Shown here piece by piece: positions 1-64,000 of a stretch of DNA of 64,000 nucleotides. The position numbers and the translations under genes were made by a program. This stretch comes from Lachnospiraceae bacterium (GTDB taxonomy: Bacteria > Bacillota > Clostridia > Lachnospirales > Lachnospiraceae). Below the pieces are notes generated by a model that ran no database searches, was not told where the DNA came from, and saw only the letters and a list, made by a program, of their open reading frames with translations. Numbering within the stretch: position 1 is the stretch's first letter; each line of letters opens with the position of its first letter. Location of the stretch: assembly GCA_029008875.1 (NCBI GenBank), contig JAQXJP010000035.1, positions 310,001 to 374,000 of the forward strand, given 5' to 3'.

Positions 1-68
1 AAGCATACAACATCCAAGAGTTCAAAATCCCAGTGCTTAATCCACCCCGGGTTGATCTTCTTGTACAT
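1..68 (-). CDS. Sugar transferase N-terminus (partial, runs off left edge)
   Basis: Only about 22 codons are present. They read MYKKINPGWIKHWDFELLD, which resembles the cytoplasmic N-terminus of bacterial polyprenyl-phosphate sugar transferases of Clostridia, where a G-W-x-K-H-x-D-F-x-L-L-D stretch precedes the first membrane segment. A GGAGAGG ribosome binding site sits just upstream of the ATG. This is the last gene of the minus-strand run that includes HPr and glmM. The family call rests on a very short stretch and is tentative. Confidence 0.5.
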   Translation of the reverse strand, partial: MYKKINPGWIKHWDFELLDVVC

Positions 69-84
69 AGTAACCTCTCCCCGG

Positions 85-348
85 TTACTCGCCTAATCCG
101 CTTTCGATAAAGTTGGCGAGAACCTCAAGTGCGTTTTCTTCATCTTCCCCATCACAGATCAGGGTGATTTCGTCCCCCTTCTTGATGCAGGCACCCAACA
201 CACTAAGTACACTCTTTGCATTAGCAGTATTCCCACTATAGTCAAAAGTAATCTTACATTTGTACTTCATTGCCTCTTTGCACAAATTTCCGGCCGGACG
301 CAGATGAAGTCCGGTTGGATTGGTAATAACAATTTTCTTTGATACCAC
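85..348 (-). CDS. ptsH: Phosphocarrier protein HPr
   Basis: This 87-residue protein is the usual HPr length. It has the active-site GLHLRPA motif with His15, phosphorylated by PEP-dependent enzyme I, and the regulatory Ser46 in the NAKSVLSVLG stretch, the target of HPr kinase (encoded in this window at 49.3-50.2 kb). It acts in the cytoplasm in PTS sugar uptake and carbon-catabolite signalling. The start codon is GTG with a GGGGGCG ribosome binding site. It follows glmM by 12 nt, so the two are probably co-transcribed. No enzyme I gene is nearby. A second HPr-like gene at 45 kb lacks the catalytic histidine, so this one is the likely PTS carrier, though other HPr genes may exist elsewhere. 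Confidence 0.93.
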   Translation of the reverse strand: MVSKKIVITNPTGLHLRPAGNLCKEAMKYKCKITFDYSGNTANAKSVLSVLGACIKKGDEITLICDGEDEENALEVLANFIESGLGE

Positions 349-360
349 TTTTTTCGCCCC

Positions 361-1710
361 CTATAACATAACCTTCTGAATCAAATCAGCCAATTTTGTT
401 GCCTCTTCCTCAATTACCTTTTGATCCTTACCCTCAATCATGACACGAACCAACGGCTCCGTTCCCGAAGGTCGAATCAACACTCTGCCCTCCCCGGCAA
501 ATTTCTTCTCCAGCTCTGCAATCGCATCCGCAATTTCAGAGTACTCCATGTAACTCTCTTTTTTGTGGTTCGGAACCTTAGCGTTCACCAGTGCCTGCGG
601 AAGAACCTCCATAATCTTCGCAAGCTCCGACAACGGTTTTCCGGTGTCCACCATGACCTCCAGCAGATGGAGGGCACTGAGGAGTCCGTCCCCGGTGGTG
701 TTATCGTCCAGGAAAATCACATGCCCGGACTGCTCCCCGCCTAAATTGTATCCGTTTTCTCTCATGTTCTCCAGAACGTAACGGTCGCCCACCTTGGTCT
801 TTTCCAGGTTGATTCCTTCTTTTTCTCCCATCAAGGTAAATCCAAGGTTGGTCATCACGGTCACAACGATGGTATCCTTTGCCAGCCTTCCCTTGCTCTT
901 GAGATAGTTGCCGCAAATCGCCATAATCTCGTCGCCGTCCACCAGCTTGCCGTTCTCATCCACGGCCAGCATACGGTCCGCATCCCCGTCGAAGGCAATG
1001 CCGATATTGGCTTTCTCGGATACCACCCGAGCCTTCAGTTCGTCCATGTGGGTGGATCCGCAGTTTGCGTTGATGTTGGTTCCGTCCGGCTTTGTGTGGA
1101 TGGCAATCAGATTGGCTCCGAGATCCTGCAATGTCTTTACGGAGGTATAGTAGCTTGCCCCCTCGGCGCAGTCGATGACAATCTTGAGCCCCGACAAATC
1201 TACCGGAACGGTCTTTTTTTCAAACTCCACATATTCGTCGCGGATGTCAAAACGGTAATCGATTTTTCCGATTCCCGGTCCCACCGGAAATACCACATCC
1301 TCCATGTCGTTTTTGATCAATGCCTCAATCTCGTCCTCCAGCTCGTCGGATAACTTGTATCCCTCGCCGTTGAAGAACTTGATTCCGTTGAATTCCATCG
1401 GATTGTGGGATGCGGAAATCACAACGCCCGCATCTACTTTATGCTTTCTGGTGAGGTATGCGATTGCCGGGGTGGGAACCACTCCCACATAGACCGCATT
1501 CGCACCCACGGAACAGATTCCGGCCATCAGTGCATTTGCAAGCATCCCCCCTGAAATTCTGGTATCACAGCCGACGATGATGGTGGGCTGATGAGATTTC
1601 TCTTTGGTCAACACATAAGCCCCCGCCTGCCCCAGCTTTGTCGCCAGTTCAATGGTGAGCTCCGTTCCCGCTACTCCTCTTACCCCGTCGGTTCCAAACA
1701 TTCTTGCCAT
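361..1710 (-). CDS. glmM: Phosphoglucosamine mutase
   Basis: It converts glucosamine-6-phosphate to glucosamine-1-phosphate for UDP-GlcNAc and peptidoglycan synthesis. The protein begins [12 protein letters not shown], typical of GlmM. It carries the catalytic serine loop SASHNP near residue 100, the Mg-binding GDADR loop near residue 240, and the phosphate-binding [12 protein letters not shown] near the C-terminus. About 449 residues is the normal family length. The ORF track starts at a GTG at 1722, but the ATG at 1710 has AGGGGTG at a good distance and matches the family start. It is third in the conserved cdaA-cdaR-glmM operon; in other Firmicutes GlmM binds and inhibits the diadenylate cyclase. 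Confidence 0.96.
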
Positions 1711-1724
1711 CGTATCATTCACCC

Positions 1725-3158
1725 CTAGTTATTATTTTTGTTGGTGCTGGTTCCGGTGGAAGTATCCCCGGTACCATCCGTATTTTGCGCACCGTCCTCA
1801 GGCTCCACCTCGGCGCTGGCCGGTGTGTCCTGACTGTCGCTGTTACCGGTATTCTCACCGGAACCACTGTTTGTACTGTTGTCGGAATTATTGCCCGAAG
1901 AACTTGTCTTTTTCACAGTAACCTCCGCCGTTCCGGATGCCAGTTTATAGCCGGTATCAGCATCTGCCAGAGTCAGATGAACCGTGTGCGTTCCCGCCGT
2001 CAACCCGGAGGCGTCCAATTTCAGAAGAATTTTCGACGCACTCAAGCCGGCAAGTTGGTCCGCCGTTCCTCCGATGGTTACCGGAATGGTGGACTCCACG
2101 AATTCAAGGGTATACTTGTCACTCAATCCTTCCACCTCGATGCGGGAAGTGGACACATTGAACACTTCCGTCTCATACTTGGCAATCACAACCGTTACCT
2201 CTACCACTGCATCTCCGTTGTCCACGAGGGTTACACCGGTAGGTAGATATTCGCTGATGTCAATGGTGGTTGTGAGACTGTCGGACATTTCGGATATATC
2301 CAGCAATTCTGCCGGAACATTCAGGGATGTAATCTCGTTCAGAGCACTGGCATATCCCTTCACCTTGACAGTGTCCACGTCCGCGGTAATCTCCGCAACA
2401 GCATAGCTCTCCGCAGGTGTTCCGATTGTCTCAAAGACCACAGGAACATCCTTGGTTCCAAGAACTGCCGCCTCTATTGAGACGGTCGAAATATTCATGG
2501 TAAGCTTTGTAGTGTCAATCTCATTGCCCTGGGCGTCATATAAGGTGGGAATGACATTGTCCGATACGCTGGTTGCCACTCCGTTCACGTCGATGGTTGC
2601 CATGGCTCCGCTGATCTGACTCACCACAGATTCGGGTCCCGAAACCTTGAGAATGTTGGACCCGGAGATAATCACATCCCCCAGAGCATATCCATCCGCC
2701 ACCTTGCCCTTGGTGTTCGGAGAAATGACAAACTGTTTGGTCATCAGGTTCTCGAGAGATACCCGAAGGTACTTCGCTTTGCCGTTATACTTGATGGAAC
2801 TCTCATAGCGGCTGCTGGTAATCTTCAATTCCACGGTTCCGTGTACCCCGTCATCTTCCATCACCAGGGTACTCATATCCGCCACTGCGGTAAAATCACT
2901 GTCTTCCAATTTGTCAAGAGTGGTTCTCTTGGCAGATATGGAGAAGGTGACGCGGTTGCTTCCGTCCACCACCTCATAGTACTTGTTCATATCCGTAATC
3001 ACGGAACTGTTTTCAATAATCACGTTGGTGGTATAAGATTTGGACTTTACCGGGTCATCGATATTGTATACCACCAGCCAGAGCACAAATGCAAACACCA
3101 CGGCCAGCAGTTTAAATCCAATATTATTGGTTAGAGTTTTTAGAAACTTCTTTGCCAT
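1725..3158 (-). CDS. cdaR: YbbR-domain protein, CdaA regulator
   Basis: This membrane-anchored partner modulates the c-di-AMP synthase encoded just upstream. One N-terminal membrane segment ([15 protein letters not shown], about residues 12-30) is followed by an extracellular region of about four YbbR-type beta repeats. The C-terminus is a low-complexity Ser/Asn/Thr/Glu-rich tail of about 60 residues ([16 protein letters not shown]), probably an unstructured wall-facing extension. The ORF track adds 52 upstream codons that overlap cdaA; the true start is MAKKFLKTL at 3158 with an AGAGGAGG ribosome binding site. It overlaps the end of cdaA by 35 nt, implying tight co-expression. Confidence 0.93.
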
Positions 3159-4032
3159 TTCTAATCCTCCTCTTGATAATCTCCAGGCCGGTTGCCTCAT
3201 GGTTGCGGTTCTGCAGATACTGCAATTTTTCCCGCAGGAAATCCGCGTCAATGTCATGGTAAATCTGTCCCCGCATTGCAACCGATACCTTTCCCGTCTC
3301 CTCAGAGACCACAATGGTAAGGGAATCGCTCACTTCGCTGACACCCACTGCGGCGCGATGTCTGGTTCCCAAATCCTTGCTCAGATTCAGGCTGTCTGAC
3401 AGAGGCAGATAGCAGGTGGCGGAAACCACCCTGTCCCCACGCACAATCACTGCGCCGTCATGGAGCGGTGTATTTTTCTCGAAGATATTGATGAGAAGCT
3501 GGCTGGACAGCAGCGCATCCACATCAATTCCTGTTCTCACATATTCTCCCAGATTAATCTCGTCCTCCACCACAATCAACGCACCGGTTTTCACCTTGCC
3601 CATGGCGTAGGACGCCCGAATCAGCTCCTCGATGGTCCTGTCGGAAAATTTGCTGGAATCCGCCTTGGCCACGGAAAAGAGGCGGCCAAAAAAGTTCTTG
3701 GTTCCCAGATTCTCAAGGGCTTTGCGCAGTTCCGGCTGAAAGATAATCACAAGTGCAATCAATCCCACGTTCAGGAGGTTTTCCGCCAGCCACAAAATGG
3801 TCGTCATCTGAAAAATTGCTGCCACAAGAATAAACAACAGAATAATGACAATTCCCTTGAACAGATTCCATGCCCTGGTATTTTTAACCCATAGCAAAAC
3901 GTGGTAGATCAAAAAGGAAATGATGAGTATTTCAATGACATCGACCCATGAGATCATAACGTCGGACATTCCAAGCAAAACAGATGCTTTATCGCCAAAT
4001 TGATTCAGCATCCCTGATATTCTTTCCATCAT
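3124..4032 (-). CDS. cdaA: Diadenylate cyclase CdaA (c-di-AMP synthase)
   Basis: It condenses two ATP molecules to c-di-AMP, a second messenger for potassium and osmotic balance and cell-wall homeostasis. Three membrane segments occupy roughly residues 25-100. The DAC domain follows, with both signature motifs: PLHDGAVIV (DGA) and GTRHRAAVG (RHR). The ATG at 4032 (MMERISGML) has a GGGAGG ribosome binding site and is preferred over the longer track ORF. It is first in the cdaA-cdaR-glmM operon. Confidence 0.96.
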   Translation of the reverse strand: MMERISGMLNQFGDKASVLLGMSDVMISWVDVIEILIISFLIYHVLLWVKNTRAWNLFKGIVIILLFILVAAIFQMTTILWLAENLLNVGLIALVIIFQPELRKALENLGTKNFFGRLFSVAKADSSKFSDRTIEELIRASYAMGKVKTGALIVVEDEINLGEYVRTGIDVDALLSSQLLINIFEKNTPLHDGAVIVRGDRVVSATCYLPLSDSLNLSKDLGTRHRAAVGVSEVSDSLTIVVSEETGKVSVAMRGQIYHDIDADFLREKLQYLQNRNHEATGLEIIKRRIRNGKEVSKNSNQ

Positions 4033-4126
4033 TGTCCTCCCTTCCATCTCACGAATCATAGTCTTTTTTTGTGAATAAGTATTGTATAGTTTCTTATTTT
4101 CTTCTTAATTTTCCATGAAGTTGGCT

Positions 4127-5167
4127 CTATTTCAGCAAGTCCTCATCGATGTCCAACTCTTCGGCAATTACCTTACGCTCAATTTCATCATCTGTAATGA
4201 TCCTGCTTCCTTCATGTCCGATTTTCTTGCCCATTGAAGATGTGTTTCCGAAACGCTTTACTGTCTTTGATCGCGAAGGTACCATTTTCTTGGGGATTGC
4301 CTTTACATAGTAATAGTAATCATCATCCTGGAACTGCACCCTCTCTGTTCTGGCATAATCCAAATCCATCGCAAAAAATTTAATAAACCAAGAAAAAAGA
4401 GCTGATAACACAGTTCCGATAATTAATCCCAGAATTTTCCCGGACAAATTCAGAATCAGATATCCTGCAAGAAGGCCTACAAATTGGAAAGCGAGCCCTG
4501 CAGTAATTGCAATGGCCCAAGCATGTTCAATCTCCATGCGGCGCACAAAATACACGATAAAGTACGCCAGCACCATGATGGCAAGCACAAGCACCATCTC
4601 TTTGTTGCCGGACACCTGCCCTGTCAACACATTCAGTTTGGATGCCCCGACATCCTCAGATGCGCTGTCGGAGAGCACTGCCGCACTCATGCGCACCCCG
4701 TCGATATAGTAGAACACAACGGTTCCGCATACCATCGCAACCAGCGACTGTACCGGTCGCAGCAATCCATCCGCCACCGGCACCAGATACGGCATATTGA
4801 ATTTGAATGCGATTGGAGTCAATATCGCTGCGTATCCGTCCTTCGGAGAAAAACGGAAATATGCAAAATAGATAATTGCAAACAGAACAAATGTAACTGC
4901 AGCAGCCTCAATAGAAAGGGAATACATATCCAATAAAATAACAATTGCCGCAAGTAAAATGGTTCCGTTCACCGGAAGCAGACAGCACACGAGCGCCAAT
5001 ATCAATGCCACCGGCACACTGCTGATTTTCCCCATAAATCCGATGCTGGAGTTGATCATAAGGAATATGGTCAGAGCCACGATAAATTTAAGCGCCGGAA
5101 CAATGTATGTCTCGTACGCGCCAAATACGCGAATCAACTTATCCTTAATTTCCAATAACTGTGTCAT
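4127..5167 (-). CDS. Uncharacterised polytopic membrane protein
   Basis: I do not recognise a characterised family. The 346-residue protein has about nine or ten hydrophobic segments covering residues 20-280, including an SSIGFMGKIS stretch and a PKDGYAAILTPI loop. A charged cytoplasmic C-terminal tail of about 80 residues contains a short Tyr run after an Asp triplet and ends in the acidic EELDIDEDLLK. It starts with ATG behind AGGAGGTTTTT. Ten nucleotides separate it from the upstream gene and it precedes cdaA by about 95 nt, so it may be co-transcribed with the c-di-AMP operon. A permease-like role is possible but not shown. Confidence 0.75.
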   Translation of the reverse strand: MTQLLEIKDKLIRVFGAYETYIVPALKFIVALTIFLMINSSIGFMGKISSVPVALILALVCCLLPVNGTILLAAIVILLDMYSLSIEAAAVTFVLFAIIYFAYFRFSPKDGYAAILTPIAFKFNMPYLVPVADGLLRPVQSLVAMVCGTVVFYYIDGVRMSAAVLSDSASEDVGASKLNVLTGQVSGNKEMVLVLAIMVLAYFIVYFVRRMEIEHAWAIAITAGLAFQFVGLLAGYLILNLSGKILGLIIGTVLSALFSWFIKFFAMDLDYARTERVQFQDDDYYYYVKAIPKKMVPSRSKTVKRFGNTSSMGKKIGHEGSRIITDDEIERKVIAEELDIDEDLLK

Positions 5168-5176
5168 AAAAACCTC

Positions 5177-5581
5177 CTAGCCCTTAATTTTTTCCTCGCG
5201 GGCATACATTTTATTCACCTTATTCAGGTGCTTGGCATATTGCTTTAATTCCGCACGACCCTCCCGGAAACGCTTCCGGTACACAGCCATCGTTATGAGA
5301 ACGTACAGAACTTCGAATGCCAAATAAAGCAAAACCAACCCCACTATAGTTCCGACCAGGTCCATGGAATCAAAGACAGAATCCATGCCCTGCATCATCC
5401 CCATACCTGCCATCACTAAAAGTAATCCATATGCGATTGTTCCGGAAAAAATGCTCTTGAGCACCTCTTTTCCCACATAATCTCTTCCGTAATACGCTCT
5501 CATCTGTTCGGTGTGACGGTTTGCATCCCTGTCGTACACGGCCATATGATACATCTCTGTAACGCGTTCTTCGTTAATCAT
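5177..5581 (-). CDS. Small two-helix membrane protein, unknown function
   Basis: The protein has 134 residues and is not recognised. A charged N-terminal region with an HTEQMRAYYGRDYVGKE stretch is followed by two predicted membrane helices (about residues 45-65 and 80-105). A basic, lysine/arginine-rich C-terminus (KQYAKHLNKVNKMYAREEK) follows. The ATG at 5581 has AAGGAG five bases upstream and is preferred over the GTG at 5587. It lies 10 nt before the larger membrane protein and probably forms a pair with it, since both are membrane proteins of unknown role in the same transcription unit. Confidence 0.7.
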   Translation of the reverse strand: MINEERVTEMYHMAVYDRDANRHTEQMRAYYGRDYVGKEVLKSIFSGTIAYGLLLVMAGMGMMQGMDSVFDSMDLVGTIVGLVLLYLAFEVLYVLITMAVYRKRFREGRAELKQYAKHLNKVNKMYAREEKIKG

Positions 5582-5683
5582 ACGCACTCCTTAAAATCTG
5601 CTTTTCCTAAATTTGAGCCTAGGACAGCAATTTTCATGATGATTATATCATAGACGAATATAAATGAAAACCAATAATTTCCC

Positions 5684-5741
5684 CAAAAAGAATCCCCACT
5701 GCGGAAAAAGGCCTGTTTTTCAGCCTTCCCCCGCGATGGGG
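5684..5741 (-). terminator. Rho-independent terminator after yvyF
   Basis: Read on the minus strand, a nested hairpin (outer CCCCATCGCGG with CCGCAGTGGGG, inner GGCTG-AAAAA-CAGGCC) is followed by ATTCTTTTT. It lies just past the yvyF stop and separates comFC-yvyF from the two membrane-protein genes. Confidence 0.7.
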
Positions 5742-5763
5742 ATTTCAAAAAATTAATTAACTT

Positions 5764-6168
5764 CTATAGGAATCTCATGCGGTCGCTGTCCCTTGCGATT
5801 CGCTTGGGGGAACCCGTTGTGGGTGTGGGCGAAGTATACGCACTCATCAGATTATTTGCCAGCTTCGCCTTGCAGCTGTCGCAAAATCTTCCCGTCAAAA
5901 TCATTCTGCCGCAATTCTCACAGTCAATTCCCTCCAGGGATCCTTCCGCAAATGTGAGGCGTTCCTCCCGAATCCATTGCTTAATCTGCTTCACGGATAC
6001 CTCATTCTCCCTGGAAACCTCATCGATCGATGCGGAGGTATGCTCTCTCAAATATTCCTTCACCTGACCGAATTTCTCGTCCAACTTTGCTCTGCATGCA
6101 GGACATATCTTCTCGTTGGACATTACATTGAACAACCTGCCGCAGTTTCTGCAATTAGTTACATTCAT
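5764..6168 (-). CDS. YvyF-like flagellar operon protein with zinc fingers
   Basis: The 134-residue protein has an N-terminal zinc finger (CRNC...CPAC). A central helix-turn-helix-like segment (residues 45-75) contains SIDEVSRENEVSVKQIKQWI, and a second zinc finger follows (CENC...CDSC). This layout matches the YvyF/TIGR03826 family linked to flagellar gene clusters. In Bacillus the gene sits directly after comFC and before flgM, and the same comFC-yvyF order is seen here, which supports the call. The ribosome binding site is GGAGGGG. A regulatory role in motility is inferred from family context only. Confidence 0.82.
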   Translation of the reverse strand: MNVTNCRNCGRLFNVMSNEKICPACRAKLDEKFGQVKEYLREHTSASIDEVSRENEVSVKQIKQWIREERLTFAEGSLEGIDCENCGRMILTGRFCDSCKAKLANNLMSAYTSPTPTTGSPKRIARDSDRMRFL

Positions 6169-6180
6169 CGTGAACCCCTC

Positions 6181-6984
6181 CTACATTCCCTGACCGATAC
6201 ACACACTCAAGAAGAAAACCTGTTGCACCCCTGCCCGGTATAACGCTTCTGCCACCGCATCTGCCGTACTCCCTGTGGTATATATGTCATCAATCAACAA
6301 AATCTTCTTATATTTTACAACTTTTTCCCGTGTCTGAAAAGCGTTTTTGAGATTATTTTTCCTCTCAATGTCATTCAATTCCTTCTGGGGACGGGTGTTT
6401 CGCACCCGCAGCACCAGATTTCTCTCCAGAGCCGGAATCCCGGGCAGTTGCGACTGCGACGACAAATGTTGCCGCCGGTGCTGTGGTTGGGGCTGCAGTC
6501 GTTGCCGCTGCAATCGTCTCTGCCGCTTTATCAGTTCCCGCCGCAGCTTTGTGGCCAGGACCGCCGCCTGATTATATCCCCGGAGTTTTTCCTTCCTGCG
6601 ATACATAGGCACAGGGGCGATGGCTTCAATGCCTTTTTTCATCAACCAATCCCCGTATCGTTCCGCCAGCTCCTTGGCCAGATAATCCCCGTATTCCCGC
6701 CTGTTGCTGTACTTGAACCGGTACATGGTCATCTTGATTTGCCCCCGGTACACATACAGGGATTTCCCTTGGACAAAGGTGGTCCCCTTGTGCCTGCTGC
6801 AATCAAAGCAATACTCTGCCCGCTCCGACACCACCGGCCTTCCGCAGTGCATGCACACCGGCTCCTCCACCGGAAAAAGCATGGGCTTGCACTTTTTGTG
6901 AATTCCTCTCTCCCCATATTGGAGAATCTCATCGCAGAGGATGCATCGCCTTGGAAAAAGCAAATCCAGTGTTTTTTCAAACAT
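6181..6984 (-). CDS. comFC: ComF family protein (phosphoribosyltransferase-like)
   Basis: An N-terminal zinc finger (CILCDE...CMHCGRP...CFDC, residues 15-60) is followed by a phosphoribosyltransferase domain with the PRPP-binding motif ILLIDDIYTTGST near residue 230. In competent bacteria ComFC supports DNA uptake. The unusual feature is an Arg/Gln-rich insert of about 30-40 residues (QRRLQRQRLQPQPQHRRQH) between the PRT core helices and the conserved RVRNTRPQ segment, which lengthens the protein to 267 residues from a usual size of about 220-240. Start is ATG behind AAAGG. It is followed by yvyF 12 nt away. Confidence 0.88.
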   Translation of the reverse strand: MFEKTLDLLFPRRCILCDEILQYGERGIHKKCKPMLFPVEEPVCMHCGRPVVSERAEYCFDCSRHKGTTFVQGKSLYVYRGQIKMTMYRFKYSNRREYGDYLAKELAERYGDWLMKKGIEAIAPVPMYRRKEKLRGYNQAAVLATKLRRELIKRQRRLQRQRLQPQPQHRRQHLSSQSQLPGIPALERNLVLRVRNTRPQKELNDIERKNNLKNAFQTREKVVKYKKILLIDDIYTTGSTADAVAEALYRAGVQQVFFLSVCIGQGM

Positions 6985-7085
6985 ATTTGAGCCTTTCTAC
7001 TCTCCCGGCTCACGCACACACAATCTCTGTATTGACTATATCATACTTTTTCCGTCAAAAACAGTGCATATGGAAGTTTCTGTTA

Positions 7086-7114
7086 TTGACTTCTCTTTTT
7101 CTACTTATTATAAT
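7086..7114 (+). promoter_or_regulatory. SigA-type promoter of the TrpXYZ-like operon
   Basis: TTGACT and TATAAT are separated by exactly 17 bp. A transcription start is expected near 7121, upstream of the palindrome and of the GGAGG ribosome binding site of the substrate-binding protein gene. Confidence 0.85.
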
Positions 7115-7129
7115 TAGCATGTTAAACAA

Positions 7130-7151
7130 ATCAACGCTTTAAAGCGTTGAT
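7130..7151. promoter_or_regulatory. Perfect 22-bp palindrome in the transporter leader
   Basis: ATCAACGCTTT followed by AAAGCGTTGAT is a perfect dyad with no spacer. It lies between the predicted transcription start and the ribosome binding site. Without a loop it is a poor RNA terminator, so a DNA operator for a dimeric regulator is more likely. The regulator is not identified. Confidence 0.7.
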
Positions 7152-7174
7152 GTTCAATAAGGAGGAAACGTATT

Positions 7175-8170
7175 ATGAAAAAGATGACAAAATTCGTGTC
7201 TGTCGCTCTTGCATCTGTGATGGCACTTTCGCTTGCAGCATGCGGAACCTCAGCACCGGAAAACGAAGGAACTCAAGCCACAGGCGGTTCCGCTGAGGGA
7301 ACTGTATATCAGGTAGGTATCTGCCAGTTGGTTGAGCATCCGGCTCTGGATGCAGCGACCGAGGGATTCCAGGCAGCGCTCAAGGATAAGCTTGGTGATC
7401 AGGTGGAATTCGATTTACAGAACGCACAGGGTGATTCACCCACATGCTCTACCATCTGTACCACATTTGTTGCCAACGATTATGATTTGATTCTCGCAAA
7501 CGCAACCCCTGCACTTCAGGCTGCAGTGGCTGCCACCAGCGATATTCCGATTCTCGGAACCTCTGTTACCGATTATGCTACCGCATTGTCCATCGATGAT
7601 TGGAGCGGAACCACCGGAATGAACGTATCCGGAACCTCCGACCTGGCTCCCCTTGACAAGCAGGCAGAATGCATCAAGGAGCTCTTCCCGGATGCAGCAA
7701 CTGTAGGAATTCTCTACTGCTCCGCAGAGCCAAACTCTCTGTACCAGGCAAATGTAATCTCCGAATCACTTACCGGAATGGGATATTCTGTAAAGACCTT
7801 TACTTTCGCAGATTCCAACGATGTTGCTTCCGTGACACAGTCCGCTTGTGATGAGTGTGATGTGCTCTACATTCCGACCGACAACACTGCCGCTTCTTGT
7901 ACCGAGGCAATCAACAACGTAGCTACCAAGCCGATTTTTGCAGGCGAGGAAGGCATCTGCTCCGGATGCGGTGTTGCCACCCTTTCCATCGATTACTATG
8001 ATATCGGATATCAGGCAGGCCTTATGGCTTACGAAATTCTTGCAAATGGTGCTGATCCTGCAACCATGGAAGTTAAGTTTGCACCGGAAGTTGTCAAGAA
8101 GTACAACCCCGCGAACGTCGATAAGTACGCGCTTACCATTCCGGAAGATTACGTCGCTATCGGCGAATAA
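7175..8170 (+). CDS. ABC transporter substrate-binding lipoprotein (TrpX-like)
   Basis: A 331-residue lipoprotein with a signal peptide ending in a lipobox (SLAACG, Cys at about residue 23). It matches the ABC_sub_bind family (PF04392): an ICQLVEHPALDAATEGF start and a TVGILYCSAEPNS segment. In Firmicutes this family goes with a permease and an ATPase that are predicted to import tryptophan or other aromatic compounds; the substrate here is inferred, not shown. The ribosome binding site is GGAGG, nine bases from ATG. It is the first gene of a three-gene operon with its own promoter and operator-like palindrome. Confidence 0.88.
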   Translation: MKKMTKFVSVALASVMALSLAACGTSAPENEGTQATGGSAEGTVYQVGICQLVEHPALDAATEGFQAALKDKLGDQVEFDLQNAQGDSPTCSTICTTFVANDYDLILANATPALQAAVAATSDIPILGTSVTDYATALSIDDWSGTTGMNVSGTSDLAPLDKQAECIKELFPDAATVGILYCSAEPNSLYQANVISESLTGMGYSVKTFTFADSNDVASVTQSACDECDVLYIPTDNTAASCTEAINNVATKPIFAGEEGICSGCGVATLSIDYYDIGYQAGLMAYEILANGADPATMEVKFAPEVVKKYNPANVDKYALTIPEDYVAIGE

Positions 8171-8197
8171 TTCCAAAATTATTGGAGGAAAGATTTT

Positions 8198-9172
8198 ATG
8201 TTAATGTCCTATTTTGCTTCACTGAATCCGGTGAACTTGGTGAATGCCCTGCCGTCCAATGTGGCCCAGGGCCTCATCTGGGGTGTGATGGCCCTCGGGC
8301 TGTTCATCACCTTTCGTTTGCTGGATTTCGCAGATTTGACGGTTGACGGTTCCATGGCCACAGGCGGCGCTGTCACCGTTGTACTTACCACAAACGGCTG
8401 GAATATCTGGGCTGCGATTTTGGTAGCCACCCTGGCGGGAATCTGTGCAGGATTTGTAACCGGCTTGTTTCACACAAAATTGGGAATCCCACCGATTCTC
8501 TCCGGAATTCTGACACAGATTGCACTGTATTCCATCAACTTGCACATCATCGGAAGCGCCAACAAGGCATTGCCGGTTGACAAGTACAATTTGATTCTTA
8601 CCTCCCGCAACATTCCTCATGCCATTCTGATGGGCTTTTTGTTCTGCTCCGTACTCATCGCCATCATGTATTGGTATTTCGGAACAGAGCAGGGCTCCGC
8701 AATCCGGGCAACCGGATGCAACCCATCCATGAGTAAAGCCCAGGGTATCAATATCAAGAATATGGAATTGATTGCCCTTTGCCTTTCCAACGGAATGGTT
8801 GCAATGTCCGGCGGACTTCTGTCACAGTATCAGGGATTCGCGGATGTCAACATGGGGCGCGGTGCCATCGTAATTGGCCTTGCCGCAATCATTATCGGTG
8901 AAGTAATCGGTGATGCAATTTTAGGTAAGCATATGAATTTTATCGGAAGGCTCAGTTTTGTTGCCTTGGGCGGTGTCATCTACTACATCGTCATCGGCAT
9001 TGTAATCTGGCTAAAGATGCCTTCCAACGACTTGAAGTTGTTTACTGCCATCATTGTAGCAATCTTTTTGGCGGTGCCTTATCTGCGGGCGCAGAGCAAG
9101 AACTCTTTCCGCAAGGCCGCAAAGCGGGGTGCAATCACCTTGGCTTCCAATGATACAGGGAAGGAGGACTAG
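8198..9172 (+). CDS. ABC transporter permease (TrpY-like)
   Basis: A polytopic membrane protein of 324 residues with about nine hydrophobic segments, belonging to the branched-chain-amino-acid/ribose-type permease superfamily. It contains LADFADLTVDGS-like and IRATGCNPSMSKAQGI segments typical of the permease that partners PF04392 binding proteins. The positively charged C-terminal tail is probably cytoplasmic. It starts 27 nt after the binding protein, behind GGAGGAAAG, and ends 2 nt before the ATPase start, so the three genes form one operon. Confidence 0.88.
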   Translation: MLMSYFASLNPVNLVNALPSNVAQGLIWGVMALGLFITFRLLDFADLTVDGSMATGGAVTVVLTTNGWNIWAAILVATLAGICAGFVTGLFHTKLGIPPILSGILTQIALYSINLHIIGSANKALPVDKYNLILTSRNIPHAILMGFLFCSVLIAIMYWYFGTEQGSAIRATGCNPSMSKAQGINIKNMELIALCLSNGMVAMSGGLLSQYQGFADVNMGRGAIVIGLAAIIIGEVIGDAILGKHMNFIGRLSFVALGGVIYYIVIGIVIWLKMPSNDLKLFTAIIVAIFLAVPYLRAQSKNSFRKAAKRGAITLASNDTGKED

Positions 9173-9174
9173 AG

Positions 9175-9969
9175 ATGTTAGAGATTCGCAATATTCACAA
9201 AACCTTCAACCCCGGAACCATCAACGAAAAGGTTGCACTAAACGGTGTGAATATCACTCTTCAGGAGGGTGATTTCGTTACTATCATCGGTGGAAACGGC
9301 GCCGGCAAATCCACCACCCTCAACGCCATCGCAGGTGTTTGGCCGGTGGATGACGGTTCCATCACCATCGACGGTGTGGACGTAACCGGGCTCCCAGAGC
9401 ACAAACGCGCCAAGTATCTCGGTCGCGTGTTCCAGGATCCTATGACCGGAACCGCCGCAACTATGCAGATTGACGAAAACCTTGCAATGGCGGCACGCCG
9501 CGGCAAAAAGCGCACGCTCCACTGGGCAGTAACCTCCAAGGAGCGGGAACACTACCGTGAATTGCTCAAGCAGTTGGATTTAGGCCTGGAGGATCGCATG
9601 ACCTCCAAGGTTGGTTTGCTGTCCGGCGGACAGCGCCAGGCAATCACACTTCTGATGGCCACCCTGCAAAAACCGAAGCTGTTACTCCTGGATGAGCACA
9701 CCGCTGCTCTGGATCCGAAGACAGCTGCAAAGGTATTGTCCCTCACCGACAAAATCATTGCGGAGAACAACCTCACCGCCATGATGGTGACCCACAACAT
9801 GAAAGATGCTCTTGCCCACGGCAATCGTCTGATTATGATGCACGAGGGACACGTTCTTCTCGACATCGGCGCCGATGAGAAAAAGCTTCTCACGGTGGAG
9901 GATCTTCTCCAGAAATTTGAGGAAGTCAGCGGCGAACAATTTGCTTCTGACAAGGCATTGCTGGGGTGA
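9175..9969 (+). CDS. ABC transporter ATP-binding protein (TrpZ-like)
   Basis: The 264-residue ATPase has Walker A GGNGAGKST, signature LSGGQRQA, Walker B LLLLDEHTAALD and a switch histidine in MVTHNMKDAL. The Walker B is followed by H-T rather than P-T, a variation common in this subfamily. It energises the adjacent permease. It begins immediately after the permease stop with GGAAGGAGG overlapping the permease end. A strong hairpin 120 nt downstream probably ends the operon. Confidence 0.92.
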   Translation: MLEIRNIHKTFNPGTINEKVALNGVNITLQEGDFVTIIGGNGAGKSTTLNAIAGVWPVDDGSITIDGVDVTGLPEHKRAKYLGRVFQDPMTGTAATMQIDENLAMAARRGKKRTLHWAVTSKEREHYRELLKQLDLGLEDRMTSKVGLLSGGQRQAITLLMATLQKPKLLLLDEHTAALDPKTAAKVLSLTDKIIAENNLTAMMVTHNMKDALAHGNRLIMMHEGHVLLDIGADEKKLLTVEDLLQKFEEVSGEQFASDKALLG

Positions 9970-10089
9970 TATTAGAGAATTGTATTTGAGGATAGCATTT
10001 AAGAAGAGTACTTGAGGATGGTAATCGTTCTCGAAGGATTACATCCGAGTAAGGATTCTTATCATTTATGTTAACATAATAATCTTAAA

Positions 10090-10123
10090 GTTAAGGGGCG
10101 CATCTTCGGATGCGCCCCTTAAC
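10090..10123 (+). terminator. Strong hairpin after the transporter operon
   Basis: A perfect 15-bp stem GTTAAGGGGCGCATC with a TTCG tetraloop is followed by TGATTTT. The stem is very stable, but the U-tract is short and interrupted. Confidence 0.75.
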
Positions 10124-10125
10124 TG

Positions 10126-10203
10126 ATTTTAGGTATGAATCGGGATTATATATTTTAGGTATGAATCGGGACTTTATATTTTAGGTATGAATCGGAACTA
10201 TAT
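10126..10203. repeat. Three tandem copies of a 26-bp repeat
   Basis: The core ATTTTAGGTATGAATCGG starts at 10126, 10152 and 10178, a constant 26-bp period. The third copy has one change (GGAAC for GGGAC). It directly abuts the terminator hairpin. Function unknown. Confidence 0.9.
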
Positions 10204-10327
10204 TAACATCTGGTATTGACGAATAGAATTTTGTATCAGTGAATAGATTTCCTGGATTATTTACCAAATGGGCGTAGAGAAGAAAATCCGACATTCCACG
10301 CCCAAAAATAGAGTGATTTTCACCGGT

Positions 10328-10600
10328 TGGGACACCACTTTGGGCAGAATCGTCATAGATCAGCCGAAAAAGCCCAATATGACAGCCTTTCAGCAGTTTG
10401 GGGACGCTACTTTGGGCAGAATTGCCGCGAAAAGTCCCTAAAAACCCAATATAGCACGTTTCAGCAGTTTGGGGACGCTACTTTGGGCAGAATTGCCGCG
10501 AAAAGTCCCTATAAACCCAATATGGTACGTTTGCTGCCAATTTAGGGAAGCTACTTTGGGCGAGATTGTTATGAGAAAGTCCAAGAAACCCAATACGATA
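10328..10600. repeat. Four imperfect copies of a ~72-bp repeat
   Basis: The anchor ACTTTGGGC recurs at 10337, 10409, 10480 and 10553. Units two and three are almost identical; units one and four have diverged. Each unit contains TTTGGG followed by a CCCAA about 35 bp later, and the middle units also contain GGGGAC with a later GTCCCT, so each could fold into a hairpin. A 72-codon plus-strand ORF across it has no convincing ribosome binding site and is probably not a gene. Confidence 0.88.
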
Positions 10601-10643
10601 TATTTTAGTCATTCGCAATTTTACATAGGCCAAGGTTAAACCA

Positions 10644-10755
10644 TTTTAGGATAAATCTATAACCATTTCAGCGCAAAAGCTACAGCCTTTTTAGGATAAA
10701 TCTGTAACCATTTCAGCGCAAAAGCTACAGCCTTTTTTGAATAAAAATCTATGCA
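10644..10755. repeat. Two and a half copies of a ~45-bp repeat
   Basis: The unit contains TTTAGGATAAATCT and TTTCAGCGCAAAAGC. Two nearly identical copies (offset 45 bp) are followed by a degenerate partial third copy. It lies between the 72-bp and decamer arrays. Confidence 0.85.
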
Positions 10756-10810
10756 AGGACGCAAAAGAATGGGGCTGAAAATATGAAACCATATCCCCAC
10801 CCCCATTGCG

Positions 10811-12517
<1,707 letters not shown>

Positions 12518-12534
12518 TTATAGCATTACCTAAA

Positions 12535-12591
12535 ATAAAAAAGAACCCTTGATTGTTTTTTCGGCGTTTCCGACAATTTCAAGAGTTCTTT
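12535..12591 (-). terminator. Terminator after hom
   Basis: On the minus strand, AAAGAACTCTTGA pairs imperfectly with TCAAGGGTTCTTT, followed by TTTTATTTT. The loop is about 28 nt and contains a small CGGAAACGCCG hairpin. Confidence 0.7.
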
Positions 12592-12596
12592 CTTGT

Positions 12597-12676
12597 GTAC
12601 TATTTTATCCCCGATAAATTCGATTTACCGGGAAATTTATTGCGTACCATTTTATCCCAGACGAATTCGGTTCACC
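12597..12676. repeat. 33-bp direct repeat duplicating the hom 3' end
   Basis: 12597-12629 and 12644-12676 match at about 27 of 33 positions. The second copy contains the hom stop codon; the first lies just downstream of it and still reads V-N-R-I-stop-like on the minus strand. It looks like a partial duplication of the gene end. Confidence 0.7.
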
Positions 12677-13845
12677 ATGACAATTTGCTGTGATTTTTTC
12701 TCGAATTCCTCCTCGGTCATGGTTCCGGTGGTAAAGGCAACGTCCCCGTCCACCACGGCATCCACATAAGCCACTTCACCAAACGCCGCTTCCACCGTTG
12801 CACGGTCGGAAGTGGTGCGCACAAAAAATGCATTTTTGCTTGCCTTGTAATCCACAAGCTCCATCTTCTCATTGACCCAGTCGATGTAGATGTTGGTGTG
12901 CTGATGCTTCACCATGTCCACAACATCCGCAACCACCGCACTTGCAGTGGGAAGTTTTCCTGCGCCGCTGCCGTAGAACATGGCATCGCCCAATACGTTT
13001 CCTTTAAGGAAAATTCCGTTGAACACTCCGTTCACTCCGCAGAGCGGATGTGTTGCCGGAAGAAGGAACGGTGCAACCATACAAGAGTAGGTATCCCCCA
13101 CCAGCTTGCTGGATGCAAGCAGCTTGATGGATCGGTTCATAGCCTTGGCATACTGGATGTCTGTGGCTGTAATTTTGGTGATACCCTCACAGTGGATATC
13201 CTCAAAGTCCACCTGCTTTCCGCACACCAGAGATGTCAGAATCGCAATCTTACGGCAGGGATCGTGTCCCTCGATGTCAGCGGTGGGGTCCTTCTCGGCG
13301 TATCCCTTGTTCTGTGCATCCTTCAGCACATCGTCAAAGTCTGCCCCCTCCTCCGTCATCTTGGTCAGCATATAGTTTGTGGTGCCGTTAAGGATACCGG
13401 TAATCTCAATAATTTCATCTCCTGTCAGACACTTATTCAGAGGGCGAATGATTGGAATCCCGCCGCCCACGCTGGCCTCGAACTGGAAATTCACGCCGTG
13501 ATCTCTGGCGATTTTGATCAGCTCTGCGCCCTTGGCTGCCACCAGGTTTTTGTTGGATGTTGCGACCTGCTTTCCAGCCTCTAACATGGCGCGGACAAAG
13601 GTATATGCAGGCTCAACACCTCCCATGGTCTCAACAACCACACCCACTTCAGGATCGTTCACGATGGTCTGGTAATCATGAACAATCTTGTCTTCCATGG
13701 GGTCTCCCGGGAAATCTCTCAAATCCAGGATATATTTTACTTCGACAGGTTCTCCTGCGCGCTTCGCAATCTTATCCCGATTAATCTTCAAAACTTCCAC
13801 TACTCCGGAACCGATTGTTCCGTATCCCATTACTGCAATCTTCAT
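12652..13845 (-). CDS. hom: Homoserine dehydrogenase
   Basis: It reduces aspartate semialdehyde to homoserine for threonine and methionine synthesis. It has the NAD(P)-binding motif GYGTIGSGVVEVL at the N-terminus, the substrate/catalytic region GGGIPIIRPL and GILNGTTNYMLTKM, and the YAEKDPTADIEGHD motif. At 397 residues it is shorter than the roughly 430-residue forms with a full C-terminal ACT domain; only a short ACT-like remnant follows residue 340. It is immediately downstream (4 nt) of an ACT-domain protein gene, which may supply or relate to regulation. Confidence 0.95.
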   Translation of the reverse strand: MKIAVMGYGTIGSGVVEVLKINRDKIAKRAGEPVEVKYILDLRDFPGDPMEDKIVHDYQTIVNDPEVGVVVETMGGVEPAYTFVRAMLEAGKQVATSNKNLVAAKGAELIKIARDHGVNFQFEASVGGGIPIIRPLNKCLTGDEIIEITGILNGTTNYMLTKMTEEGADFDDVLKDAQNKGYAEKDPTADIEGHDPCRKIAILTSLVCGKQVDFEDIHCEGITKITATDIQYAKAMNRSIKLLASSKLVGDTYSCMVAPFLLPATHPLCGVNGVFNGIFLKGNVLGDAMFYGSGAGKLPTASAVVADVVDMVKHQHTNIYIDWVNEKMELVDYKASKNAFFVRTTSDRATVEAAFGEVAYVDAVVDGDVAFTTGTMTEEEFEKKSQQIVMVNRIRLG

Positions 13846-13849
13846 TTCT

Positions 13850-14293
13850 CTACTCCCTAGCTATAATTTTTGCATAATATATTCCACTTAATCGTTCAAT
13901 CGCATTAATCATTTCCGCAACCTCTCCCGTCGCCGGAAATACATCCACCGACAAAGTCAGGGACGCAATGCCATTTACCGGAATACTCTGATGAATTGTT
14001 AAGATATTAGCGTGAAATTCCGCTATCGTAGTCAATACGATGGATAAAATACCGGGCTCATCGTCCAACTGGATCACCAGTGTCACTGTCTTGCCCTTGG
14101 CATTCTCATGATAAGGAAAAATGTCATCCTTATACTTGTAAAAGGAACTGCGACTGATTCCAACCGCCTCGGTTGCATCCTGCACGGAATCCATCTTGCC
14201 GGAGTCGATGAGCCGCTTGGCTTCCACCACCTTCAGAAGCACTTCCGGAACCGCTTTTTCACGCAACACATAAAATGATGTCTCTTCTGCCAT
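13850..14293 (-). CDS. ACT domain-containing protein (PheB/UPF0735 family)
   Basis: The 147-residue protein has an N-terminal helical segment containing SVQDATEAVGISRSSFYKYK, like a small helix-turn-helix. A C-terminal ACT domain (about 70-147) carries VTLVIQLDDEPGILSIVLT, typical of amino-acid sensing. The family is UPF0735 (PheB-like). True start is ATG at 14293 with GAGGGAGG; the ORF track extension reads into the palindromic element. Location directly before hom suggests a role in regulating aspartate-family amino acids, which is inference. Confidence 0.9.
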   Translation of the reverse strand: MAEETSFYVLREKAVPEVLLKVVEAKRLIDSGKMDSVQDATEAVGISRSSFYKYKDDIFPYHENAKGKTVTLVIQLDDEPGILSIVLTTIAEFHANILTIHQSIPVNGIASLTLSVDVFPATGEVAEMINAIERLSGIYYAKIIARE

Positions 14294-14415
14294 AGGGATC
14301 CTCCCTCTGCAAAAATGTTTGTCTGTGGCTGACAAATGTTTTCGTATGGAAGAGTTTAGCACATCAACGCAACAAATGCAACCCATACCGCCGAACTTTC
14401 CTCCCTCCAATCCAA

Positions 14416-14874
14416 CCTCCTCTACCTGCTCTGCCCCCCTGCGCCGCCCCACCCTCTTTTCACCACTTTGCAGCATCTTTGTTTTCTAAGTGCAGCCAGT
14501 GCTTCTATTTTGCTGTCCGCCAACCTGTGAACAGCCCGAGTTGTTTTGTCCGGCTATGGCGGAGTAAGGCTTCGAACACTAACTGGCTCTAAGACGTACC
14601 CGGACGCTTTTTTTATGAAAATAACCGCGGCTGTGGAACTCCCTTCGGTCAGACAGTCCTCGCCGCGGTGGTATCAGCGTCCGGGCACGTCAAGAGCCAC
14701 TAAGTATTCTGCAGAAAAACTCCGTCATAGCCGAACAAAGCGCCTTGGGATGTCCACATCTTGGCGAACAGTAAAGGATAGAAGAAGCACTGGCAAACTG
14801 TCAGAAAACAGGATGCATGCAAACAGGTGAAAAGAGGGTGGGGCGGCGCAGGGGGCCAGAGCAGGTGGAGGAGG
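14416..14874. repeat. Palindromic element, copy 1 (459 bp)
   Basis: The two ends form a 49-bp inverted repeat with two mismatches (CTGCGCCGCCCCACCCTCTT on the left, its complement on the right). The arms stay imperfectly complementary inward to a centre flanked by CCGCGGC and GCCGCGG near 14626 and 14668. Its interior matches, in reverse orientation, the core of the larger palindrome at 42.1-42.9 kb, including the CGGCTATGGCGGAGTAAGGC stretch. It lies between the SPFH gene and the ACT-hom operon. No coding region or transposase is present. The segment up to 14956 shows nothing else recognisable. Confidence 0.88.
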
Positions 14875-14956
14875 CCGGGACGTGCGCGAAAAAACAGGGG
14901 GCGCTTATGTCCCCCTGTCCCATTGCTCATTTATTGATTCAGCCACAGTCACCGAA

Positions 14957-16243
14957 CTATGCTCTCGGCTTGCCACAGTTGCTGCAGAACTTGCCGCTGT
15001 TCACGGTGCCGCATTCGCAGGTCCAGTCAGCTGCCGGTGCCGGCTTGCCGCACTCACTGCAGAACTTACCGGTATTCACGGTTCCGCACTCGCAGGTCCA
15101 TGTTCCGGCTTCTGCCGGCTTGGATTCTCCGCAGTTACTGCAGAATTTGCCGGTGTTCACGGTTCCGCACTTGCAGGTCCAACCTGCTGCCCCTGCCGTA
15201 GCAGCTCCTGCCACTACCGCTCCTGCCGCAGGTGCCTGTGCTGCCTGAGCAGCCTGCTGTGCCTGAACGTTCTGTCCCATCTGGTTCAGACTTCCCATCA
15301 TGTTGCCCATGGCGCCAACGCCCATTCCAACACCCATGAATCCGGTCATTGCACCGGCAGAGTTGGAGCCTGCTGCCTTAACACCTTCAGACATATTCTT
15401 AACCATATATCCCTGAGCAACACCCGGATCGGAAAGCATTGCGCCCTCGTTTCTGGTATTGATAAGCTCCTGTGACTTCTCGTCGTAGGACGGGATGACA
15501 CCAACTGCCTGGATTTCCATACCACGCATCTGGTTCCATTCCTCATCCAGGGTATGAGCCATGTACTGTCCAACCTCACGAGCCTTGCTGCTGAGGAAGG
15601 AAATGCGAAGTCCGTCCGCAGACATCTGGTTGATGGTTGACTGCAATGCCTCCAGGAATTCGGTAGAGTACTGCTCGTTAATGTCAGTGAAATCTACATG
15701 ATCCGCATTCTTCGGAATTGCCTCCGCATAGAACTGAAGCGGGTTTACAATCTTGACAGAGTAGGTTCCGTGTACGCGGATAAACAACTCTGCATTGTAG
15801 AATGTATCAAAATAGTTGATTGGATTGCGGGTGCCAAACTTGATTCCCTTAATCTCCTGCAGATTAATGAAAAACACCTTCTGCTTGGTCGGTGTCTGAC
15901 CGCCGAAGCCGATACGTCCCCAAGCGTCCTTCAGGGTGTCACCAAACTGACCGTTAAAGAGGGATGGGAGGGATGAATTATCCACCTTGTAATATCCCGG
16001 TTCCGCGGTGTAGTCCACAACCTTGCCACCGTCCACAAGCATCATGAACTGATTGTCATATACGTGAATGATGGAACCGTTGCTGACGGTGTCAACCGTT
16101 CCCTTTGTATTCTGTCCACGGCGAATCATAACACCCTGTGCAAAGACTGTCTGATCCCCCATATTGTCAGCTTCAATAACCTCTTTCCAAGAATCAGCCA
16201 GTGTTCCGCTGATACCTTGCCCAATTGCCTTAATAATTCCCAT
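14957..16243 (-). CDS. SPFH-domain protein with C-terminal zinc ribbons (YdjI-like)
   Basis: The 428-residue protein has an SPFH/virion-core-like domain over about residues 20-285, followed by a Gly/Met/Ala/Gln-rich linker. Three tandem zinc ribbons end the protein, each with a C-x-CGTVN-x-GKFC-x-x-CG pattern. This resembles Bacillus YdjI, which acts with YdjG/YdjH and PspA in membrane stress. The next gene upstream encodes a membrane protein with a Tim44-like domain and zinc ribbon, as in that system. Start is ATG behind GGGAGGATACTT. Membrane-associated scaffold function is inferred from family knowledge. Confidence 0.88.
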   Translation of the reverse strand: MGIIKAIGQGISGTLADSWKEVIEADNMGDQTVFAQGVMIRRGQNTKGTVDTVSNGSIIHVYDNQFMMLVDGGKVVDYTAEPGYYKVDNSSLPSLFNGQFGDTLKDAWGRIGFGGQTPTKQKVFFINLQEIKGIKFGTRNPINYFDTFYNAELFIRVHGTYSVKIVNPLQFYAEAIPKNADHVDFTDINEQYSTEFLEALQSTINQMSADGLRISFLSSKAREVGQYMAHTLDEEWNQMRGMEIQAVGVIPSYDEKSQELINTRNEGAMLSDPGVAQGYMVKNMSEGVKAAGSNSAGAMTGFMGVGMGVGAMGNMMGSLNQMGQNVQAQQAAQAAQAPAAGAVVAGAATAGAAGWTCKCGTVNTGKFCSNCGESKPAEAGTWTCECGTVNTGKFCSECGKPAPAADWTCECGTVNSGKFCSNCGKPRA

Positions 16244-16295
16244 AAGTATCCTCCCTATGTATGAAATCTACTGTTTTTCGCGCTTTTTGCACGGT

Positions 16296-17075
16296 CTACA
16301 TATGATTATAATCTACTTCATAAAATTTGTGAAGAGACCAAACCTTAATATTTAGTGGTACAATTCCTGAACCACAGAACTCACAATACATGTTTCCGAT
16401 GGTTTTTACCGGTGCTCCGCAATGGGGACATATGGTTCCCATCGCATTGTCAAACTCCACCGCATCCGCATCCTGGATGTAAATCAATTCAATATTGTAT
16501 TTTGTCTGGGTCTTGCGTTCCTTGGTCCCTGCTATGACTTTTCCATTCTGCTCCCTGTAAAAGTCATAGCCCACGGAGCTTTGTATGGTAATCATACATT
16601 TTCCACCGGCATGGCGGTAGTTTGCAATTTCCGTCCGGTGAATCTGGATATTTCCGTAATACTCCTCAATCTGGGCTTCACGGTTGTCGTCGATTCTTGT
16701 CTGAATCTGCTGCCGCACATCCTCCGACGCGTCGGGAGTCAGTTTTCCCAAATCCTCCGTCCCGATTGCAATCAGGGCAGAGGTCAACATATTCTCCGCT
16801 TTGTGACGGAATTCATCCCAGTTGAAATCCGGAAAATCCCGGCGAATCTGGGGTTCCATCAGGGTGGTCATCCCGTTTACGGATTTGGGGGTCTCCGCCA
16901 GCACGTCGGCCTGATTGCGGATTCCCTCCACCAGATCCGAGGTCCCGAACATGGCTCTGGAGATGGAGCGCACCTTGTTTCGCGCCACATTGATTCCATA
17001 TGCCGCTGCCCCTGCGACCCCGAGGATCACAACCGCAAGCACAATCAATCCGATTCCTGTCATATTGCTACTCAA
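16296..17075 (-). CDS. Membrane protein with Tim44-like domain and zinc ribbon
   Basis: One N-terminal membrane segment (IGLIVLAVVILGVAGAAAY) is followed by an amphipathic stretch, then a Tim44-like domain around residues 80-215 and a zinc ribbon (CPHCGAPV...CEFCGSG). It is probably the functional partner of the downstream SPFH protein. The start is uncertain: the track GTG at 17084 directly touches the GGAGG; a TTG at 17075 lies 8 nt from it and is chosen; an ATG at 17063 is 20 nt away. The gene start overlaps the end of prfB. Confidence 0.78.
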   Translation of the reverse strand: MSSNMTGIGLIVLAVVILGVAGAAAYGINVARNKVRSISRAMFGTSDLVEGIRNQADVLAETPKSVNGMTTLMEPQIRRDFPDFNWDEFRHKAENMLTSALIAIGTEDLGKLTPDASEDVRQQIQTRIDDNREAQIEEYYGNIQIHRTEIANYRHAGGKCMITIQSSVGYDFYREQNGKVIAGTKERKTQTKYNIELIYIQDADAVEFDNAMGTICPHCGAPVKTIGNMYCEFCGSGIVPLNIKVWSLHKFYEVDYNHM

Positions 17076-18208
17076 CGTCGTCACCTCCCATGTTATCCGG
17101 ACAGCCCAGAGATAGCCACTTCAGGTATCCATTGATAAAACAGTCGATGTCGCCATCCATCACCGCATCCACATTGCCGGATTCCACACCGCTTCGGCGG
17201 TCCTTCACCATAGTGTACGGTTGCATGACATAGGAGCGAATCTGGTTGCCCCAGCCAATCTCCGTAACCTCGCCGCGGATACCGGCCGCCTTGGCAGCAT
17301 TTTCCTCCTGCTTCAGCAAGAACAGCTTTGCCTTGAGCATCTGCATGGCTTTATCTTTGTTCATATGCTGGGAGCGCTCATTCTGACACTGCACCACGAT
17401 TCCGCTGGGGAAGTGGGTGATTCGGATTGCGGAGGAAGTCTTGTTGATATGCTGTCCCCCGGCTCCGCTGGAGCGGTAGGTATCAATACGGATATCCTCG
17501 TCCCGAATCTCAATATCCACATCCTCCTCAATGTCCGGCATCACATCGCAGGAGACGAAGGAGGTCTGTCTCTTGCCGTTCGCGTTGAAAGGCGAGATGC
17601 GCACCAACCGGTGCACTCCTTTTTCCGACTTTAGATAGCCGTACGCGTTTTCCCCGTTGACCTGAAAAGTGATGGACTTGATTCCCGCTTCGTCCCCGTC
17701 CAGAGAATCTAGCACCTCAAGGGTAAAGCCCTTCTTGTCCGCCCATCTGGAATACATGCGGAAAAGCATCTGCGCCCAATCGCAGGACTCGGTTCCCCCC
17801 GCCCCCGCATGCAGGGACACGATGGCATTATCCTTGTCGTACTCGCCGGACAGCAGGGTTTTCATACGGATGCTGTCGTAGGTGGAAGTAAACTCTACAA
17901 GCATCTCCCCGATTTCCGGGATCAGCGACTCATCGTTCTCTTCGTACCCAATCTCAATCATGGTGAGAATGTCGTCATATTGCTGCTCTAATGAAGCATA
18001 TGTGGCCACATCGTCTTTCATGCTTTTTAATTCTTTCATCTTGGCCTGAGAGGTAGCCGGATCGTTCCAAAAATTGGCATCCTCCATCTCCCGCTCGAGT
18101 TCCTGGATTTTTTGTTCTTTGCTTACCAGGTCAAAGTGAATCCCTCACTTCCTGCAGCGGGGTCTTGTAAGTCAAGAGCTCACTTTTATAGTTATCAAGT
18201 TCTACCAC
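17068..18208 (-). CDS. prfB: Peptide chain release factor 2, with programmed +1 frameshift
   Basis: RF2 ends translation at UGA and UAA. The main ORF has the SPF anticodon-like tripeptide (RISPFNANG) and the GGQ catalytic loop (SSGAGGQHINKTSS). The track ORF lacks the true N-terminus. A short upstream frame starts with GTG at 18208 (behind GAGGTGATT), encodes 25 codons ending DSL, and meets CTT-TGA-C at 18131-18136. A +1 shift at this site joins it to DLVSKEQKIQELE. The full product is about 379 residues, and the joined CDS skips the base at 18133. This is the classic autoregulatory frameshift. An AGGG lies upstream of the slip site, a weaker stimulator than the usual AGGGGG. Confidence 0.95.
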
Positions 18209-18292
18209 AGAAATCACCTCTTTCTCATTATATATTATAAAAATATTGTATCCGCAAATGCGACACTTTCCAATTAGCAATTATTCCCGTAC

Positions 18293-19777
18293 TTATTCGG
18301 ACAGCATCTTGATTGCTTCCTGAAGCTGATTGTCATACTGCTTCTCATAGGTTCCGTCCTCCGGTCCCATAAATTCGTACTCCAGCTCCACATCCGGCTC
18401 AATTCCGGTTCCGTGAATATTCACCCCGTTGGGGGTAAAATACTTGGCGGTTGTCACTTTCAGAGCATCTCCGTCCTGGAGAGGGTAAATCGTCTGAACG
18501 ATTCCTTTTCCGAATGTGGTGGTACCAAGCAGGGTACCATACTGATAATCCTTGATTGCCCCGGCAAAAATTTCGGAGGCGCTAGCGCTGTTGCCGTTCA
18601 CGAGAACCACCATGGGGTAATCGATGCAGCTTGCATCCGAGGTCAGGGTGCTGCGATTTCCATACTTATCCTCGGTATACACCAGTGTCCCTTCAGGGAG
18701 GATGGTATCAAGCACATCCGCCACGGAACTCAACAGCCCACCGGGATTATCCCTGACGTCGATAATCAGGGATTCCATTCCCTGCTGCTCCAAATCCGCC
18801 AAAATCGCATCAAATTGTGCCGATGTGTTGGTCTGCCACTCACTGATTTGGATATAACCGATTTTTCCATCCAACATCTCCCCCACAACACTGGGAAGCT
18901 GCACATTGCGGCGCTCCACATCAAGGGTCAATTCCACCCCTTCCGACGGGCGATAGATTTCCAGCCGAACGACGGTTCCCTCCTCGCCACGGATCAACTG
19001 CACCAGCTGAGTCACCTCCATGCTGGTGGCATCCGTGCCGTCCACACTGACGATCACATCATCCTTGCGAAGTCCCGACTCCTCCGCCGGAGTTCCCTCA
19101 TACACCTTGGAGATGGTGACCTCCATGGTCTTGGGGTCCTGGGTTAATCCCGCACCGATTCCGTAGTAGGTTCCGGTTGTGGATACCTGAAGGCCTTCAT
19201 ATTCCTCCGGGGTGTAGTAGACCGTGTAGGGATCTCCCAATCCGGCCACCATGCCGTCCAGCAGTGAGTTTCTCACTTCATCCATATCATACTCATCGTA
19301 ATAGTACACATCCAGATACTGGGACAGCTCATCGATCTTAGCCGCTGTCTCATCATCAATCACATTCTGGTCCGCCACCGTCTCGGCTCCATGGCCTCCA
19401 AACACCAAATAGCCACCGGAGATGGAGGTGTAGACATTAACCACGATCACAAAAAGTAAAACACAGCCCACGATTCCGGACAAGATTCCAACTCCAATTC
19501 CGGCGCCGAAACCGGCCTTCTTTTTCCCTTGGGCCGGCTGCACATACTGTGTTGTCTGGCCGTACTGCACTCCCTGACCATACTGCGGCCCCTGCCCGCA
19601 CTGGGATGCCTGACCATATTGGGGTGCCTGACCGTACTGCGGCGCCTGACCATACTGGGGTGCCTGACCATACTGCGGTGCCTGACTATATTGCTGTCCC
19701 TGTCCGTATTGCGGACCCTGTCCATATTGCTGTCCCTGTCCGTACTGGGAACCCTGCTGCCAATTATTCTGATCCAT
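18293..19777 (-). CDS. S41-family C-terminal processing peptidase
   Basis: A membrane-anchored serine protease of 494 residues. The N-terminal 80 residues are a low-complexity Gln/Tyr/Gly-rich tract with repeated QYGQAP hexapeptides, followed by one membrane helix (about 95-118). A PDZ domain (about 215-285) and a peptidase S41 domain follow, with the Ser in NGNSASASEIFAGA and the Lys in TFGKGIVQT. CtpA-type proteases process cell-envelope proteins outside the membrane. Start is ATG behind AGAAGGG. A terminator-like hairpin lies between ftsX and this gene, ending only about 15 nt before the start codon. Confidence 0.92.
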   Translation of the reverse strand: MDQNNWQQGSQYGQGQQYGQGPQYGQGQQYSQAPQYGQAPQYGQAPQYGQAPQYGQASQCGQGPQYGQGVQYGQTTQYVQPAQGKKKAGFGAGIGVGILSGIVGCVLLFVIVVNVYTSISGGYLVFGGHGAETVADQNVIDDETAAKIDELSQYLDVYYYDEYDMDEVRNSLLDGMVAGLGDPYTVYYTPEEYEGLQVSTTGTYYGIGAGLTQDPKTMEVTISKVYEGTPAEESGLRKDDVIVSVDGTDATSMEVTQLVQLIRGEEGTVVRLEIYRPSEGVELTLDVERRNVQLPSVVGEMLDGKIGYIQISEWQTNTSAQFDAILADLEQQGMESLIIDVRDNPGGLLSSVADVLDTILPEGTLVYTEDKYGNRSTLTSDASCIDYPMVVLVNGNSASASEIFAGAIKDYQYGTLLGTTTFGKGIVQTIYPLQDGDALKVTTAKYFTPNGVNIHGTGIEPDVELEYEFMGPEDGTYEKQYDNQLQEAIKMLSE

Positions 19778-19793
19778 ATGTATACCCTTCTTT

Positions 19794-19835
19794 CTAAAAA
19801 AGTCATGCTTTTGGTTATGTTCCCAAAAGCATGAC
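19794..19835 (-). terminator. Terminator hairpin between ftsX and ctpA-like gene
   Basis: On the minus strand GTCATGCTTTTGG, a 7-nt loop, CCAAAAGCATGAC and TTTTTT form a textbook intrinsic terminator. Its end is so close to the next ribosome binding site that the protease gene needs read-through or an overlapping promoter. Confidence 0.88.
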
Positions 19836-19843
19836 CAATATTA

Positions 19844-20752
19844 CTACTTTCTCAAATGTTTTCTCACAGACACTGCACTTCCCACAAAGCCAATTCCGAT
19901 TCCGAGAATCAGAGCCACCGGAAGCAGATTCTTGAACAACACGTTGGTATCCAAGAACACCAGCACACTGCTCACAAACTGGAACTTGCCCGCGATATAC
20001 CCAGTGATCTGACCATATAAGAAGTATAGCAGAACAAGCGGAATTGCCGCACCGAACAGTCCGATTGCCATTCCCTCTACCACAAAGGGGGCTCTGACCA
20101 GATAATCCGTTGCGCCAATCAATTTCATGATATAGATTTCTTCCCGTCTCGCATTGACACCCACCGCTACCGTGGTGCTGATCAAAAAGACTGCGACGCA
20201 GAGCAGGATTAAGATAATTCCTGCGGACACATAGCCCACCAGACGGTTAAAATCTGTCAACATATTGGCCACGGTCTGTGACTGTTTTACGGAGCGCACT
20301 CCATCCGTGTTCTCCAGGTAGGTCACCAGCGCCTCCTGCATGGACACGTCGTTAAGGTATATCTCAAAATGTTCGGAGTTGGCCACCGGGTTATCCGACT
20401 CGAAAGCAGCTGCCAGGTCCTCTCTTCCCTCGAAGTAGGTCTCCTTCACTTCATCCCACGCTTCATCGGCAGATACATACACGCACTTGGACACCTCCAC
20501 GCGCTTGATAATATCCTGTCCGATAGCCTCAATCTCCGACTCCGATATTCCCTCATCAAAAAACACAATCACCGCAACACTCTCCTCAACAACACGCACC
20601 ATGTTGTTGAAGTTGGCCACAATGATATAGAACAAACCGAACATAAATATGCAGGCGGACATGGTGGCGATGGATGCCAGGGAAAACATCTTGTTGCGTC
20701 CGATATTTTTGATTCCCTGTTGAATCGTATAGAAAAAAGTATTAATCCTCAT
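19844..20752 (-). CDS. ftsX: Cell division ABC transporter permease FtsX
   Basis: It forms the FtsEX complex that controls peptidoglycan hydrolases at the septum. About 302 residues: a cytoplasmic N-terminus (MRINTFFYTIQQGIKNIGRN), a first membrane helix, an extracellular loop of about 120 residues with SVAVIVFFDEGISESEIEAI, and three further membrane helices in the C-terminal half. The start at 20752 overlaps the ftsE end by 11 nt, so the two are translationally coupled; the ORF track start is too long. Confidence 0.94.
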   Translation of the reverse strand: MRINTFFYTIQQGIKNIGRNKMFSLASIATMSACIFMFGLFYIIVANFNNMVRVVEESVAVIVFFDEGISESEIEAIGQDIIKRVEVSKCVYVSADEAWDEVKETYFEGREDLAAAFESDNPVANSEHFEIYLNDVSMQEALVTYLENTDGVRSVKQSQTVANMLTDFNRLVGYVSAGIILILLCVAVFLISTTVAVGVNARREEIYIMKLIGATDYLVRAPFVVEGMAIGLFGAAIPLVLLYFLYGQITGYIAGKFQFVSSVLVFLDTNVLFKNLLPVALILGIGIGFVGSAVSVRKHLRK

Positions 20753-21425
20753 CGCTGTCACCCTGCTTGCTGTCGCTTGCGACAACACCTTTCTGGATTG
20801 TAATCACGCGCTTTTTCATCGCTTTCACAATCTCCATATTGTGTGTTACAACGATTACGGTTGTACCCTTCTTGTTAATCTCCTCCAACAATTTCATGGT
20901 GTCCCATGCATTGTTGACATCCAAGTTACCCGTGGGCTCGTCGGCCAGCAAAATGCTGGGTTCGTTGATGAGCGCCCTGGCGATTGCCACACGCTGCTGT
21001 TCTCCTCCGGACAACTGGCGGGGCTTCTGCTTATATTTTGCTGCAAGACCCACCATGGACAACATCTTCGGAACCTTTTTCTTGATCTCCTTCGTGGGCT
21101 CACCGATTACTTTTTGTGCAAACGCTATGTTTTCATAGACATTTCTATCCTCGAGCAAACGGAAATCCTGAAATACGACTCCGATTTTGCGTCGATATTT
21201 CGGGATTTTCCTGTGTCTGAGTTTGCCCAGATCGATATTATCAACTACGATTCTTCCTTCCGTCGGGTTGAGTTCCTTGAGCAACAACTTAATCAATGTT
21301 GACTTTCCGGAACCACTGTCCCCGACAATAAAAACAAATTCTCCATCCTCGATTGTGAGGTTCACGTCATTCAGCGCAGGGATTCCTGCCGAATATGATT
21401 TACTGATATGTTCCAGTGTAATCAT
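20742..21425 (-). CDS. ftsE: Cell division ATP-binding protein FtsE
   Basis: The ATPase of FtsEX: 227 residues with Walker A GDSGSGKST, signature LSGGEQQR, Walker B ILLADEPTG and a D-loop NLD, and the family hallmark VVFQDFRLLEDRNVYENIAFA. It lies 11 nt downstream of a PucR-type regulator gene and overlaps ftsX. ATP hydrolysis is thought to drive extracellular conformational changes that activate hydrolases; the NlpC/P60 hydrolase at 24.2 kb is a possible but unproven client. Confidence 0.96.
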   Translation of the reverse strand: MITLEHISKSYSAGIPALNDVNLTIEDGEFVFIVGDSGSGKSTLIKLLLKELNPTEGRIVVDNIDLGKLRHRKIPKYRRKIGVVFQDFRLLEDRNVYENIAFAQKVIGEPTKEIKKKVPKMLSMVGLAAKYKQKPRQLSGGEQQRVAIARALINEPSILLADEPTGNLDVNNAWDTMKLLEEINKKGTTVIVVTHNMEIVKAMKKRVITIQKGVVASDSKQGDSDED

Positions 21426-21436
21426 TTAACATCTCC

Positions 21437-22525
21437 TTAATAATCCAAGGACTCCATGTATCTCATATATTTTACAACCATGAGCGCAATCTTGAAGGTG
21501 ATTGCATCCTCAAATACACGAAGATCCAAACCTGTACTCTTCTGAAGCTTGTCAAGACGATATACCAGAGTATTTCTGTGAATGTATAACTGGCGGGATG
21601 TCTCAGATACGTTCAAACTGTTCTCAAAGAACTTGTTGATCGTGGTGAGCATCTCCTCATCAAATTCGTCCGGTGACTTGCCGTCGAAGATTTCCTTAAT
21701 AAACATCTTGCAAAGGGGAATGGGAAGCTGATAGATCAAACGACCGATTCCAAGTTGTGAATACGCAATGACGTTCTTCTCTTCAAAGAAGATCTTGCCA
21801 ACGTCAAGTGCCATGCGGGCTTCCTTGTAAGAACGGGATACGTCCTTGAGTTCATTGACAACGGTGCCATATGCGATATGTACATTACTATCGGCATCTC
21901 CGCGGAAGAGATTGATAATAACTTCTGCAGTTTTGTTCAAATCGTCATAAGACTCATGCTCGCCAAGTTCCTTGACTACGATAATATTCTTCTCATCCAC
22001 TGCGGTGACAAAATCCTTGGACTTTCCGCCAAACAGACTGCGAATCTTCTCCAGATCATTGCCGTCCTTCTCCCGGTTTGTCTCCACGATAAATACCACG
22101 CGGCGCACTTCTGTCTCAATATGAAGCTTCTTGGCGCGATTGTAGATATCCACCAAAAGTAAATTATCAAGCAATAAATTCTTGATAAAGTTATCCTTGT
22201 CAAAACGCTCCTTGTATGCAACCAAAAGATTCTGAATCTGAAAAGTTGCAATTTTTCCAATCATATATACATCTTCATTCTCACCGTTGGCCAAAAGAAT
22301 GTACTCCAACTGGTGATCGTCAAATACTTTGAAAAACTGACAGCCATTCACCACCTGGCTATCCGCCGGTGACTGTGCAAATACCTGTGCAGACTCAATG
22401 AACTGCTCCGCGTCTGAAAGTGTAGCTGCAAGAACCTTGCCCTCCACATCAATGACGCATAAATCCGTCCGGGTAATTCCTTTCAATCCATCAATTGTAT
22501 TCTGAAGTATCTGATTGGAAATCAT
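21437..22525 (-). CDS. PucR/CdaR-type helix-turn-helix transcriptional regulator
   Basis: A regulator of about 362 residues. The N-terminal part resembles a sugar-diacid recognition region (NQILQNTIDGLKGITRTDLCV). A GGDEF-like middle follows, and the PucR C-terminal HTH is clear: NVSETSRQLYIHRNTLVYRLDKL. Start is ATG at 22525 behind AAAGGAG; the ORF track start is 12 codons too long. It is named differently from the CdaA regulator CdaR of this window and is not related. Proximity to ftsEX is conserved in some Clostridia, but the targets here are unknown. Confidence 0.85.
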   Translation of the reverse strand: MISNQILQNTIDGLKGITRTDLCVIDVEGKVLAATLSDAEQFIESAQVFAQSPADSQVVNGCQFFKVFDDHQLEYILLANGENEDVYMIGKIATFQIQNLLVAYKERFDKDNFIKNLLLDNLLLVDIYNRAKKLHIETEVRRVVFIVETNREKDGNDLEKIRSLFGGKSKDFVTAVDEKNIIVVKELGEHESYDDLNKTAEVIINLFRGDADSNVHIAYGTVVNELKDVSRSYKEARMALDVGKIFFEEKNVIAYSQLGIGRLIYQLPIPLCKMFIKEIFDGKSPDEFDEEMLTTINKFFENSLNVSETSRQLYIHRNTLVYRLDKLQKSTGLDLRVFEDAITFKIALMVVKYMRYMESLDY

Positions 22526-22638
22526 AAGCGCTCTCCTTTGCTCTTTATACTTTTTGAACAAATACTTATTCTTATTTTAAAGCATAATTCCAAAAAAATA
22601 AAGACTTAATTTCCATTTTGTTGGTGATTTTTCACGAA

Positions 22639-23517
22639 TTAAGACGGAATATCTCTATATTCTTGAAAACCTTCACCCAAAACTTCCCTCACATCGGATA
22701 CTATTACAAACGCGTCCGGATCGACTTTTACAACGATATCTTTTAATGTGACAATCTGTTTTTTGGATACCACACAATATAATACGCATTTATCATCCCC
22801 GGTATACATACCCTTGGCGTGGAGCCCGGTAACTCCCCGATCCAATTCCTTCATTAGAATGTGGGCTATCTCCTCATACCTTTCGGTGATGATATAGGCA
22901 GCCTTGGAGTAATTGAAACCTTCCAGGATGGCATCACTGACCTTTGTCACAATATACACCGCGGCAATTGCGTAGAGTGCAGGCCGGATACCGAACACAA
23001 ACATACCCATCAACACAACCGCACCATCTACAAATTGCATGATCTCAGCCACGGAATGATGGCGAACCTTATATTGAATCAGCGCCGCAACCATATCCGT
23101 CCCACCGGTGGTGGCGTTTCCCTTCAGCACAAATCCCATTCCCACTCCGGAGAACAGACCGCCGAAAATCGCTGCCAGCACATAATCCCCTCCTGCGATA
23201 TCCACAGTGGGGATAATATACAGCCACATGGAGAGCACCAGCGTACCGAACAGGGTTCTCCCCACGAATTTCTTTCCCAACAATATATAGGAAAAAATAA
23301 ATACCGGAACATTCAGGACGATATTGGTCAGCCAGAGCGGAATTCCGCCTTCCCAAATATTCACGGTCAGGGTTTTAATCACAATGGCAATACCGGTAAA
23401 TCCTCCGGTTACCAATCCGATAGGGTCATAAATACACTGGATTGCAAAAGCCATCAGCCCTGTGCCGAACAGTATAAATAAATATGACATCGCTGTCTTC
23501 TTATGACTTTCAGACAT
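22639..23517 (-). CDS. YitT family membrane protein
   Basis: The 292-residue protein has five or six membrane helices (residues 8-175) with the family hallmarks GLVTGGFTGIAIV and GNATTGGTDMVAALIQ. A C-terminal DUF2179 domain of about 80 residues (ITERYEEIAHILMKELDRGVTGL) follows. Function is unknown in the family. Start is ATG behind AGAGG. It is upstream of the PucR-type regulator with about 110 nt between. Confidence 0.9.
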   Translation of the reverse strand: MSESHKKTAMSYLFILFGTGLMAFAIQCIYDPIGLVTGGFTGIAIVIKTLTVNIWEGGIPLWLTNIVLNVPVFIFSYILLGKKFVGRTLFGTLVLSMWLYIIPTVDIAGGDYVLAAIFGGLFSGVGMGFVLKGNATTGGTDMVAALIQYKVRHHSVAEIMQFVDGAVVLMGMFVFGIRPALYAIAAVYIVTKVSDAILEGFNYSKAAYIITERYEEIAHILMKELDRGVTGLHAKGMYTGDDKCVLYCVVSKKQIVTLKDIVVKVDPDAFVIVSDVREVLGEGFQEYRDIPS

Positions 23518-24131
23518 CTCACGAAACCTCTTTCCAAATAAAATATCTCTCCATTATCATTCCCACTTTTCCCGAAAAAAAAGCCCTTTCAGTATAGCAA
23601 AGCGTTTTTGTTTTATCAACCGCGCTTTTGTCTGACTATTTTCCACTTTTTTTACCATTTTTTTACTTTTGAAATGTCAAGGTTTTTATCGTTTTGTTAC
23701 AACTTTATAATTTTCTCACAAAACATTTGTTCTATTTTTTCGACAATTTAATTTATAAACTTTCTTTATTCGATTGTGGATAATGTGAATAACTTTGTGT
23801 ATAACTCATTTTTTCAGCGTTTCACGGTTTTTCACGGAGTCTGTTGCAAAACAGCTTCAGCAAAATCTTGTTTTAACATTTTTCGATATTATTTTCTTTT
23901 TGTGCATTTTGTATAAGTTTGAAAAAAAAGTCGAAATTTGGAGGATAAAAGCGTGCAATTTTGCTCTCGTTTTTTATGGTACCATTTTCCCAAGCCCTTG
24001 ATTTTACTGTATTTCAGCGCTCATCTGGTAATTTGGTCACATTTTACAAAGCATATGACAAAAATCGTTAAAATCTGTCCCGAGAAAGCCTTTTGCTCAC
24101 TTTATTTCTCCTCAGGGAAACCGCAATGGTA
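23518..24131. other. AT-rich gene-free stretch
   Basis: The segment between YitT and the NlpC gene has no convincing gene. Two short plus-strand ORFs (23795 and 23938) lack ribosome binding sites and lie in very T-rich DNA. It should hold the YitT promoter at its lower end, and it contains a cluster of DnaA-box-like sites near 23.78 kb. Confidence 0.7.
23775..23804 (-). promoter_or_regulatory. Cluster of three DnaA-box-like 9-mers
   Basis: Read on the minus strand, TTATCCACA (consensus), TTATTCACA and TTATACACA occur within 30 bp in the same orientation; the first two are directly adjacent. A fourth TTATTCACA lies at 24170-24178 in the opposite orientation. All match TTATNCACA, and the flanks are very AT-rich. 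No dnaA, dnaN, rpmH or parAB genes are nearby. Confidence 0.6.
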
Positions 24132-24163
24132 CAAAAAAATGCGGGAGCGATAAAGCCCCCGCT
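24132..24163 (-). terminator. Terminator after NlpC/P60 gene
   Basis: Minus-strand AGCGGGGGC, TTTATC, GCTCCCGCA and TTTTTTT form a compact intrinsic terminator about 20 nt past the stop. Confidence 0.85.
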
Positions 24164-24180
24164 GAAAAGTTATTCACATT

Positions 24181-25365
24181 TTAGAAGATTCGTCTTACTG
24201 CAAGAATGGTCTTGTAACCAACCGGTGATGAATATTTGATTCCGGTGGAAGGTGTGCTCGCATGGACGATGGTATCATTGCCCGCATAAATTGCAACGTG
24301 ACCACTGTAACATACAATATCACCCGGCTGCATTTCTTCAACGCTTACGCCGTATCCCACACTTCTCATAGACTTGGAGCTGTGGGGCAGGCTTACACCA
24401 AATGCCGCATATACCGACATTACAAATCCGGAGCAATCTGCACCGTCCGTCAAACTGGTTCCACCATACTTGTACGGGTTGCCTACAAACTGTGCTGCAT
24501 AGTTGACAACAGCCTGACCGTCGGCACCGCTTGGTGCGCTGTATGTCTTATCGGAAGATGCGGATGATGAGGATGAACTACTTGCAGAAGAGCTCTTGCG
24601 AGCTGCCGCTCTTGCCGCCTCTCTTGCCGCTTCCTCCCTTGCCAGACGAGCTTCCTCCTCAGCCTTGGATTCTGCGTAGGTATATTCTGTGGAGAGAGTT
24701 ACATACTCGGAAGATACATATCCGTCTCCCTCCTCGATACTTACGCCGACCCATCCGTCTACGGATTCATCGGTTACTGTAAGGTCATCCTCCATGGGAA
24801 CCAATCCCAGAATGCTTGCATCCTCATTGGGTTCAGTGCGCACACGGAGTGTCTCTGTATTGACTGTGGCAACACGTCTGCTGACGCTTCTTGCCAATTC
24901 TTCATCTCCCACAACCACGAATTCTGCTTTTACAAATCCGTCCACATTGCCGGATTGGATGCGGTACCAATCACCGTCCTCCGCGGTTACCGTCTCAAGA
25001 ACGAAGGCTGCGTTCTTGTCGTAAAGCTTACCTACCACTTCACTCTCGGTGTTGGACTCCGCACGGACATTTACGAAATTGTTCACTCTGGCAACTGCCA
25101 CATCCTCGTACTCGCTTGTCACGGTGGGGGTCTCGTTCATCATGATCTGAGCCGTTGCAAGAATCTGATCCTCAGCGCTTGTGGAAAGATTCTGCGACAG
25201 CGCAACTGCGACACCCGCGGTAGGATTAATTGTCGCTGATAATATATTCGATGCATATGTGGATATGCCTGCGGTTGAAGTTGCAGTAGCGCTCACGGAA
25301 GCGCTTCCCAAAATCATTGCACCTGTCAGTACACAGGCAGCCATCTGCATTGTCCTTCTCTTCAT
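24181..25365 (-). CDS. Secreted NlpC/P60 cell-wall hydrolase with SH3 domains
   Basis: A 394-residue secreted protein with a signal peptide (MKRRTMQMAACVLTGAMILG...). Two SH3-like domains follow (about residues 85-150 and 165-225). A helical Ala/Glu/Arg-rich then Ser-rich linker (EEARLAREEAAREAARAAAR) leads to the NlpC/P60 domain, with catalytic Cys in DCSGFVMSVY and His in GDIVCYSGHVAIYAG. Such enzymes cut peptidoglycan stem peptides during growth or separation. True start is ATG at 25365 behind GGAGG; it has a consensus SigA promoter. Confidence 0.93.
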   Translation of the reverse strand: MKRRTMQMAACVLTGAMILGSASVSATATSTAGISTYASNILSATINPTAGVAVALSQNLSTSAEDQILATAQIMMNETPTVTSEYEDVAVARVNNFVNVRAESNTESEVVGKLYDKNAAFVLETVTAEDGDWYRIQSGNVDGFVKAEFVVVGDEELARSVSRRVATVNTETLRVRTEPNEDASILGLVPMEDDLTVTDESVDGWVGVSIEEGDGYVSSEYVTLSTEYTYAESKAEEEARLAREEAAREAARAAARKSSSASSSSSSSASSDKTYSAPSGADGQAVVNYAAQFVGNPYKYGGTSLTDGADCSGFVMSVYAAFGVSLPHSSKSMRSVGYGVSVEEMQPGDIVCYSGHVAIYAGNDTIVHASTPSTGIKYSSPVGYKTILAVRRIF

Positions 25366-25430
25366 TTCTTCCTCCAATCAAAAGCGATTGTGATAATTAT
25401 TACAAAGTTGTTACAAATTGTTACGGTGTC

Positions 25431-25459
25431 ATTATAGCAAAGGTAATATATCATGTCAA
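25431..25459 (-). promoter_or_regulatory. Consensus SigA promoter of the NlpC/P60 gene
   Basis: On the minus strand TTGACA and TATAAT are both perfect and separated by 17 bp. The leader of about 60 nt contains repeated TTGTAAC motifs and is too short for a ydaO-type c-di-AMP riboswitch. Confidence 0.9.
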
Positions 25460-25492
25460 CTCCATTTCTATGGAAAAAATAGCCATATTACA

Positions 25493-25521
25493 TTGCTTTT
25501 CTGGTACTTTTGTGTCATAAT
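25493..25521 (+). promoter_or_regulatory. Putative promoter of the yjfB-like gene
   Basis: TTGCTT and CATAAT with a 17-bp spacer lie about 35 nt before the start codon. This is a SigA-like pair; no clear flagellar sigma consensus was seen. Confidence 0.5.
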
Positions 25522-25554
25522 ACTGTTACAAATGAGAAGAAAGGTGGTAATGAT

Positions 25555-25749
25555 ATGGAAATTTCCGGTATGAATGCAGCTCTTTCTGCGGTAAATTCTG
25601 CATCTCCTTCTTCCGTAGTCGGGCTTACCAGTATGAAAATGCTCAGCAACTCCATCGAAGCTTCTGAACAGATGGGAGCAGACTTTGCGAAAATGATGGA
25701 GAATTCGGTCACCCCTTACATCGGTGGCAACATTGACCTATCCGTATAG
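25555..25749 (+). CDS. YjfB-like putative motility protein
   Basis: A 64-residue protein starting MEISGMNAALSAVNS, matching the small YjfB family annotated as putative motility proteins. The remainder is helical and Met/Ser-rich with a SIEASEQMGADFAKMMENSV segment. Start at 25555 follows GAAAGGTGG; the ORF track start is 15 codons too long. It is a single-gene unit with its own terminator. Together with YvyF it suggests a flagellated organism. Confidence 0.75.
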   Translation: MEISGMNAALSAVNSASPSSVVGLTSMKMLSNSIEASEQMGADFAKMMENSVTPYIGGNIDLSV

Positions 25750-25765
25750 ACATGACGAATAAAAG

Positions 25766-25805
25766 AAGTGTGTATCTGCCGTTTTGCAAATACACACTTT
25801 TTTTT
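25766..25805. terminator. Bidirectional terminator between yjfB-like gene and ridA
   Basis: AAGTGTGTAT, a 15-nt loop, ATACACACTT and TTTTTT form a stem usable in both directions, between convergent genes. Confidence 0.85.
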
Positions 25806-25809
25806 GTTT

Positions 25810-26184
25810 CTATTTGATTGCGATTGCCTCAATCTCCAGCATGACATCCTTGGGAAGTCTTGCCACTTCCACACAGCTTCTTGCAGGGAATGCACCGGTA
25901 AAGAATGTTGCGTACACCTCATTGATTGCCCCGAAATCATTCATCTCCTTGATAAACACCGTTGTCTTGATCACGTTGTCCATGCTCGTTCCTGCCGCTT
26001 CCAACAGATTGGAGAGATTGGTGAGAGCCTGCTTTGCCTGTTCCTGTGAGCCCTCAGGGATTTCTCCGGTTTCCGGCACCACCGGGATAATTCCGGATGT
26101 ATACACCATTCCGTTTACTTCAATTGCCTGTGAGTAAGGTCCGATCGCTGCCGGAGCCTTCTGTGTGCTGATTACCTTCTTCAT
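25810..26184 (-). CDS. ridA: RidA family reactive intermediate/imine deaminase
   Basis: A 124-residue RidA/YjgF protein that hydrolyses reactive enamines and imines formed by PLP enzymes. Hallmarks are APAAIGPYSQAI, GMVYTSGIIPVVPETG and PARSCVEVARLPKDVMLEIEAIA, including the substrate-binding Arg in ARSCVEV. Start is MKKVISTQ at 26184 behind AAGAGGAACG; the 84 extra codons in the ORF track overlap cvfB. It ends at a bidirectional terminator. Confidence 0.95.
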   Translation of the reverse strand: MKKVISTQKAPAAIGPYSQAIEVNGMVYTSGIIPVVPETGEIPEGSQEQAKQALTNLSNLLEAAGTSMDNVIKTTVFIKEMNDFGAINEVYATFFTGAFPARSCVEVARLPKDVMLEIEAIAIK

Positions 26185-26221
26185 ATTCGTTCCTCTTCTT
26201 TCTATAATATATAGTGCAATT

Positions 26222-27055
26222 TTATGCCTTGCGGATTTTGCCGTCAGAAAGTGTGATTCTTCTTTCCTTATATAAATGTCCCACTGCCCGCTTGAACGCG
26301 TTTTTGCTGAGCCCGGTCTCCCTGGCAATGACTTCGGGGCTGGCCTTTTCGGAAAAAGGGAGCACTCCCGCGTAGGAATCCAGAAGTTCCATGATTTTTT
26401 CCGCATCCGCGTCCATCTGAATATATGCCTTCTCACGGAGGGTCAGATCCAGTTTCCCGTCTTCCTTCACATCCGTAATCTTGGCTTCAATCACCTGCCC
26501 CACACGGAGGTTTCTGTGATCCTCATGAATCGGAATCCGGGCAGAAAACCTATCGTCCACCGCCACAAAGGTTCCAAAGTTATCGCTGAACTCGTACACG
26601 CGCCCGGTCACCGTCTCCCCCTTTTCGTAGGGTGCATCCGTACGGAGCATGTGGTAGATTCCCTTCATGGTTGCACAGAGCCGGTCACTCTTATCGATGT
26701 ACATCGTGACCAGGATCTCATCCCCGGGATTGGGCTTGCCCGTCATCTCCTTATATGGAAGAAACAGATCCTTCTCCAGTCCCCAATCCAGGAAAGCTCC
26801 GATCTTGCCCACTTCCTTCACCCGGAGTACCCCAAGGCCCCCCACCGACAATTTCGGTTGATTGGTTGTGGCAATCAGTCGGTCCCTGGAATCTTTATAC
26901 AAAAACACGTGCACGCTGTCCCCCGGTTTTACATCCGGCGGAACCTGCTTGGCAGGGAGCAATACTTTTTCCTGGGCCTCCTTCGACTCTGCCAAATAGA
27001 CGCCGAAGTCCACCCTCTTGATATAAATTAAGTCCTGATATTCTCCTAACTTCAT
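26222..27055 (-). CDS. cvfB: CvfB family S1 RNA-binding protein
   Basis: The 277-residue protein has three S1-like OB domains and a C-terminal winged-helix (KASPEVIARETGLSKNAFKRAVGHLYKE). This order matches CvfB/YitL. CvfB in Staphylococcus affects virulence gene expression through RNA; its role here is unknown. Start MKLGEYQDL is behind AGAGGTGG. It follows the thioesterase gene by 9 nt and precedes ridA by about 37 nt, so the three may share a transcript. Confidence 0.92.
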   Translation of the reverse strand: MKLGEYQDLIYIKRVDFGVYLAESKEAQEKVLLPAKQVPPDVKPGDSVHVFLYKDSRDRLIATTNQPKLSVGGLGVLRVKEVGKIGAFLDWGLEKDLFLPYKEMTGKPNPGDEILVTMYIDKSDRLCATMKGIYHMLRTDAPYEKGETVTGRVYEFSDNFGTFVAVDDRFSARIPIHEDHRNLRVGQVIEAKITDVKEDGKLDLTLREKAYIQMDADAEKIMELLDSYAGVLPFSEKASPEVIARETGLSKNAFKRAVGHLYKERRITLSDGKIRKA

Positions 27056-27064
27056 TTGCCACCT

Positions 27065-27775
27065 CTAGTTTTTCCGCAAAAAGGCGATCACCGCATAGGG
27101 TTTACCCTCCTCATCGTTCAGCGCTATGGTGAAGCGCTCCCCCGTCTCCTTGACGGCCACAATGATTTTGTTGCCAAGTTTCGCCTCTTTTTTATATTCT
27201 ACACGAAGTTCCCCGATTTGGAAATCCTTCGGCACATATTCCAGCGCGATCACCACGTATTTCTCATTGTTCATGTGCTGATTGCTGTCGATAAAATGGC
27301 TGGGCACAACCATCTCACCACGAATTACCATCCCCTCCGGAATCGGAATCTTCCGCTCACTGCACTCCATCTCCAGCCGTGGCTCCGCCCCGTAAGTTTC
27401 AATCACATGTTCCGGCACCTTCACCGGTCTGCCGCTGTCCGTATCCATGAGCACCCACACGGAATTCGCGTACGCGCACCTGCTTCCGTCCTGCCGGTTC
27501 ATGGAAAAATTACGATAGCCGTAAAATGCCTTCATATCATAGGGCCAGGTCTGTATGGTCACATGTTCGGTAAGCTTTGGAAGCTCATTGATACAAATCT
27601 GCCAGGATGACAGCATCCATGTAACATGATTATCTGCCAAATACTGCACTCCCATTCCAAGTTCCTCCGACTGGAAATTACTGCAATCCTGAAAATAGTT
27701 CATAAGCGCACTCAACGTTAAATTGCAATCGGCATCCACTTCACTATACCGTATCTTACTTTCAAACTGATACAT
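27065..27775 (-). CDS. Acyl-ACP thioesterase
   Basis: About 236 residues with tandem hotdog folds. MYQFESKIRYSEVDADCNL opens the first domain, and SHFIDSNQHMNNEKYVVIA, with the catalytic Asn/His region, opens the second. It releases fatty acids from acyl-ACP. True start is ATG at 27775 behind GAGAGGTG; the ORF track start is 9 codons too long. It is the first gene of the thioesterase-cvfB-ridA run. Confidence 0.9.
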   Translation of the reverse strand: MYQFESKIRYSEVDADCNLTLSALMNYFQDCSNFQSEELGMGVQYLADNHVTWMLSSWQICINELPKLTEHVTIQTWPYDMKAFYGYRNFSMNRQDGSRCAYANSVWVLMDTDSGRPVKVPEHVIETYGAEPRLEMECSERKIPIPEGMVIRGEMVVPSHFIDSNQHMNNEKYVVIALEYVPKDFQIGELRVEYKKEAKLGNKIIVAVKETGERFTIALNDEEGKPYAVIAFLRKN

Positions 27776-27833
27776 ACTGCACCTCTCATTGCTGTCCATC
27801 ATCTGTACTCATTGCATTATAGCACGATAGATA

Positions 27834-27861
27834 TAAAAAAAGCACTACCTAATGTAGTGCT
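27834..27861 (-). terminator. Terminator of tRNA-Gln
   Basis: Minus-strand AGCACTAC, ATTA, GGTAGTGCT and TTTTTT follow the tRNA 3' end by about 8 nt. Confidence 0.88.
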
Positions 27862-27869
27862 CTTACAAG

Positions 27870-27942
27870 CTGGCCCACAAGGATTCGAACCTTGGAAATG
27901 ACGGAGTCAGAGTCCGTTGCCTTACCGCTTGGCGATGGGCCA
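27870..27942 (-). tRNA. tRNA-Gln (anticodon CTG)
   Basis: A cloverleaf can be drawn: acceptor TGGCCCA with TGGGCCA, D-arm GCC-AAGCGGTAA-GGC, anticodon stem ACGGA with TCCGT and loop CTCTGAC (anticodon CTG, reading CAG), and T-arm CCAAG-GTTCGAA-TCCTTG. The discriminator is G and the CCA end is not encoded. The overall sequence is typical of bacterial tRNA-Gln. Confidence 0.95.
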
Positions 27943-28066
27943 ATGTTTTCAACAGATGCTAGTATACATGAATCCCCAAGGAGTGTCAACCCTTTTTTCA
28001 ACTTTTCTCCAATCTTTTTCCTCCGCAATCCCTGCAATGCAGGCCGCAGGTTGCAGGCACGGCGGC

Positions 28067-28729
28067 TCAGGGAAAAATCTCCACCGTTCCCTCCACAAGG
28101 GCATAGGCAAGCGGCTCCCCCCAATCCATCTGCGCGGCACCGCTGGTCTGCTCCGTGATTGCCTTGGCCACAGACTCCTTCATCTCCTCCGGCACCATCA
28201 CATGGAGGGTCACATTCTCCGCATATTCCGAATCCACAATGGAGAGCTTCCTCTGCCCGAAAAGATACTGCAGTTTTCCCACCCCATTGTAATCCGTGCG
28301 GACAGATAAGCGATAGCCCCATGTCTTTTCCAGAATAAGGCTTGCCTCAAGTCCCTCCTGCACGGCCTTTTGGTACGCCCGCACCAATCCGCCGGTTCCA
28401 AGGAGCACGCCCCCGAAGTATCGGGTTACCACCACTGCGGTGTTGGTGATTCCCTCCTTCAGAAGCACATCCAGCATGGGCCGCCCCGCGGTCTGTGCCG
28501 GTTCCCCGTCATCCGAACAGCGGGTGATCTCCTGATGTTCCCCGATGACGAAGGCGGAGCAGTTGTGGCGCGCATCCCAATACTTTTTCTTCATCTCCGC
28601 AATGAAGGTAGCGGCCTCCTCCTCCGAATTGACCGGGCGGACCGTAGCGATAAAACGGGATTTCTTCTCGACAATTTCTCCCACACCGCCCTCATATACA
28701 ATTTTCACAGGAGTCGTTCCATCTGCCAT
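28067..28729 (-). CDS. YigZ/IMPACT family protein
   Basis: A 220-residue member of the UPF0029/IMPACT family. Hallmarks are EKKSRFIATVRPV, DARHNCSAFVIG, CSDDGEPAQTAGRPML and TRYFGGVLLGTGGLVRAYQ. A C-terminal ferredoxin-like domain follows. Its cellular role in bacteria is not firmly known. Start at 28729 has a weak upstream site (GGAAAGTG about 14 nt away). It is just upstream of tRNA-Gln on the same strand. Confidence 0.92.
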   Translation of the reverse strand: MADGTTPVKIVYEGGVGEIVEKKSRFIATVRPVNSEEEAATFIAEMKKKYWDARHNCSAFVIGEHQEITRCSDDGEPAQTAGRPMLDVLLKEGITNTAVVVTRYFGGVLLGTGGLVRAYQKAVQEGLEASLILEKTWGYRLSVRTDYNGVGKLQYLFGQRKLSIVDSEYAENVTLHVMVPEEMKESVAKAITEQTSGAAQMDWGEPLAYALVEGTVEIFP

Positions 28730-28920
28730 AATTTGTCATCACTTTCCGTTTTCATGGGTTTCTTCCTTAATTATATATCACACTTTGCTTTCCATTTTCA
28801 ATCCTTGTGTGTCGAGATTTTTATCTTCCTATTTGCTATAAATTTTGCTATAATATCAGCGTGTATACTTTTTTACACGTAGTACTTTAGAAAACAATAT
28901 TGATTGCAAGGAGGCCTAAT

Positions 28921-31509
28921 ATGAATTACGGCAAAAAAGCCACCAGGCAGCGGGAGGCAAAACTCGACGCCAGGGGCAAAAAGATTCGTAAGAAATTCGG
29001 CGTATTCTTCGGCAAGGCAGTTTTGGTCTGCCTCCTGCTTTTGGCAGTTGTGGGAATCAGCTCCGGCATCGGCGTTTGGAAGGGAATCGTAGATTCCGCT
29101 CCTGATATATCTGCAATGGATGTAACACCAACCGGCTACTCTACCACCGTCTATTCCAGCGATGGAACAGAGATCGCCACATTGGTTGCATCCGGCGCGA
29201 ACCGTAAGTATGCCACCATCGATGAAATCCCGCTGGATATGCAGCACGCATTTGTTGCGATTGAGGATTCACGATTCTACACCCACAACGGTATAGATCC
29301 AAAGGGTATTGTCCGCGCCGCGATCTCCGGTGTGGCAAACGGATTTCATTTTAATCAGGGTGCCAGTACCATCACCCAGCAGTTAATCAAGAACTCCGTT
29401 CTTGAGAGCAACTGGACCGGAGAGTTGTCCGGCAAGAGTTCCAAGCTGGAAAAAGTCCAGCGTAAGATTCAGGAGCAGTACCTGGCTGTGGAGCTGGAGA
29501 AAAAAGTCAACAACAAGGACTGGATTCTGGAGAATTATTTGAACACCATCAACCTGGGCAACAATACCCTGGGTGTTCAGGCCGCATCCCTCCGCTATTT
29601 CGGCAAGGAAGTCTCTGAGTTAAATCTGTCCGAATGCGCGGTTATCGCGGGAATTACCAAGAATCCATCCGCGTACAACCCGATTTCCCATCCGGACAAG
29701 AATGCGGAGCGCCGCGAGCTGGTACTGAATGCCATGCTGGAGCAGGGCTATATCACCCAGGCGGAGTACGACGAAGCCATGGCGGACGATGTGTACGACC
29801 GCATCGCCAATTACAACGCGGACTACATCGATGACGGCAACACCAACTCTTACTTCACCGACGCACTGATCGACGATGTGTATCAGGATTTGATTGATGC
29901 GGGATATACCAAGGCGGAAGCCTCCAAGCTTCTGTATCAGGGAGGTCTGTCCATTTACTCCACACAGGATCTTGCGATTCAGCAGATCTGCGACGAGGAG
30001 GTAAATAACCAGAGCAACTATCCCACCGACCCGAAGTATTCCTTCAGTTTGTATTTCCAGGTGCAGAAGGCGGATGGCACGCTCAAGACCTACACCCACC
30101 AGAGCATGCTGGCCTACTATCAACAGTCCAACTCGAAATACAATATCAATTTCAGCACCGAGGAAGCGGCATTGGAAGCCATCGCGCAATTTGAATCCGA
30201 CATCCTCGAGGAGGGCGACAGCATTATAGAGGGAAGCGAATCCATCGCCATCTCCCTTCAGCCCCAGGTTGCAATGACCGTTATCGACCAGTATACCGGA
30301 GAGGTTAAGGCATTGGTTGGCGGCCGCGGAAGCAAAGCGGGAAACCGTACCTTAAACCGTGCGACGGATACCACAAGACAGCCGGGATCCACCTTCAAGA
30401 TTATCGGTTGCTACGCCCCTGCACTGGATGCGGGCGGGCTTACACTTGCGTCCGTGCAGGACAATGCACCCTACACAGTTGGCACCAAAACATTCAAGAA
30501 TTACAATGACGAATATACCGGCTACACCACCGTGCGCCAGGCGATCACCCAATCCATCAACATTGTGACGGTGAAGACACTGGAGCAGATCGGTGTGGAC
30601 TTGGGTTATGAATATGTGGAGAAATTCGGTATCTCAACCCTGTGCGAGGATGATCGCAACCTTGCACTGTCCCTGGGCGGACTTACCAACGGTGTCACCA
30701 ACCTGGAGCTCACCGCAGCCTACGCAACAATCGCCAACGGCGGTGAATATATGGAGCCCAAATTCTACACCGTGGTGTACGACCACGATGGCAACATTCT
30801 GTTAGACAAGCGTGATACCCAGGAGACCCATGAGGTATTGAAAGATACCACCGCCTGGCTTCTCACCAGCGCAATGAGCGATGTTATGGTTGCCGGAACC
30901 GGTACCAGAGCTTACTTCGGAGCTTCCATGCCACAGGCCGGAAAGTCCGGTACCACCACAAGCAACCGCGATGCCCTGTTCGCAGGCTACACCCCTTACT
31001 ACACCTGTGTTGTATGGGGCGGAAATGACGACAATGCCGTTCAGGCCGGCAGCAACACCACCTACCCGAAAAACATCTGGCGTGAGACCATGAAACGAAT
31101 TCACGCAGACCTGGAATACAAGGAGTTTGACAAGCCGGCAGGCATCACCACCCAGGTGGTATGTAACCAATCCGGACTGCTGCCGATTCCGGGTGTCTGC
31201 GAGGCAGACCCGAGAGGCTCCACCCTTATCACCGAATATTTCGACATCGAGAACATGCCGAAACCGGAGGACGAAGTTTTCGGAGATGTGTATTGTAACC
31301 ACCATGTGGCTCTGGATATCTGTACTTCATCGGGGCTCATCGCCGATTCCGGATGTCCGCAGGATCAAATCCAGCGAGCAATTTATCTGGTCGGCTTATC
31401 CGAGGGTTCCACAGCCTACTCCATGAACGCACCTCAAGAATTCTTGGATGCGCGATGCAATGTCCACGGAAGTGGCTGGAACTGGATCTGGGACAATCTG
31501 AACGATTAG
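28921..31509 (+). CDS. Class A penicillin-binding protein (PBP1A type)
   Basis: A bifunctional peptidoglycan synthase of 862 residues. A basic cytoplasmic N-terminus and one membrane helix (about 31-53) are followed by glycosyltransferase 51 (AIEDSRFYTHNGIDPKGI with the catalytic Glu, and QGASTITQQL). The transpeptidase domain has SxxK in QPGSTFKIIG, SxN in QSINIVTVK and KSGTT. The C-terminus is Cys-containing (CEADPRG, CNHHVALDICTSSGL). Start is ATG at 28921 behind AAGGAGG; the ORF track uses a TTG seven codons upstream. It stands alone with a terminator. Confidence 0.95.
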   Translation: MNYGKKATRQREAKLDARGKKIRKKFGVFFGKAVLVCLLLLAVVGISSGIGVWKGIVDSAPDISAMDVTPTGYSTTVYSSDGTEIATLVASGANRKYATIDEIPLDMQHAFVAIEDSRFYTHNGIDPKGIVRAAISGVANGFHFNQGASTITQQLIKNSVLESNWTGELSGKSSKLEKVQRKIQEQYLAVELEKKVNNKDWILENYLNTINLGNNTLGVQAASLRYFGKEVSELNLSECAVIAGITKNPSAYNPISHPDKNAERRELVLNAMLEQGYITQAEYDEAMADDVYDRIANYNADYIDDGNTNSYFTDALIDDVYQDLIDAGYTKAEASKLLYQGGLSIYSTQDLAIQQICDEEVNNQSNYPTDPKYSFSLYFQVQKADGTLKTYTHQSMLAYYQQSNSKYNINFSTEEAALEAIAQFESDILEEGDSIIEGSESIAISLQPQVAMTVIDQYTGEVKALVGGRGSKAGNRTLNRATDTTRQPGSTFKIIGCYAPALDAGGLTLASVQDNAPYTVGTKTFKNYNDEYTGYTTVRQAITQSINIVTVKTLEQIGVDLGYEYVEKFGISTLCEDDRNLALSLGGLTNGVTNLELTAAYATIANGGEYMEPKFYTVVYDHDGNILLDKRDTQETHEVLKDTTAWLLTSAMSDVMVAGTGTRAYFGASMPQAGKSGTTTSNRDALFAGYTPYYTCVVWGGNDDNAVQAGSNTTYPKNIWRETMKRIHADLEYKEFDKPAGITTQVVCNQSGLLPIPGVCEADPRGSTLITEYFDIENMPKPEDEVFGDVYCNHHVALDICTSSGLIADSGCPQDQIQRAIYLVGLSEGSTAYSMNAPQEFLDARCNVHGSGWNWIWDNLND

Positions 31510-31530
31510 GGAACTGTCCCTTTATACGCG

Positions 31531-31560
31531 AAAAAGGAGCTGATTTTCAGCTCCTTTTTT
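31531..31560 (+). terminator. Terminator after the PBP gene
   Basis: AAAAAGGAGCTGA, TTT, TCAGCTCCTTTTTT is a compact symmetrical terminator; it may also stop transcripts from the convergent CapA fusion gene. Confidence 0.88.
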
Positions 31561-31606
31561 GTGCCCTTCTCCGGATTCCCTTCCCCCTGAGGGGAAGACT
31601 ACAAAA

Positions 31607-34468
31607 TTACTCCCACAAGTCTCCCCACACAGTGTCACACAGATCAACCGCATATTCATAGGAAAAGGCAGAATCCTGATCGGCAATCCGATTCTGCGCG
31701 GCAAGCTCCGCTGTGTAATCGGACAAATTGTAGGTGGTAACCCCGCCAAATCCATCGCTGACATGGCAAACCAGGGCTTTTACCCCGTAGTCTGTGATGA
31801 CGGCATTGCCATCCCCGTCACGGCCGATGGTAACCTGCGCCATTCCTCCCACCATGCGGTTGGCTGTTCCTGCCCCAGTTCCCGATGTCCAGTTCACAAA
31901 ATTCCCGAGAGAATAATAAACCAGCATATCATTGCCGCTTTCCTCCTCGTGAAACCACTCAATGGGTTCAATCACATGGGGATGGGTTCCGATAACCAAA
32001 TCCGCTCCGTTCTCTGCAAAAATCTGTGTCCACTTTCTCTGCATGGAGTCCGTGCCCAGATTGTACTCGGTTCCCCAATGGGGACAGACAATCGTAAAGT
32101 CCGCCAGTTCCTCCGCGTGCTGCAAATCTGCCACAACCGCATCCTCCCGGAGCAGTTCCACGGCGTATGGCATATCCGACGGCAATTCGATTCCATTGGT
32201 TCCGTAGGTGTAATTCAATATGGCAATCTTGATTCCGTCCTGCTCATAGATAAAGAGATTATCCCGGTCCTCCTCACTGCCGTGAATTCCAAGCACAGCG
32301 ATATCCGGATAGTTCTGGTCCCAGAAATTGACACAATTTACAATCCCGCTCTTGCCCCGGTCCAGGGAGTGATTGGTACCGTGACAGATCACATCAAATC
32401 CGCTCTCCACCAATTCATCACCGATTGCGTAAGGGGCATTAAACGCAGGATAACCGGACACCCGAAGCTCCTCCCCTCCGATGATGACCTCCTGGTTTAC
32501 CAAAGCCACATCCGCAGCCTCGATCTCCTCCCTTGTATGAGCAAATATGGCGGAGAAATCGTATTCCCCACCATCGGTTCTTGCACTCTCTTCCACCGGA
32601 TCGTGGAGCAAAATATCCCCCACCATAATCAAGGTCACTTCCTCAGGTTCATTGCCTTGGGTTACACCCTCCGCCGTCCCCTTCTCCGGCTCGACGGCTC
32701 CCCGGGTATCAACCTGGGCATCCTCATTCAGGTCCTCAACCATCTCCAATTGCACCGCCAGACCATCCTCCATGGTCACTGCCTTGATGCGAATGTAAAA
32801 GGGGGTATCCTCCGGTTCGTAATAGTATTCCTTCCACATTCCCAGGTAAGTGGGGCCGCTTATGTACATCATATATCCCGCGTCCGTGCAGGCATCACAG
32901 TACTGCGTCAGCGTATCCTCCGTCACCTCCATCCGATATCGATAGGTACGGGTCGTGACATCGTCCTTGCTGTCCACCAATTCCGCATCGGGCCACACCT
33001 CATCCGGCAGTACTGCCTCCTCGAAACACCGGTTCAGCAATTCCAGCTGATTCCTGCTCTCCTTGTAAACCGACAGCCAGTTGTCTTCATTTCCCGATTG
33101 CCGCTGTACCGTCAGAATATTGATTGCAAAAATCAGCAGATATACCAGGAGCATGGCTCCTTTTATGAGATAGTACCGATTCCATTTCCTCGGTATTTTT
33201 TCATATTTTCCGATGGTCCATCCGTAATTTGCGTAATCGAAGCGGGTACCGCAGTATTCGCAGGTGCTGCCCTCCAGAATGTTGATACTGCTGCCACAGC
33301 AATCACATTTGTACATTCGAATGGCGGACACCTTTTCCATGGCCACAGCCTCCCTGCATTCCAGAGAAAGCGCCACGTCCTCGTAAGCGGTTCGGATGCG
33401 GTCTTTTCGCAGCGTGGTAAGGCGAAGCCTTGCCACCGCGTCCATGAAGAACTTATCCTGCTTGTGGGATACTTGGGTGATTTTCAGGCGGGTCATATCA
33501 CAATCCACCACATCCTTATAGTCGGCCACAACATCCTGCAGGTTGCAGGTGGCAAAGGTCTGTATTCCCGGCCCTATATCTGTCAGGTGAATGCTGCGCA
33601 ATTTGTATTCCAGATTTTGAAAAAACTCCGTGCCGGAAAAATTCTTGATTTTTGCCCTTGCGTATTCACCTCCGGTAAGCACCTCCTGATTCAGCCCCCA
33701 CAGGATGATTCCGCTCACCAGATAAATCATCAAGAGGGCTATCAGACTCCGCACAGTGACCGGTACCGCATCCAGCGAGAATAAAAATGCAATCACCGTT
33801 CCGATAATCCCCATTCCGGAATCATGTCCCGAAGCCAGCATCAGAAAAATGACAAAGAACGTGACCGTACCCAGCAGGATAAATCCAACGGACAACAGCA
33901 ACAGCACCCTCATGGTGTTGAGCATGGTCTGAACGATTTTCTTGGGTATATTTTCCTCCATGGAGAATCCGGAGATCTTGGTCTCAAAATCATGCACCGA
34001 GAATTTGGTGCCGCAGGAATCACAGCCATCCGTAAAGCTGCTGACAGAGCCCACATATCCACAGTTGGGACAGCACACCTGTCCGTCCCGCACATCGGAT
34101 TTCAGAAACCGGGCCGAAAAAATCTCCTTCTCCTTTTTCCTATGTATGCGCTTGCCGTTTTTATAGTAGCTGTGACACGCAGTCACCTCGGAGCTCCATT
34201 TTCCCACAATATCCGCCCCGTCGGATTCCACAGAAATCTCCCCTTTTTTCCCTTCCGTCCGGCGCTTATCCTCTGTAAAAGTAACCTCCGCGGTCAGCCC
34301 CTTCTCCTGCAGTCGCTTCCGGCTCAATCTCATACTCTGCCAGAAGGGCTGCGTGGTCTGTTCCATCAGTTCCCGCTCATCCGCGTTCCCCATGAAAAAG
34401 GCATTCCGAACCTGGGTAAAGCCCTTCAATTTTTGATGCATTTCCCTTCGTATCTCTCTTTTGTCCAT
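31607..34468 (-). CDS. Zinc-ribbon / membrane / Tim44-like / CapA fusion protein
   Basis: A 953-residue multidomain protein. Approximate layout: basic N-terminus; zinc ribbon at 130-155 (CPNC...CDSC); two to three membrane helices (188-260); a Tim44-like region (280-375); a second zinc ribbon at 388-410 (CDCC...CEYC); another membrane helix (436-455); an ordered linker; an acidic linker; then a CapA metallophosphatase-like domain from about 610 (MVGDILLHDPV, GTNHSLDRG, GTHPHVIEPIEW, YSLGNFVN). CapA domains usually occur alone or with a signal anchor, as in the gene at 56 kb. Start is ATG at 34468 behind AAAAGGA. Substrate is unknown; the CapA part is probably extracellular. Confidence 0.85.
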   Translation of the reverse strand: MDKREIRREMHQKLKGFTQVRNAFFMGNADERELMEQTTQPFWQSMRLSRKRLQEKGLTAEVTFTEDKRRTEGKKGEISVESDGADIVGKWSSEVTACHSYYKNGKRIHRKKEKEIFSARFLKSDVRDGQVCCPNCGYVGSVSSFTDGCDSCGTKFSVHDFETKISGFSMEENIPKKIVQTMLNTMRVLLLLSVGFILLGTVTFFVIFLMLASGHDSGMGIIGTVIAFLFSLDAVPVTVRSLIALLMIYLVSGIILWGLNQEVLTGGEYARAKIKNFSGTEFFQNLEYKLRSIHLTDIGPGIQTFATCNLQDVVADYKDVVDCDMTRLKITQVSHKQDKFFMDAVARLRLTTLRKDRIRTAYEDVALSLECREAVAMEKVSAIRMYKCDCCGSSINILEGSTCEYCGTRFDYANYGWTIGKYEKIPRKWNRYYLIKGAMLLVYLLIFAINILTVQRQSGNEDNWLSVYKESRNQLELLNRCFEEAVLPDEVWPDAELVDSKDDVTTRTYRYRMEVTEDTLTQYCDACTDAGYMMYISGPTYLGMWKEYYYEPEDTPFYIRIKAVTMEDGLAVQLEMVEDLNEDAQVDTRGAVEPEKGTAEGVTQGNEPEEVTLIMVGDILLHDPVEESARTDGGEYDFSAIFAHTREEIEAADVALVNQEVIIGGEELRVSGYPAFNAPYAIGDELVESGFDVICHGTNHSLDRGKSGIVNCVNFWDQNYPDIAVLGIHGSEEDRDNLFIYEQDGIKIAILNYTYGTNGIELPSDMPYAVELLREDAVVADLQHAEELADFTIVCPHWGTEYNLGTDSMQRKWTQIFAENGADLVIGTHPHVIEPIEWFHEEESGNDMLVYYSLGNFVNWTSGTGAGTANRMVGGMAQVTIGRDGDGNAVITDYGVKALVCHVSDGFGGVTTYNLSDYTAELAAQNRIADQDSAFSYEYAVDLCDTVWGDLWE

Positions 34469-34591
34469 AACCAATCCTTTTCAATACATTAAATTTACCT
34501 GTATAAAGTATAATACGACTTGAATACGCAGGCAACATCTTGTATGATTCTAGTGTTAACGACATGTGTTTCAAAAGAAAAGAGGGAAAAA

Positions 34592-35491
34592 ATGGACAAT
34601 AATAATTTTAATTACCAACAGCCTCCATATCAGCAACCGCAGTACCAGCAGCCGCAGTACCAACCATATCAGCAGCCGGAACCTCCCAAGAAAAAGCAGG
34701 GATTGGCAATCGCTTCCCTGATTCTTGGTATCGTGGGATTGACCATCTGCTGTTGCATGGGAATCATCCCGGGAATCATCGGATTGATTCTCGGTATCAT
34801 CGCCGTAGCCTCCAAGCAGCAGGGCGGAAAAGGGATGGCAATCGGCGGAATTATCACTTCCGCTCTGGCGATTCTGGTCAATATCATTCTGATTGTGGCA
34901 ATGGTAAATGACGAGGACTTCCAGGAGGGATTCCGTGAGGGATTTGAGGAGTCTTACTATGAACAGACCGGAGAGCATTCCAGCTTCTACGAGGGTGACG
35001 ACGACTATTATTACAACGACGATTATGACCTGTACGCTTACACGGATGATGATGAGGATGATTACACCTCCTCCGGTGACCATTTCTGGGGAACCAATTA
35101 CACCTGCGGAGACGACTCAACCATCTATTTCTTTGCGGACGGCACCTTCGCCTGGTACCTGGATGCGGAAGATTGGACAGACAATATCAAGGCCGGAACC
35201 TATACCGTTGTATTCGGTGCGGATGCCAGAGAGTTGTTGACCACGGACCTGGCAGAATACGGTGTAACCGCCGAGGAGCTGGATGATTTTAATGCCAGAA
35301 ATGCCGGAAGCGAACTGTACAACGAGGAGAATCTTACGGTGCTGATTCTCAACACCGAAGAGGTCATCTTGGACGGGGAATATTATACCGATCCTTACAC
35401 CACCTACTACTATGGTTATTCCAATGAGGAAGGTTTTGACGGTGCCAACATGGACTCCGGCAACTACGCAACCTTCTACACCAATTATTAA
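34592..35491 (+). CDS. DUF4190-type membrane protein with acidic extracellular region
   Basis: A 299-residue protein. The first 35 residues are Gln/Pro/Tyr-rich repeats (PYQQPQYQQPQYQ). A two-helix DUF4190-like unit follows (GLAIASLILGIVGLTICC and a second helix near 90-112), then a very acidic Asp/Tyr-rich segment (DDDYYYNDDYD) and a folded C-terminal domain with FFADGTFAWYLDAEDW. True start is 34592 behind GAGGG; the ORF track start is 24 codons too long. The N-terminal tract is similar in style to that of the ctpA-like protease. Function unknown. Confidence 0.8.
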   Translation: MDNNNFNYQQPPYQQPQYQQPQYQPYQQPEPPKKKQGLAIASLILGIVGLTICCCMGIIPGIIGLILGIIAVASKQQGGKGMAIGGIITSALAILVNIILIVAMVNDEDFQEGFREGFEESYYEQTGEHSSFYEGDDDYYYNDDYDLYAYTDDDEDDYTSSGDHFWGTNYTCGDDSTIYFFADGTFAWYLDAEDWTDNIKAGTYTVVFGADARELLTTDLAEYGVTAEELDDFNARNAGSELYNEENLTVLILNTEEVILDGEYYTDPYTTYYYGYSNEEGFDGANMDSGNYATFYTNY

Positions 35492-35502
35492 CGCGATTAA
35501 CA

Positions 35503-35533
35503 CAAAAGAGCCCGGCCAAGCCGGGCTCTTTTG
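35503..35533. terminator. Bidirectional terminator between DUF4190 gene and amt
   Basis: CAAAAGAGCCCGGC, CAA, GCCGGGCTCTTTTG is almost perfectly symmetrical with A and T tracts on both sides, suiting convergent genes. Confidence 0.88.
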
Positions 35534-35591
35534 CTGTATATACTACTACTAAGGGGATTAGATTTCACTAATCACTTAGGATTAGTGCATA

Positions 35592-37349
35592 CTACTCAAC
35601 GTCCTGAAGTGCAGCGACGTCTTCCTCTCCGGTACGTACCTTAACAACCTTGGCAACATCGTATACGAAAATCTTGCCGTCTCCGATGTGTCCGGTGTAA
35701 AGGGTCTTCTTGGCAGTTTCGATCACTGTCTCTACCGGAATCTTGCTTACCACAACCTCAACCTTAATCTTCGGAAGGAGGGTAGCATCCAATTCAGCTC
35801 CACGGTACTTCTCGCCGGATCCCTTCTGGATTCCGCATCCCATAACCTGAGTTACGGTCATACCGGTGACACCGAGTTCATTCATAGCCTTACGCAACTT
35901 GTCGTAACGGCTGAGCTTTGCAATAATAACCACCTTGTGAATACCGGTAGATGGTGTCATGCCGACACTGGAGACTACCGGAACAGCAGCACTCTTCTGT
36001 GCGTCGGAAGCAACTGCATAATCGTCTGTTCCAAGGTCTGTGTTCTCGTTGACATCCATGACATCGCCGGATACATCCATGATGGAGAAGCCTGCGTATG
36101 CAGATGGAAGACCATGCTCGGTTGCATCAAGTCCTGTGATTTCCTCTTCCTCGGAAACGCGAAGACCAAAGATTGCCTTAATTACCAGGAATGTTATGGT
36201 AATGGTAACTGCTGCCCATGCCAATACGCTGACAATACCGATGCACTGCAGTCCGAGAAGCTTGAATCCGCCGCCGTAGAAGAGACCTACCAGCTCATTT
36301 CCCCCTGCATCAGCAATAGCATATCCCGGAGCAGAGTTGGTTGCAAACAAACCTGTTGCGAAGGTTCCCCAGATACCATTCATAAAGTGAACTGCTACCG
36401 CACCAACCGGATCGTCGATGTGAAGCTTGTAATCCAGCAGCCATACGCCAAACACTACCAAAAGTCCTGCAACTGCACCAATCACGATGGCGCCAAAAGC
36501 ATCGGTAACATCACAGGGAGCGGTGATGGCAACAAGTCCTGCGAGGGATGCATTCAAACACATAGATACATCGGGTTTGCCGTATTTTACCCAGGTGAAA
36601 ACCATACATACAACGGTTGCTACCGCAGGAGCGATTGTTGTTGTTACAAAGATGGAACCAAGTTGCTCTACAGAAGTTGCAGCAGCACCGTTGAATCCGT
36701 ACCAGCCAAGCCAGAGGATGAAACATCCCAAAGCACCGAGTGCCAGGTTGTGGCCGGGAATTGCGTTAACCTTGATAATCTTGTCGTCCTTATCCTTGGT
36801 GAACTTGCCAATTCTTGGTCCAAGGAATTTTGCACCGATCAGAGCACACACACCACCTACCATGTGGATTGCACAAGAACCTGCGAAATCATGGAAGCCT
36901 ATCTGAGCTAACCAGCCGCCTCCCCAGATCCAGTGTGCTTCAATCGGGTAAATCAATCCGGAAATCACTGCGGAATATACGCAGTAAGACAGGAATTTTG
37001 TTCTCTCTGCCATTGCTCCGGAAACGATGGTTGCTGTGGTAGCACAGAATACCAGGTTGAATACGAAGTTTGACCAATCAAAGTTTGCATAGGATGTGAA
37101 GATATCAAATCCCGGCTTTCCGATCAAACCGACCATATCCTCGCCAAGCAAAAGGGAAAAACCGATCAGGATGAACATTACGGTACCAATACAGAAGTCC
37201 ATCAGGTTTTTCATCAAAATGTTACCGGTGTTTTTGGCACGGGTAAAGCCTGCCTCCACCATTGCGAATCCGGCCTGCATCCAGAACACCAGCGCTGCTC
37301 CGATTAAAAACCAGACTCCGAAAATTACTCCACTAATTTCTTCAGTCAT
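35592..37349 (-). CDS. amt: Ammonium transporter fused to a P-II signalling domain
   Basis: A 585-residue fusion. The Amt part (about 1-405) has eleven membrane helices and hallmarks such as FWMQAGFAMVEAGFTRAKN, HMVGGVCALIGA and DDPVGAVAVHFMNG, including pore-lining His residues. After a linker of about 70 residues, a P-II/GlnK-like domain spans about 475-585 (HKVVIIAKLSRYDKLRKAMNELG, LLPKIKVEVVV). In its T-loop YRGAE is followed by L where GlnB/GlnK proteins have the uridylylated Tyr51, so that modification is not possible. Start is at 37349 behind AAGGAGG. It lies downstream of the GSIII gene behind a terminator-like hairpin. Confidence 0.94.
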   Translation of the reverse strand: MTEEISGVIFGVWFLIGAALVFWMQAGFAMVEAGFTRAKNTGNILMKNLMDFCIGTVMFILIGFSLLLGEDMVGLIGKPGFDIFTSYANFDWSNFVFNLVFCATTATIVSGAMAERTKFLSYCVYSAVISGLIYPIEAHWIWGGGWLAQIGFHDFAGSCAIHMVGGVCALIGAKFLGPRIGKFTKDKDDKIIKVNAIPGHNLALGALGCFILWLGWYGFNGAAATSVEQLGSIFVTTTIAPAVATVVCMVFTWVKYGKPDVSMCLNASLAGLVAITAPCDVTDAFGAIVIGAVAGLLVVFGVWLLDYKLHIDDPVGAVAVHFMNGIWGTFATGLFATNSAPGYAIADAGGNELVGLFYGGGFKLLGLQCIGIVSVLAWAAVTITITFLVIKAIFGLRVSEEEEITGLDATEHGLPSAYAGFSIMDVSGDVMDVNENTDLGTDDYAVASDAQKSAAVPVVSSVGMTPSTGIHKVVIIAKLSRYDKLRKAMNELGVTGMTVTQVMGCGIQKGSGEKYRGAELDATLLPKIKVEVVVSKIPVETVIETAKKTLYTGHIGDGKIFVYDVAKVVKVRTGEEDVAALQDVE

Positions 37350-37367
37350 AATCTTTTCCTCCTTAAT

Positions 37368-37425
37368 AAAAAAAGCGACACATTTCCCGTTGGTCCACAG
37401 CTTCGTGGCTCGAAAAATGCGTCGC
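37368..37425 (-). terminator. Terminator or attenuator just before amt
   Basis: On the minus strand GCGACGCATTT pairs with AAATGTGTCGC (11 bp, one G-U) around an inner CCAC-GAAGCT-GTGG hairpin, then TTTTTTT. The run of U ends only 18 nt before the amt start codon, leaving no room for a separate promoter after it. Confidence 0.85.
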
Positions 37426-37453
37426 ATTTTATACTTTTTTCAAATTCCCAATT

Positions 37454-39586
37454 TTAGAGTGGTGAAACCTCAAAGAGCAAATCGCCGTAGGATGGCATCG
37501 GCCACATCTCCTTGTCCACGATCATCTCCAGCTCATCCACCGGTGCACGAAGCTCTTCCATAGCAGTTTTCACCACATCTCTGTAGTAGGCAGCCTGCTC
37601 AGCGCCTTCCGCCATCTCACCGGCCTTCTCCGTTACCTCCTGCAGTTTTGCAAGGGCAACCTTGGCATCGGACAACAGTGCGGAGGTTTCCGTCAAAAGC
37701 TCTGTCTGCACACTGACATCCGCATCGGCACATGCACCCTTCACGGATGTGAGCGAATTTGCAAGAACCGTGGTGTACTTGATGACTGCCGGGATAATCT
37801 GCTTTCCGGCAATGTCAATCATGGAGCGAGCCTCAATGTTGATGGTCTTGGAGTAGGTCTCGTACTCAATCTCCACACGGGACTCCAGCTCGGTCTTGGT
37901 AAATACACCGAACTTCTCAAACGCTGCAACATTTTCCGGAGCAACATATGCCGGGATTGCATCCACCATGGATTTGATGTTGGGAAGTCCTCTTCTGGCA
38001 GCTTCCTCCACCCACTCCTCGGAATATCCGTTTCCGTTGAAGATGATTCTCTGGTGCTCGGTTGCGTATTTCTTGATCAAATCATGTACAGCCAAATCGA
38101 AGTCATCGGCCTTTTCCAACACATCGCAAGCCTCGCTGAACGCTTCTGCCACGATGGTGTTGAGCACGATGTTCGGTTGTGCGATGGAAGCCTGTGAGCC
38201 AACCATACGGAACTCAAACTTGTTGCCGGTGAAAGCGAATGGTGAGGTACGGTTACGGTCGGTAGCATCCTTCATGAAATCCGGTAAGGTCTTAACACCG
38301 GTCTCCAGCTTGGAGCCTGACAGAGAGTGTGTTGCGGTTCCTGTGTTTACCAGCTGCTCAATCACATCCTCCAACTGCTCGCCCAGGAATACGGAAAGAA
38401 TTGCAGGAGGTGCCTCGTTGGCTCCCAATCTGTGGTCGTTTCCTACGTCTGCCGCTGATGCACGGAGGAGTGCTGCATGCTCATCCACCGCCTTTAGGAT
38501 ACAGGTAAGTACCAGAAGGAACTGAATATTCTCATGCGGTGTATCGCCCGGATCCAACAGGTTGATTCCGTCATCTGTAGTGATGGACCAGTTGTTGTGC
38601 TTTCCGGATCCGTTCACACCTGCAAATGGCTTCTCATGGAGCAGGCACTGTAAACCGTGACGTCCCGCTACCTTCTTCAAGGTTTCCATCACCAACTGGT
38701 TGTGATCTACGGCAACGTTGGCCTCGGAATAAATCGGAGCCAGCTCATGCTGAGCAGGTGCAACCTCGTTGTGCTGTGTCTTAGCAGATACGCCGAGCTT
38801 CCACAGCTCCTTGTTTACATCTCTCATGTATGCAGCGATTCTCTCACGGATGGCACCGAAGTAATGGTCGTCCATCTCCTGACCCTTCGGAGGCATTGCG
38901 CCAAACAAGGTGCGTCCTGCGAAAATCAAGTCTTTTCTCTGTAAGTATTTCTCTCTGTCTACCAGGAAGTACTCCTGCTCCGGTCCAACGGAAGGAGTAA
39001 CCTTTGTAGAGGTTGTATTGCCAAATAACCGAAGCAAGCGAAGAGCCTGCTCATTGATTGCTTCCATGGAACGAAGCATCGGTGTCTTCTGATCCAGTGC
39101 CTCGCCTGTGTATGAGCAGAATGCTGTGGGGATACAAAGTGTTGCGCCTGCTGCGTCCTGGCGAACAAACGCCGGTGAAGTACAATCCCACGCTGTGTAT
39201 CCTCTCGCCTCGAAGGTAGCTCGAAGTCCACCGGAAGGGAAGGAGGAAGCATCCGGCTCACCCTTAATTAATTCTTTTCCGGAGAAGCTCATCAATACTT
39301 TTCCGTTTTCCATCGGAGCAGTGATGAAAGAATCATGCTTCTCTGCGGTCACTCCGGTAAGAGGCTGAAACCAATGGGTATAATGGGTAGCTCCCTTTTC
39401 GATGGCCCATTCCTTCATCTCATGTGCAATGACATCGGCGGTCTCAAGATCTAACTCTTTTCCCTCCTCCATCACCTCATGGAGTTTCTTGTAAACTTTC
39501 TTTGGAAGTCTTGTCTGCATCACTGCATCGTTGAATACGTTCTCTCCAAAGATGTCTGCTACATTGTAGTACTCTGTTTCGCTCAT
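37454..39586 (-). CDS. glnN: Glutamine synthetase type III (copy 1)
   Basis: A 710-residue GSIII that makes glutamine from glutamate and ammonia using ATP. Family segments include [49 protein letters not shown] and [20 protein letters not shown]. It is nearly identical to the next gene upstream. Start is MSETEYYN at 39586 behind AAAGGATG; the ORF track adds 13 codons. It precedes the Amt-P-II gene, forming an ammonium uptake and assimilation unit. A promoter-leader-terminator arrangement precedes it. Confidence 0.96.
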
Positions 39587-39681
39587 ATCGTCTACATCCT
39601 TTCTTTTGCTCACGATCAAATCCAAATCCCCTTGATGTGATTATTTTTCAAATAATGATTGACTTTATTTTCTTAAGTACG

Positions 39682-39714
39682 AAAAAAAGGCGCTCCAACC
39701 CTTGTTGGAACGCC
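39682..39714 (-). terminator. Terminator or attenuator in the leader of glnN copy 1
   Basis: On the minus strand GGCGTTCCAAC, AAGG, GTTGGAGCGCC and TTTTTTT form a strong intrinsic terminator. It sits about 150 nt past the stop of copy 2 and about 95 nt before the start of copy 1. A smaller hairpin (TTGCA, 12-nt loop, TGCAA; 39723-39744) lies immediately before it. Confidence 0.88.
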
Positions 39715-39746
39715 TTCGTTCATTGCATCATTATTCGCTTGCAACT

Positions 39747-39775
39747 AAAATACCTCATGTTTTTACAAAAATCAA
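39747..39775 (-). promoter_or_regulatory. Candidate promoter of glnN copy 1
   Basis: On the minus strand TTGATT and TATTTT are separated by 17 bp. Transcription would start near 39740, placing the terminator hairpin within the leader. Confidence 0.4.
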
Positions 39776-39864
39776 CCCCAATCACTTAAACTTTTAAAGT
39801 TTTGTGTGAATTGACATTATTTTCAAAAGCACAGACTACTTTTTGTGCATTTTTTATAATCAAT

Positions 39865-41991
39865 CTAGATTGCGGATACTTCGAACAATAAATCTCCGTA
39901 GGAGGGCATCGGCCACATCTCCTTGTCCACCAGCATTTCCAATTGATCCACCGGCTTGCGGAGCGCTTCCATCGCCACAGTCACTTCATTGCGGTAGTAG
40001 AGGGCCTGTTCCTGTCCATGCGCCATCTCCGCCGCACGCTCCGTGACATCCTGCAGTTTTGCAAGGGCCACCTTCACATCGGACAACAGTGCGGAGGTCT
40101 CAACCAAAAGCTCTGTCTGCACACTGACATCCGCATCCGCACATGCTCCGCTCACCGCGGAGAGAGAATTTGCCAGAACCGTTGTGTATTTGATGACGGA
40201 AGGAATAATCTGTTTTCCCGCAATATCGATCATGGCGCGGGCCTCGATATTGATGGTCTTTGCGTAGGTCTCATATTCAATCTCCGCCCGGGACTCCAAT
40301 TCCGCCTTGGTGAACACGCCAAAGCGCTCAAATAACTGCACGCTCTCCGGGGACACATAGGCGGGAATTGCCTCCACCATGGACTTGATATTGGGAAGTC
40401 CGCGTCTTGCCGCTTCCTCCACCCACTCCTCAGAATATCCGTTTCCGTTGAAGATAATCCGCTGATGCTTTGTGGCGTACTCTTTGATCAGATCATGTAC
40501 CGCAAGGTCGAAGTTGTCCGCCTTTTCCAACACGTCACAGGCCTCGCAGAAGGCTTCCGCCACAATGGTGTTGAGCACCACATTGGCCTGGGCCACGGAA
40601 TCCTGGGATCCCACCATGCGGAACTCAAATTTATTGCCGGTAAATGCAAAGGGCGAGGTTCGATTTCGATCGGTCGCATCCTTCATGAAATCCGGCAGGG
40701 TCTTAACGCCGGTATCCAGACGCTCCCCCGTCAAACTGTGGGTTGCCAGACCGGTGCTCACCAGCTGCTCAATCACATCCTCCAGCTGCTCCCCCAGGAA
40801 CACGGACAAAATTGCAGGGGGTGCCTCGTTGGCTCCCAGACGGTGGTCATTTCCCACGTCCGCCGCGGATGCGCGCAGAAGTGCCGCGTGTTCATCCACC
40901 GCCTTCAGGATACAGGTAAGCACCAGAAGGAACTGGATGTTCTCGTGGGGCGTATCGCCCGGATCCAACAGGTTGATTCCGTCATCGGTGATCAGGGACC
41001 AGTTGTCATGCTTTCCGGATCCGTTGACTCCCGCAAAGGGTTTCTCATGGAGCAGGCAGTGCAAGCCATGACGCCCCGCCACCTTCTTCAGGGTCTCCAT
41101 CACCAGCTGGTTGTGATCCACCGCCACATTGCACTGTGCGTAGATGGGTGCAAGCTCATGCTGTGCCGGCGCCACCTCATTGTGCTGAGTCTTTGCGGAA
41201 ACGCCAAGCTTCCAAAGTTCCTTGTTCACATCCCTCATATATGCGGCGATTCGTTCCCGGATGGTACCGAAATAATGGTCATCCATCTCCTGCCCCTTGG
41301 GAGGCATTGCTCCAAACAGGGTGCGCCCCGCAAAAATCAGATCCTTGCGCTGCAGATATTTCTCCCGGTCAATCAGAAAATACTCCTGTTCCGCTCCCAC
41401 AGATGGAGTCACCTTCCGGGAGGTGTTGTTGCCGAACAGGCGAAGCAGTCGAAGCGCCTGTGCATTGATTGCCTCCATGGAGCGGAGAAGCGGTGTCTTC
41501 TGATCCAGGGATTCTCCGGTGTAGGAACAAAACGCGGTGGGAATACAGAGGGTTGCCCCCGCAGCATCCTGACGGACAAAGGCCGGGGAGGTACAATCCC
41601 ACGCGGTATATCCTCTGGCTTCAAATGTAGCTCGAAGTCCTCCGGAGGGGAAGGAGGATGCATCCGGCTCCCCTTTGATCAATTCCTTGCCGGAAAAACT
41701 CATCAGCACCTTGCCATTCTCCATGGGTGCGGTGATAAAGGAATCGTGCTTCTCTGCTGTCACCCCGGTAAGCGGCTGGAACCAGTGAGAGTAATGGGTT
41801 GCCCCTTTCTCGATGGCCCACTCCTTCATCTCATGCGCGATGACATCCGCTGTCTCAAGGTCTAACTCTTTTCCCTCCTCCATCACCTGATGAAGCTTAG
41901 CATATACTTTTTTCGGGAGCCTTGTCTGCATGACGGCATCGTTGAACACGTTCTCTCCAAAAATATCTGCCACATTATAATAATCTGCCAT
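39865..41991 (-). CDS. glnN: Glutamine synthetase type III (copy 2)
   Basis: A 708-residue GSIII starting [20 protein letters not shown]. It matches copy 1 over its whole length with scattered substitutions (for example [13 protein letters not shown] for [13 protein letters not shown]), and all family segments listed for copy 1 are kept, so both look functional. Its codon choice is more GC-rich at third positions than copy 1, so the duplication is not recent. Start is ATG behind GGAAAGG. Upstream lies about 120 nt of AT-rich DNA and then the large palindrome. Confidence 0.96.
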
Positions 41992-42109
41992 AATTCTATC
42001 CTTTCCTGTAAACTTTCCTATAAAAGTAATACCCTAAATCCTTACAAAAAGCAAGGTTTTCGCAGAACAAAATAAAGTTCTCGGCACTTTTCACTTCATA
42101 TAATTAACT

Positions 42110-42922
42110 CAAACTTCCCCTTCTGCTTCCCTCCCTCCCGGCGGTCCCTACCCACCTCCTCCCGCAACTTCGTGAAAATCGCATGAATTTGTCAGGTGCC
42201 TGTTCTCGGCTTCCGGTTTGTGCCCATTCACAGGCAGACTCTCTCGCGGGGGGGCCGTCTGCGGCGTACGCACGAGCTTGTTGTGTTTAGTGTGAATGAA
42301 TACTCCCTGCGCCGCTCCACTCTCTTTTCACCTGTTTGCAAACATCCTGTTTTCTGACAGTTTGCCAGTGCTTCTTCTATCATTTACTGTTCGCCAAAAT
42401 GTGGACATCCCGGGCCGCTTCGTCCGGCTATGACGGAGTTTTTCTGCAGAATACTTAATGGCTCTTGACGTGTCCGGACGCTGATACCACCGCGGCGAGG
42501 ACCTGTCTGACCGAAGGGAGTTCCACAGCCGCGGTTATTTGCATAAAAAAAGCGGCCGGACACGTCTTAGAGCCAGTTAGTGTTCGAAGCCTTACTCCGC
42601 CATAGCCGGACGAAGCGACCCGGGCTGTTCACAGGTTGGCGGACAGCAAAATAGAAGCACTGGCTGCACTTAGAAAACAAAGATGCTGCAAAGTGGTGAA
42701 AAGAGAGTGGAGCGGCGCAGGGAGTATTCATTCACACAAGACTTGACATAAATCGTGCGTATGCCGCAGACGGCCCCCCCGCGAGAGTGTATGCCGCTGA
42801 ATGAACACAAACAATCGAAGACGCCGAAAAAGGCACCGACAAATTCGCAATTTGAAACGTGTTGCGGGAGGAGGTGGGTAAGGACCGCCGGGAGGGGGGA
42901 GGGAAGCAGAAGGGGAAGTTTG
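42110..42922. repeat. Giant imperfect palindrome, element copy 2 (about 813 bp)
   Basis: The left end CAAACTTCCCCTTCTGCTTC reappears inverted as the right end, and the first 59 bp differ from the inverted right end by one 4-nt indel and very few substitutions. A middle block GTGTGAATGAATACTCCCTG through CTCTTTTCACC is a perfect inverted repeat of 43 bp. The inner arms are imperfectly complementary and meet near 42512 between CCGCGGC and GCCGCGG. The core from about 42.31 to 42.72 kb is the reverse complement of most of the element at 14.4-14.9 kb. No gene, transposase or flanking target duplication was found. Confidence 0.9.
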
Positions 42923-42931
42923 CGCTGTATG

Positions 42932-42984
42932 AAAGAAAAACGGGCCGGGAGAAATTTCCGTTTGTGGAAATATCTCCCGGCCCG
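42932..42984 (-). terminator. Terminator after fba
   Basis: On the minus strand GGGCCGGGAGATATTTCC, ACAAAC, GGAAATTTCTCCCGGCCC and GTTTTTCTTTC form an 18-bp stem with one mismatch. Confidence 0.9.
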
Positions 42985-42999
42985 AAGGAATTAATTTGA

Positions 43000-43869
43000 T
43001 TAGTCGTTAGCCTTGCCAACAGAACCGAACAGTTCCATCTTCTCCTTAACGGTTGCCTTGATTGCTTCAGCACCCGGAGCGAGAAGCTTACGAGGGTCAA
43101 ATCCCTTGCCTTCCAAATCCTTACCTGCCTCAATGTACTTGCGGGTAGCTTCCTGGAAGGACAGCTGGCACTCGGTATTCACGTTGATCTTGGATACGCC
43201 AAGGTCGATTGCCTTCTTGATCATATCAGCCGGAATTCCTGTACCTCCGTGAAGTACAAGCGGCATGATTCCTGTCTTCTGCTGGATGGCATCCAGAGTC
43301 TCAAAGCTGAGTCCTGCCCAGTTTTCCGGATATTTTCCGTGGATGTTACCGATACCTGCAGCAAGCATGTCTACACCGAGATCAGCGATTGCCTTGCACT
43401 CGTTGGGATCAGCGCACTCGCCCATTCCCACAACACCGTCTTCTTCTCCGCCGATGGATCCCACTTCCGCCTCGATGGACATTCCCATGGCATGAGCTAC
43501 GGAAACAAGCTCCTTGGTCTTCTCAATGTTCTCCTCAATCGGATAGTGAGAACCGTCGAACATGATAGAGGTGAATCCGGCCTTGATACACTTGTAACAT
43601 CCTTCGTAGCTGCCGTGATCCAGATGAAGAGCTACCGGAACAGTGATTCCAAGTTCCTCATCCATAGCCTTAACCATTGCTGCCACTGTACCGAAACCGG
43701 TCATATACTTGCCGGCGCCTTCGGAAACCCCGAGGATTACAGGGGACTGTAATTCCTGAGCAGTTAATAAAATAGACTTTGTCCACTCTAAGTTATTAAT
43801 GTTGAACTGACCTACTGCATAGTGACCAGCTTTTGCTTTTTTGAGCATTTCTGTTGCAGATACTAACAT
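43000..43869 (-). CDS. fba: Class II fructose-1,6-bisphosphate aldolase
   Basis: A glycolytic and gluconeogenic zinc-dependent aldolase of about 289 residues. Hallmarks are ALHLDHGSYEGC (metal-binding His and catalytic Asp), SIEAEVGSIGGEEDG, GIGNIHGKYP and VLHGGTGIPADMIKKAI. The ATG at 43869 (MLVSATEML) is preferred over the preceding GTG. GGAGG lies upstream. It follows the lipid kinase gene by about 70 nt and ends at a strong terminator. Confidence 0.96.
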   Translation of the reverse strand: MLVSATEMLKKAKAGHYAVGQFNINNLEWTKSILLTAQELQSPVILGVSEGAGKYMTGFGTVAAMVKAMDEELGITVPVALHLDHGSYEGCYKCIKAGFTSIMFDGSHYPIEENIEKTKELVSVAHAMGMSIEAEVGSIGGEEDGVVGMGECADPNECKAIADLGVDMLAAGIGNIHGKYPENWAGLSFETLDAIQQKTGIMPLVLHGGTGIPADMIKKAIDLGVSKINVNTECQLSFQEATRKYIEAGKDLEGKGFDPRKLLAPGAEAIKATVKEKMELFGSVGKAND

Positions 43870-43941
43870 CACATTTTCCTCCTAAAATCAATAAGTTAGT
43901 TAGATTATATTACAATTATTTGCAAAAAGAAAGTACAAGAT

Positions 43942-44907
43942 TTATTTATTGTCGGAAAACAGAAGGTCGTCCCCGAATTCCACCAGATGGGAGTCCTCCT
44001 CTGTCTCCTCATCCCCCTCCGGCGGCACAAAGATGGTCACTTTTTGCTTCAGGTTCTTGATGAGAAGGTCATCATGCTCCCCGCCAAATTCCCCGTCCAA
44101 CGTCCAGGGAATCTTCTCCTCACTGGAAAAATGAATCTCGCTGGTGCGGAATGTGTAGATCAAATCCGTATCGTCAATCAGATTTGTGAGACTTGCGAGA
44201 ATCTCGTTGAGCTCCATGAGATTTTTGGGTTTTTTAATCAAGGTGACCTCAAACTCCCCGTCATCCAGCTTTACATCGCTGCCTGTAATCCCCTTAAATC
44301 CGCCTACGGAAATGGAGTTGGTAACCATTCCCAGAATAAAGCGATCCTCGATCACATCCCCGTTGCTTTCAAACTTCATCTGATAGGAAGACAGATCATT
44401 CAAACGCTTGGCGCCTTCCAGTATGTATGCCACATGTCCAAACACATTTTTGAGCTGCTGGGGTGTCTGATAAGACACTTCGGTAAACACGCCAAATGCT
44501 GCCACATACACAAAGGAATCCCCGTTAAAATATCCGATATCACAGGGAAATCCGTTCTCGCCCACCGCAACCCTGGCCGCGTGCACCATCCCCTTGGGAA
44601 TCTTCAGGGAATTGGCAAAATCGTTGGTGCTTCCCGCAGGGATATAGCCAATGGGCACGTCCGCCCCGTTTTGCAGCATACCCGTCACCACCTCATCCAA
44701 GGTGCCATCTCCGCCGCTGCACACAATGCGGTCATACCGATCCGCTTCCTGTGCGATTTTCTGAATTGCATCTCCCTGAAACTGGGTGGTGTAAATGGTC
44801 ACTTCAAAGCCGGCCTTTACCATAAGGTCCACGATATCCACCACATAGTTTTTGATTAATCCCTTACCGGAGTGTGGGTTAAAAATAAACAACAGTTTTT
44901 TACTCAT
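43942..44907 (-). CDS. Diacylglycerol kinase family lipid kinase
   Basis: About 321 residues of the DagK/YegS family. Hallmarks are LLFIFNPHSGKGLIKN (N-terminal), VCSGGDGTLDEVV (nucleotide-binding GGDGT) and GYIPAGSTNDFANSL. The C-terminal beta domain has WTLDGEFGGEHD. It phosphorylates a membrane lipid, probably diacylglycerol. Start is MSKKLLFIF at 44907 behind GAGGTGGAG; the ORF track start is seven codons too long. It follows the Crh-like gene by about 40 nt. Confidence 0.92.
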   Translation of the reverse strand: MSKKLLFIFNPHSGKGLIKNYVVDIVDLMVKAGFEVTIYTTQFQGDAIQKIAQEADRYDRIVCSGGDGTLDEVVTGMLQNGADVPIGYIPAGSTNDFANSLKIPKGMVHAARVAVGENGFPCDIGYFNGDSFVYVAAFGVFTEVSYQTPQQLKNVFGHVAYILEGAKRLNDLSSYQMKFESNGDVIEDRFILGMVTNSISVGGFKGITGSDVKLDDGEFEVTLIKKPKNLMELNEILASLTNLIDDTDLIYTFRTSEIHFSSEEKIPWTLDGEFGGEHDDLLIKNLKQKVTIFVPPEGDEETEEDSHLVEFGDDLLFSDNK

Positions 44908-44948
44908 TCGCTCCACCTCAAAATACAATCAATGCCCTCCGGCATATC

Positions 44949-45197
44949 CTACTTTGACAAAAAATTTTCAATGGCCTCAATGGCTTCCTTCGCATCCTCT
45001 CCGTCCGCTTCCACAACGATTTTTTTGCCCATATCAAGGCCCAGGCCCATAACTCCCATAATACTCTTTGCATTTATGATCTTATCATCCATGGTGATGG
45101 TAATTTTTCCGGAATAGTTTCCCGCCAGCGCCACCAGTTCCGCCAGGGGACGGGCCTCAAATACTAAATTGCTGTTCACTGTTATCTCTTTTTTCAT
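44949..45197 (-). CDS. Crh-like HPr paralog lacking the catalytic histidine
   Basis: An 82-residue HPr-fold protein. At the place of HPr His15 it has Glu14 (VFEARPLAEL), so it cannot accept phosphate from PEP through enzyme I. The Ser46 position is kept (Ser45 in INAKSIMGVMGLG), so it can probably be phosphorylated by HPr kinase, encoded four genes upstream. This is the pattern of Bacillus Crh, which has Gln15 and sits after whiA, as here. Start at 45197 uses GGAGG within the whiA end; the ORF track start is eight codons too long. It likely serves carbon-catabolite signalling rather than sugar transport. Confidence 0.88.
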   Translation of the reverse strand: MKKEITVNSNLVFEARPLAELVALAGNYSGKITITMDDKIINAKSIMGVMGLGLDMGKKIVVEADGEDAKEAIEAIENFLSK

Positions 45198-45198
45198 C

Positions 45199-46083
45199 TT
45201 ATCCTCCCATATTTGTCTCACATGTTGAAGCGATTTCCGCCAATTTGCGCAACCTGTGATTCACCCCTGATTTGCCCACCGGGGGATCCAAAAGTGCGCC
45301 CAAATCCTTCAGCGGTGTGTCCGGATAGTCCAGTCGAAGCTGCGCCATCTCCCGCAGATGCTCCGGAAGTCCATCGAAGCCGATGGTATCCCGAATCAGC
45401 ATAATATCCTGTATCTGCTTTACCGCCGCATTCACTGTCTTGCTGATATTGGCGGTCTCACAGTTCACCTTTCGATTTACCGAATTGCGCATCTCCTTGA
45501 GAATGCGCACGTTTTCCAAATTCATCAGCGCCACATAGGCTTCCATAACATTCAGCATGTCTACAATTTGTGAGCCTTCCTTGAGGTAGACCACATAGTG
45601 CCCTTTGCGCTCCACAATTTTGGCATCCAGCTCAAAATTCTGCATCAGTTCCTGCAACTGGGATGCCTGTTCCACGCTCCTTGCCACCAATTCAAAATGG
45701 TAGGATTTCTGAGGGTCGCTCACTGACCCCACCGCCAGAAATGCGCCTCTCAAAAATGCTCTCTGGCAACAGGTCCGCTGCACCAAAAGTCCGTTGGTGC
45801 GGCTTCCCGCCTGCCGGTCCCGCTCCCACTTTACCGTCTCCAGCAGCCGTATCACATCCGCTTCCTCCAGCGGCTTGGAGATGTCCACGCCAAAAATCAG
45901 CTTCATGAGCAGCGCATATTTTTGTATCAGCACCGGATTGTCGGAATTCAGATGAATCCTCATGGGATGCTCCTGCACCACACCGTCAAATTCCAAAATT
46001 GCCGCCAGCTCCGCAATTTGGCAGTGCCTGCTCTTGCTGGTCTGGCGTATCAATTCCTCTTTTACATCGCTTGAAAAAGACAT
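45199..46083 (-). CDS. whiA: WhiA-family DNA-binding protein
   Basis: A 294-residue protein with an N-terminal homing-endonuclease-like fold (RGAFLAVGSVSDPQKSYHFELVA) and a C-terminal HTH (LKDLGALLDPPVGKSGVNHRLRKL). In Firmicutes WhiA affects cell division and chromosome segregation. It starts directly after the rapZ stop and ends 1 nt before the Crh-like start, in the conserved rapZ-whiA-crh order. The yvcK gene found between rapZ and whiA in Bacillus is missing. Confidence 0.96.
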   Translation of the reverse strand: MSFSSDVKEELIRQTSKSRHCQIAELAAILEFDGVVQEHPMRIHLNSDNPVLIQKYALLMKLIFGVDISKPLEEADVIRLLETVKWERDRQAGSRTNGLLVQRTCCQRAFLRGAFLAVGSVSDPQKSYHFELVARSVEQASQLQELMQNFELDAKIVERKGHYVVYLKEGSQIVDMLNVMEAYVALMNLENVRILKEMRNSVNRKVNCETANISKTVNAAVKQIQDIMLIRDTIGFDGLPEHLREMAQLRLDYPDTPLKDLGALLDPPVGKSGVNHRLRKLAEIASTCETNMGG

Positions 46084-46956
46084 TTATTTTCCTCTCAACG
46101 CATCCTTGCCCATGTCTCGATGTTCGATCTTGAGCCCGTATTCCTTCTTGCCCTCCAGCCTCTTGTACAGCTCGTTGGCAAGCGTCACCGAACGATGTTT
46201 TCCACCGGTACAGCCGATGGAGATCACAAGCTGGTTCTTCCCCTCGGCTATGTAGTTGGGAATCAGAAAATTGATGATATCCTCCAATTTGTCCAAAAAT
46301 TCCCGGGCCTCCGGGAACTGCATCACAAAGTCCTGAATCTCCTTATCATTGCCGGTCTTGGCCCTAAGCCCTTCCACATAGTAGGGGTTGGGCAAAAAAC
46401 GCACATCCATCACAATATCCGAATCCGCCGGAATGCCGTATTTAAATCCGAAGGAGAGAATGGTGACAAACAGATTCTTGTAATCCTGATTCTGGACAAA
46501 AATTTTCTCCAGTTCCACCTTCAATTCTCTGGTGAGGAGCTGGCTGGTGTCAATGATGTAGGTGGCATGCTGTTTGAGATAGGCAAGCTCCTCCCGCTCC
46601 TGGGCGATTCCCTTTTCCACGCGCTCCCCCGCCGCCAGCGGGTGATTGCGCCTGGTCTCCTTATACCTCTTTACCAACACCTCATTGTCCGCATCCAGAT
46701 AGAGAATCTCATAGGGACATTCCTTCTGATCCAGCAGCTTCAGAGTGCTCTCAATCTCCCGAAAGCCCTTTCCGCTGCGCACATCGATTCCGATTGCCAC
46801 CTTCTGTGTCTCTGTAAAATTTTCAGATAAATCCGCCACTTTGTCTAACAGCGGGAGGGGGAGATTATCGATACAGAAAAATCCCATATCCTCCATCATT
46901 TTCATGGCTGTGCTTTTTCCCGCCCCGGACATTCCGGTTACAATTACAAGTTTCAC
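46084..46956 (-). CDS. rapZ: RNase adapter RapZ (YvcJ) P-loop protein
   Basis: A 290-residue nucleotide-binding protein with Walker A GMSGAGKST near the N-terminus, LYLDADNEVLVKRYKETRR in the middle and the C-terminal domain GCTGGKHRSVTLANEL. In Gram-negatives RapZ controls GlmS mRNA decay; in Firmicutes YvcJ has a less clear role linked to competence and cell-wall metabolism. The start codon is GTG (reads VKLVIVTG). It follows murB by 5 nt. Confidence 0.95.
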   Translation of the reverse strand: MKLVIVTGMSGAGKSTAMKMMEDMGFFCIDNLPLPLLDKVADLSENFTETQKVAIGIDVRSGKGFREIESTLKLLDQKECPYEILYLDADNEVLVKRYKETRRNHPLAAGERVEKGIAQEREELAYLKQHATYIIDTSQLLTRELKVELEKIFVQNQDYKNLFVTILSFGFKYGIPADSDIVMDVRFLPNPYYVEGLRAKTGNDKEIQDFVMQFPEAREFLDKLEDIINFLIPNYIAEGKNQLVISIGCTGGKHRSVTLANELYKRLEGKKEYGLKIEHRDMGKDALRGK

Positions 46957-46961
46957 GCTGT

Positions 46962-47867
46962 CTATTCTCCAATAATCTTGACTTCAGGTTCCAATTCCAC
47001 ACCGAATTTGTCCATGACACGCTCCCGCACGTCCTCCATCAGCTGCAGCACTTCCGCAGCGGTGGCATCCTTGCGGTTAATCACAAATCCGCAATGCTTT
47101 TCCGCCACCTGGGCGTCCCCCACGCGATAACCACGCAGGCCTGCATCCATAATAAGCTTGCCCGCATAATAGCCTTCCGGTCGCTTGAAAGTACTCCCTG
47201 CGCTGGGGTATTCCAGAGGTTGCTTTTCCAACCTGCTGTCCCTCCATCCGGCCATCACACTCCGGATCTCATCCCGATCTCCCGGTTTCAGTTGAAGGGT
47301 TCCTCCCACCACAATATAGCCATTCTCGGGGATGCAACTGTGCCGGTAGGACAAATCCAGTTCCTCCACTGCCACGGTCAAAAAATTTCCCTCCGGGGTG
47401 AGCACTTCCACGGAGGTCAGAACATCCTTCATCTCTCCGCCATAGGCACCGGCGTTCATCACCACAGCTCCCCCGAAGGTTCCCGGGATTCCCCCGGCGA
47501 ATTCGAAACCGCCAAGCCCGGCATCCGCCGCGGCATTTGCAATGCGGCCAAGCATCGCTCCCGCCCCCGCATGGATTTTTGTGCCGTCCACCGTCACCTC
47601 CGACATGGGGCGTCCAATCTCCATGACAAGGCCTCGGATGCCTCCGTCTCTCACGAGAAGATTGCTGCCGTTTCCGATAATTGTCACCGGAACATTATGC
47701 TTTTTTGCGATGGCGAGGGCATCCAGCATCTGCTGTCGGTCCGGCGCGAGATAATAGTCTGCCGGTCCGCCGATTTTAAATGTGGTATGCCGCTTCATCG
47801 GCTCCTGCAGCAGGATTGCCTCCCGCGGGATATGTCCACATAGTTCCTGATAAAATTCCTGATTCAT
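46962..47867 (-). CDS. murB: UDP-N-acetylenolpyruvoylglucosamine reductase
   Basis: This FAD enzyme reduces UDP-GlcNAc-enolpyruvate to UDP-MurNAc, the second committed peptidoglycan step. At 301 residues it is the short type IIb form. Motifs include HTTFKIGGPADYYL, GNGSNLLVRDGGIRG, GIPGTFGGAVVMNAGAYGGE and PSAGSTFKRPEGYYAG with the catalytic Ser. Its start overlaps the stop of the upstream M18 peptidase gene (TAATG), showing translational coupling. Confidence 0.97.
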   Translation of the reverse strand: MNQEFYQELCGHIPREAILLQEPMKRHTTFKIGGPADYYLAPDRQQMLDALAIAKKHNVPVTIIGNGSNLLVRDGGIRGLVMEIGRPMSEVTVDGTKIHAGAGAMLGRIANAAADAGLGGFEFAGGIPGTFGGAVVMNAGAYGGEMKDVLTSVEVLTPEGNFLTVAVEELDLSYRHSCIPENGYIVVGGTLQLKPGDRDEIRSVMAGWRDSRLEKQPLEYPSAGSTFKRPEGYYAGKLIMDAGLRGYRVGDAQVAEKHCGFVINRKDATAAEVLQLMEDVRERVMDKFGVELEPEVKIIGE

Positions 47868-49261
47868 TACGCTTCCTTCAAAAATGCAACGTATCCTCTC
47901 AACGCCTCGTAGAGGTCAACCTTGCTGATAATCTCCCAAGGTGCATGCATGTTCAAAACCGGCACTCCGCTGTCAATGACATTCATGTCATAGTTTGCCA
48001 GAATATACGCGATGGTTCCACCGCCGCCCTGATCCACCTTGCCCAGCTCTGCGGTCTGGAATGCAACCTCGTTTGTATCCATAATATTACGAAGCTTGGC
48101 CATATATTCCGCATTGGCATCATTGGAGCCGGATTTTCCTCTGGATCCCGTGTATTTATTGAACACAAGGCCCTTCCCGAAATATGCAGCATTGCGCTTC
48201 TCCATCACGGACGGATAGTTGGGATCAAACGCCGCAGACACATCGGAGGACAATACCTTGGAGTTTTTCAGTGCGCGGCGCACCTTCAACTCGCTGTATT
48301 CTCCTGTGAGATTCACAAGCTCCGCAACCGTGTTTTCGAAGAAGCGGGACTGCATTCCGCTGGCTCCCACGCTTCCGATTTCCTCCTTGTCCACCAGGAG
48401 ACATACGCTGGTGTACTCCGGTGTCTTCACCTCCAGCATTGCGCGGTAGGACGGGTACGCGCACACGCGGTCATCGTGTCCGTATCCCATAATCATACTG
48501 CGGTCAAATCCGTAATCCCGGGCATCGCCGGCGGGAACCACCTCAATCTCCGCGGACAGGAAGTCATCCTCCTCCACACCGTATTCTTTTTCCAAAATCT
48601 TGAGGAGGTTGGCCTTGACCAAATCCTTTGCTTTCTCCTTCTCCTCCTCTGCCATGGGGATGCTGGCCACCAACAGGTCCAGGTTCTCCCCTTCCACCAC
48701 TTTGGCACCTTTCTTCTCCATCTGGTCTGCGGATAAGTGAATCAACAGATCGCTCACGCCGAATACCGGATCCCCCGGTTTGTCGCCGATATTCACCTTC
48801 ACCGAAGTTCCATCCTTCTTGCAGAACACTCCGTGCAGCGCAAGGGGAAGGGTTACCCACTGATATTTCTTAATTCCGCCGTAATAATGGGTATCCAGCA
48901 TGGCAAACTCGGTGTCCTCATAGAGAGGAACCTGCTTCAGATCCATTCTGGGGGAGTCAATGTGTGCCCCCAAAATATTCATGCCCTCCTCCAATGGTTT
49001 CTTGCCGATGATAAAAAGTGCGAGGCCTTTCCCCATGTTGTTGGCCACGATTCGGTCGCCCTTTTTCAGCTTCTTTCCGGTCTTTACCGCCTCATCAAAA
49101 TCCACAAATCCATGCTTAATCGCATCTTCATAGATTGCGGCTGTACACTCCCTCTCGGTCTTGCACTCCGAGATAAATCTGCGGTAGTCCTCCGCGAAAG
49201 CGAATACTTTCTCTCTCTTTTTTCCCTCCGGATATTTCATCCATGCATTGTCTTTGCTCAT
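47867..49261 (-). CDS. M18 family aminopeptidase
   Basis: A 464-residue zinc aminopeptidase of the M18 (aspartyl aminopeptidase-like) family. Metal-binding segments include LGAHIDSPRMDLKQ, CLLVDKEEIGSVGASGM, ADVSAAFDPN-like DVSAAFDPNYPS and VLNMHAPWEIISKVDLYE. It probably trims N-terminal residues from cytoplasmic peptides. Its presence between hprK and murB in this operon is unusual relative to Bacillus. The ribosome binding site is GGAGG. Confidence 0.93.
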   Translation of the reverse strand: MSKDNAWMKYPEGKKREKVFAFAEDYRRFISECKTERECTAAIYEDAIKHGFVDFDEAVKTGKKLKKGDRIVANNMGKGLALFIIGKKPLEEGMNILGAHIDSPRMDLKQVPLYEDTEFAMLDTHYYGGIKKYQWVTLPLALHGVFCKKDGTSVKVNIGDKPGDPVFGVSDLLIHLSADQMEKKGAKVVEGENLDLLVASIPMAEEEKEKAKDLVKANLLKILEKEYGVEEDDFLSAEIEVVPAGDARDYGFDRSMIMGYGHDDRVCAYPSYRAMLEVKTPEYTSVCLLVDKEEIGSVGASGMQSRFFENTVAELVNLTGEYSELKVRRALKNSKVLSSDVSAAFDPNYPSVMEKRNAAYFGKGLVFNKYTGSRGKSGSNDANAEYMAKLRNIMDTNEVAFQTAELGKVDQGGGGTIAYILANYDMNVIDSGVPVLNMHAPWEIISKVDLYEALRGYVAFLKEA

Positions 49262-49284
49262 TCTATCTATGCCTCCATCATTTC

Positions 49285-50229
49285 CTACTCATCGTCGGAA
49301 TTTCTTGTCAGGTTTTCCTGCACGCGGCGATACAATTCCTGGGCTGCGTTGTATCCCATTTTTTTCTGTCTGTGGTTGACTGCCGCCGCCTCGCAGATGA
49401 CCGCAAGGTTCCGCCCCGGGCGAATGGGAAGGGAATGGCACACCACCTTGTTGCCCAGGTACTCTGCATACTCTTCCTCCAGTCCCAGGCGATCGTACTC
49501 CGCATCTTTTTTCCAGTCCTCCAGCTTGATGACCAGATCAATCTGCTGCTTTTCCTTTACGCACTCCACACCGTAGAGAGTCTTGACATCAATGATGCCG
49601 ATTCCTCGAAGTTCAATGAAATGTCTGGTAATCTCCGGAGAAGTTCCCATCAACGTGTGCTCGTTAATCTTGCGGATTTCCACCACATCGTCCGTCACCA
49701 GACGATGTCCCCGGCGAATCAGCTCCAGAGCGGCTTCACTCTTGCCGATTCCGCTCTCGCCGGTGATCAGCAAGCCCTCGCCGTACACATCCACCAGCAC
49801 TCCGTGGATGGTGACACAGGGTGCCAACTGCTCACCCAGAGTATAGATCAACTCCGCGGTAAAGTCGGAGGTTGCCCTGCTGGTTCCGAGAACCGGCACA
49901 TTGTTCTTGATTGCAGCCTCAAGGAAAATCGGGTCCGGCTCCAAATCTCTGCAGTAGATGACACAGGGAATGTCGTAGCTCAAAAATTCCATAAAGCGGA
50001 TTGCCTTTTCCTCCGGACTCAACTTCTCCAGATAGGTGTACTCCACATTTCCGATAATCTCCACCCTGGACTCTTCAAAATGTTCAAAATATCCGGTCAG
50101 CTGAAGCGCCGGTCGGTTCACATCCGAACTGGTGATTTTGCGCTTCTTTACCTCCAATTCATCCGTGTAATTTTTCAAATCCATCAACTCGATAATTTTT
50201 GAAACACTTACCCCACTTGTATTTGGCAT
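49285..50229 (-). CDS. hprK: HPr kinase/phosphorylase
   Basis: A 314-residue sensor enzyme that phosphorylates Ser46 of HPr and Crh under good carbon supply and reverses it otherwise. An N-terminal domain is followed by the catalytic domain with Walker A GESGIGKSEAALELI and the HprK signature MGTSPEITRHFIELRGIGIIDVKTLYG. It shares an operon with the Crh-like gene, and its other target HPr is at the left window edge. It follows uvrC by 35 nt. Confidence 0.97.
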   Translation of the reverse strand: MPNTSGVSVSKIIELMDLKNYTDELEVKKRKITSSDVNRPALQLTGYFEHFEESRVEIIGNVEYTYLEKLSPEEKAIRFMEFLSYDIPCVIYCRDLEPDPIFLEAAIKNNVPVLGTSRATSDFTAELIYTLGEQLAPCVTIHGVLVDVYGEGLLITGESGIGKSEAALELIRRGHRLVTDDVVEIRKINEHTLMGTSPEITRHFIELRGIGIIDVKTLYGVECVKEKQQIDLVIKLEDWKKDAEYDRLGLEEEYAEYLGNKVVCHSLPIRPGRNLAVICEAAAVNHRQKKMGYNAAQELYRRVQENLTRNSDDE

Positions 50230-50264
50230 AGCATCCTCCTTAATGTCTGATTACCCCAAGTTTA

Positions 50265-52145
50265 TCACAATTTCCCGCCTTCTTCAACTTCATGGAAAAA
50301 GCGGTACACCGCCTCCGCCGCCGCCTGATTCATGGAGTCCGTCAACATCAAATCCGCAACGGTCGCCTCCTTGATTTTTTCCAGGGACTGGTATCTCCTC
50401 ATCAGGGCCTTTCTTCTGGCCGGACCGATTCCCGGAATATCATCCAACACAGAGTGCACCTGCTCCTTGGAGCGCAAGGATCTGTGGTATTCGACGGCAA
50501 ACCGATGGGCCTCATCCTGAATTCTGGTAATCAGCTTGAATCCCTCACTGTGCCGGTCGATGGGCACCTCTACATTGTTGTAATACAATCCCCTGGTATT
50601 GTGATTGTCGTCCTTCACCATGCCGCAGACCGGAATATGGAGTCCCAACTCCTGCAGCACCTGCAGACAGATATTCACCTGTCCTCTTCCTCCGTCCATC
50701 AATATGAGATCCGGGAATCTGATAAAGCTTCCCACCTCCTCCGGGGTATCGCCTGTCTGCAGTTCCTCCATCTCCTGGAGGCCGTGCAGAAGCCGGCGGG
50801 TCAGCACCTCATGCATGGAAGCGTAATCGTCCGGCCCGGTTACGGTGCGCAGTTTAAATTTGCGGTAATCGCTCTTTTTGGCCTTTCCCTTTTCAAATAC
50901 CACCATGGAGCCAACGGTCTCAAAACCACTGATGTTGGAGATATCGAAAGCCTCCATCCGGTTTAGGTTCTTCATGCCCAGAAGTTTTTCGATTTCCCGG
51001 ACCGCTCCGATGGTGCGCCCCTCCTCCCGCTTTATCTTTTCCTTATCCTGGTCCAGCACCATCTGCGCATTCTTGGCAGCCAGCTCCACAAGCCGCTCCT
51101 TCATCCCTTTCCGGGGAATGCGGATGTACACGCGGCTGCCCCGCTTTCTGGTCAGCCACTCCTCCAGCACTTTCGCCTCCTCCACCGCCTGCTGCAGCAT
51201 AATCTCCCGGGGGATATAGGGTGTGCCGGAATAGAACTGCTTGATAAAATCTGCCAGAATGGTGGACCGCTCCGTCTCGGTTCCCACCCGCACATGGAAA
51301 TGGTCTCTTCCGATGAGTTTTCCGCCCCGCACGAAAAACACCTGCACCACCGCATCCGTGTCGTCGCAGGCCACGGCCACAATGTCCTTATCCTCCCCAT
51401 CACTCTGGGTGATCTTCTGCTTCTGTGCAATCTGGTTCACACTGTTGATCAGATCACGATATTCCATGGCCTTTTCAAACTCCATGGCCTCGGAGGCCTG
51501 CTGCATCTTCTCCCGGAGCATGGCGAGAATGGGCTTTTGATTCCCGTTCAGAAAGTCGATGGCTTCCTGAACTTTTGCCCGATATTCCTCCTTGTCCACA
51601 ATGCCCTGACAGGGTGCAAGGCACTGATGGAGATGGTAGTTCAGGCAGGGTCGATCTGCTCCGATATCCCTGGGCAGTTTGCGGTTGCAGGTGCGCAACC
51701 CCAACAGTTTGTTCAGCAGCTCCACCGTCTGATTCACCGCGTATCCGCTGGTGTAGGGACCGAAATATCTGGACTTATCTTTTTTCATCTGGCGAACCAC
51801 CTGTATTCGGGGATAGTCTTCCCCCAGGGTTACCCGAATATACGGGTAGGTCTTGTCGTCTCGGAGCATGGTATTGTACTTGGGCATGTGCTCCTTAATG
51901 AGGTTGCACTCCAGCACCAGAGCCTCCAGTTCCGAATCCGTGATCACATACTCGAACCATGCGATGTGCTCCACCATCTGCTTTTTCTTGAGCCCCTCAT
52001 TATGGCTGGGCTGAAAATACTGGTGCACACGTTTGCGCAGGCTCACGGCCTTCCCGATATAGATGATTACATCATTTTTGTCGTGCATAATATAAACTCC
52101 CGGTTGATCCGGGAGTTTACTTAATTCCTCTTTGATATCAAACAT
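50265..52145 (-). CDS. uvrC: Excinuclease ABC subunit UvrC
   Basis: The dual-incision nuclease of nucleotide excision repair, 626 residues as usual. N-terminal GIY-YIG nuclease ([19 protein letters not shown]), UVR motif ([11 protein letters not shown]), UvrC homology domain ([35 protein letters not shown]) and a C-terminal HhH ([16 protein letters not shown]). It begins 1 nt after the ftsH stop. Confidence 0.97.
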
Positions 52146-52146
52146 A

Positions 52147-54099
52147 TTATTCCTCGAAGATATCCTCTTCCTCCTCCGGAATGTTCTTCATCTGGCGGAA
52201 CATCTGCATAAATTCCTTGCCGGTGATGGTTTCCTTCTCGAAGAGGTATTCGGAAATTCGATCCAATACATCACGGTTCTCGGTGAGAAGCCGCATTGCC
52301 TCATTGTAGCAATCGGTAATCATCTCAAGGACTACCTTGTCGATCTGTGCGGCGGTATCCTCTCCGCAGATCAATCCTGCCCGGCCCTCCAGATACTGAT
52401 TCTCCACCGTTGCAAGGCACATCATACCAAACTGATCCGACATACCGTACATGGTGACCATGGCCCGGGCAATCTTGGTGGCGTTCTCGATATCGTTGGC
52501 AGCCCCGCTGGTGGCTGCTCCGAACACCAACACCTCCGCGGCACGCCCCGCCATGAATGTGGTGATTTTGGCGATCAACTCATCCTTGGTCTCCAGGAAC
52601 TTCTCCTCCTCCGGGGTCTGCAGGGTGTATCCCAGCGCCCCCATAGTACGGGGAACGATGGTAATCTTCTGTACCGGTTCTGTGTTCTTCTGCAAGGCGG
52701 AAACCAGAGCATGTCCCACCTCGTGGTAGGAGACAATCTTGCGCTCCTTCTCGCTCATGACACGATCCTTTTTCTCTTTGCCTCCCACGGCAACAAGTTC
52801 AAAGGCCTCGAACAAATCGGACTGATTTACAAACTGGCGGCCGTTCTTCACTGCGATAATTGCAGCCTCGTTGATCATATTGGCCAAATCGGAACCTACA
52901 AGCCCAGCAGCCGCAAGGGCCAGGGCATCGAGATCCACGGTCTCATCCATCTTGACATTCTTGGAATGCACTTTCAGCGTCTCCACACGGCCCTTCAGGT
53001 CCGGCTTATCCACGATGATGCGGCGGTCGAAACGTCCGGGTCGAAGCAGGGCCTTATCCAACACCTCCGGCCGGTTCGTGGCCGCGAGAATAATGATTCC
53101 CTTGGAGGTGTCAAAACCATCCATCTCTGCCAGGAGCTGATTCAGGGTCTGTTCTCTTTCATCATTGCCCCCGCCGTACTTGCTGTCACGGCTCTTACCG
53201 ATGGCATCAATCTCATCGATGAACACGATACAGGGTGCCGCCTTGTAGGCATCCTTAAATAAGTCACGGACACGGGCAGCGCCCACACCCACAAACATCT
53301 GAACAAATTCGGAACCTGCCAGGGAGAAGAAGGGCACATTTGCCTCCCCCGCCACCGCCTTTGCAAGCAAGGTCTTACCGGTTCCGGGAGGTCCCACCAG
53401 GAGAGCTCCCTTGGGAAGTCTCGCACCGATATCACGGTACTTCTTGGGATTGTGCAAAAAGTCCACAATCTCCTGCAGAGATTCCTTCGCCTCATCCTGT
53501 CCGGCAACATCCTTGAAGGTGACACCGGTGGCTTTTTCCATGGACACCTTTGCTGTGCTTTTTCCAACGCCCATAGCGCCTCCGTCCATCCGCCGCATGA
53601 GGAAACCGAAGAGAATCCACAGGAAGATGACCGGAATCACAAAGCTTAATATGTTGATAATCCAGGAGGATGTATTGTCCGGAATGGTTGCGGAAATCTC
53701 AATGGGATTGCCCTCGGAGGTCTTGGAGTGCTTCAACTGCTCCACCAGCATCTCGTCTTCCACGTATCCGGTGTAATAAGTCACATCGTAGGCATTCTCC
53801 TCCTTCACCAGCGTGTAGTTAATCTGGTAATTGTCAAATTCCACCGATGCGATGTTCTTGTCCTCAAGCTGTGCCAGGAATTCCGAGTAAGTGGTCTCCT
53901 TGGTATTCATCTCCGCAAAGCGGTTGCTGAACAGGGATACAAAGAACAAAACTACCAGCGCAATCATGATGAAACTCATAATCATCTGCCCGCTTCGGTT
54001 GTTCTTATTGTTCGGATTGTTACGGTTGTTGCCCTCAGGCCCGTTTCCCCCGTTTGGTCCGTTGTTGTACTGATTATTGTTAGGTGACTGGTTATCCAT
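52147..54099 (-). CDS. ftsH: ATP-dependent zinc metalloprotease FtsH
   Basis: A membrane AAA+ protease of 650 residues. An Asn-rich cytoplasmic N-terminus (about 35 residues) and two membrane helices flank a small external domain. The AAA domain has Walker [13 protein letters not shown], Walker B IVFIDEID and SRH residues; the M41 protease carries HEVGH. It degrades misfolded and regulatory membrane proteins. True start is at 54099 behind GGAGGACTT; the ORF track is ten codons too long. First gene of the long run to fba, with a clear promoter. Confidence 0.97.
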
Positions 54100-54156
54100 A
54101 AGTCCTCCGTTTTCTTCAAAAAGTATCACATTCCATATTCGGAATACAGCATCCTT

Positions 54157-54185
54157 ATTATATGTAAAAAATGCCTACAAATCAA
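54157..54185 (-). promoter_or_regulatory. SigA-type promoter of ftsH
   Basis: On the minus strand TTGATT and TATAAT are 17 bp apart. Just downstream (54130-54145) lies an inverted repeat ATTCC-ATATTC-GGAAT, a possible operator. No CtsR or CIRCE motif was seen. Confidence 0.75.
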
Positions 54186-54271
54186 TATTTTCTTCGTGAA
54201 GAATCACTAAATCAATCTAAATTATTTATAAATTTTTTTCACTTTATTTTCTTAAGTTTTCTTACAAATCA

Positions 54272-54300
54272 GTGCAAACATTTCCTCAAAGAGGTATAAT
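54272..54300 (+). promoter_or_regulatory. Candidate promoter of pyrG
   Basis: A perfect TATAAT at 54295-54300 with a poor -35 (GTGCAA) at 17 bp. The expected start region lacks the GGGC needed for the CTP-controlled reiterative transcription known from Bacillus pyrG. Confidence 0.45.
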
Positions 54301-54351
54301 GTCAGAATTATAGTAGGAATAAAAGTATATGCATAACACAGGAGGATTATT

Positions 54352-55956
54352 ATGCCAGTAAAGTATGTCTTTGTCACCGGTGGAGTTGTCTCCGGTCTCG
54401 GCAAGGGAATTACCGCAGCCTCTCTGGGGCGCCTTCTCAAGGCCCGGGGCTACAAAGTGACCATGCAAAAATTCGACCCGTACATCAACATTGATCCGGG
54501 TACCATGAACCCCATCCAGCATGGAGAGGTTTTCGTCACCGACGACGGAGCGGAGACCGATTTGGATTTGGGACACTATGAGCGTTTCATCGACGAGAGT
54601 TTGACAAAGAATTCCAATGTCACCACCGGAAAAGTTTACTGGTCTGTTCTTCAAAAAGAGCGCCGGGGGGATTACGGCGGAGGAACCGTCCAGGTGATTC
54701 CCCATATCACCAACGAAATCAAGAGCCGTTTCTATCGCGACTTTACCTCCAACGATACCACCATCGCCATCATCGAGGTGGGAGGAACCGTGGGAGATAT
54801 CGAATCCCAGCCCTTTTTGGAAGCGATCCGCCAATTTCAGCATGAGGTGGGACATGAGAACGCCATTTTGTGCCATGTGACATTGATCCCCTATATCAAG
54901 GCATCCGGAGAGCTTAAGACCAAGCCTACCCAGGCGAGCGTCAAGGAACTTCAGGGAATGGGTATCCAGCCGGATATCATCGTGTGCCGGTCCGAACATG
55001 CACTGGATCAGGGAATCAAGGACAAGATTGCACTGTTTTGTAATGTGCCAAGCACCCATGTGCTGCAGAATCTGGATGTGGAATATCTTTACGAAGCACC
55101 TCTTGCAATGGAGAAGGAAAATCTGGCCAAGGTTGCCTGCCAGTGTCTCAACCTTCCCTGCCCGGACCCGGATTTGTCCGATTGGATTAAGATGGTGGAT
55201 GACCTTCGCCACCCGAACAGGGAAGTAACCGTTGCTCTTGTAGGAAAATACACGGCGCTCCATGACGCATACATTTCCGTTGTGGAAGCATTGAAGCACG
55301 GTGGAATTCCGGAGCACACCACTGTCAATATCAAGTGGGTGGACTCCGAGACCATCGACGACGATAACGCGGATGATATTCTTGGCGATGTGCAGGGAAT
55401 CATCGTGCCCGGCGGATTCGGTACCCGGGGTGTGGAGGGAATGATTTCCGCCGCAAGATATGCCCGGGAACACAAGCTGCCCTACCTGGGACTGTGCCTT
55501 GGCATGCAGGTTGCCATCATCGAATACGCCCGCCATGTGTGCGGTTTCCACGATGCCCACAGCATCGAGCTGGATCCCAACACCACCCATCCGGTGATTG
55601 CACTTCTCCCGGATCAAAACGGTGTGGAGGACATCGGCGGAACCTTAAGACTGGGCTCCTACCCCTGCGTACTGGATCCCTCATCCAAGGCTTTTGAAGA
55701 GTACGGCACTGCAGAGATTAACGAGCGTCATCGCCACCGTTACGAGGTAAACAATGATTACCGGGCTGTCCTGGCAGAAAACGGCATGAAATTGTGCGGT
55801 ACCTCCCCGGACGGACATATTGTGGAGATGATTGAGATTCCGGGCCATCCTTGGTTCGTCGCCACCCAAGCTCACCCGGAGCTCAAATCCAGACCCAACC
55901 GGCCGCATCCTCTGTTCCACGGATTCATCGCCGCATCCAACAAGATATCGAGATAA
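54352..55956 (+). CDS. pyrG: CTP synthase
   Basis: It converts UTP to CTP using glutamine and ATP. The synthetase domain starts [20 protein letters not shown] and contains [13 protein letters not shown] and [18 protein letters not shown]. The glutamine amidotransferase domain has GGFGTRG, the catalytic Cys in [10 protein letters not shown] and a C-terminal HPEL. 534 residues is the standard length. The ribosome binding site is AGGAGG. It is transcribed divergently from ftsH. Confidence 0.98.
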
Positions 55957-55966
55957 AAAACAGGAT

Positions 55967-56026
55967 GAAAAAGCCCCGCACCCATGCGCTTCTCTCTTTT
56001 GCAGCATGGGCCTGCGGGGCTTTTTT
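55967..56026. terminator. Terminator between pyrG and the CapA gene
   Basis: AAAAAGCCCCGCA and CCCATGC pair with GCATGGG and TGCGGGGCTTTTTT around a 16-nt loop. A/T tracts on both sides suggest two-way use. Confidence 0.88.
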
Positions 56027-56043
56027 GAAGTTTCTATTCTCCG

Positions 56044-57192
56044 CTACTGTGCCGGAGACACAATCCCTCCGTCATCGATGGTGATTCCGAAGGAGATACT
56101 CTCCAGATAGCGGTAGAGGTCCGTGGTGGAAGCCTCGGACATAAGCTGCGTACAACCGTCCTTGGCATAGGCGGGAAAAACTCTCACCGTGGACTCGTTG
56201 TTCTCATCCACCGTCACCTGAACGGCCATGGTGGAATTGATGGTGGTGTTGAAGATAAAATTGCCCATGCCATAGAGGATTGGCTTGCCGTTGTAAAATT
56301 CAATCCCCTGCAAACAATGGGTGTGGGAGCCGATGACGAGATCCGCGCCCGCATCTATGTAATGTCTGGCCATGGTCACCTGATAATCCTGTGGCATGCT
56401 GTCCCGCTCGATTCCCCAATGAACATACACTGTAACATAATCACATTCCTGCTTCGCCTCGGTGATAGCGGCGCAAAGCTGGGTATCATCATAGGTACAG
56501 AACAAGCCGGGCTGCGCATTGTCCACATTCCAGCTCCCCTCCGGGATTACCCGGGATGCCGCCAGAAATCCGAAGGTTCTGCCGCCGGATTGGAAGGTCT
56601 GCAATTCCTTGGCACGCTCCTTGGTCTCTCCCGCACCGGCATACATAATTCCGGCATCATCCAATGTGGTAAATGTATCGGACAGGGCTTCCCTGCCATA
56701 GTCAAGGGCATGATTATTGGCAAGTGTTACGATATCTACGCCAAGCTCATGGAATGCCCCCACGTATTTGGGATCCACGCGGAAGGTATACTGTTTATCC
56801 TGTTTCACGCCCCCTGTGCTGAAGCAAAATTCGTGATTCACCATGGCGATGTCCGCATCGGTGAGAACCGCCCGAAGCTCCGGTGAGATTACCGCATCGA
56901 TGCCGCCGGCATCATACCGTTCAGGGAATCCGTAATCAAACAGCACATCCCCGGCAAAGGCCATTGTGACGTCCCGGGTTTCCTCCTGTGCATCCTGTGT
57001 ATCGCCGGTACTCTGGGACTCCTCCGGTCCCTGCGAGTTTTCCAAAAGTTCCTGTTCTGTGGCGGCGCTCTCCTGTCGGTTCACAACCTCCGCGTCCTCT
57101 CCCCCGTTCCACGGCTGAAACACGAACAGCCCCAGAACCACGGCAACCGCAAATAAACCTGCCACTATTTTCCATATCACACTACTGCGCAT
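56044..57192 (-). CDS. CapA family protein (metallophosphatase-like)
   Basis: The 382-residue protein has an N-terminal membrane anchor (IVAGLFAVAVVLGLFVF), an acidic Gln/Glu/Thr-rich linker, and a CapA domain with MAFAGDVLFDYGF, ANNHALDYGREAL, VHWGIERD, GSHTHCLQGIEFYN and GMGNFIFN. The domain is extracellular. Family members are named for polyglutamate capsule synthesis, but most have unknown substrates and no capB/capC genes are nearby. The same domain ends the large fusion protein at 31.6 kb. Confidence 0.92.
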   Translation of the reverse strand: MRSSVIWKIVAGLFAVAVVLGLFVFQPWNGGEDAEVVNRQESAATEQELLENSQGPEESQSTGDTQDAQEETRDVTMAFAGDVLFDYGFPERYDAGGIDAVISPELRAVLTDADIAMVNHEFCFSTGGVKQDKQYTFRVDPKYVGAFHELGVDIVTLANNHALDYGREALSDTFTTLDDAGIMYAGAGETKERAKELQTFQSGGRTFGFLAASRVIPEGSWNVDNAQPGLFCTYDDTQLCAAITEAKQECDYVTVYVHWGIERDSMPQDYQVTMARHYIDAGADLVIGSHTHCLQGIEFYNGKPILYGMGNFIFNTTINSTMAVQVTVDENNESTVRVFPAYAKDGCTQLMSEASTTDLYRYLESISFGITIDDGGIVSPAQ

Positions 57193-57200
57193 ACTCTCTC

Positions 57201-57377
57201 CTACATCTGGTGTCTGACAACCTGATACTCATCGCCGGATTTATAATACGGACATTCGCGATAATCACTCTGCATAAAACGCGCCATATCATCCTCGTCC
57301 ATATTCACGGAGCAATAATACTCCTCATCTTCCTCGTCATACTCATTGTATGCACAAAAATCGCAACTGACTGCCAT
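57201..57377 (-). CDS. DUF6472 family small protein
   Basis: A 58-residue gene below the ORF-track cutoff. It reads MAVSCDFCAYNEYDEEDEEY followed by a segment with YCSVNMDEDDMARFM and a CPYYKSGDEYQVVRHQM end. Paired cysteines (CDFC, C, C) suggest a small zinc-binding fold. It resembles the DUF6472 family of Lachnospiraceae. Its start is next to the end of the upstream gene and GGAGAAT precedes the ATG. Function unknown. Confidence 0.8.
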   Translation of the reverse strand: MAVSCDFCAYNEYDEEDEEYYCSVNMDEDDMARFMQSDYRECPYYKSGDEYQVVRHQM

Positions 57378-57763
57378 CACTTATTCTCCTCAATCATTTT
57401 GGCCAACTTCTCATCATAGAGATTTTTCAAAAATTCCTTCAGCAATTTGCTCTTGGTCTCCCAGTAAATCTCGGTGATTTCATCCGGATTCCCGGTTGTA
57501 TCGCTCAAATCCATGACCGCATCCAGGATTTCCGGGTTCAGTGCGTCGAAGGTGTCATCCAGAATCTGCTCAAACTCCGTATAAGCGGCTCCGTCCATGT
57601 ATACCACAAAATTTTTCTCCGTGATTTTGGAAAAATCCGTATCTTCCGCAAACAGTTCCCCGATTCCCGCGCCCGCCAATTCCTCGAAATCTGCCTTCAC
57701 ATTGCCATACTCCACCGGGCAATAATTTTCTCTGAAAAAAATCTCAAATACCTCTGCGTCCAT
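57377..57763 (-). CDS. Uncharacterised acidic protein
   Basis: A 128-residue acidic protein, not recognised. It is mostly helical with segments such as EVFEIFFRENYCPVEYGNV and ETKSKLLKEFLKNLYDEKLAKM. The ATG at 57763 lies 5 nt after AAGGAG and is preferred over the GTG at 57769. It overlaps the start of the DUF6472 gene and follows the DUF4250 gene by 12 nt, so the three small genes form one unit. Confidence 0.7.
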   Translation of the reverse strand: MDAEVFEIFFRENYCPVEYGNVKADFEELAGAGIGELFAEDTDFSKITEKNFVVYMDGAAYTEFEQILDDTFDALNPEILDAVMDLSDTTGNPDEITEIYWETKSKLLKEFLKNLYDEKLAKMIEENK

Positions 57764-57775
57764 GTCCACTCCTTC

Positions 57776-57958
57776 TCACACAAACTTGTTCTGCGCCTCA
57801 TCATATCGGTAATTGATGGTGGCAAGCTTTTCCACGATTTCCTGTTCCTCCACCATATAGGAAGCTGCAAGCTCCGCAAGACTTGCGTAATGATCCCGCA
57901 GCTGCGTGTTGACGAAACTCAACAACATAACCGGATCCTTTGGCATTGTCATACTCAT
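57776..57958 (-). CDS. DUF4250 domain protein
   Basis: A 60-residue protein with PKDPVMLLSFVNTQLRDHY and a C-terminal YRYDEAQNKFV, matching the small DUF4250 family found in Clostridia. Its helical layout could be a minimal HTH, but this is not established. Start at 57958 follows GGGAGG. First of three small genes after the Nudix gene. Confidence 0.82.
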   Translation of the reverse strand: MSMTMPKDPVMLLSFVNTQLRDHYASLAELAASYMVEEQEIVEKLATINYRYDEAQNKFV

Positions 57959-57985
57959 TGTATTCCTCCCTCTCTCATCCAGCCA

Positions 57986-58495
57986 TTAGATTTCCATTTC
58001 AAACACTTCCCGGATACTGTCATAATGCAGGAAGATTCCCTCATCTGCCAAGGCCTTGATCTCCTCCAGGGTCGCAATGCGAAATCCCAGAGCCTCCTCC
58101 TTCTGCACCTTCACATCCTCCTCGGAGAAGTCCATCTCAAACAAATACACATCCACAAAGTAATTGTCTCCCTTCCCCGGATTTTCCCGATGATAGGTCA
58201 GCGCCAGCTTGTGACGACAGTCGCTCACGTCCAGACCGCTCTCCTCACGCACTTCCCGAAGAACCGCCTCATAGGATTCTTCCCCGGCCATAACGCCTCC
58301 TCCGGATACTTCCCACCATCCCGGCGCCCAGGCTTTTGTCATCACCCGCTGGGTAATCAAAAAACGGCCGTCCGGCCTGCGAATCACTCCCAGTACGGAC
58401 AAATGATATTCCCCGTCCTGCAAAATCCAGTCGTTGCGCTTCATGGTGCGCCCGGTTCTCTGCTTGTTGCTGTCATAGATATCCCAATATTCCAT
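57986..58495 (-). CDS. Nudix hydrolase
   Basis: A 169-residue Nudix protein with the box GGGVMAGEESYEAVLREVRE followed by ESGLD, matching GX5EX7REUXEEXGU. The N-terminus MEYWDIYDSNKQRTGRTMKR resembles IDI/YfcD-type Nudix proteins. It hydrolyses a nucleoside-diphosphate-linked compound; the substrate is unknown. The start lacks a close ribosome binding site: AGGAGG is about 26 nt upstream, separated by a CGGCAC-CGG-GTGCCG hairpin that would bring it nearer. Confidence 0.9.
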   Translation of the reverse strand: MEYWDIYDSNKQRTGRTMKRNDWILQDGEYHLSVLGVIRRPDGRFLITQRVMTKAWAPGWWEVSGGGVMAGEESYEAVLREVREESGLDVSDCRHKLALTYHRENPGKGDNYFVDVYLFEMDFSEEDVKVQKEEALGFRIATLEEIKALADEGIFLHYDSIREVFEMEI

Positions 58496-58533
58496 CCTTT
58501 TTCTGCGGCACCCGGTGCCGTCCTCCTTCTAGT

Positions 58534-59154
58534 TTATCCGATTCGGTACTCGTTCAATTCCCTGCGAAGCTGTCTGCTTCCGGGAAGATATTGTTCCATC
58601 AAGTCCCAGAACCTTCTGTTGTGGCTTGGCTCCAGCAAATGGGTCAGCTCATGTACCACCACGTATTCTACATAGGGCCTCGGCACCTGCGCAAGGGAAA
58701 AATTAAAGTTCAGATGATGGGTCTTTACATTGCAGGAGCCCCAGCGGGTTTTCATCTTTTTCACGGTAAAGCCCTCCGACCTTACCCCCATGCGAGGTTC
58801 CCAGTACGCCAGGAGTTCCTCGATCTCCTTTTTCAGAATCCGGCGCATCTCCCGCTCCTGAAAGGGCACAAGAACCGGTTTTTCCACCTCTTCCCGCAGT
58901 CTCTCTTCCAGTCTCCTTTTCGCCCCGGCAATCCAATCCGTTCTCCCCATCACAAACTGTTCGATTTCCCGGTCCGTCACCGACAGGGGAGCGCTGACTT
59001 CCACAATGTCCCCCGTCTCCTTGACGCGCAGATACAGATTCTTCATCCGCTTCCGGGTTACCCTCACGCGGTACTCTCCCACCTGCAATTCCTTTTTGCG
59101 GAGCCCGCCGCAAGCAAATGTCTGCTCTTCCAAATCTCTACGTCTGCTTTTCAT
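58534..59154 (-). CDS. YgjP-like (DUF45/SprT-type) metallopeptidase
   Basis: A 206-residue protein with the zinc-binding VVHELTHLLEPSHNRRFW, where HELTH plus a downstream H form the gluzincin-like site, and the family block MKTRWGSCNVKTHHLNFN. Members are M48-like metal-dependent hydrolases of unknown substrate. Its start overlaps the WYL regulator stop by 4 nt (ATGA), so the two are coupled. Confidence 0.9.
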   Translation of the reverse strand: MKSRRRDLEEQTFACGGLRKKELQVGEYRVRVTRKRMKNLYLRVKETGDIVEVSAPLSVTDREIEQFVMGRTDWIAGAKRRLEERLREEVEKPVLVPFQEREMRRILKKEIEELLAYWEPRMGVRSEGFTVKKMKTRWGSCNVKTHHLNFNFSLAQVPRPYVEYVVVHELTHLLEPSHNRRFWDLMEQYLPGSRQLRRELNEYRIG

Positions 59155-60137
59155 GGTATCTCTTCCAATATCTTTTTGAGATAATTTTTGTACGCTTCTG
59201 CCATGTCATCTGGTGTCTGAATCCACACATTTCCTGAAAGTCCTGCCAGCCAACCGTAGAACTGGGGGCTGACTTGCACATTGACCCGAGCCTGCACCGT
59301 CTCCCCGTCCACCATGCGGAGGGGCACATCCTGCCCAAAACGGTCGATGATTACCCCTGCCATATCTCTCTTTCCACACAGAGTCACAGTCCGCTCTTCC
59401 CCGGCAAACATTCCGAAGGTCTTCTTGGACAATGTGGCAATATCGATTTTCTCGAAGGCTTCCTTCCCCTCCCTGGGCAAATCGGTGGTCTCGATATGAA
59501 GCATCTTGTCCACCCGGTAATACTTCATCTTCCCCGCTTCCTCATCGTATGCCACCAGGTAGTAGTTTTCATCCTCCCAGGTCAAGAGCCATGGGCTGAC
59601 TTCGTAGTACTCCCCGCTCTTTCTCAGTTTCATGTCCTTCTTCTCATCCCAGGCGAAGTACTGATAGCGCACCTTCACGTTGGCCGCCATGGACTGATGA
59701 ATCACATCCACACTGTAGTAGATGTTCTCATTGGCGGTTTTGTTGCGGTCCGCAACCACCACCTGCCGCGCCAGACCCTGGGCATCATTTTGACTCACCA
59801 GGCTCTCCAGCTTTTTGATCAGTTCTCTGGATTTCTTGGTGGTGATGAATTTGGAGGACTGCACCAAATCCACCAGCAGTTTTACTTCCGCAAGCTCAAA
59901 CTCCCGGCTGGCCAGTTTGTATCCGCCTCTTTTTCCGCCGTCGCGAATCACATCCACGCCGAAATTCTGGAGAGTTTGAATATCATCATAGATGCTCTTT
60001 CGCTCTGCGCTGATTCCGTTTTGCTCCAAAAATGCAATCAACTGTGGCGTGCTGACAATATGGTTATCATCCGTATGCTCCCACAAATACTGCAATACGT
60101 ACAACAGCTTCTGCTTCTGTCTCGGTGATTTCGGCAT
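59151..60137 (-). CDS. WYL-domain transcriptional regulator
   Basis: The 328-residue regulator has an N-terminal winged HTH (LLYVLQYLWEHTDDNHIVS...ISAERKSIYDDIQTLQNFG), a central WYL domain (EVSPWLLTWEDENYYLVAYD) that senses a ligand or nucleic acid, and a WCX C-terminal part. Start is ATG behind GGAGAGG. A palindrome GTGAC-N7-GTCAC overlaps its putative promoter, suggesting autoregulation. It is coupled to the YgjP-like gene. Confidence 0.93.
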   Translation of the reverse strand: MPKSPRQKQKLLYVLQYLWEHTDDNHIVSTPQLIAFLEQNGISAERKSIYDDIQTLQNFGVDVIRDGGKRGGYKLASREFELAEVKLLVDLVQSSKFITTKKSRELIKKLESLVSQNDAQGLARQVVVADRNKTANENIYYSVDVIHQSMAANVKVRYQYFAWDEKKDMKLRKSGEYYEVSPWLLTWEDENYYLVAYDEEAGKMKYYRVDKMLHIETTDLPREGKEAFEKIDIATLSKKTFGMFAGEERTVTLCGKRDMAGVIIDRFGQDVPLRMVDGETVQARVNVQVSPQFYGWLAGLSGNVWIQTPDDMAEAYKNYLKKILEEIP

Positions 60138-60168
60138 GTTCCTCTCCTTCGCTTACTCGCTTGCGCTC

Positions 60169-60195
60169 ATTATATCGTGACAAAACCGGTCACAA
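60169..60195 (-). promoter_or_regulatory. Candidate promoter and operator of the WYL regulator
   Basis: On the minus strand TTGTGA and TATAAT are separated by 15 bp, and GTGAC-CGGTTTT-GTCAC (60177-60193) lies between them. A 17-bp stretch around the -10 (GATATAATGAGCGCAAG) recurs inside the 3' end of the preceding yjjG-like gene (about 60239-60254). Confidence 0.4.
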
Positions 60196-60212
60196 TCGAC
60201 ATTCGCCGTTCG

Positions 60213-60929
60213 TCAATCATGCACGCATGTTGACTCACTTGCGCTCATTATATCATATATTTCGTGCAAATCGCGGATTTCGTAAGTAACCTGTACATTT
60301 TTATCGTTGTATTCCCCCCGGGGGTTGTACCAGCAGGTGTCAATTCCTGCATTGTTGCCACCCTTGATGTCACTGGTGAGGGAGTCCCCGATGATGAGCA
60401 CATCCTCCTTGGAATAATCTCCGATTTTTGCAAAAACCGCATCGAAAAATTCCACCGCAGGTTTCTCGTATCCAACAATATCTGAAATGAAAAGATAATC
60501 AAACAGCCGGTCAAATCCGGAATTTTTCAGTTTATTTTCCTGGGATACCCTCGTCCCGTTGGTCACCAGGCATTGCAATACTTTTCCCTTCAAATCCTCC
60601 ACAATGCCATAGCTGTCATCGCAGAATACGATGGTGTCCCCCAGGCGCAGCTGATACTCCTCATTGAAGGCGTATGCCTTGTCCACATCCAAGCCCTCCA
60701 AGGCAAAAAACTCCCGAAAACGCTCCACCAGAATCTGGGCCTTGGTCATCTCGCCCCGCTCCAACAGCTGCCAATAGCGCACGTTGATGGCGGAATATCT
60801 GGCGAGCATCTCGTCGGTGCATTCCCCCAGCCCGATAATCTCAAAACATTTGCGAATGGCCGACTTTTCCGCCGTCAGAAAATCCGTCAATGTGCCGTCC
60901 AAGTCCCACAGAATCACTTTGTACTTCAT
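60213..60929 (-). CDS. YjjG-like HAD phosphatase
   Basis: A 238-residue HAD hydrolase of the YjjG/YfnB nucleotidase group. Motif I ILWDLDGTLTDF, a helical cap, motif II CLVTNGT, motif III KPAVEFFDAVFAKI and motif IV VLIIGDSLTSDIKGG are present. It probably dephosphorylates pyrimidine nucleotides or similar molecules. Start MKYKVILWD at 60929 overlaps the YkgJ-like gene stop by 4 nt (ATGA); the ORF track start is 37 codons too long. Confidence 0.93.
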   Translation of the reverse strand: MKYKVILWDLDGTLTDFLTAEKSAIRKCFEIIGLGECTDEMLARYSAINVRYWQLLERGEMTKAQILVERFREFFALEGLDVDKAYAFNEEYQLRLGDTIVFCDDSYGIVEDLKGKVLQCLVTNGTRVSQENKLKNSGFDRLFDYLFISDIVGYEKPAVEFFDAVFAKIGDYSKEDVLIIGDSLTSDIKGGNNAGIDTCWYNPRGEYNDKNVQVTYEIRDLHEIYDIMSASESTCVHD

Positions 60930-61567
60930 CCTACACTCTCCCATGCGTCCATCCTCTTTTGCCATTCCGGGAAAAAATCCTCCCCTTCGTAGGGCAGGAC
61001 ATAAAAATATTGCAAAAACTGCATGGATAACTGGCGGCATCGCTCCTCACCGCCATCTGTCATGAGTTCTGTCTTCATCTCCTCCCGCAACATCTTGGTA
61101 AAGTTGTGCCACCGCACCAGATACGCCTCATAGGTCTTCAGGTTCCCCGTGGCAAGCCACTTGCTTACCTTCACCTTGCTCTTATTCTGCGCAGGGCATG
61201 CCCCCTCCAACAGAAAATACCGCACCCTATCCGGCTCGTAATTTCTGCCAAGGGGAAACAAACGGCAAATCCCCGGCCGGAACTCATGGATGGCGCACCG
61301 CCCCTGCTCATTGAGAAAACAGCATGCGGCAGTGGCAGCATCCATCTTCAGATTGGGATAGATCAACCCGTCTTCCATATGCAGTTCCACTTCCCGTTCC
61401 ATCAGCTGTTCAAAGTTTTTTCCCAGTCCCCGCATCAGGCGGTACACATCATAGGGATCCAGTATCACGGAAGTTCCCATATCCTTGCAGCAATCGGAGC
61501 ATCCGACACAATCGTGGCATCCCACCTTGACCATATCATTGCCGTCGTACAATCTCTTTGGCTCCAT
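60926..61567 (-). CDS. YkgJ family cysteine cluster protein
   Basis: A 213-residue protein with a cysteine cluster VGCHDCVGCSDCCKDMG near the N-terminus and CCFLNEQGRCAIHEFRPGICRLFP in the middle, matching the YkgJ/CxxCxxCC family that may bind zinc or iron-sulphur. Function unknown. Start behind GGAGTAAAGG. It is coupled to the yjjG-like gene. Confidence 0.92.
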   Translation of the reverse strand: MEPKRLYDGNDMVKVGCHDCVGCSDCCKDMGTSVILDPYDVYRLMRGLGKNFEQLMEREVELHMEDGLIYPNLKMDAATAACCFLNEQGRCAIHEFRPGICRLFPLGRNYEPDRVRYFLLEGACPAQNKSKVKVSKWLATGNLKTYEAYLVRWHNFTKMLREEMKTELMTDGGEERCRQLSMQFLQYFYVLPYEGEDFFPEWQKRMDAWESVG

Positions 61568-61590
61568 ACCTTTACTCCATATAGCGAAAG

Positions 61591-61615
61591 AGAGGCTGAT
61601 TTTCCCAGCCCCTCT
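61591..61615 (-). terminator. Possible weak terminator after pgi
   Basis: On the minus strand AGAGGGGCTG, a short loop, CAGCCTCT and CTTTC form a stem with a 2-nt bulge and a poor U-tract. It lies between pgi and the ykgJ-like gene. Confidence 0.4.
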
Positions 61616-61685
61616 TGCAATTATTTGTTTTTATTTCCGAATTGTTTAGAGAAATATCACCGTTTCTGATATATCCCTCTGCATA

Positions 61686-63266
61686 TTAGATGTTCAACAA
61701 ATCACTGAACACCCTAAGGGCACCGTCGGTCTCGTGTGCCAAAACTTTCTTGGCAAGAACCTTACCAAGCTGAACGCCCTCCTGATCAAAGCTGTTGACA
61801 TTCCATACAAATCCCTGGAACATCACCTTGTTCTCAAAGTGTGCAAGAAGAGCACCAAGAGATTCCGGAGTCAACTGCTCTCCGATGATGATGCTGGACG
61901 GACGTCCACCCTCGAAATTCTTGTTGCTGTTCTCATCCTTCTTACCACAAGCGAACGCAACAATCTGGGCTGCAACGTTAGCACAAAGCTTCTGCTGGCT
62001 GGTGCTTCCCTGGATATCAACGTCAGTACCAATCTGGCTGTTCTTGAATCCGATGAACTGAAGCGGAATAATGTCTGTTCCCTGATGAAGCAACTGATAG
62101 AAAGAGTGCTGTCCGTTGGTACCCGGCTCACCAAAGATGACCGGTCCGGTCACGTAATCCACAGGATCACCGAAACGGTTCACGGACTTACCGTTTGACT
62201 CCATATCAAGTTGCTGCAAGTGTGCAGGGAAACGACTGAGTGCCTGAGAGTATGGAAGTACTGCAGTTGCAGGATATCCCAATACGTTGCGCTCATACAC
62301 ACCAATCATTGCATCCATCAGTGCAGGGTTCTCGCGGATATCTGCATTCTTCGCAAGGGCGTCCTCCTCAGCTGCACCCTTGAGGAAACGATCAAACACT
62401 TCCGGTCCAAATGCAAGGGAAAGAACTGCTCCACCTACTGCTGAAGTAGATGAGAAACGTCCTCCGATATAATCATCCATGAAGAATGCCGCCAAATAAT
62501 CGTCACTCTTGGCAAGTGGTGAAGTCTCGCTGGTAACAGCAATCATATGCTTAGAAGCATCCAAACCGGCCTTTGCAAGAGCATCCTTCACAAAGGACTC
62601 GTTGGTCAAAGTCTCAAGAGTTGTACCGGACTTAGACACCAATATAAAAATCGCATGTGCTACGTCGGTGGAAGCAAGGACTGCTGCCGCATCATCCGGG
62701 TCAACATTGCTGATGAACTTGGCGTCCATCTTGAAGGTGCCGTTCTTCTTTGCCCAGTTTTCCAATGCAAGGTACATGGCACGAGGACCAAGGTCGGATC
62801 CGCCGATACCAATCTGAACTACCGTAGTGAACTTCTCTCCTGCTGCGTTGGTAATCTCTCCATTGTGTACCTTGTTAGCGAAATCAGCAATCTTCTGCTG
62901 CTGTTCTACATAGAAGGTTCTCTTGTCAACTCCGTCAGCTGTAACAGCTTCTCCAAGCTGTCCACGGGTCAACTGATGAAGGACAAGACGCTTCTCTCCG
63001 GTATTTACAACTTCTCCGTTGTAGAGAGCTGCATATTTGTCAACCAACTGTGCTTCCTTGGCAAGGGCTGCCAGTTTCTCAATCACATCCTCATCTACTT
63101 CCTTTGCAGCATAGTTGTACACAAGGCCTGCGCCCATCTTAACGCTATAGTTCTTGGCGCGGTCAGCTCCGTTGTCTCCGCTCATCACTGCTGCAAGATC
63201 AACGCAGTCGCTGTCCAGAAGAGCCTGAAATGATGCCAGTGAATCTAAATTTTTCCATTCAACCAT
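61686..63266 (-). CDS. pgi: Glucose-6-phosphate isomerase
   Basis: It interconverts glucose-6-phosphate and fructose-6-phosphate. A 526-residue protein with TVVQIGIGGSDLGPRAM, FILVSKSGTTLETLTN (substrate phosphate loop), GGRFSSTSAVGGAVLSLAFG and TNGQHSFYQLLHQG with the catalytic His. It looks closer to the longer PGI form of Clostridia and Bacteroidetes than to Bacillus PgiA. It has its own upstream promoter. Confidence 0.96.
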   Translation of the reverse strand: MVEWKNLDSLASFQALLDSDCVDLAAVMSGDNGADRAKNYSVKMGAGLVYNYAAKEVDEDVIEKLAALAKEAQLVDKYAALYNGEVVNTGEKRLVLHQLTRGQLGEAVTADGVDKRTFYVEQQQKIADFANKVHNGEITNAAGEKFTTVVQIGIGGSDLGPRAMYLALENWAKKNGTFKMDAKFISNVDPDDAAAVLASTDVAHAIFILVSKSGTTLETLTNESFVKDALAKAGLDASKHMIAVTSETSPLAKSDDYLAAFFMDDYIGGRFSSTSAVGGAVLSLAFGPEVFDRFLKGAAEEDALAKNADIRENPALMDAMIGVYERNVLGYPATAVLPYSQALSRFPAHLQQLDMESNGKSVNRFGDPVDYVTGPVIFGEPGTNGQHSFYQLLHQGTDIIPLQFIGFKNSQIGTDVDIQGSTSQQKLCANVAAQIVAFACGKKDENSNKNFEGGRPSSIIIGEQLTPESLGALLAHFENKVMFQGFVWNVNSFDQEGVQLGKVLAKKVLAHETDGALRVFSDLLNI

Positions 63267-63335
63267 CGGTTTTATTCCTCCGTTAAAAAATATGAAATCA
63301 TTTTATTTTCTTATTTATAATAAAACATCTTGGTC

Positions 63336-63365
63336 ATTATATCTCATCCGACACTCCAATATCAA
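63336..63365 (-). promoter_or_regulatory. Candidate promoter of pgi
   Basis: On the minus strand TTGATA and TATAAT are separated by 18 bp; the leader would be about 65 nt long. Confidence 0.6.
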
Positions 63366-63668
63366 GTATTCTCTTGCATGTTCGTCATTTTTACTCGATT
63401 TTTGCACAAAATTAACCCTTCAAAAACTGTAGATTATGCCATCTTGCGACGCATCTGTCGGTATGATACTCTTCTGTTATCATATTCCGTTGGTTCCCAC
63501 CTGGACCAATCATTTACTTGGACATATCCCTTGGCATGTCGCCGCTATCCCAAGTAAAATTTGATTTTGCCATATACATGAAGATAAAGGTATCTTGCAT
63601 TTTGTATTCAAAGGCAACTTTTACCTTGTATATGAAGACAATTTCATCATACATATGAGGACAACTTG

Positions 63669-63697
63669 TTGTTTTCACACAAATTTTTTACTATAAT
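63669..63697 (+). promoter_or_regulatory. Candidate promoter of the Rpn-like gene
   Basis: TTGTTT and TATAAT have a 17-bp spacer. The GGAGG ribosome binding site follows the -10 immediately, so a start from this promoter would leave little or none of it in the mRNA; another upstream promoter may be used. Confidence 0.35.
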
Positions 63698-63710
63698 GGA
63701 GGTAGTATCT

Positions 63711-64000
63711 ATGCACAAAAGAAGTCGTAAATCACTGTTGGAGGTCAAATGGTGGGGATTTCATTCACGCCCGTTCCACACAAATCGCAAGTACAAGGAT
63801 CGTCTGTTTCAACGCATCTTTGATACACCGCAAGATTTGCTGGAACTATATAACGCCGTGAACGATACCCAGTACACCAATTGGGAAGACTTGGAGATTA
63901 CCACTCTCGAAGATGCCATCTACATGTCAATGAAAAATGATAAATCGTTTATCATTTCATCGACCCTGAATTTGTATGAACATCAATCCACTTGGAATCC
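63711..64000 (+). CDS. Rpn/PD-(D/E)XK nuclease family protein (partial, runs off right edge)
   Basis: About 96 codons are present, starting MHKRSRKSLL behind GGAGG. It has NRKYKDRLFQRIFDTPQDLL, LYNAVNDTQYTNWEDLEITT and LEDAIYMSMKNDKSFII, ending in LYEHQSTWN. This is the N-terminal half of the PD-(D/E)XK nuclease family transposase/Rpn group that is abundant in Lachnospiraceae. The DR of KYKDRLF and the later acidic residues may belong to the catalytic site. It is probably a mobile or multicopy gene; the missing part prevents judging whether it is intact. Confidence 0.82.
   Translation, partial: MHKRSRKSLLEVKWWGFHSRPFHTNRKYKDRLFQRIFDTPQDLLELYNAVNDTQYTNWEDLEITTLEDAIYMSMKNDKSFIISSTLNLYEHQSTWN

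What the first reader, a model, noticed from the sequence alone, without database searches (positions are those of the whole stretch)
31607..34468. CapA domain fused to a zinc-ribbon, multi-helix, Tim44-like membrane protein
One uninterrupted ORF joins two zinc ribbons, about four membrane helices and a Tim44-like region to a C-terminal CapA domain. The Tim44-like plus zinc-ribbon part resembles the small partner of the SPFH protein at 16.3 kb. This suggests a membrane-sensing module tethered to an extracellular phosphoesterase-like domain, an architecture I do not recognise.
Basis: partly seen in the sequence, partly recalled or inferred. Interest (0 to 1): 0.6.

Follow-up and report, generated by a model that had tools for sequence, protein, structure and literature searches.

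The report
One-off gene fusion carrying CapA domain
In one gut Lachnospiraceae genome, two genes that are separate in every relative examined (an uncharacterised zinc-ribbon membrane protein and a surface CapA enzyme normally held by a lipid anchor) are joined into a single intact gene, so the enzyme is now anchored by a multi-pass membrane protein: an unusual but lineage-specific fusion, not a new kind of system.

Summary
One 953-aa ORF (31607-34468, minus strand) joins a zinc-ribbon membrane protein to a C-terminal CapA domain (PGA_cap, E=1.2e-59). The architecture is nevertheless a one-off. Residues 1-583 match complete stand-alone proteins (587 aa, 43% identical, ending exactly at residue 583). 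The CapA part is 52-65% identical to stand-alone signal-peptide/lipobox lipoproteins in about 15 congeners. None of about 130 N-module ORFs elsewhere carries CapA. In 62 congeneric genomes only three CapA ORFs exceed 700 aa: this one and two MATE-CapA fusions of separate origin.

The fused gene and a DUF4190 gene form a ~4-kb insertion between PBP1A and an ammonium transporter, which are neighbours in relatives. The sites where relatives keep the two separate genes lack them here. Intact backbone on both sides argues against an assembly join.

AlphaFold (residues 1-585, pLDDT 83) gives two NTF2/Tim44-like + zinc-ribbon halves around a helix hairpin, a third transmembrane helix and an ectodomain. 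CapA would therefore lie outside the cell; its catalytic residues are intact. Best reading: a lipid anchor replaced by a polytopic anchor, with CapA still an ectoenzyme. Sensing or signalling is untested. New variant of a known kind; modest interest.

The parts
31607..34468 (-). Complete fused ORF, 953 aa
   Evidence: full-length match only in own genome
34097..34462 (-). Residues 3-124: first NTF2/Tim44-like half (three helices then a strand sheet), cytoplasmic
   Evidence: AlphaFold2 model, block pLDDT mostly 84-97 apart from 60s around residues 71-80; Foldseek NTF2-type hits; weak phmmer matches of P0002 to the equivalent region of some relatives
34004..34081 (-). Residues 130-155: zinc ribbon 1 (C133, C136, C149, C152)
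   Evidence: Cys invariant in 54 sequences
33830..33949 (-). Residues 174-213: transmembrane helix 1
33692..33811 (-). Residues 220-259: transmembrane helix 2 (hairpin with TM1; uncharged short loop, positive flanks)
33353..33673 (-). Residues 266-372: second NTF2/Tim44-like half
33239..33313 (-). Residues 386-410: zinc ribbon 2 (C388, C391, C403, C406)
33092..33178 (-). Residues 431-459: transmembrane helix 3, preceded by a K/R-rich stretch
32738..33088 (-). Residues 461-577: small alpha/beta ectodomain, shared with the stand-alone relatives in G016 and L082
   Evidence: ectodomain phmmer; pLDDT 76-94 in most blocks
32636..32719 (-). Residues 584-611: fusion point and acidic linker; the stand-alone N-module ends here (ILEDINE-stop) and the CapA lipoprotein signal peptide is missing
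   Evidence: alignment
31892..32635 (-). Residues 612-859: CapA (PGA_cap) domain with D618, N658, E660, N699, H700, D703, H797, E801, H829, H831 intact
31610..31891 (-). Residues 860-953: CapA C-terminal extension, conserved in the genus orthologues
34592..35491 (+). Divergent DUF4190 gene carried in the same insertion; a recurrent neighbour of the N-module family
28900..31509 (+). PBP1A gene, left backbone flank of the insertion
35592..37427 (-). Ammonium transporter gene, right backbone flank (directly follows PBP1A in many relatives)

Best explanation
The gene is a lineage-specific fusion of two ancestral genes. Gene 1 encodes an uncharacterised membrane protein: two cytoplasmic [NTF2/Tim44-like + zinc ribbon] units flanking a helix hairpin, then a third helix and a small ectodomain. 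Gene 2 encodes a CapA lipoprotein. The fusion kept gene 1 whole and dropped the CapA signal peptide and lipobox, so CapA is now carried outside the cell on the odd-numbered third helix. Shown by sequence or homology: the two parents, the exact fusion point, intact cysteines and catalytic residues, and the insertion site. Inferred: three-helix topology with CapA outside; CapA still works as a metal-dependent ectoenzyme on an envelope or extracellular substrate; the fusion changes how and where CapA is anchored, not its chemistry. What the cytoplasmic zinc-ribbon/Tim44 part binds is unknown; my best guess is a membrane-associated adaptor or scaffold like its SPFH-linked relative.
For: Stand-alone N-module orthologue of 587 aa aligned over 5-583 and ending there, with others in L082/G210 and G695. 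Stand-alone CapA lipoproteins 52-65% identical in about 15 congeners. No other N-module ORF carries CapA: 131 ORFs, some duplicated, and no other long frame containing CapA in family- or class-wide searches. Insertion between PBP1A and AMT, which are about 110 bp apart in relatives and 4.1 kb apart here. Native capA site (behind rsmI in at least 10 congeners) and the G016 N-module site are both empty in this genome. Active-site residues conserved in all aligned CapA and matching ligands/dyads in the MslH structure (PMC10406935). Topology: AF2 model and charge distribution. MATE-CapA fusions in two related genomes of the same genus also place CapA behind a polytopic protein.
Against: The fusion is known from a single metagenome-type assembly of 43 contigs, with no reads to inspect. 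Enzymatic activity and substrate of this CapA clade are unknown. The CapA part of the full-length model is low confidence (pLDDT mostly below 50, too few relatives allowed in the alignment), so the relative placement of the domains is not modelled. The CapA tree does not resolve which congeneric CapA was the donor.
Confidence: 0.72

Rival explanations
1. Functional (Rosetta-stone) unit: the ectodomain and CapA already work together in relatives, and the cytoplasmic zinc-ribbon/Tim44 part senses or recruits something and controls the ectoenzyme across the membrane.
For: The ectodomain directly abuts CapA and all parts are intact; fusions often join functional partners (general principle).
Against: The two genes are not neighbours in G016, the one congener with both (L035 versus L036). 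CapA is also fused to an unrelated MATE transporter, so it accepts different carriers. The N-module family has no consistent neighbour suggesting an envelope enzyme. Most N-module members lack the ectodomain.
Confidence: 0.15
2. Assembly or sequencing artefact joining two genes in frame.
For: Single MAG-type genome; homologues always split at this position.
Against: Both flanks of the gene are ordinary backbone shared with relatives, so a chimera would need at least two exact joins. The join is in frame, precisely at the natural end of the N-module, with a normal linker and no signal peptide. The genes are not adjacent in any relative, so a lost stop codon cannot explain it. Codon usage is normal in both halves.
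Confidence: 0.07
3. CapA here takes part in poly-gamma-glutamate capsule synthesis, as Bacillus CapA/PgsA does.
For: PF09587 is named for that role.
Against: No CapC/PgsC in the genome at the searched threshold, while the control rings in B. subtilis. The genome has four CapA matches.
Confidence: 0.03
4. The fusion is transcribed, but CapA is cut off in the linker and acts as a released enzyme.
For: Low-confidence, probably flexible acidic linker at 584-611.
Against: No recognisable cleavage site was sought or found; stand-alone relatives have a similar linker behind the lipobox.
Confidence: 0.08

Closest known systems
Stand-alone CapA lipoproteins (PF09587) of Agathobacter/Roseburia-type Lachnospiraceae, next to rsmI in many congeners
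   Same: 52-65% identical over 605-953, same active-site residues and C-terminal extension
   Different: They carry their own signal peptide and lipobox; here these are replaced by a 583-residue membrane protein
Uncharacterised double zinc-ribbon, double Tim44/NTF2-like membrane proteins (e.g. the ORF in CAMDYX010000021, 587 aa; JAFQLS010000014, 584 aa)
   Same: Whole length 5-583 aligned, 43% and about 31% identical, same eight cysteines, hairpin, third helix and ectodomain
   Different: They end at residue 583; no CapA
Tim44 (PF04280) + zinc-ribbon partner of the SPFH protein at 16296-17084 in this window
   Same: Tim44-like unit followed by a zinc ribbon; hhalign probability 90% to the second half
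   Different: One unit only, one N-terminal helix, no hairpin, no ectodomain, no CapA
MATE-CapA fusions in G027:C18 and G020:C7
   Same: CapA fused in frame to the C-terminus of a polytopic membrane protein, in the same genus
   Different: Different carrier (MatE) and the CapA lipobox-like segment is kept as an extra helix; separate event
Lasso-peptide epimerase MslH (PDB 8gq9, 8itg; PMC10406935)
   Same: Calcineurin-like CapA-type fold and matching Asp/Glu/Asn/His/Asp residues
   Different: Scores far below the epimerase family cut-off (29 against 700 bits); no lasso context

Membership tests
CapA / PGA_cap (PF09587) | Profile match over the domain | tested here: met
   E=1.2e-59, 612-859, 202 bits against cut-off 27
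CapA / PGA_cap (PF09587) | Conserved metal/catalytic residues of the calcineurin-like site | tested here: met
   D618, N658, E660, N699, H700, D703, H797, E801, H829, H831 conserved in all aligned CapA sequences; N/H/D and the GTHPH histidine align with MslH
Poly-gamma-glutamate synthase complex (PgsBCA/CapBCA) | CapC/PgsC present in the genome | tested here: not met
   No match, B. subtilis control positive
Poly-gamma-glutamate synthase complex (PgsBCA/CapBCA) | CapB/PgsB present in the genome | not tested
   CapC absence was taken as sufficient
MslH-type peptide epimerase (NF038314) | Score above the equivalog cut-off | tested here: not met
   29.3 bits against 700
Tim44 family (PF04280) | Profile match above gathering score | tested here: not met
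   No Tim44 hit for the ORF at E<=1, and Tim44 not among the 25 commonest families for 54 relatives
NTF2/Tim44-like fold | Helices followed by a curved antiparallel sheet, structural match to NTF2/Tim44-like domains | tested here: inconclusive
   AF2 pLDDT 83; Foldseek probability 1.00 and target TM about 0.58-0.72 to ARC6/PARC6 intermembrane domains, but no E-value <=0.001 on the multi-domain chain
Double zinc-ribbon membrane protein family (unnamed) | Two CxxC...CxxC ribbons flanking a helix hairpin | tested here: met
   Eight cysteines invariant in 54 members; hairpin 174-259
SPFH-Tim44 partner system | Adjacent SPFH/Band 7 gene | tested here: not met
   The fused gene has PBP1A and DUF4190/AMT neighbours; the SPFH pair is 15 kb away

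The most novel reading that the evidence does not exclude
The double Tim44-like/zinc-ribbon protein is a transmembrane scaffold whose cytoplasmic zinc/lipid-responsive halves control envelope enzymes through its ectodomain, and the fusion exposes CapA as one such client enzyme, giving a first functional handle on a widespread uncharacterised family.
Probability: 0.1. Interest if true: 0.6.

Novelty: new variant of a known kind. Interest (0 to 1): 0.33.

Why it matters
The fusion itself is a rare natural experiment: a lipid-anchored CapA enzyme re-anchored on a polytopic protein, paralleled in the same genus by MATE-CapA fusions. That indicates CapA acts at the outer membrane face and tolerates, or gains from, changed anchoring. 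It also draws attention to a widespread (Lachnospiraceae, Oscillospiraceae, Acidaminococcaceae, Erysipelotrichaceae, Treponema), structurally distinctive membrane-protein family that no Pfam or NCBIfam model searched here covers.

Tried and rejected
Viral-contig scans with a junction pattern, the CapA part and the N-module alignment found no relatives. Phage and plasmid records match the CapA part in every row listed. PADLOC defence models: no hit. Terminal repeats around the insertion: no repeat pair bounds the insert, so no sign of a transposon; G+C is unremarkable. Duplication of the N-module tested profile-against-profile: 95% probability with the zinc ribbons included but nothing without them, so the duplication rests on structure and on the P0002 matches, not on that test. 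A first CapA tree left out the fused sequence by mistake and was redone (placement unresolved). Literature searches for CapA in Lachnospiraceae and for SPFH/Tim44/zinc-ribbon proteins gave nothing on this family. Full-length AlphaFold gave no usable CapA fold.

Full report
OBSERVATION. The ORF 31607-34468 (minus strand) is complete and encodes 953 aa. Both halves have codon usage like the neighbouring genes. Pfam finds PGA_cap/CapA at 612-859 (E=1.2e-59) and nothing above threshold in residues 1-611. The genome is 2.63 Mb in 43 contigs. So the window comes from an Agathobacter/Roseburia-type Lachnospiraceae.

THE TWO PARENTS. A search of 60 relatives splits the protein cleanly. Residues 5-583 match a 587-aa protein in G016 (43% identity) that ends 'ILEDINE-stop', which aligns with residue 583. 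Residues from about 580-605 to 953 match stand-alone CapA proteins of about 400-430 aa in about 15 congeners and one genome of another family (52-65% identity). Where read, these start with a lipoprotein signal peptide and lipobox (e.g. MKKRMLALCLFGVMCVSTLTAC) followed by an acidic linker. The fused protein keeps the first parent whole and enters the second within its linker, losing the signal peptide.

HOW RARE. I collected N-module relatives from the genus, from 397 genomes of the family, from 391 of the class and from GTDB contigs. Of 131 ORFs matching the N-module profile (some loci fetched twice), only the window gene also matches CapA. The reverse survey, CapA (PF09587) in 62 congeners, gave about 150 matches. 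Only three lie in frames over 700 aa: this one (957) and two of 844/847 in G027 and G020. Those two are MATE transporters fused to CapA with a lipobox-like segment kept in between. CapA has therefore been joined to the C-terminus of a polytopic protein at least twice in this genus.

WHERE IT SITS. In many congeners the PBP1A gene and the ammonium transporter gene are convergent neighbours, about 110 bp apart in the two I read in detail. Here they are 4.1 kb apart, and the space holds the fused gene and a divergent DUF4190 gene. The usual capA site behind rsmI (at least 10 congeners) holds no capA in this genome or in G016, and the G016 site of the N-module gene is also empty in this genome. 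Since both outer flanks are ordinary backbone, a misassembly would need two precise joins plus an in-frame one; I put that at 7%. No terminal repeats mark the insert. A DUF4190 gene also lies beside N-module genes in L105, L106, L119, L135 and near the one in L082, so gene 1 may have arrived with its usual neighbour. That is inference.

ANATOMY. In 54 family members eight cysteines forming two zinc ribbons are invariant. AlphaFold2 of 1-585 (54 sequences, pLDDT 83.1, pTM 0.68) shows helices plus a strand sheet (3-124), ribbon 1, a long helix hairpin (174-213, 220-259), helices plus a sheet again (266-372), ribbon 2, a single helix (431-459) and an alpha/beta ectodomain (461-577). The best Foldseek hits are NTF2-type domains: ARC6/PARC6 intermembrane regions (probability 1.00, target TM about 0.58-0.72), plus a VirB8 homologue and a mitoribosomal subunit chain. 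E-values stay above 0.001, so the fold assignment is good but not decisive. The window's own Tim44+zinc-ribbon protein next to the SPFH gene (P0002; Tim44 E=1.3e-11) aligns with the second half by hhalign (probability 90%) and picks up about 30 family members by phmmer, in some through both halves. A direct profile comparison of the two halves is significant only because of the ribbons, so an internal duplication is likely but not proven.

TOPOLOGY AND ACTIVITY. Three helices, an uncharged hairpin loop and K/R-rich segments before helices 1 and 3 put the ribbons and Tim44-like halves inside and the ectodomain and CapA outside, the side where the lipoprotein CapA also lies. All residues conserved across CapA relatives are present: D618, N658, E660, N699, H700, D703, H797, E801, H829, H831. 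In the CapA-type epimerase MslH the corresponding Glu44, Asn87, His259 and His261 bind the metal, and His88/Asp91 and His295/Asp11 are catalytic dyads (PMC10406935; partial alignment, where NHxxD and the GxxPH histidine match directly). The protein scores far below the epimerase family cut-off, so the same chemistry cannot be assumed. A poly-glutamate role is unlikely because CapC is absent.

MECHANISM. Most likely the fusion changed only the anchor: a metal-dependent surface enzyme that was lipid-anchored is now the outermost domain of a polytopic protein. Whether the cytoplasmic part regulates it is open. The two genes are not linked in G016 and CapA also fuses to a MATE carrier, so the Rosetta-stone inference is weak (15%).

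VERDICT. Real, intact and unusual, but a single-lineage fusion of a known domain with a widespread unnamed family: a new variant of a known kind, interest 0.33.

Noticed in passing
L200:870-3404 (G027:C18) and L201:1340-3874 (G020:C7): 844-aa in-frame MATE transporter-CapA fusions in two related genomes, with a lipobox-like segment between the domains.
   Followed up: partly
loci L100, L108, L112, L113, L117, L118, L120, L131: Two members of the double zinc-ribbon/Tim44-like family lie close together on the same strand, suggesting paired paralogues.
   Followed up: no
window 34592-35491; L105, L106, L119, L135, L082: A DUF4190 membrane-protein gene recurs beside or near the N-module gene.
   Followed up: partly
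window 14957-17084: SPFH (Band_7_1) protein with three C-terminal zinc ribbons next to a Tim44+zinc-ribbon protein, which itself overlaps the end of an ORF I recognise as release factor 2 (prfB; from memory).
   Followed up: partly
L040:6435-7736 (own genome C4): A second, shorter paralogue of the N-module (433 aa, no ectodomain) next to an ORF resembling a (p)ppGpp synthetase and a GGDEF-type protein (assignments by eye).
   Followed up: no
phage records MT839863, MT838454, KT429161 (hits H11, H12, H15): CapA genes occur in temperate Staphylococcus phages and in gut phage records, 35-40% identical to this CapA.
   Followed up: no
window 56044-57192: A stand-alone CapA paralogue (382 aa) in the same window; about 27% identical to the fused one.
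   Followed up: partly

Follow-up and report, generated by a model that had tools for sequence, protein, structure and literature searches.

A whiA-linked HPr-like protein with a glutamate in place of His15 points to a division of the two HPr sites between separate proteins in Lachnospiraceae

HPr is the standard textbook example of a small protein in which two antagonistic phosphorylations link sugar uptake to gene control. Crh of Bacillus is an HPr-like regulator with no phosphotransfer histidine, whose gene we take to adjoin whiA from the gene order of B. subtilis. Bacillus Crh is also linked to methylglyoxal synthase, a connection for which we found no paper in the open-access literature. 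In Proteobacteria such as Brucella, HprK acts on an HPr/NPr-type protein without CcpA. Position 15 has also been altered experimentally: HPr(His15Asp) relieves catabolite repression in Thermoanaerobacterium, Ser phosphorylation of HPr(His15Asp) variants in vitro is cited in the same report, and an acid or a phosphate at position 15 is expected to disrupt binding of HPr to CcpA (PMC3526391).

The window analysed here, the whole stretch of 64,000 nucleotides from the genome of a Lachnospiraceae bacterium, contains a gene for an HPr-like protein in the minus-strand run uvrC-hprK-M18 peptidase-murB-rapZ-whiA-HPr-like, where it is the seventh gene and no gap exceeds 36 bp. The features of the locus are as follows.

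43942-44928, minus strand: diacylglycerol-kinase-like lipid kinase gene, next downstream of the HPr-like gene (PF00781, 103 bits)
44949-45197, minus strand: HPr-like regulatory protein gene, 82 aa, acid in the His15 column and Ser46 kept (PTS-HPr match, HPr-fold model)
45063-45065, minus strand: Ser45 codon (AGT), column of the regulatory Ser46, within NAKSIMG (alignments)
45156-45158, minus strand: Glu14 codon (GAG), column of HPr His15 and Crh Gln15 (alignments)
45203-45207, minus strand: GGAGG ribosome-binding site of the HPr-like gene, overlapping the 3' end of whiA (sequence)
45199-46083, minus strand: whiA (TIGR00647, 272 bits)
46084-46956, minus strand: rapZ (yvcJ) (NF003828, 365 bits)
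46962-47867, minus strand: murB (NF010480, 374 bits)
47867-49261, minus strand: M18 family aminopeptidase gene (NF002600, 712 bits)
49285-50229, minus strand: hprK, HPr(Ser) kinase/phosphorylase (TIGR00679, 375 bits against a cut-off of 240; Walker A motif GESGIGKS)
50265-52145, minus strand: uvrC, upstream of hprK in the same run (sequence and position; name from family knowledge)

The HPr-like gene begins 1 bp downstream of whiA, the neighbour expected of a crh gene, and the placement of hprK at 49285-50229 on the same strand confirms the original prediction that the two genes share one run. In a scan for promoters and terminators, the counts differed from those in shuffled sequences by no more than about one and a half standard deviations. 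Elsewhere on the minus strand, the window holds a tandem pair of glutamine-synthetase-like genes (37454-39625 and 39865-41991; about 700 aa, 91% identical) that score below all curated NCBIfam cut-offs and that we read as GlnN type.

The reading frame runs from an ATG at 45197 to a stop at 44949 (82 codons), and its predicted product, MKKEITVNSNLVFEARPLAELVALAGNYSGKITITMDDKIINAKSIMGVMGLGLDMGKKIVVEADGEDAKEAIEAIENFLSK, scores 85.1 bits against the Pfam PTS-HPr model (PF00381), for which the cut-off is 23, placing it in the HPr family. Its AlphaFold model (pLDDT 93) has the strand and helix order of HPr, and its top PDB matches, with E about 1e-8 for the fold, are structures of HPr and Crh; the PDB entry closest in sequence is Thermoanaerobacter HPr (3le1). 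A chance reading frame was rejected on the Pfam match, the ribosome-binding site and the fold. HMMER and BLAST align Glu14 with His15 of Bacillus HPr and Gln15 of Crh, and Ser45 with Ser46, bearing out the predicted combination of a glutamate at the His15 position with a retained regulatory serine; Glu14 itself, and no other residue, falls in the His15 column when the protein is aligned with the two families. Glu14 directly precedes the first helix (residues 15-26) of the model, as His15 does in HPr. The histidine required of a PTS phosphocarrier is thus replaced by Glu, and the combination that marks Crh, loss of His15 with Ser46 kept in KSIMG, is present as Glu14 and NAKSIMG.

The stretch downstream of whiA was then compared in 110 genomes of the host's family (apparently Lachnospiraceae), one per genus, and an HPr-like gene was found beside whiA at 100 of these loci. 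Residue 15 (in HPr numbering) is Glu in 80 of the 100 copies and Asp in 11, with Gly, Ala and Gln in two each and Asn, Cys and Ser in one each, so that nine are non-acidic; His is found in none of the 100, nor is Lys or Arg. Ser46 is present in all 100, and residues 43-51 (NAKSIMGxM) are nearly invariant. The Agathobacter relative, for instance, is 62% identical and has Asp15; further named relatives are found in Blautia, Roseburia, Lacrimispora, Fusicatenibacter and Lactonifactor, and Glu15 also occurs in Vallitaleaceae, Epulonipiscium and Sporanaerobium. Misalignment or an oddity of one genome was rejected, as Glu or Asp stands at position 15 in 91 of 100 other genera. Outside the family but within the class, only 15 of 70 whiA loci carry an HPr-like gene (one being in a same-family genome), and the other-family copies have His or Gln at position 15 in five cases each and Thr, Tyr, Asn or Lys in one each, always with Ser46.

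Could the glutamate simply persist by descent, functionless at its site, in a redundant paralog that lost His15? One ancestral Glu would yield many Glu copies, and the acidic-15 copies do form a single group in the tree described below. On a tree of 101 copies (median identity 52%), however, residue 15 changed about 15 times, mostly between Glu and Asp, while many columns changed 40-60 times, as free columns do; the acidic state itself was switched only about 8 times. The column ranks third by frequency of an acidic residue and, by how often it changed, 28th of 81. We therefore regard descent alone as very improbable. The conserved acidity, with Glu/Asp exchange across 100 genera (91% acidic) and no Lys, Arg or His, would also suit a built-in phosphohistidine mimic, gated by Ser46 and directed toward PRD regulators, glycerol kinase or similar targets. 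Acids imitate phosphohistidine imperfectly, and they cannot donate the phosphate that control of PRD regulators and GlpK requires; such a mimic seems improbable to us, if somewhat less so than descent alone.

A more telling fact than the glutamate alone, and one invisible to the original prediction, is a mirror-image loss of Ser46 in the HPr of the PTS. Six HPr-type reading frames were found in the host genome. The host ptsH lies on a separate contig (C25, at 28548) in an operon spanning 27058-30284, preceded by a PTS EIIBC gene and followed by ptsI, the only one found in the genome as judged by the Enzyme I N-domain; the product of ptsH keeps His15 (GIHARP) and has Lys46, with CKKIFG standing against KSIMG in direct alignment. 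Across the family, His15 is present in 61/61 ptsI-linked HPrs and Ser46 is absent from 52 of them, residue 46 being Lys in 21, Arg in 18, Ser in 9, Ala in 5, Gly in 4, Gln in 3 and Thr in 1; the nine serines all lie outside a KSIMG context. Roughly one third of the family's ptsI loci have no HPr within the stretch that was read. Among the 49 genomes that could be scored for both genes, 39 show the full split, with an acidic-15/Ser46 copy beside whiA and a His15/non-Ser46 copy beside ptsI; of the other 10, seven have some Ser46 in the PTS copy and three have a non-acidic residue 15 in the whiA-linked copy. In other families of the class, residue 46 of the ptsI-linked HPr is Ser in about 11 (one doubtful), Arg in 7 and Lys in 1, and 4 of 5 examined genomes with Arg or Lys46 also have another HPr, of KSLLG type, that carries both sites.

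In one further paralog of the host the two sites occur together. This third HPr, encoded at 85-348 of the window on the minus strand, with glmM on one side and a sugar-transferase-like gene on the other, has His15 (GLHLRP) as well as Ser46 in the altered motif NAKSVLSVL, and is part of a distinct HPr clade that recurs. An absolute split was rejected because of such KSVLS-type HPrs and the nine ptsI-linked copies with Ser46. Two further HPr-like reading frames of the host, on contigs C13 (82637) and C18 (24240; flanked by thiI-like and mtaB-like genes), lack the whole His15 segment and keep DAKSIMG. Truncated copies of this type recur in nearly all of 15 genomes enumerated, from several families; as read from their sequences, they are a second kind of Ser46-only HPr. 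Another paralog, about 12 kb outside the window on the same contig (386043-386279), has EGHDNP in place of GIHARP with NAKSIMG kept; it sits on a long branch inside the acidic-15 clade, and a similar NKHKNA copy occurs in another sampled genome.

One alternative is that the protein is an ordinary Crh, a corepressor of CcpA once Ser46 is phosphorylated, in which Glu is one more tolerated replacement of His15. Its whiA linkage, presumably as for crh in Bacillus, the retained Ser46 and KSIMG interface, and the Gln, Thr, Tyr, Asn or Lys at position 15 in other Clostridia are all as this reading would have it. The equivalog models, however, set the protein apart from both named families: it scores 70.5 bits against the HPr model NF010352 (cut-off 110; B. 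subtilis HPr 157.9) and 68.2 bits against the Crh model NF010354 (cut-off 123), which B. subtilis Crh matches at 165.1. A tree was built from 80 columns, after removal of the two trait columns (15 and 46), and is weak at this length. In it, copies with an acidic residue 15 group together (SH-aLRT 92) and away from Bacillus Crh, which clusters with copies from Bacilli (SH-aLRT 91); the PTS HPrs with Lys or Arg46 form their own group (99), and HPrs of the KSVLS/KSIMN type a third (96). The phylogeny of whiA-adjacent HPr-like proteins, proposed as a check of the original prediction, yields an acidic-15 clade that, in this weak tree, does not join Bacillus Crh, and membership of Crh itself is not supported, given the score of 68 bits against 165 and, on the weak tree, the separate grouping. 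His15 changes 9 times on the best tree, and the histidine of whiA-linked copies thus appears to have been lost repeatedly.

An ordinary Crh also implies a CcpA partner. We searched with B. subtilis CcpA (the query sequence verified by a match of 718 bits to structure 3oqm), and a match was accepted as canonical only if it carried Asp297, Arg304 and Lys308 together. Asp297 and Lys308 are taken here, as our own assumption, to be HPr-contact residues of CcpA. Arg304 has been described as such (PMC4591507). In the host, the genome of which is about 93% complete, the best match reaches 117 bits at 27% identity, and no match has all three residues, so the partner expected of a Crh was not found there. 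In 60 genomes of the family the top match is 218 bits, and 0/30 of the best matches that were read carry all three, while three control genomes of the class give matches of 271-279 bits with all three present. Most genomes of the class are likewise without a canonical CcpA. It is possible that the partner of the HPr-like protein is a diverged CcpA. With the failed Crh model, the separate grouping in a weak tree and no canonical CcpA found, it is doubtful that the protein simply parallels Crh as a corepressor of CcpA; residue 15 is, moreover, mostly acidic and not freely variable, and an acid there is expected to disrupt CcpA binding (PMC3526391). We consider an ordinary Crh unlikely, though less so than mimicry. 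The predicted signalling role parallel to Crh therefore survives in part: a Ser46-only paralog beside whiA, in one run with hprK and outside Bacillus, argues for signalling and not transport, whereas the implied CcpA partner is not seen with the tested contact residues among the matches read.

We favour, as the probable reading of these sequences, that HPr has been divided, with the whiA-linked protein as the half devoted to regulation alone: a substrate of HprK that is deaf to Enzyme I. HprK, sensing the energy and glycolytic state, would phosphorylate and dephosphorylate Ser46, and the Ser-phosphorylated protein would then bind a putative partner. With an acidic residue 15, Enzyme I presumably could not phosphorylate the protein, and the Ser46 signal would be uncoupled from PTS flux; conversely, Lys or Arg46 in the PTS HPr would leave sugar transport through that protein unthrottled by HprK. 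A division of labour in which the ptsI-linked HPr transports and the whiA-linked copy signals, the first insulated from HprK and the second from Enzyme I, is what we infer as the most economical account. As no canonical CcpA was found, the partner may be a diverged LacI-type regulator, a transporter or an enzyme. The acid at position 15 probably acts by local electrostatics, through capping of the first helix, pairing with Arg17, exclusion of Enzyme I or choice of partner. Phosphohistidine mimicry, raised in the original prediction, is a hypothesis only and one version of such an electrostatic role, and the conserved acidity fits it and its alternatives alike. The in vitro Ser phosphorylation of HPr(His15Asp) indicates that HprK may tolerate an acid at 15, and this tolerance, together with the expected disruption of CcpA binding, fits a regulator that has left CcpA (PMC3526391). 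More tentatively, the whole family may have split HPr in two, the regulatory half working via HprK on a non-CcpA target with acid 15 replacing the phosphohistidine input; we hold this fuller version possible, but well short of probable.

In this family, apparently the Lachnospiraceae, a dominant group of fibre-fermenting gut bacteria, the two sites of HPr are mostly on separate proteins. Should HprK signalling indeed run independently of PTS flux and have an end point other than CcpA, another model of carbon catabolite control would be required for these bacteria, and the family offers a natural experiment on what each HPr site does alone. We found no paper describing a divided HPr in Lachnospiraceae in the open-access literature, a search whose scope excludes most subscription journals.

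Compared with described systems, the protein shares with Crh of Bacillus the HPr fold, the missing phosphotransfer histidine, Ser46 in KSIMG and the whiA neighbour, but it is only 32% identical to Crh, which has Gln15, and differs from it in the acid at 15 conserved across the family and in forming one run with hprK. The host's PTS HPr lacks Ser46, whereas HPr of Bacillus keeps both sites. The fold and the Ser46 motif are shared with HPr (PtsH) of Firmicutes, from which the HPr-like protein differs in having neither His15 nor linkage to ptsI. The Brucella-type HPr/NPr protein retains its histidine, which the whiA-linked protein has lost. Finally, an acid at position 15 is shared with engineered HPr(His15Asp) (PMC3526391; E. 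coli structures 1cm2 and 1cm3), but those proteins are laboratory mutants, whereas the acid of the HPr-like protein is natural and conserved across genera.
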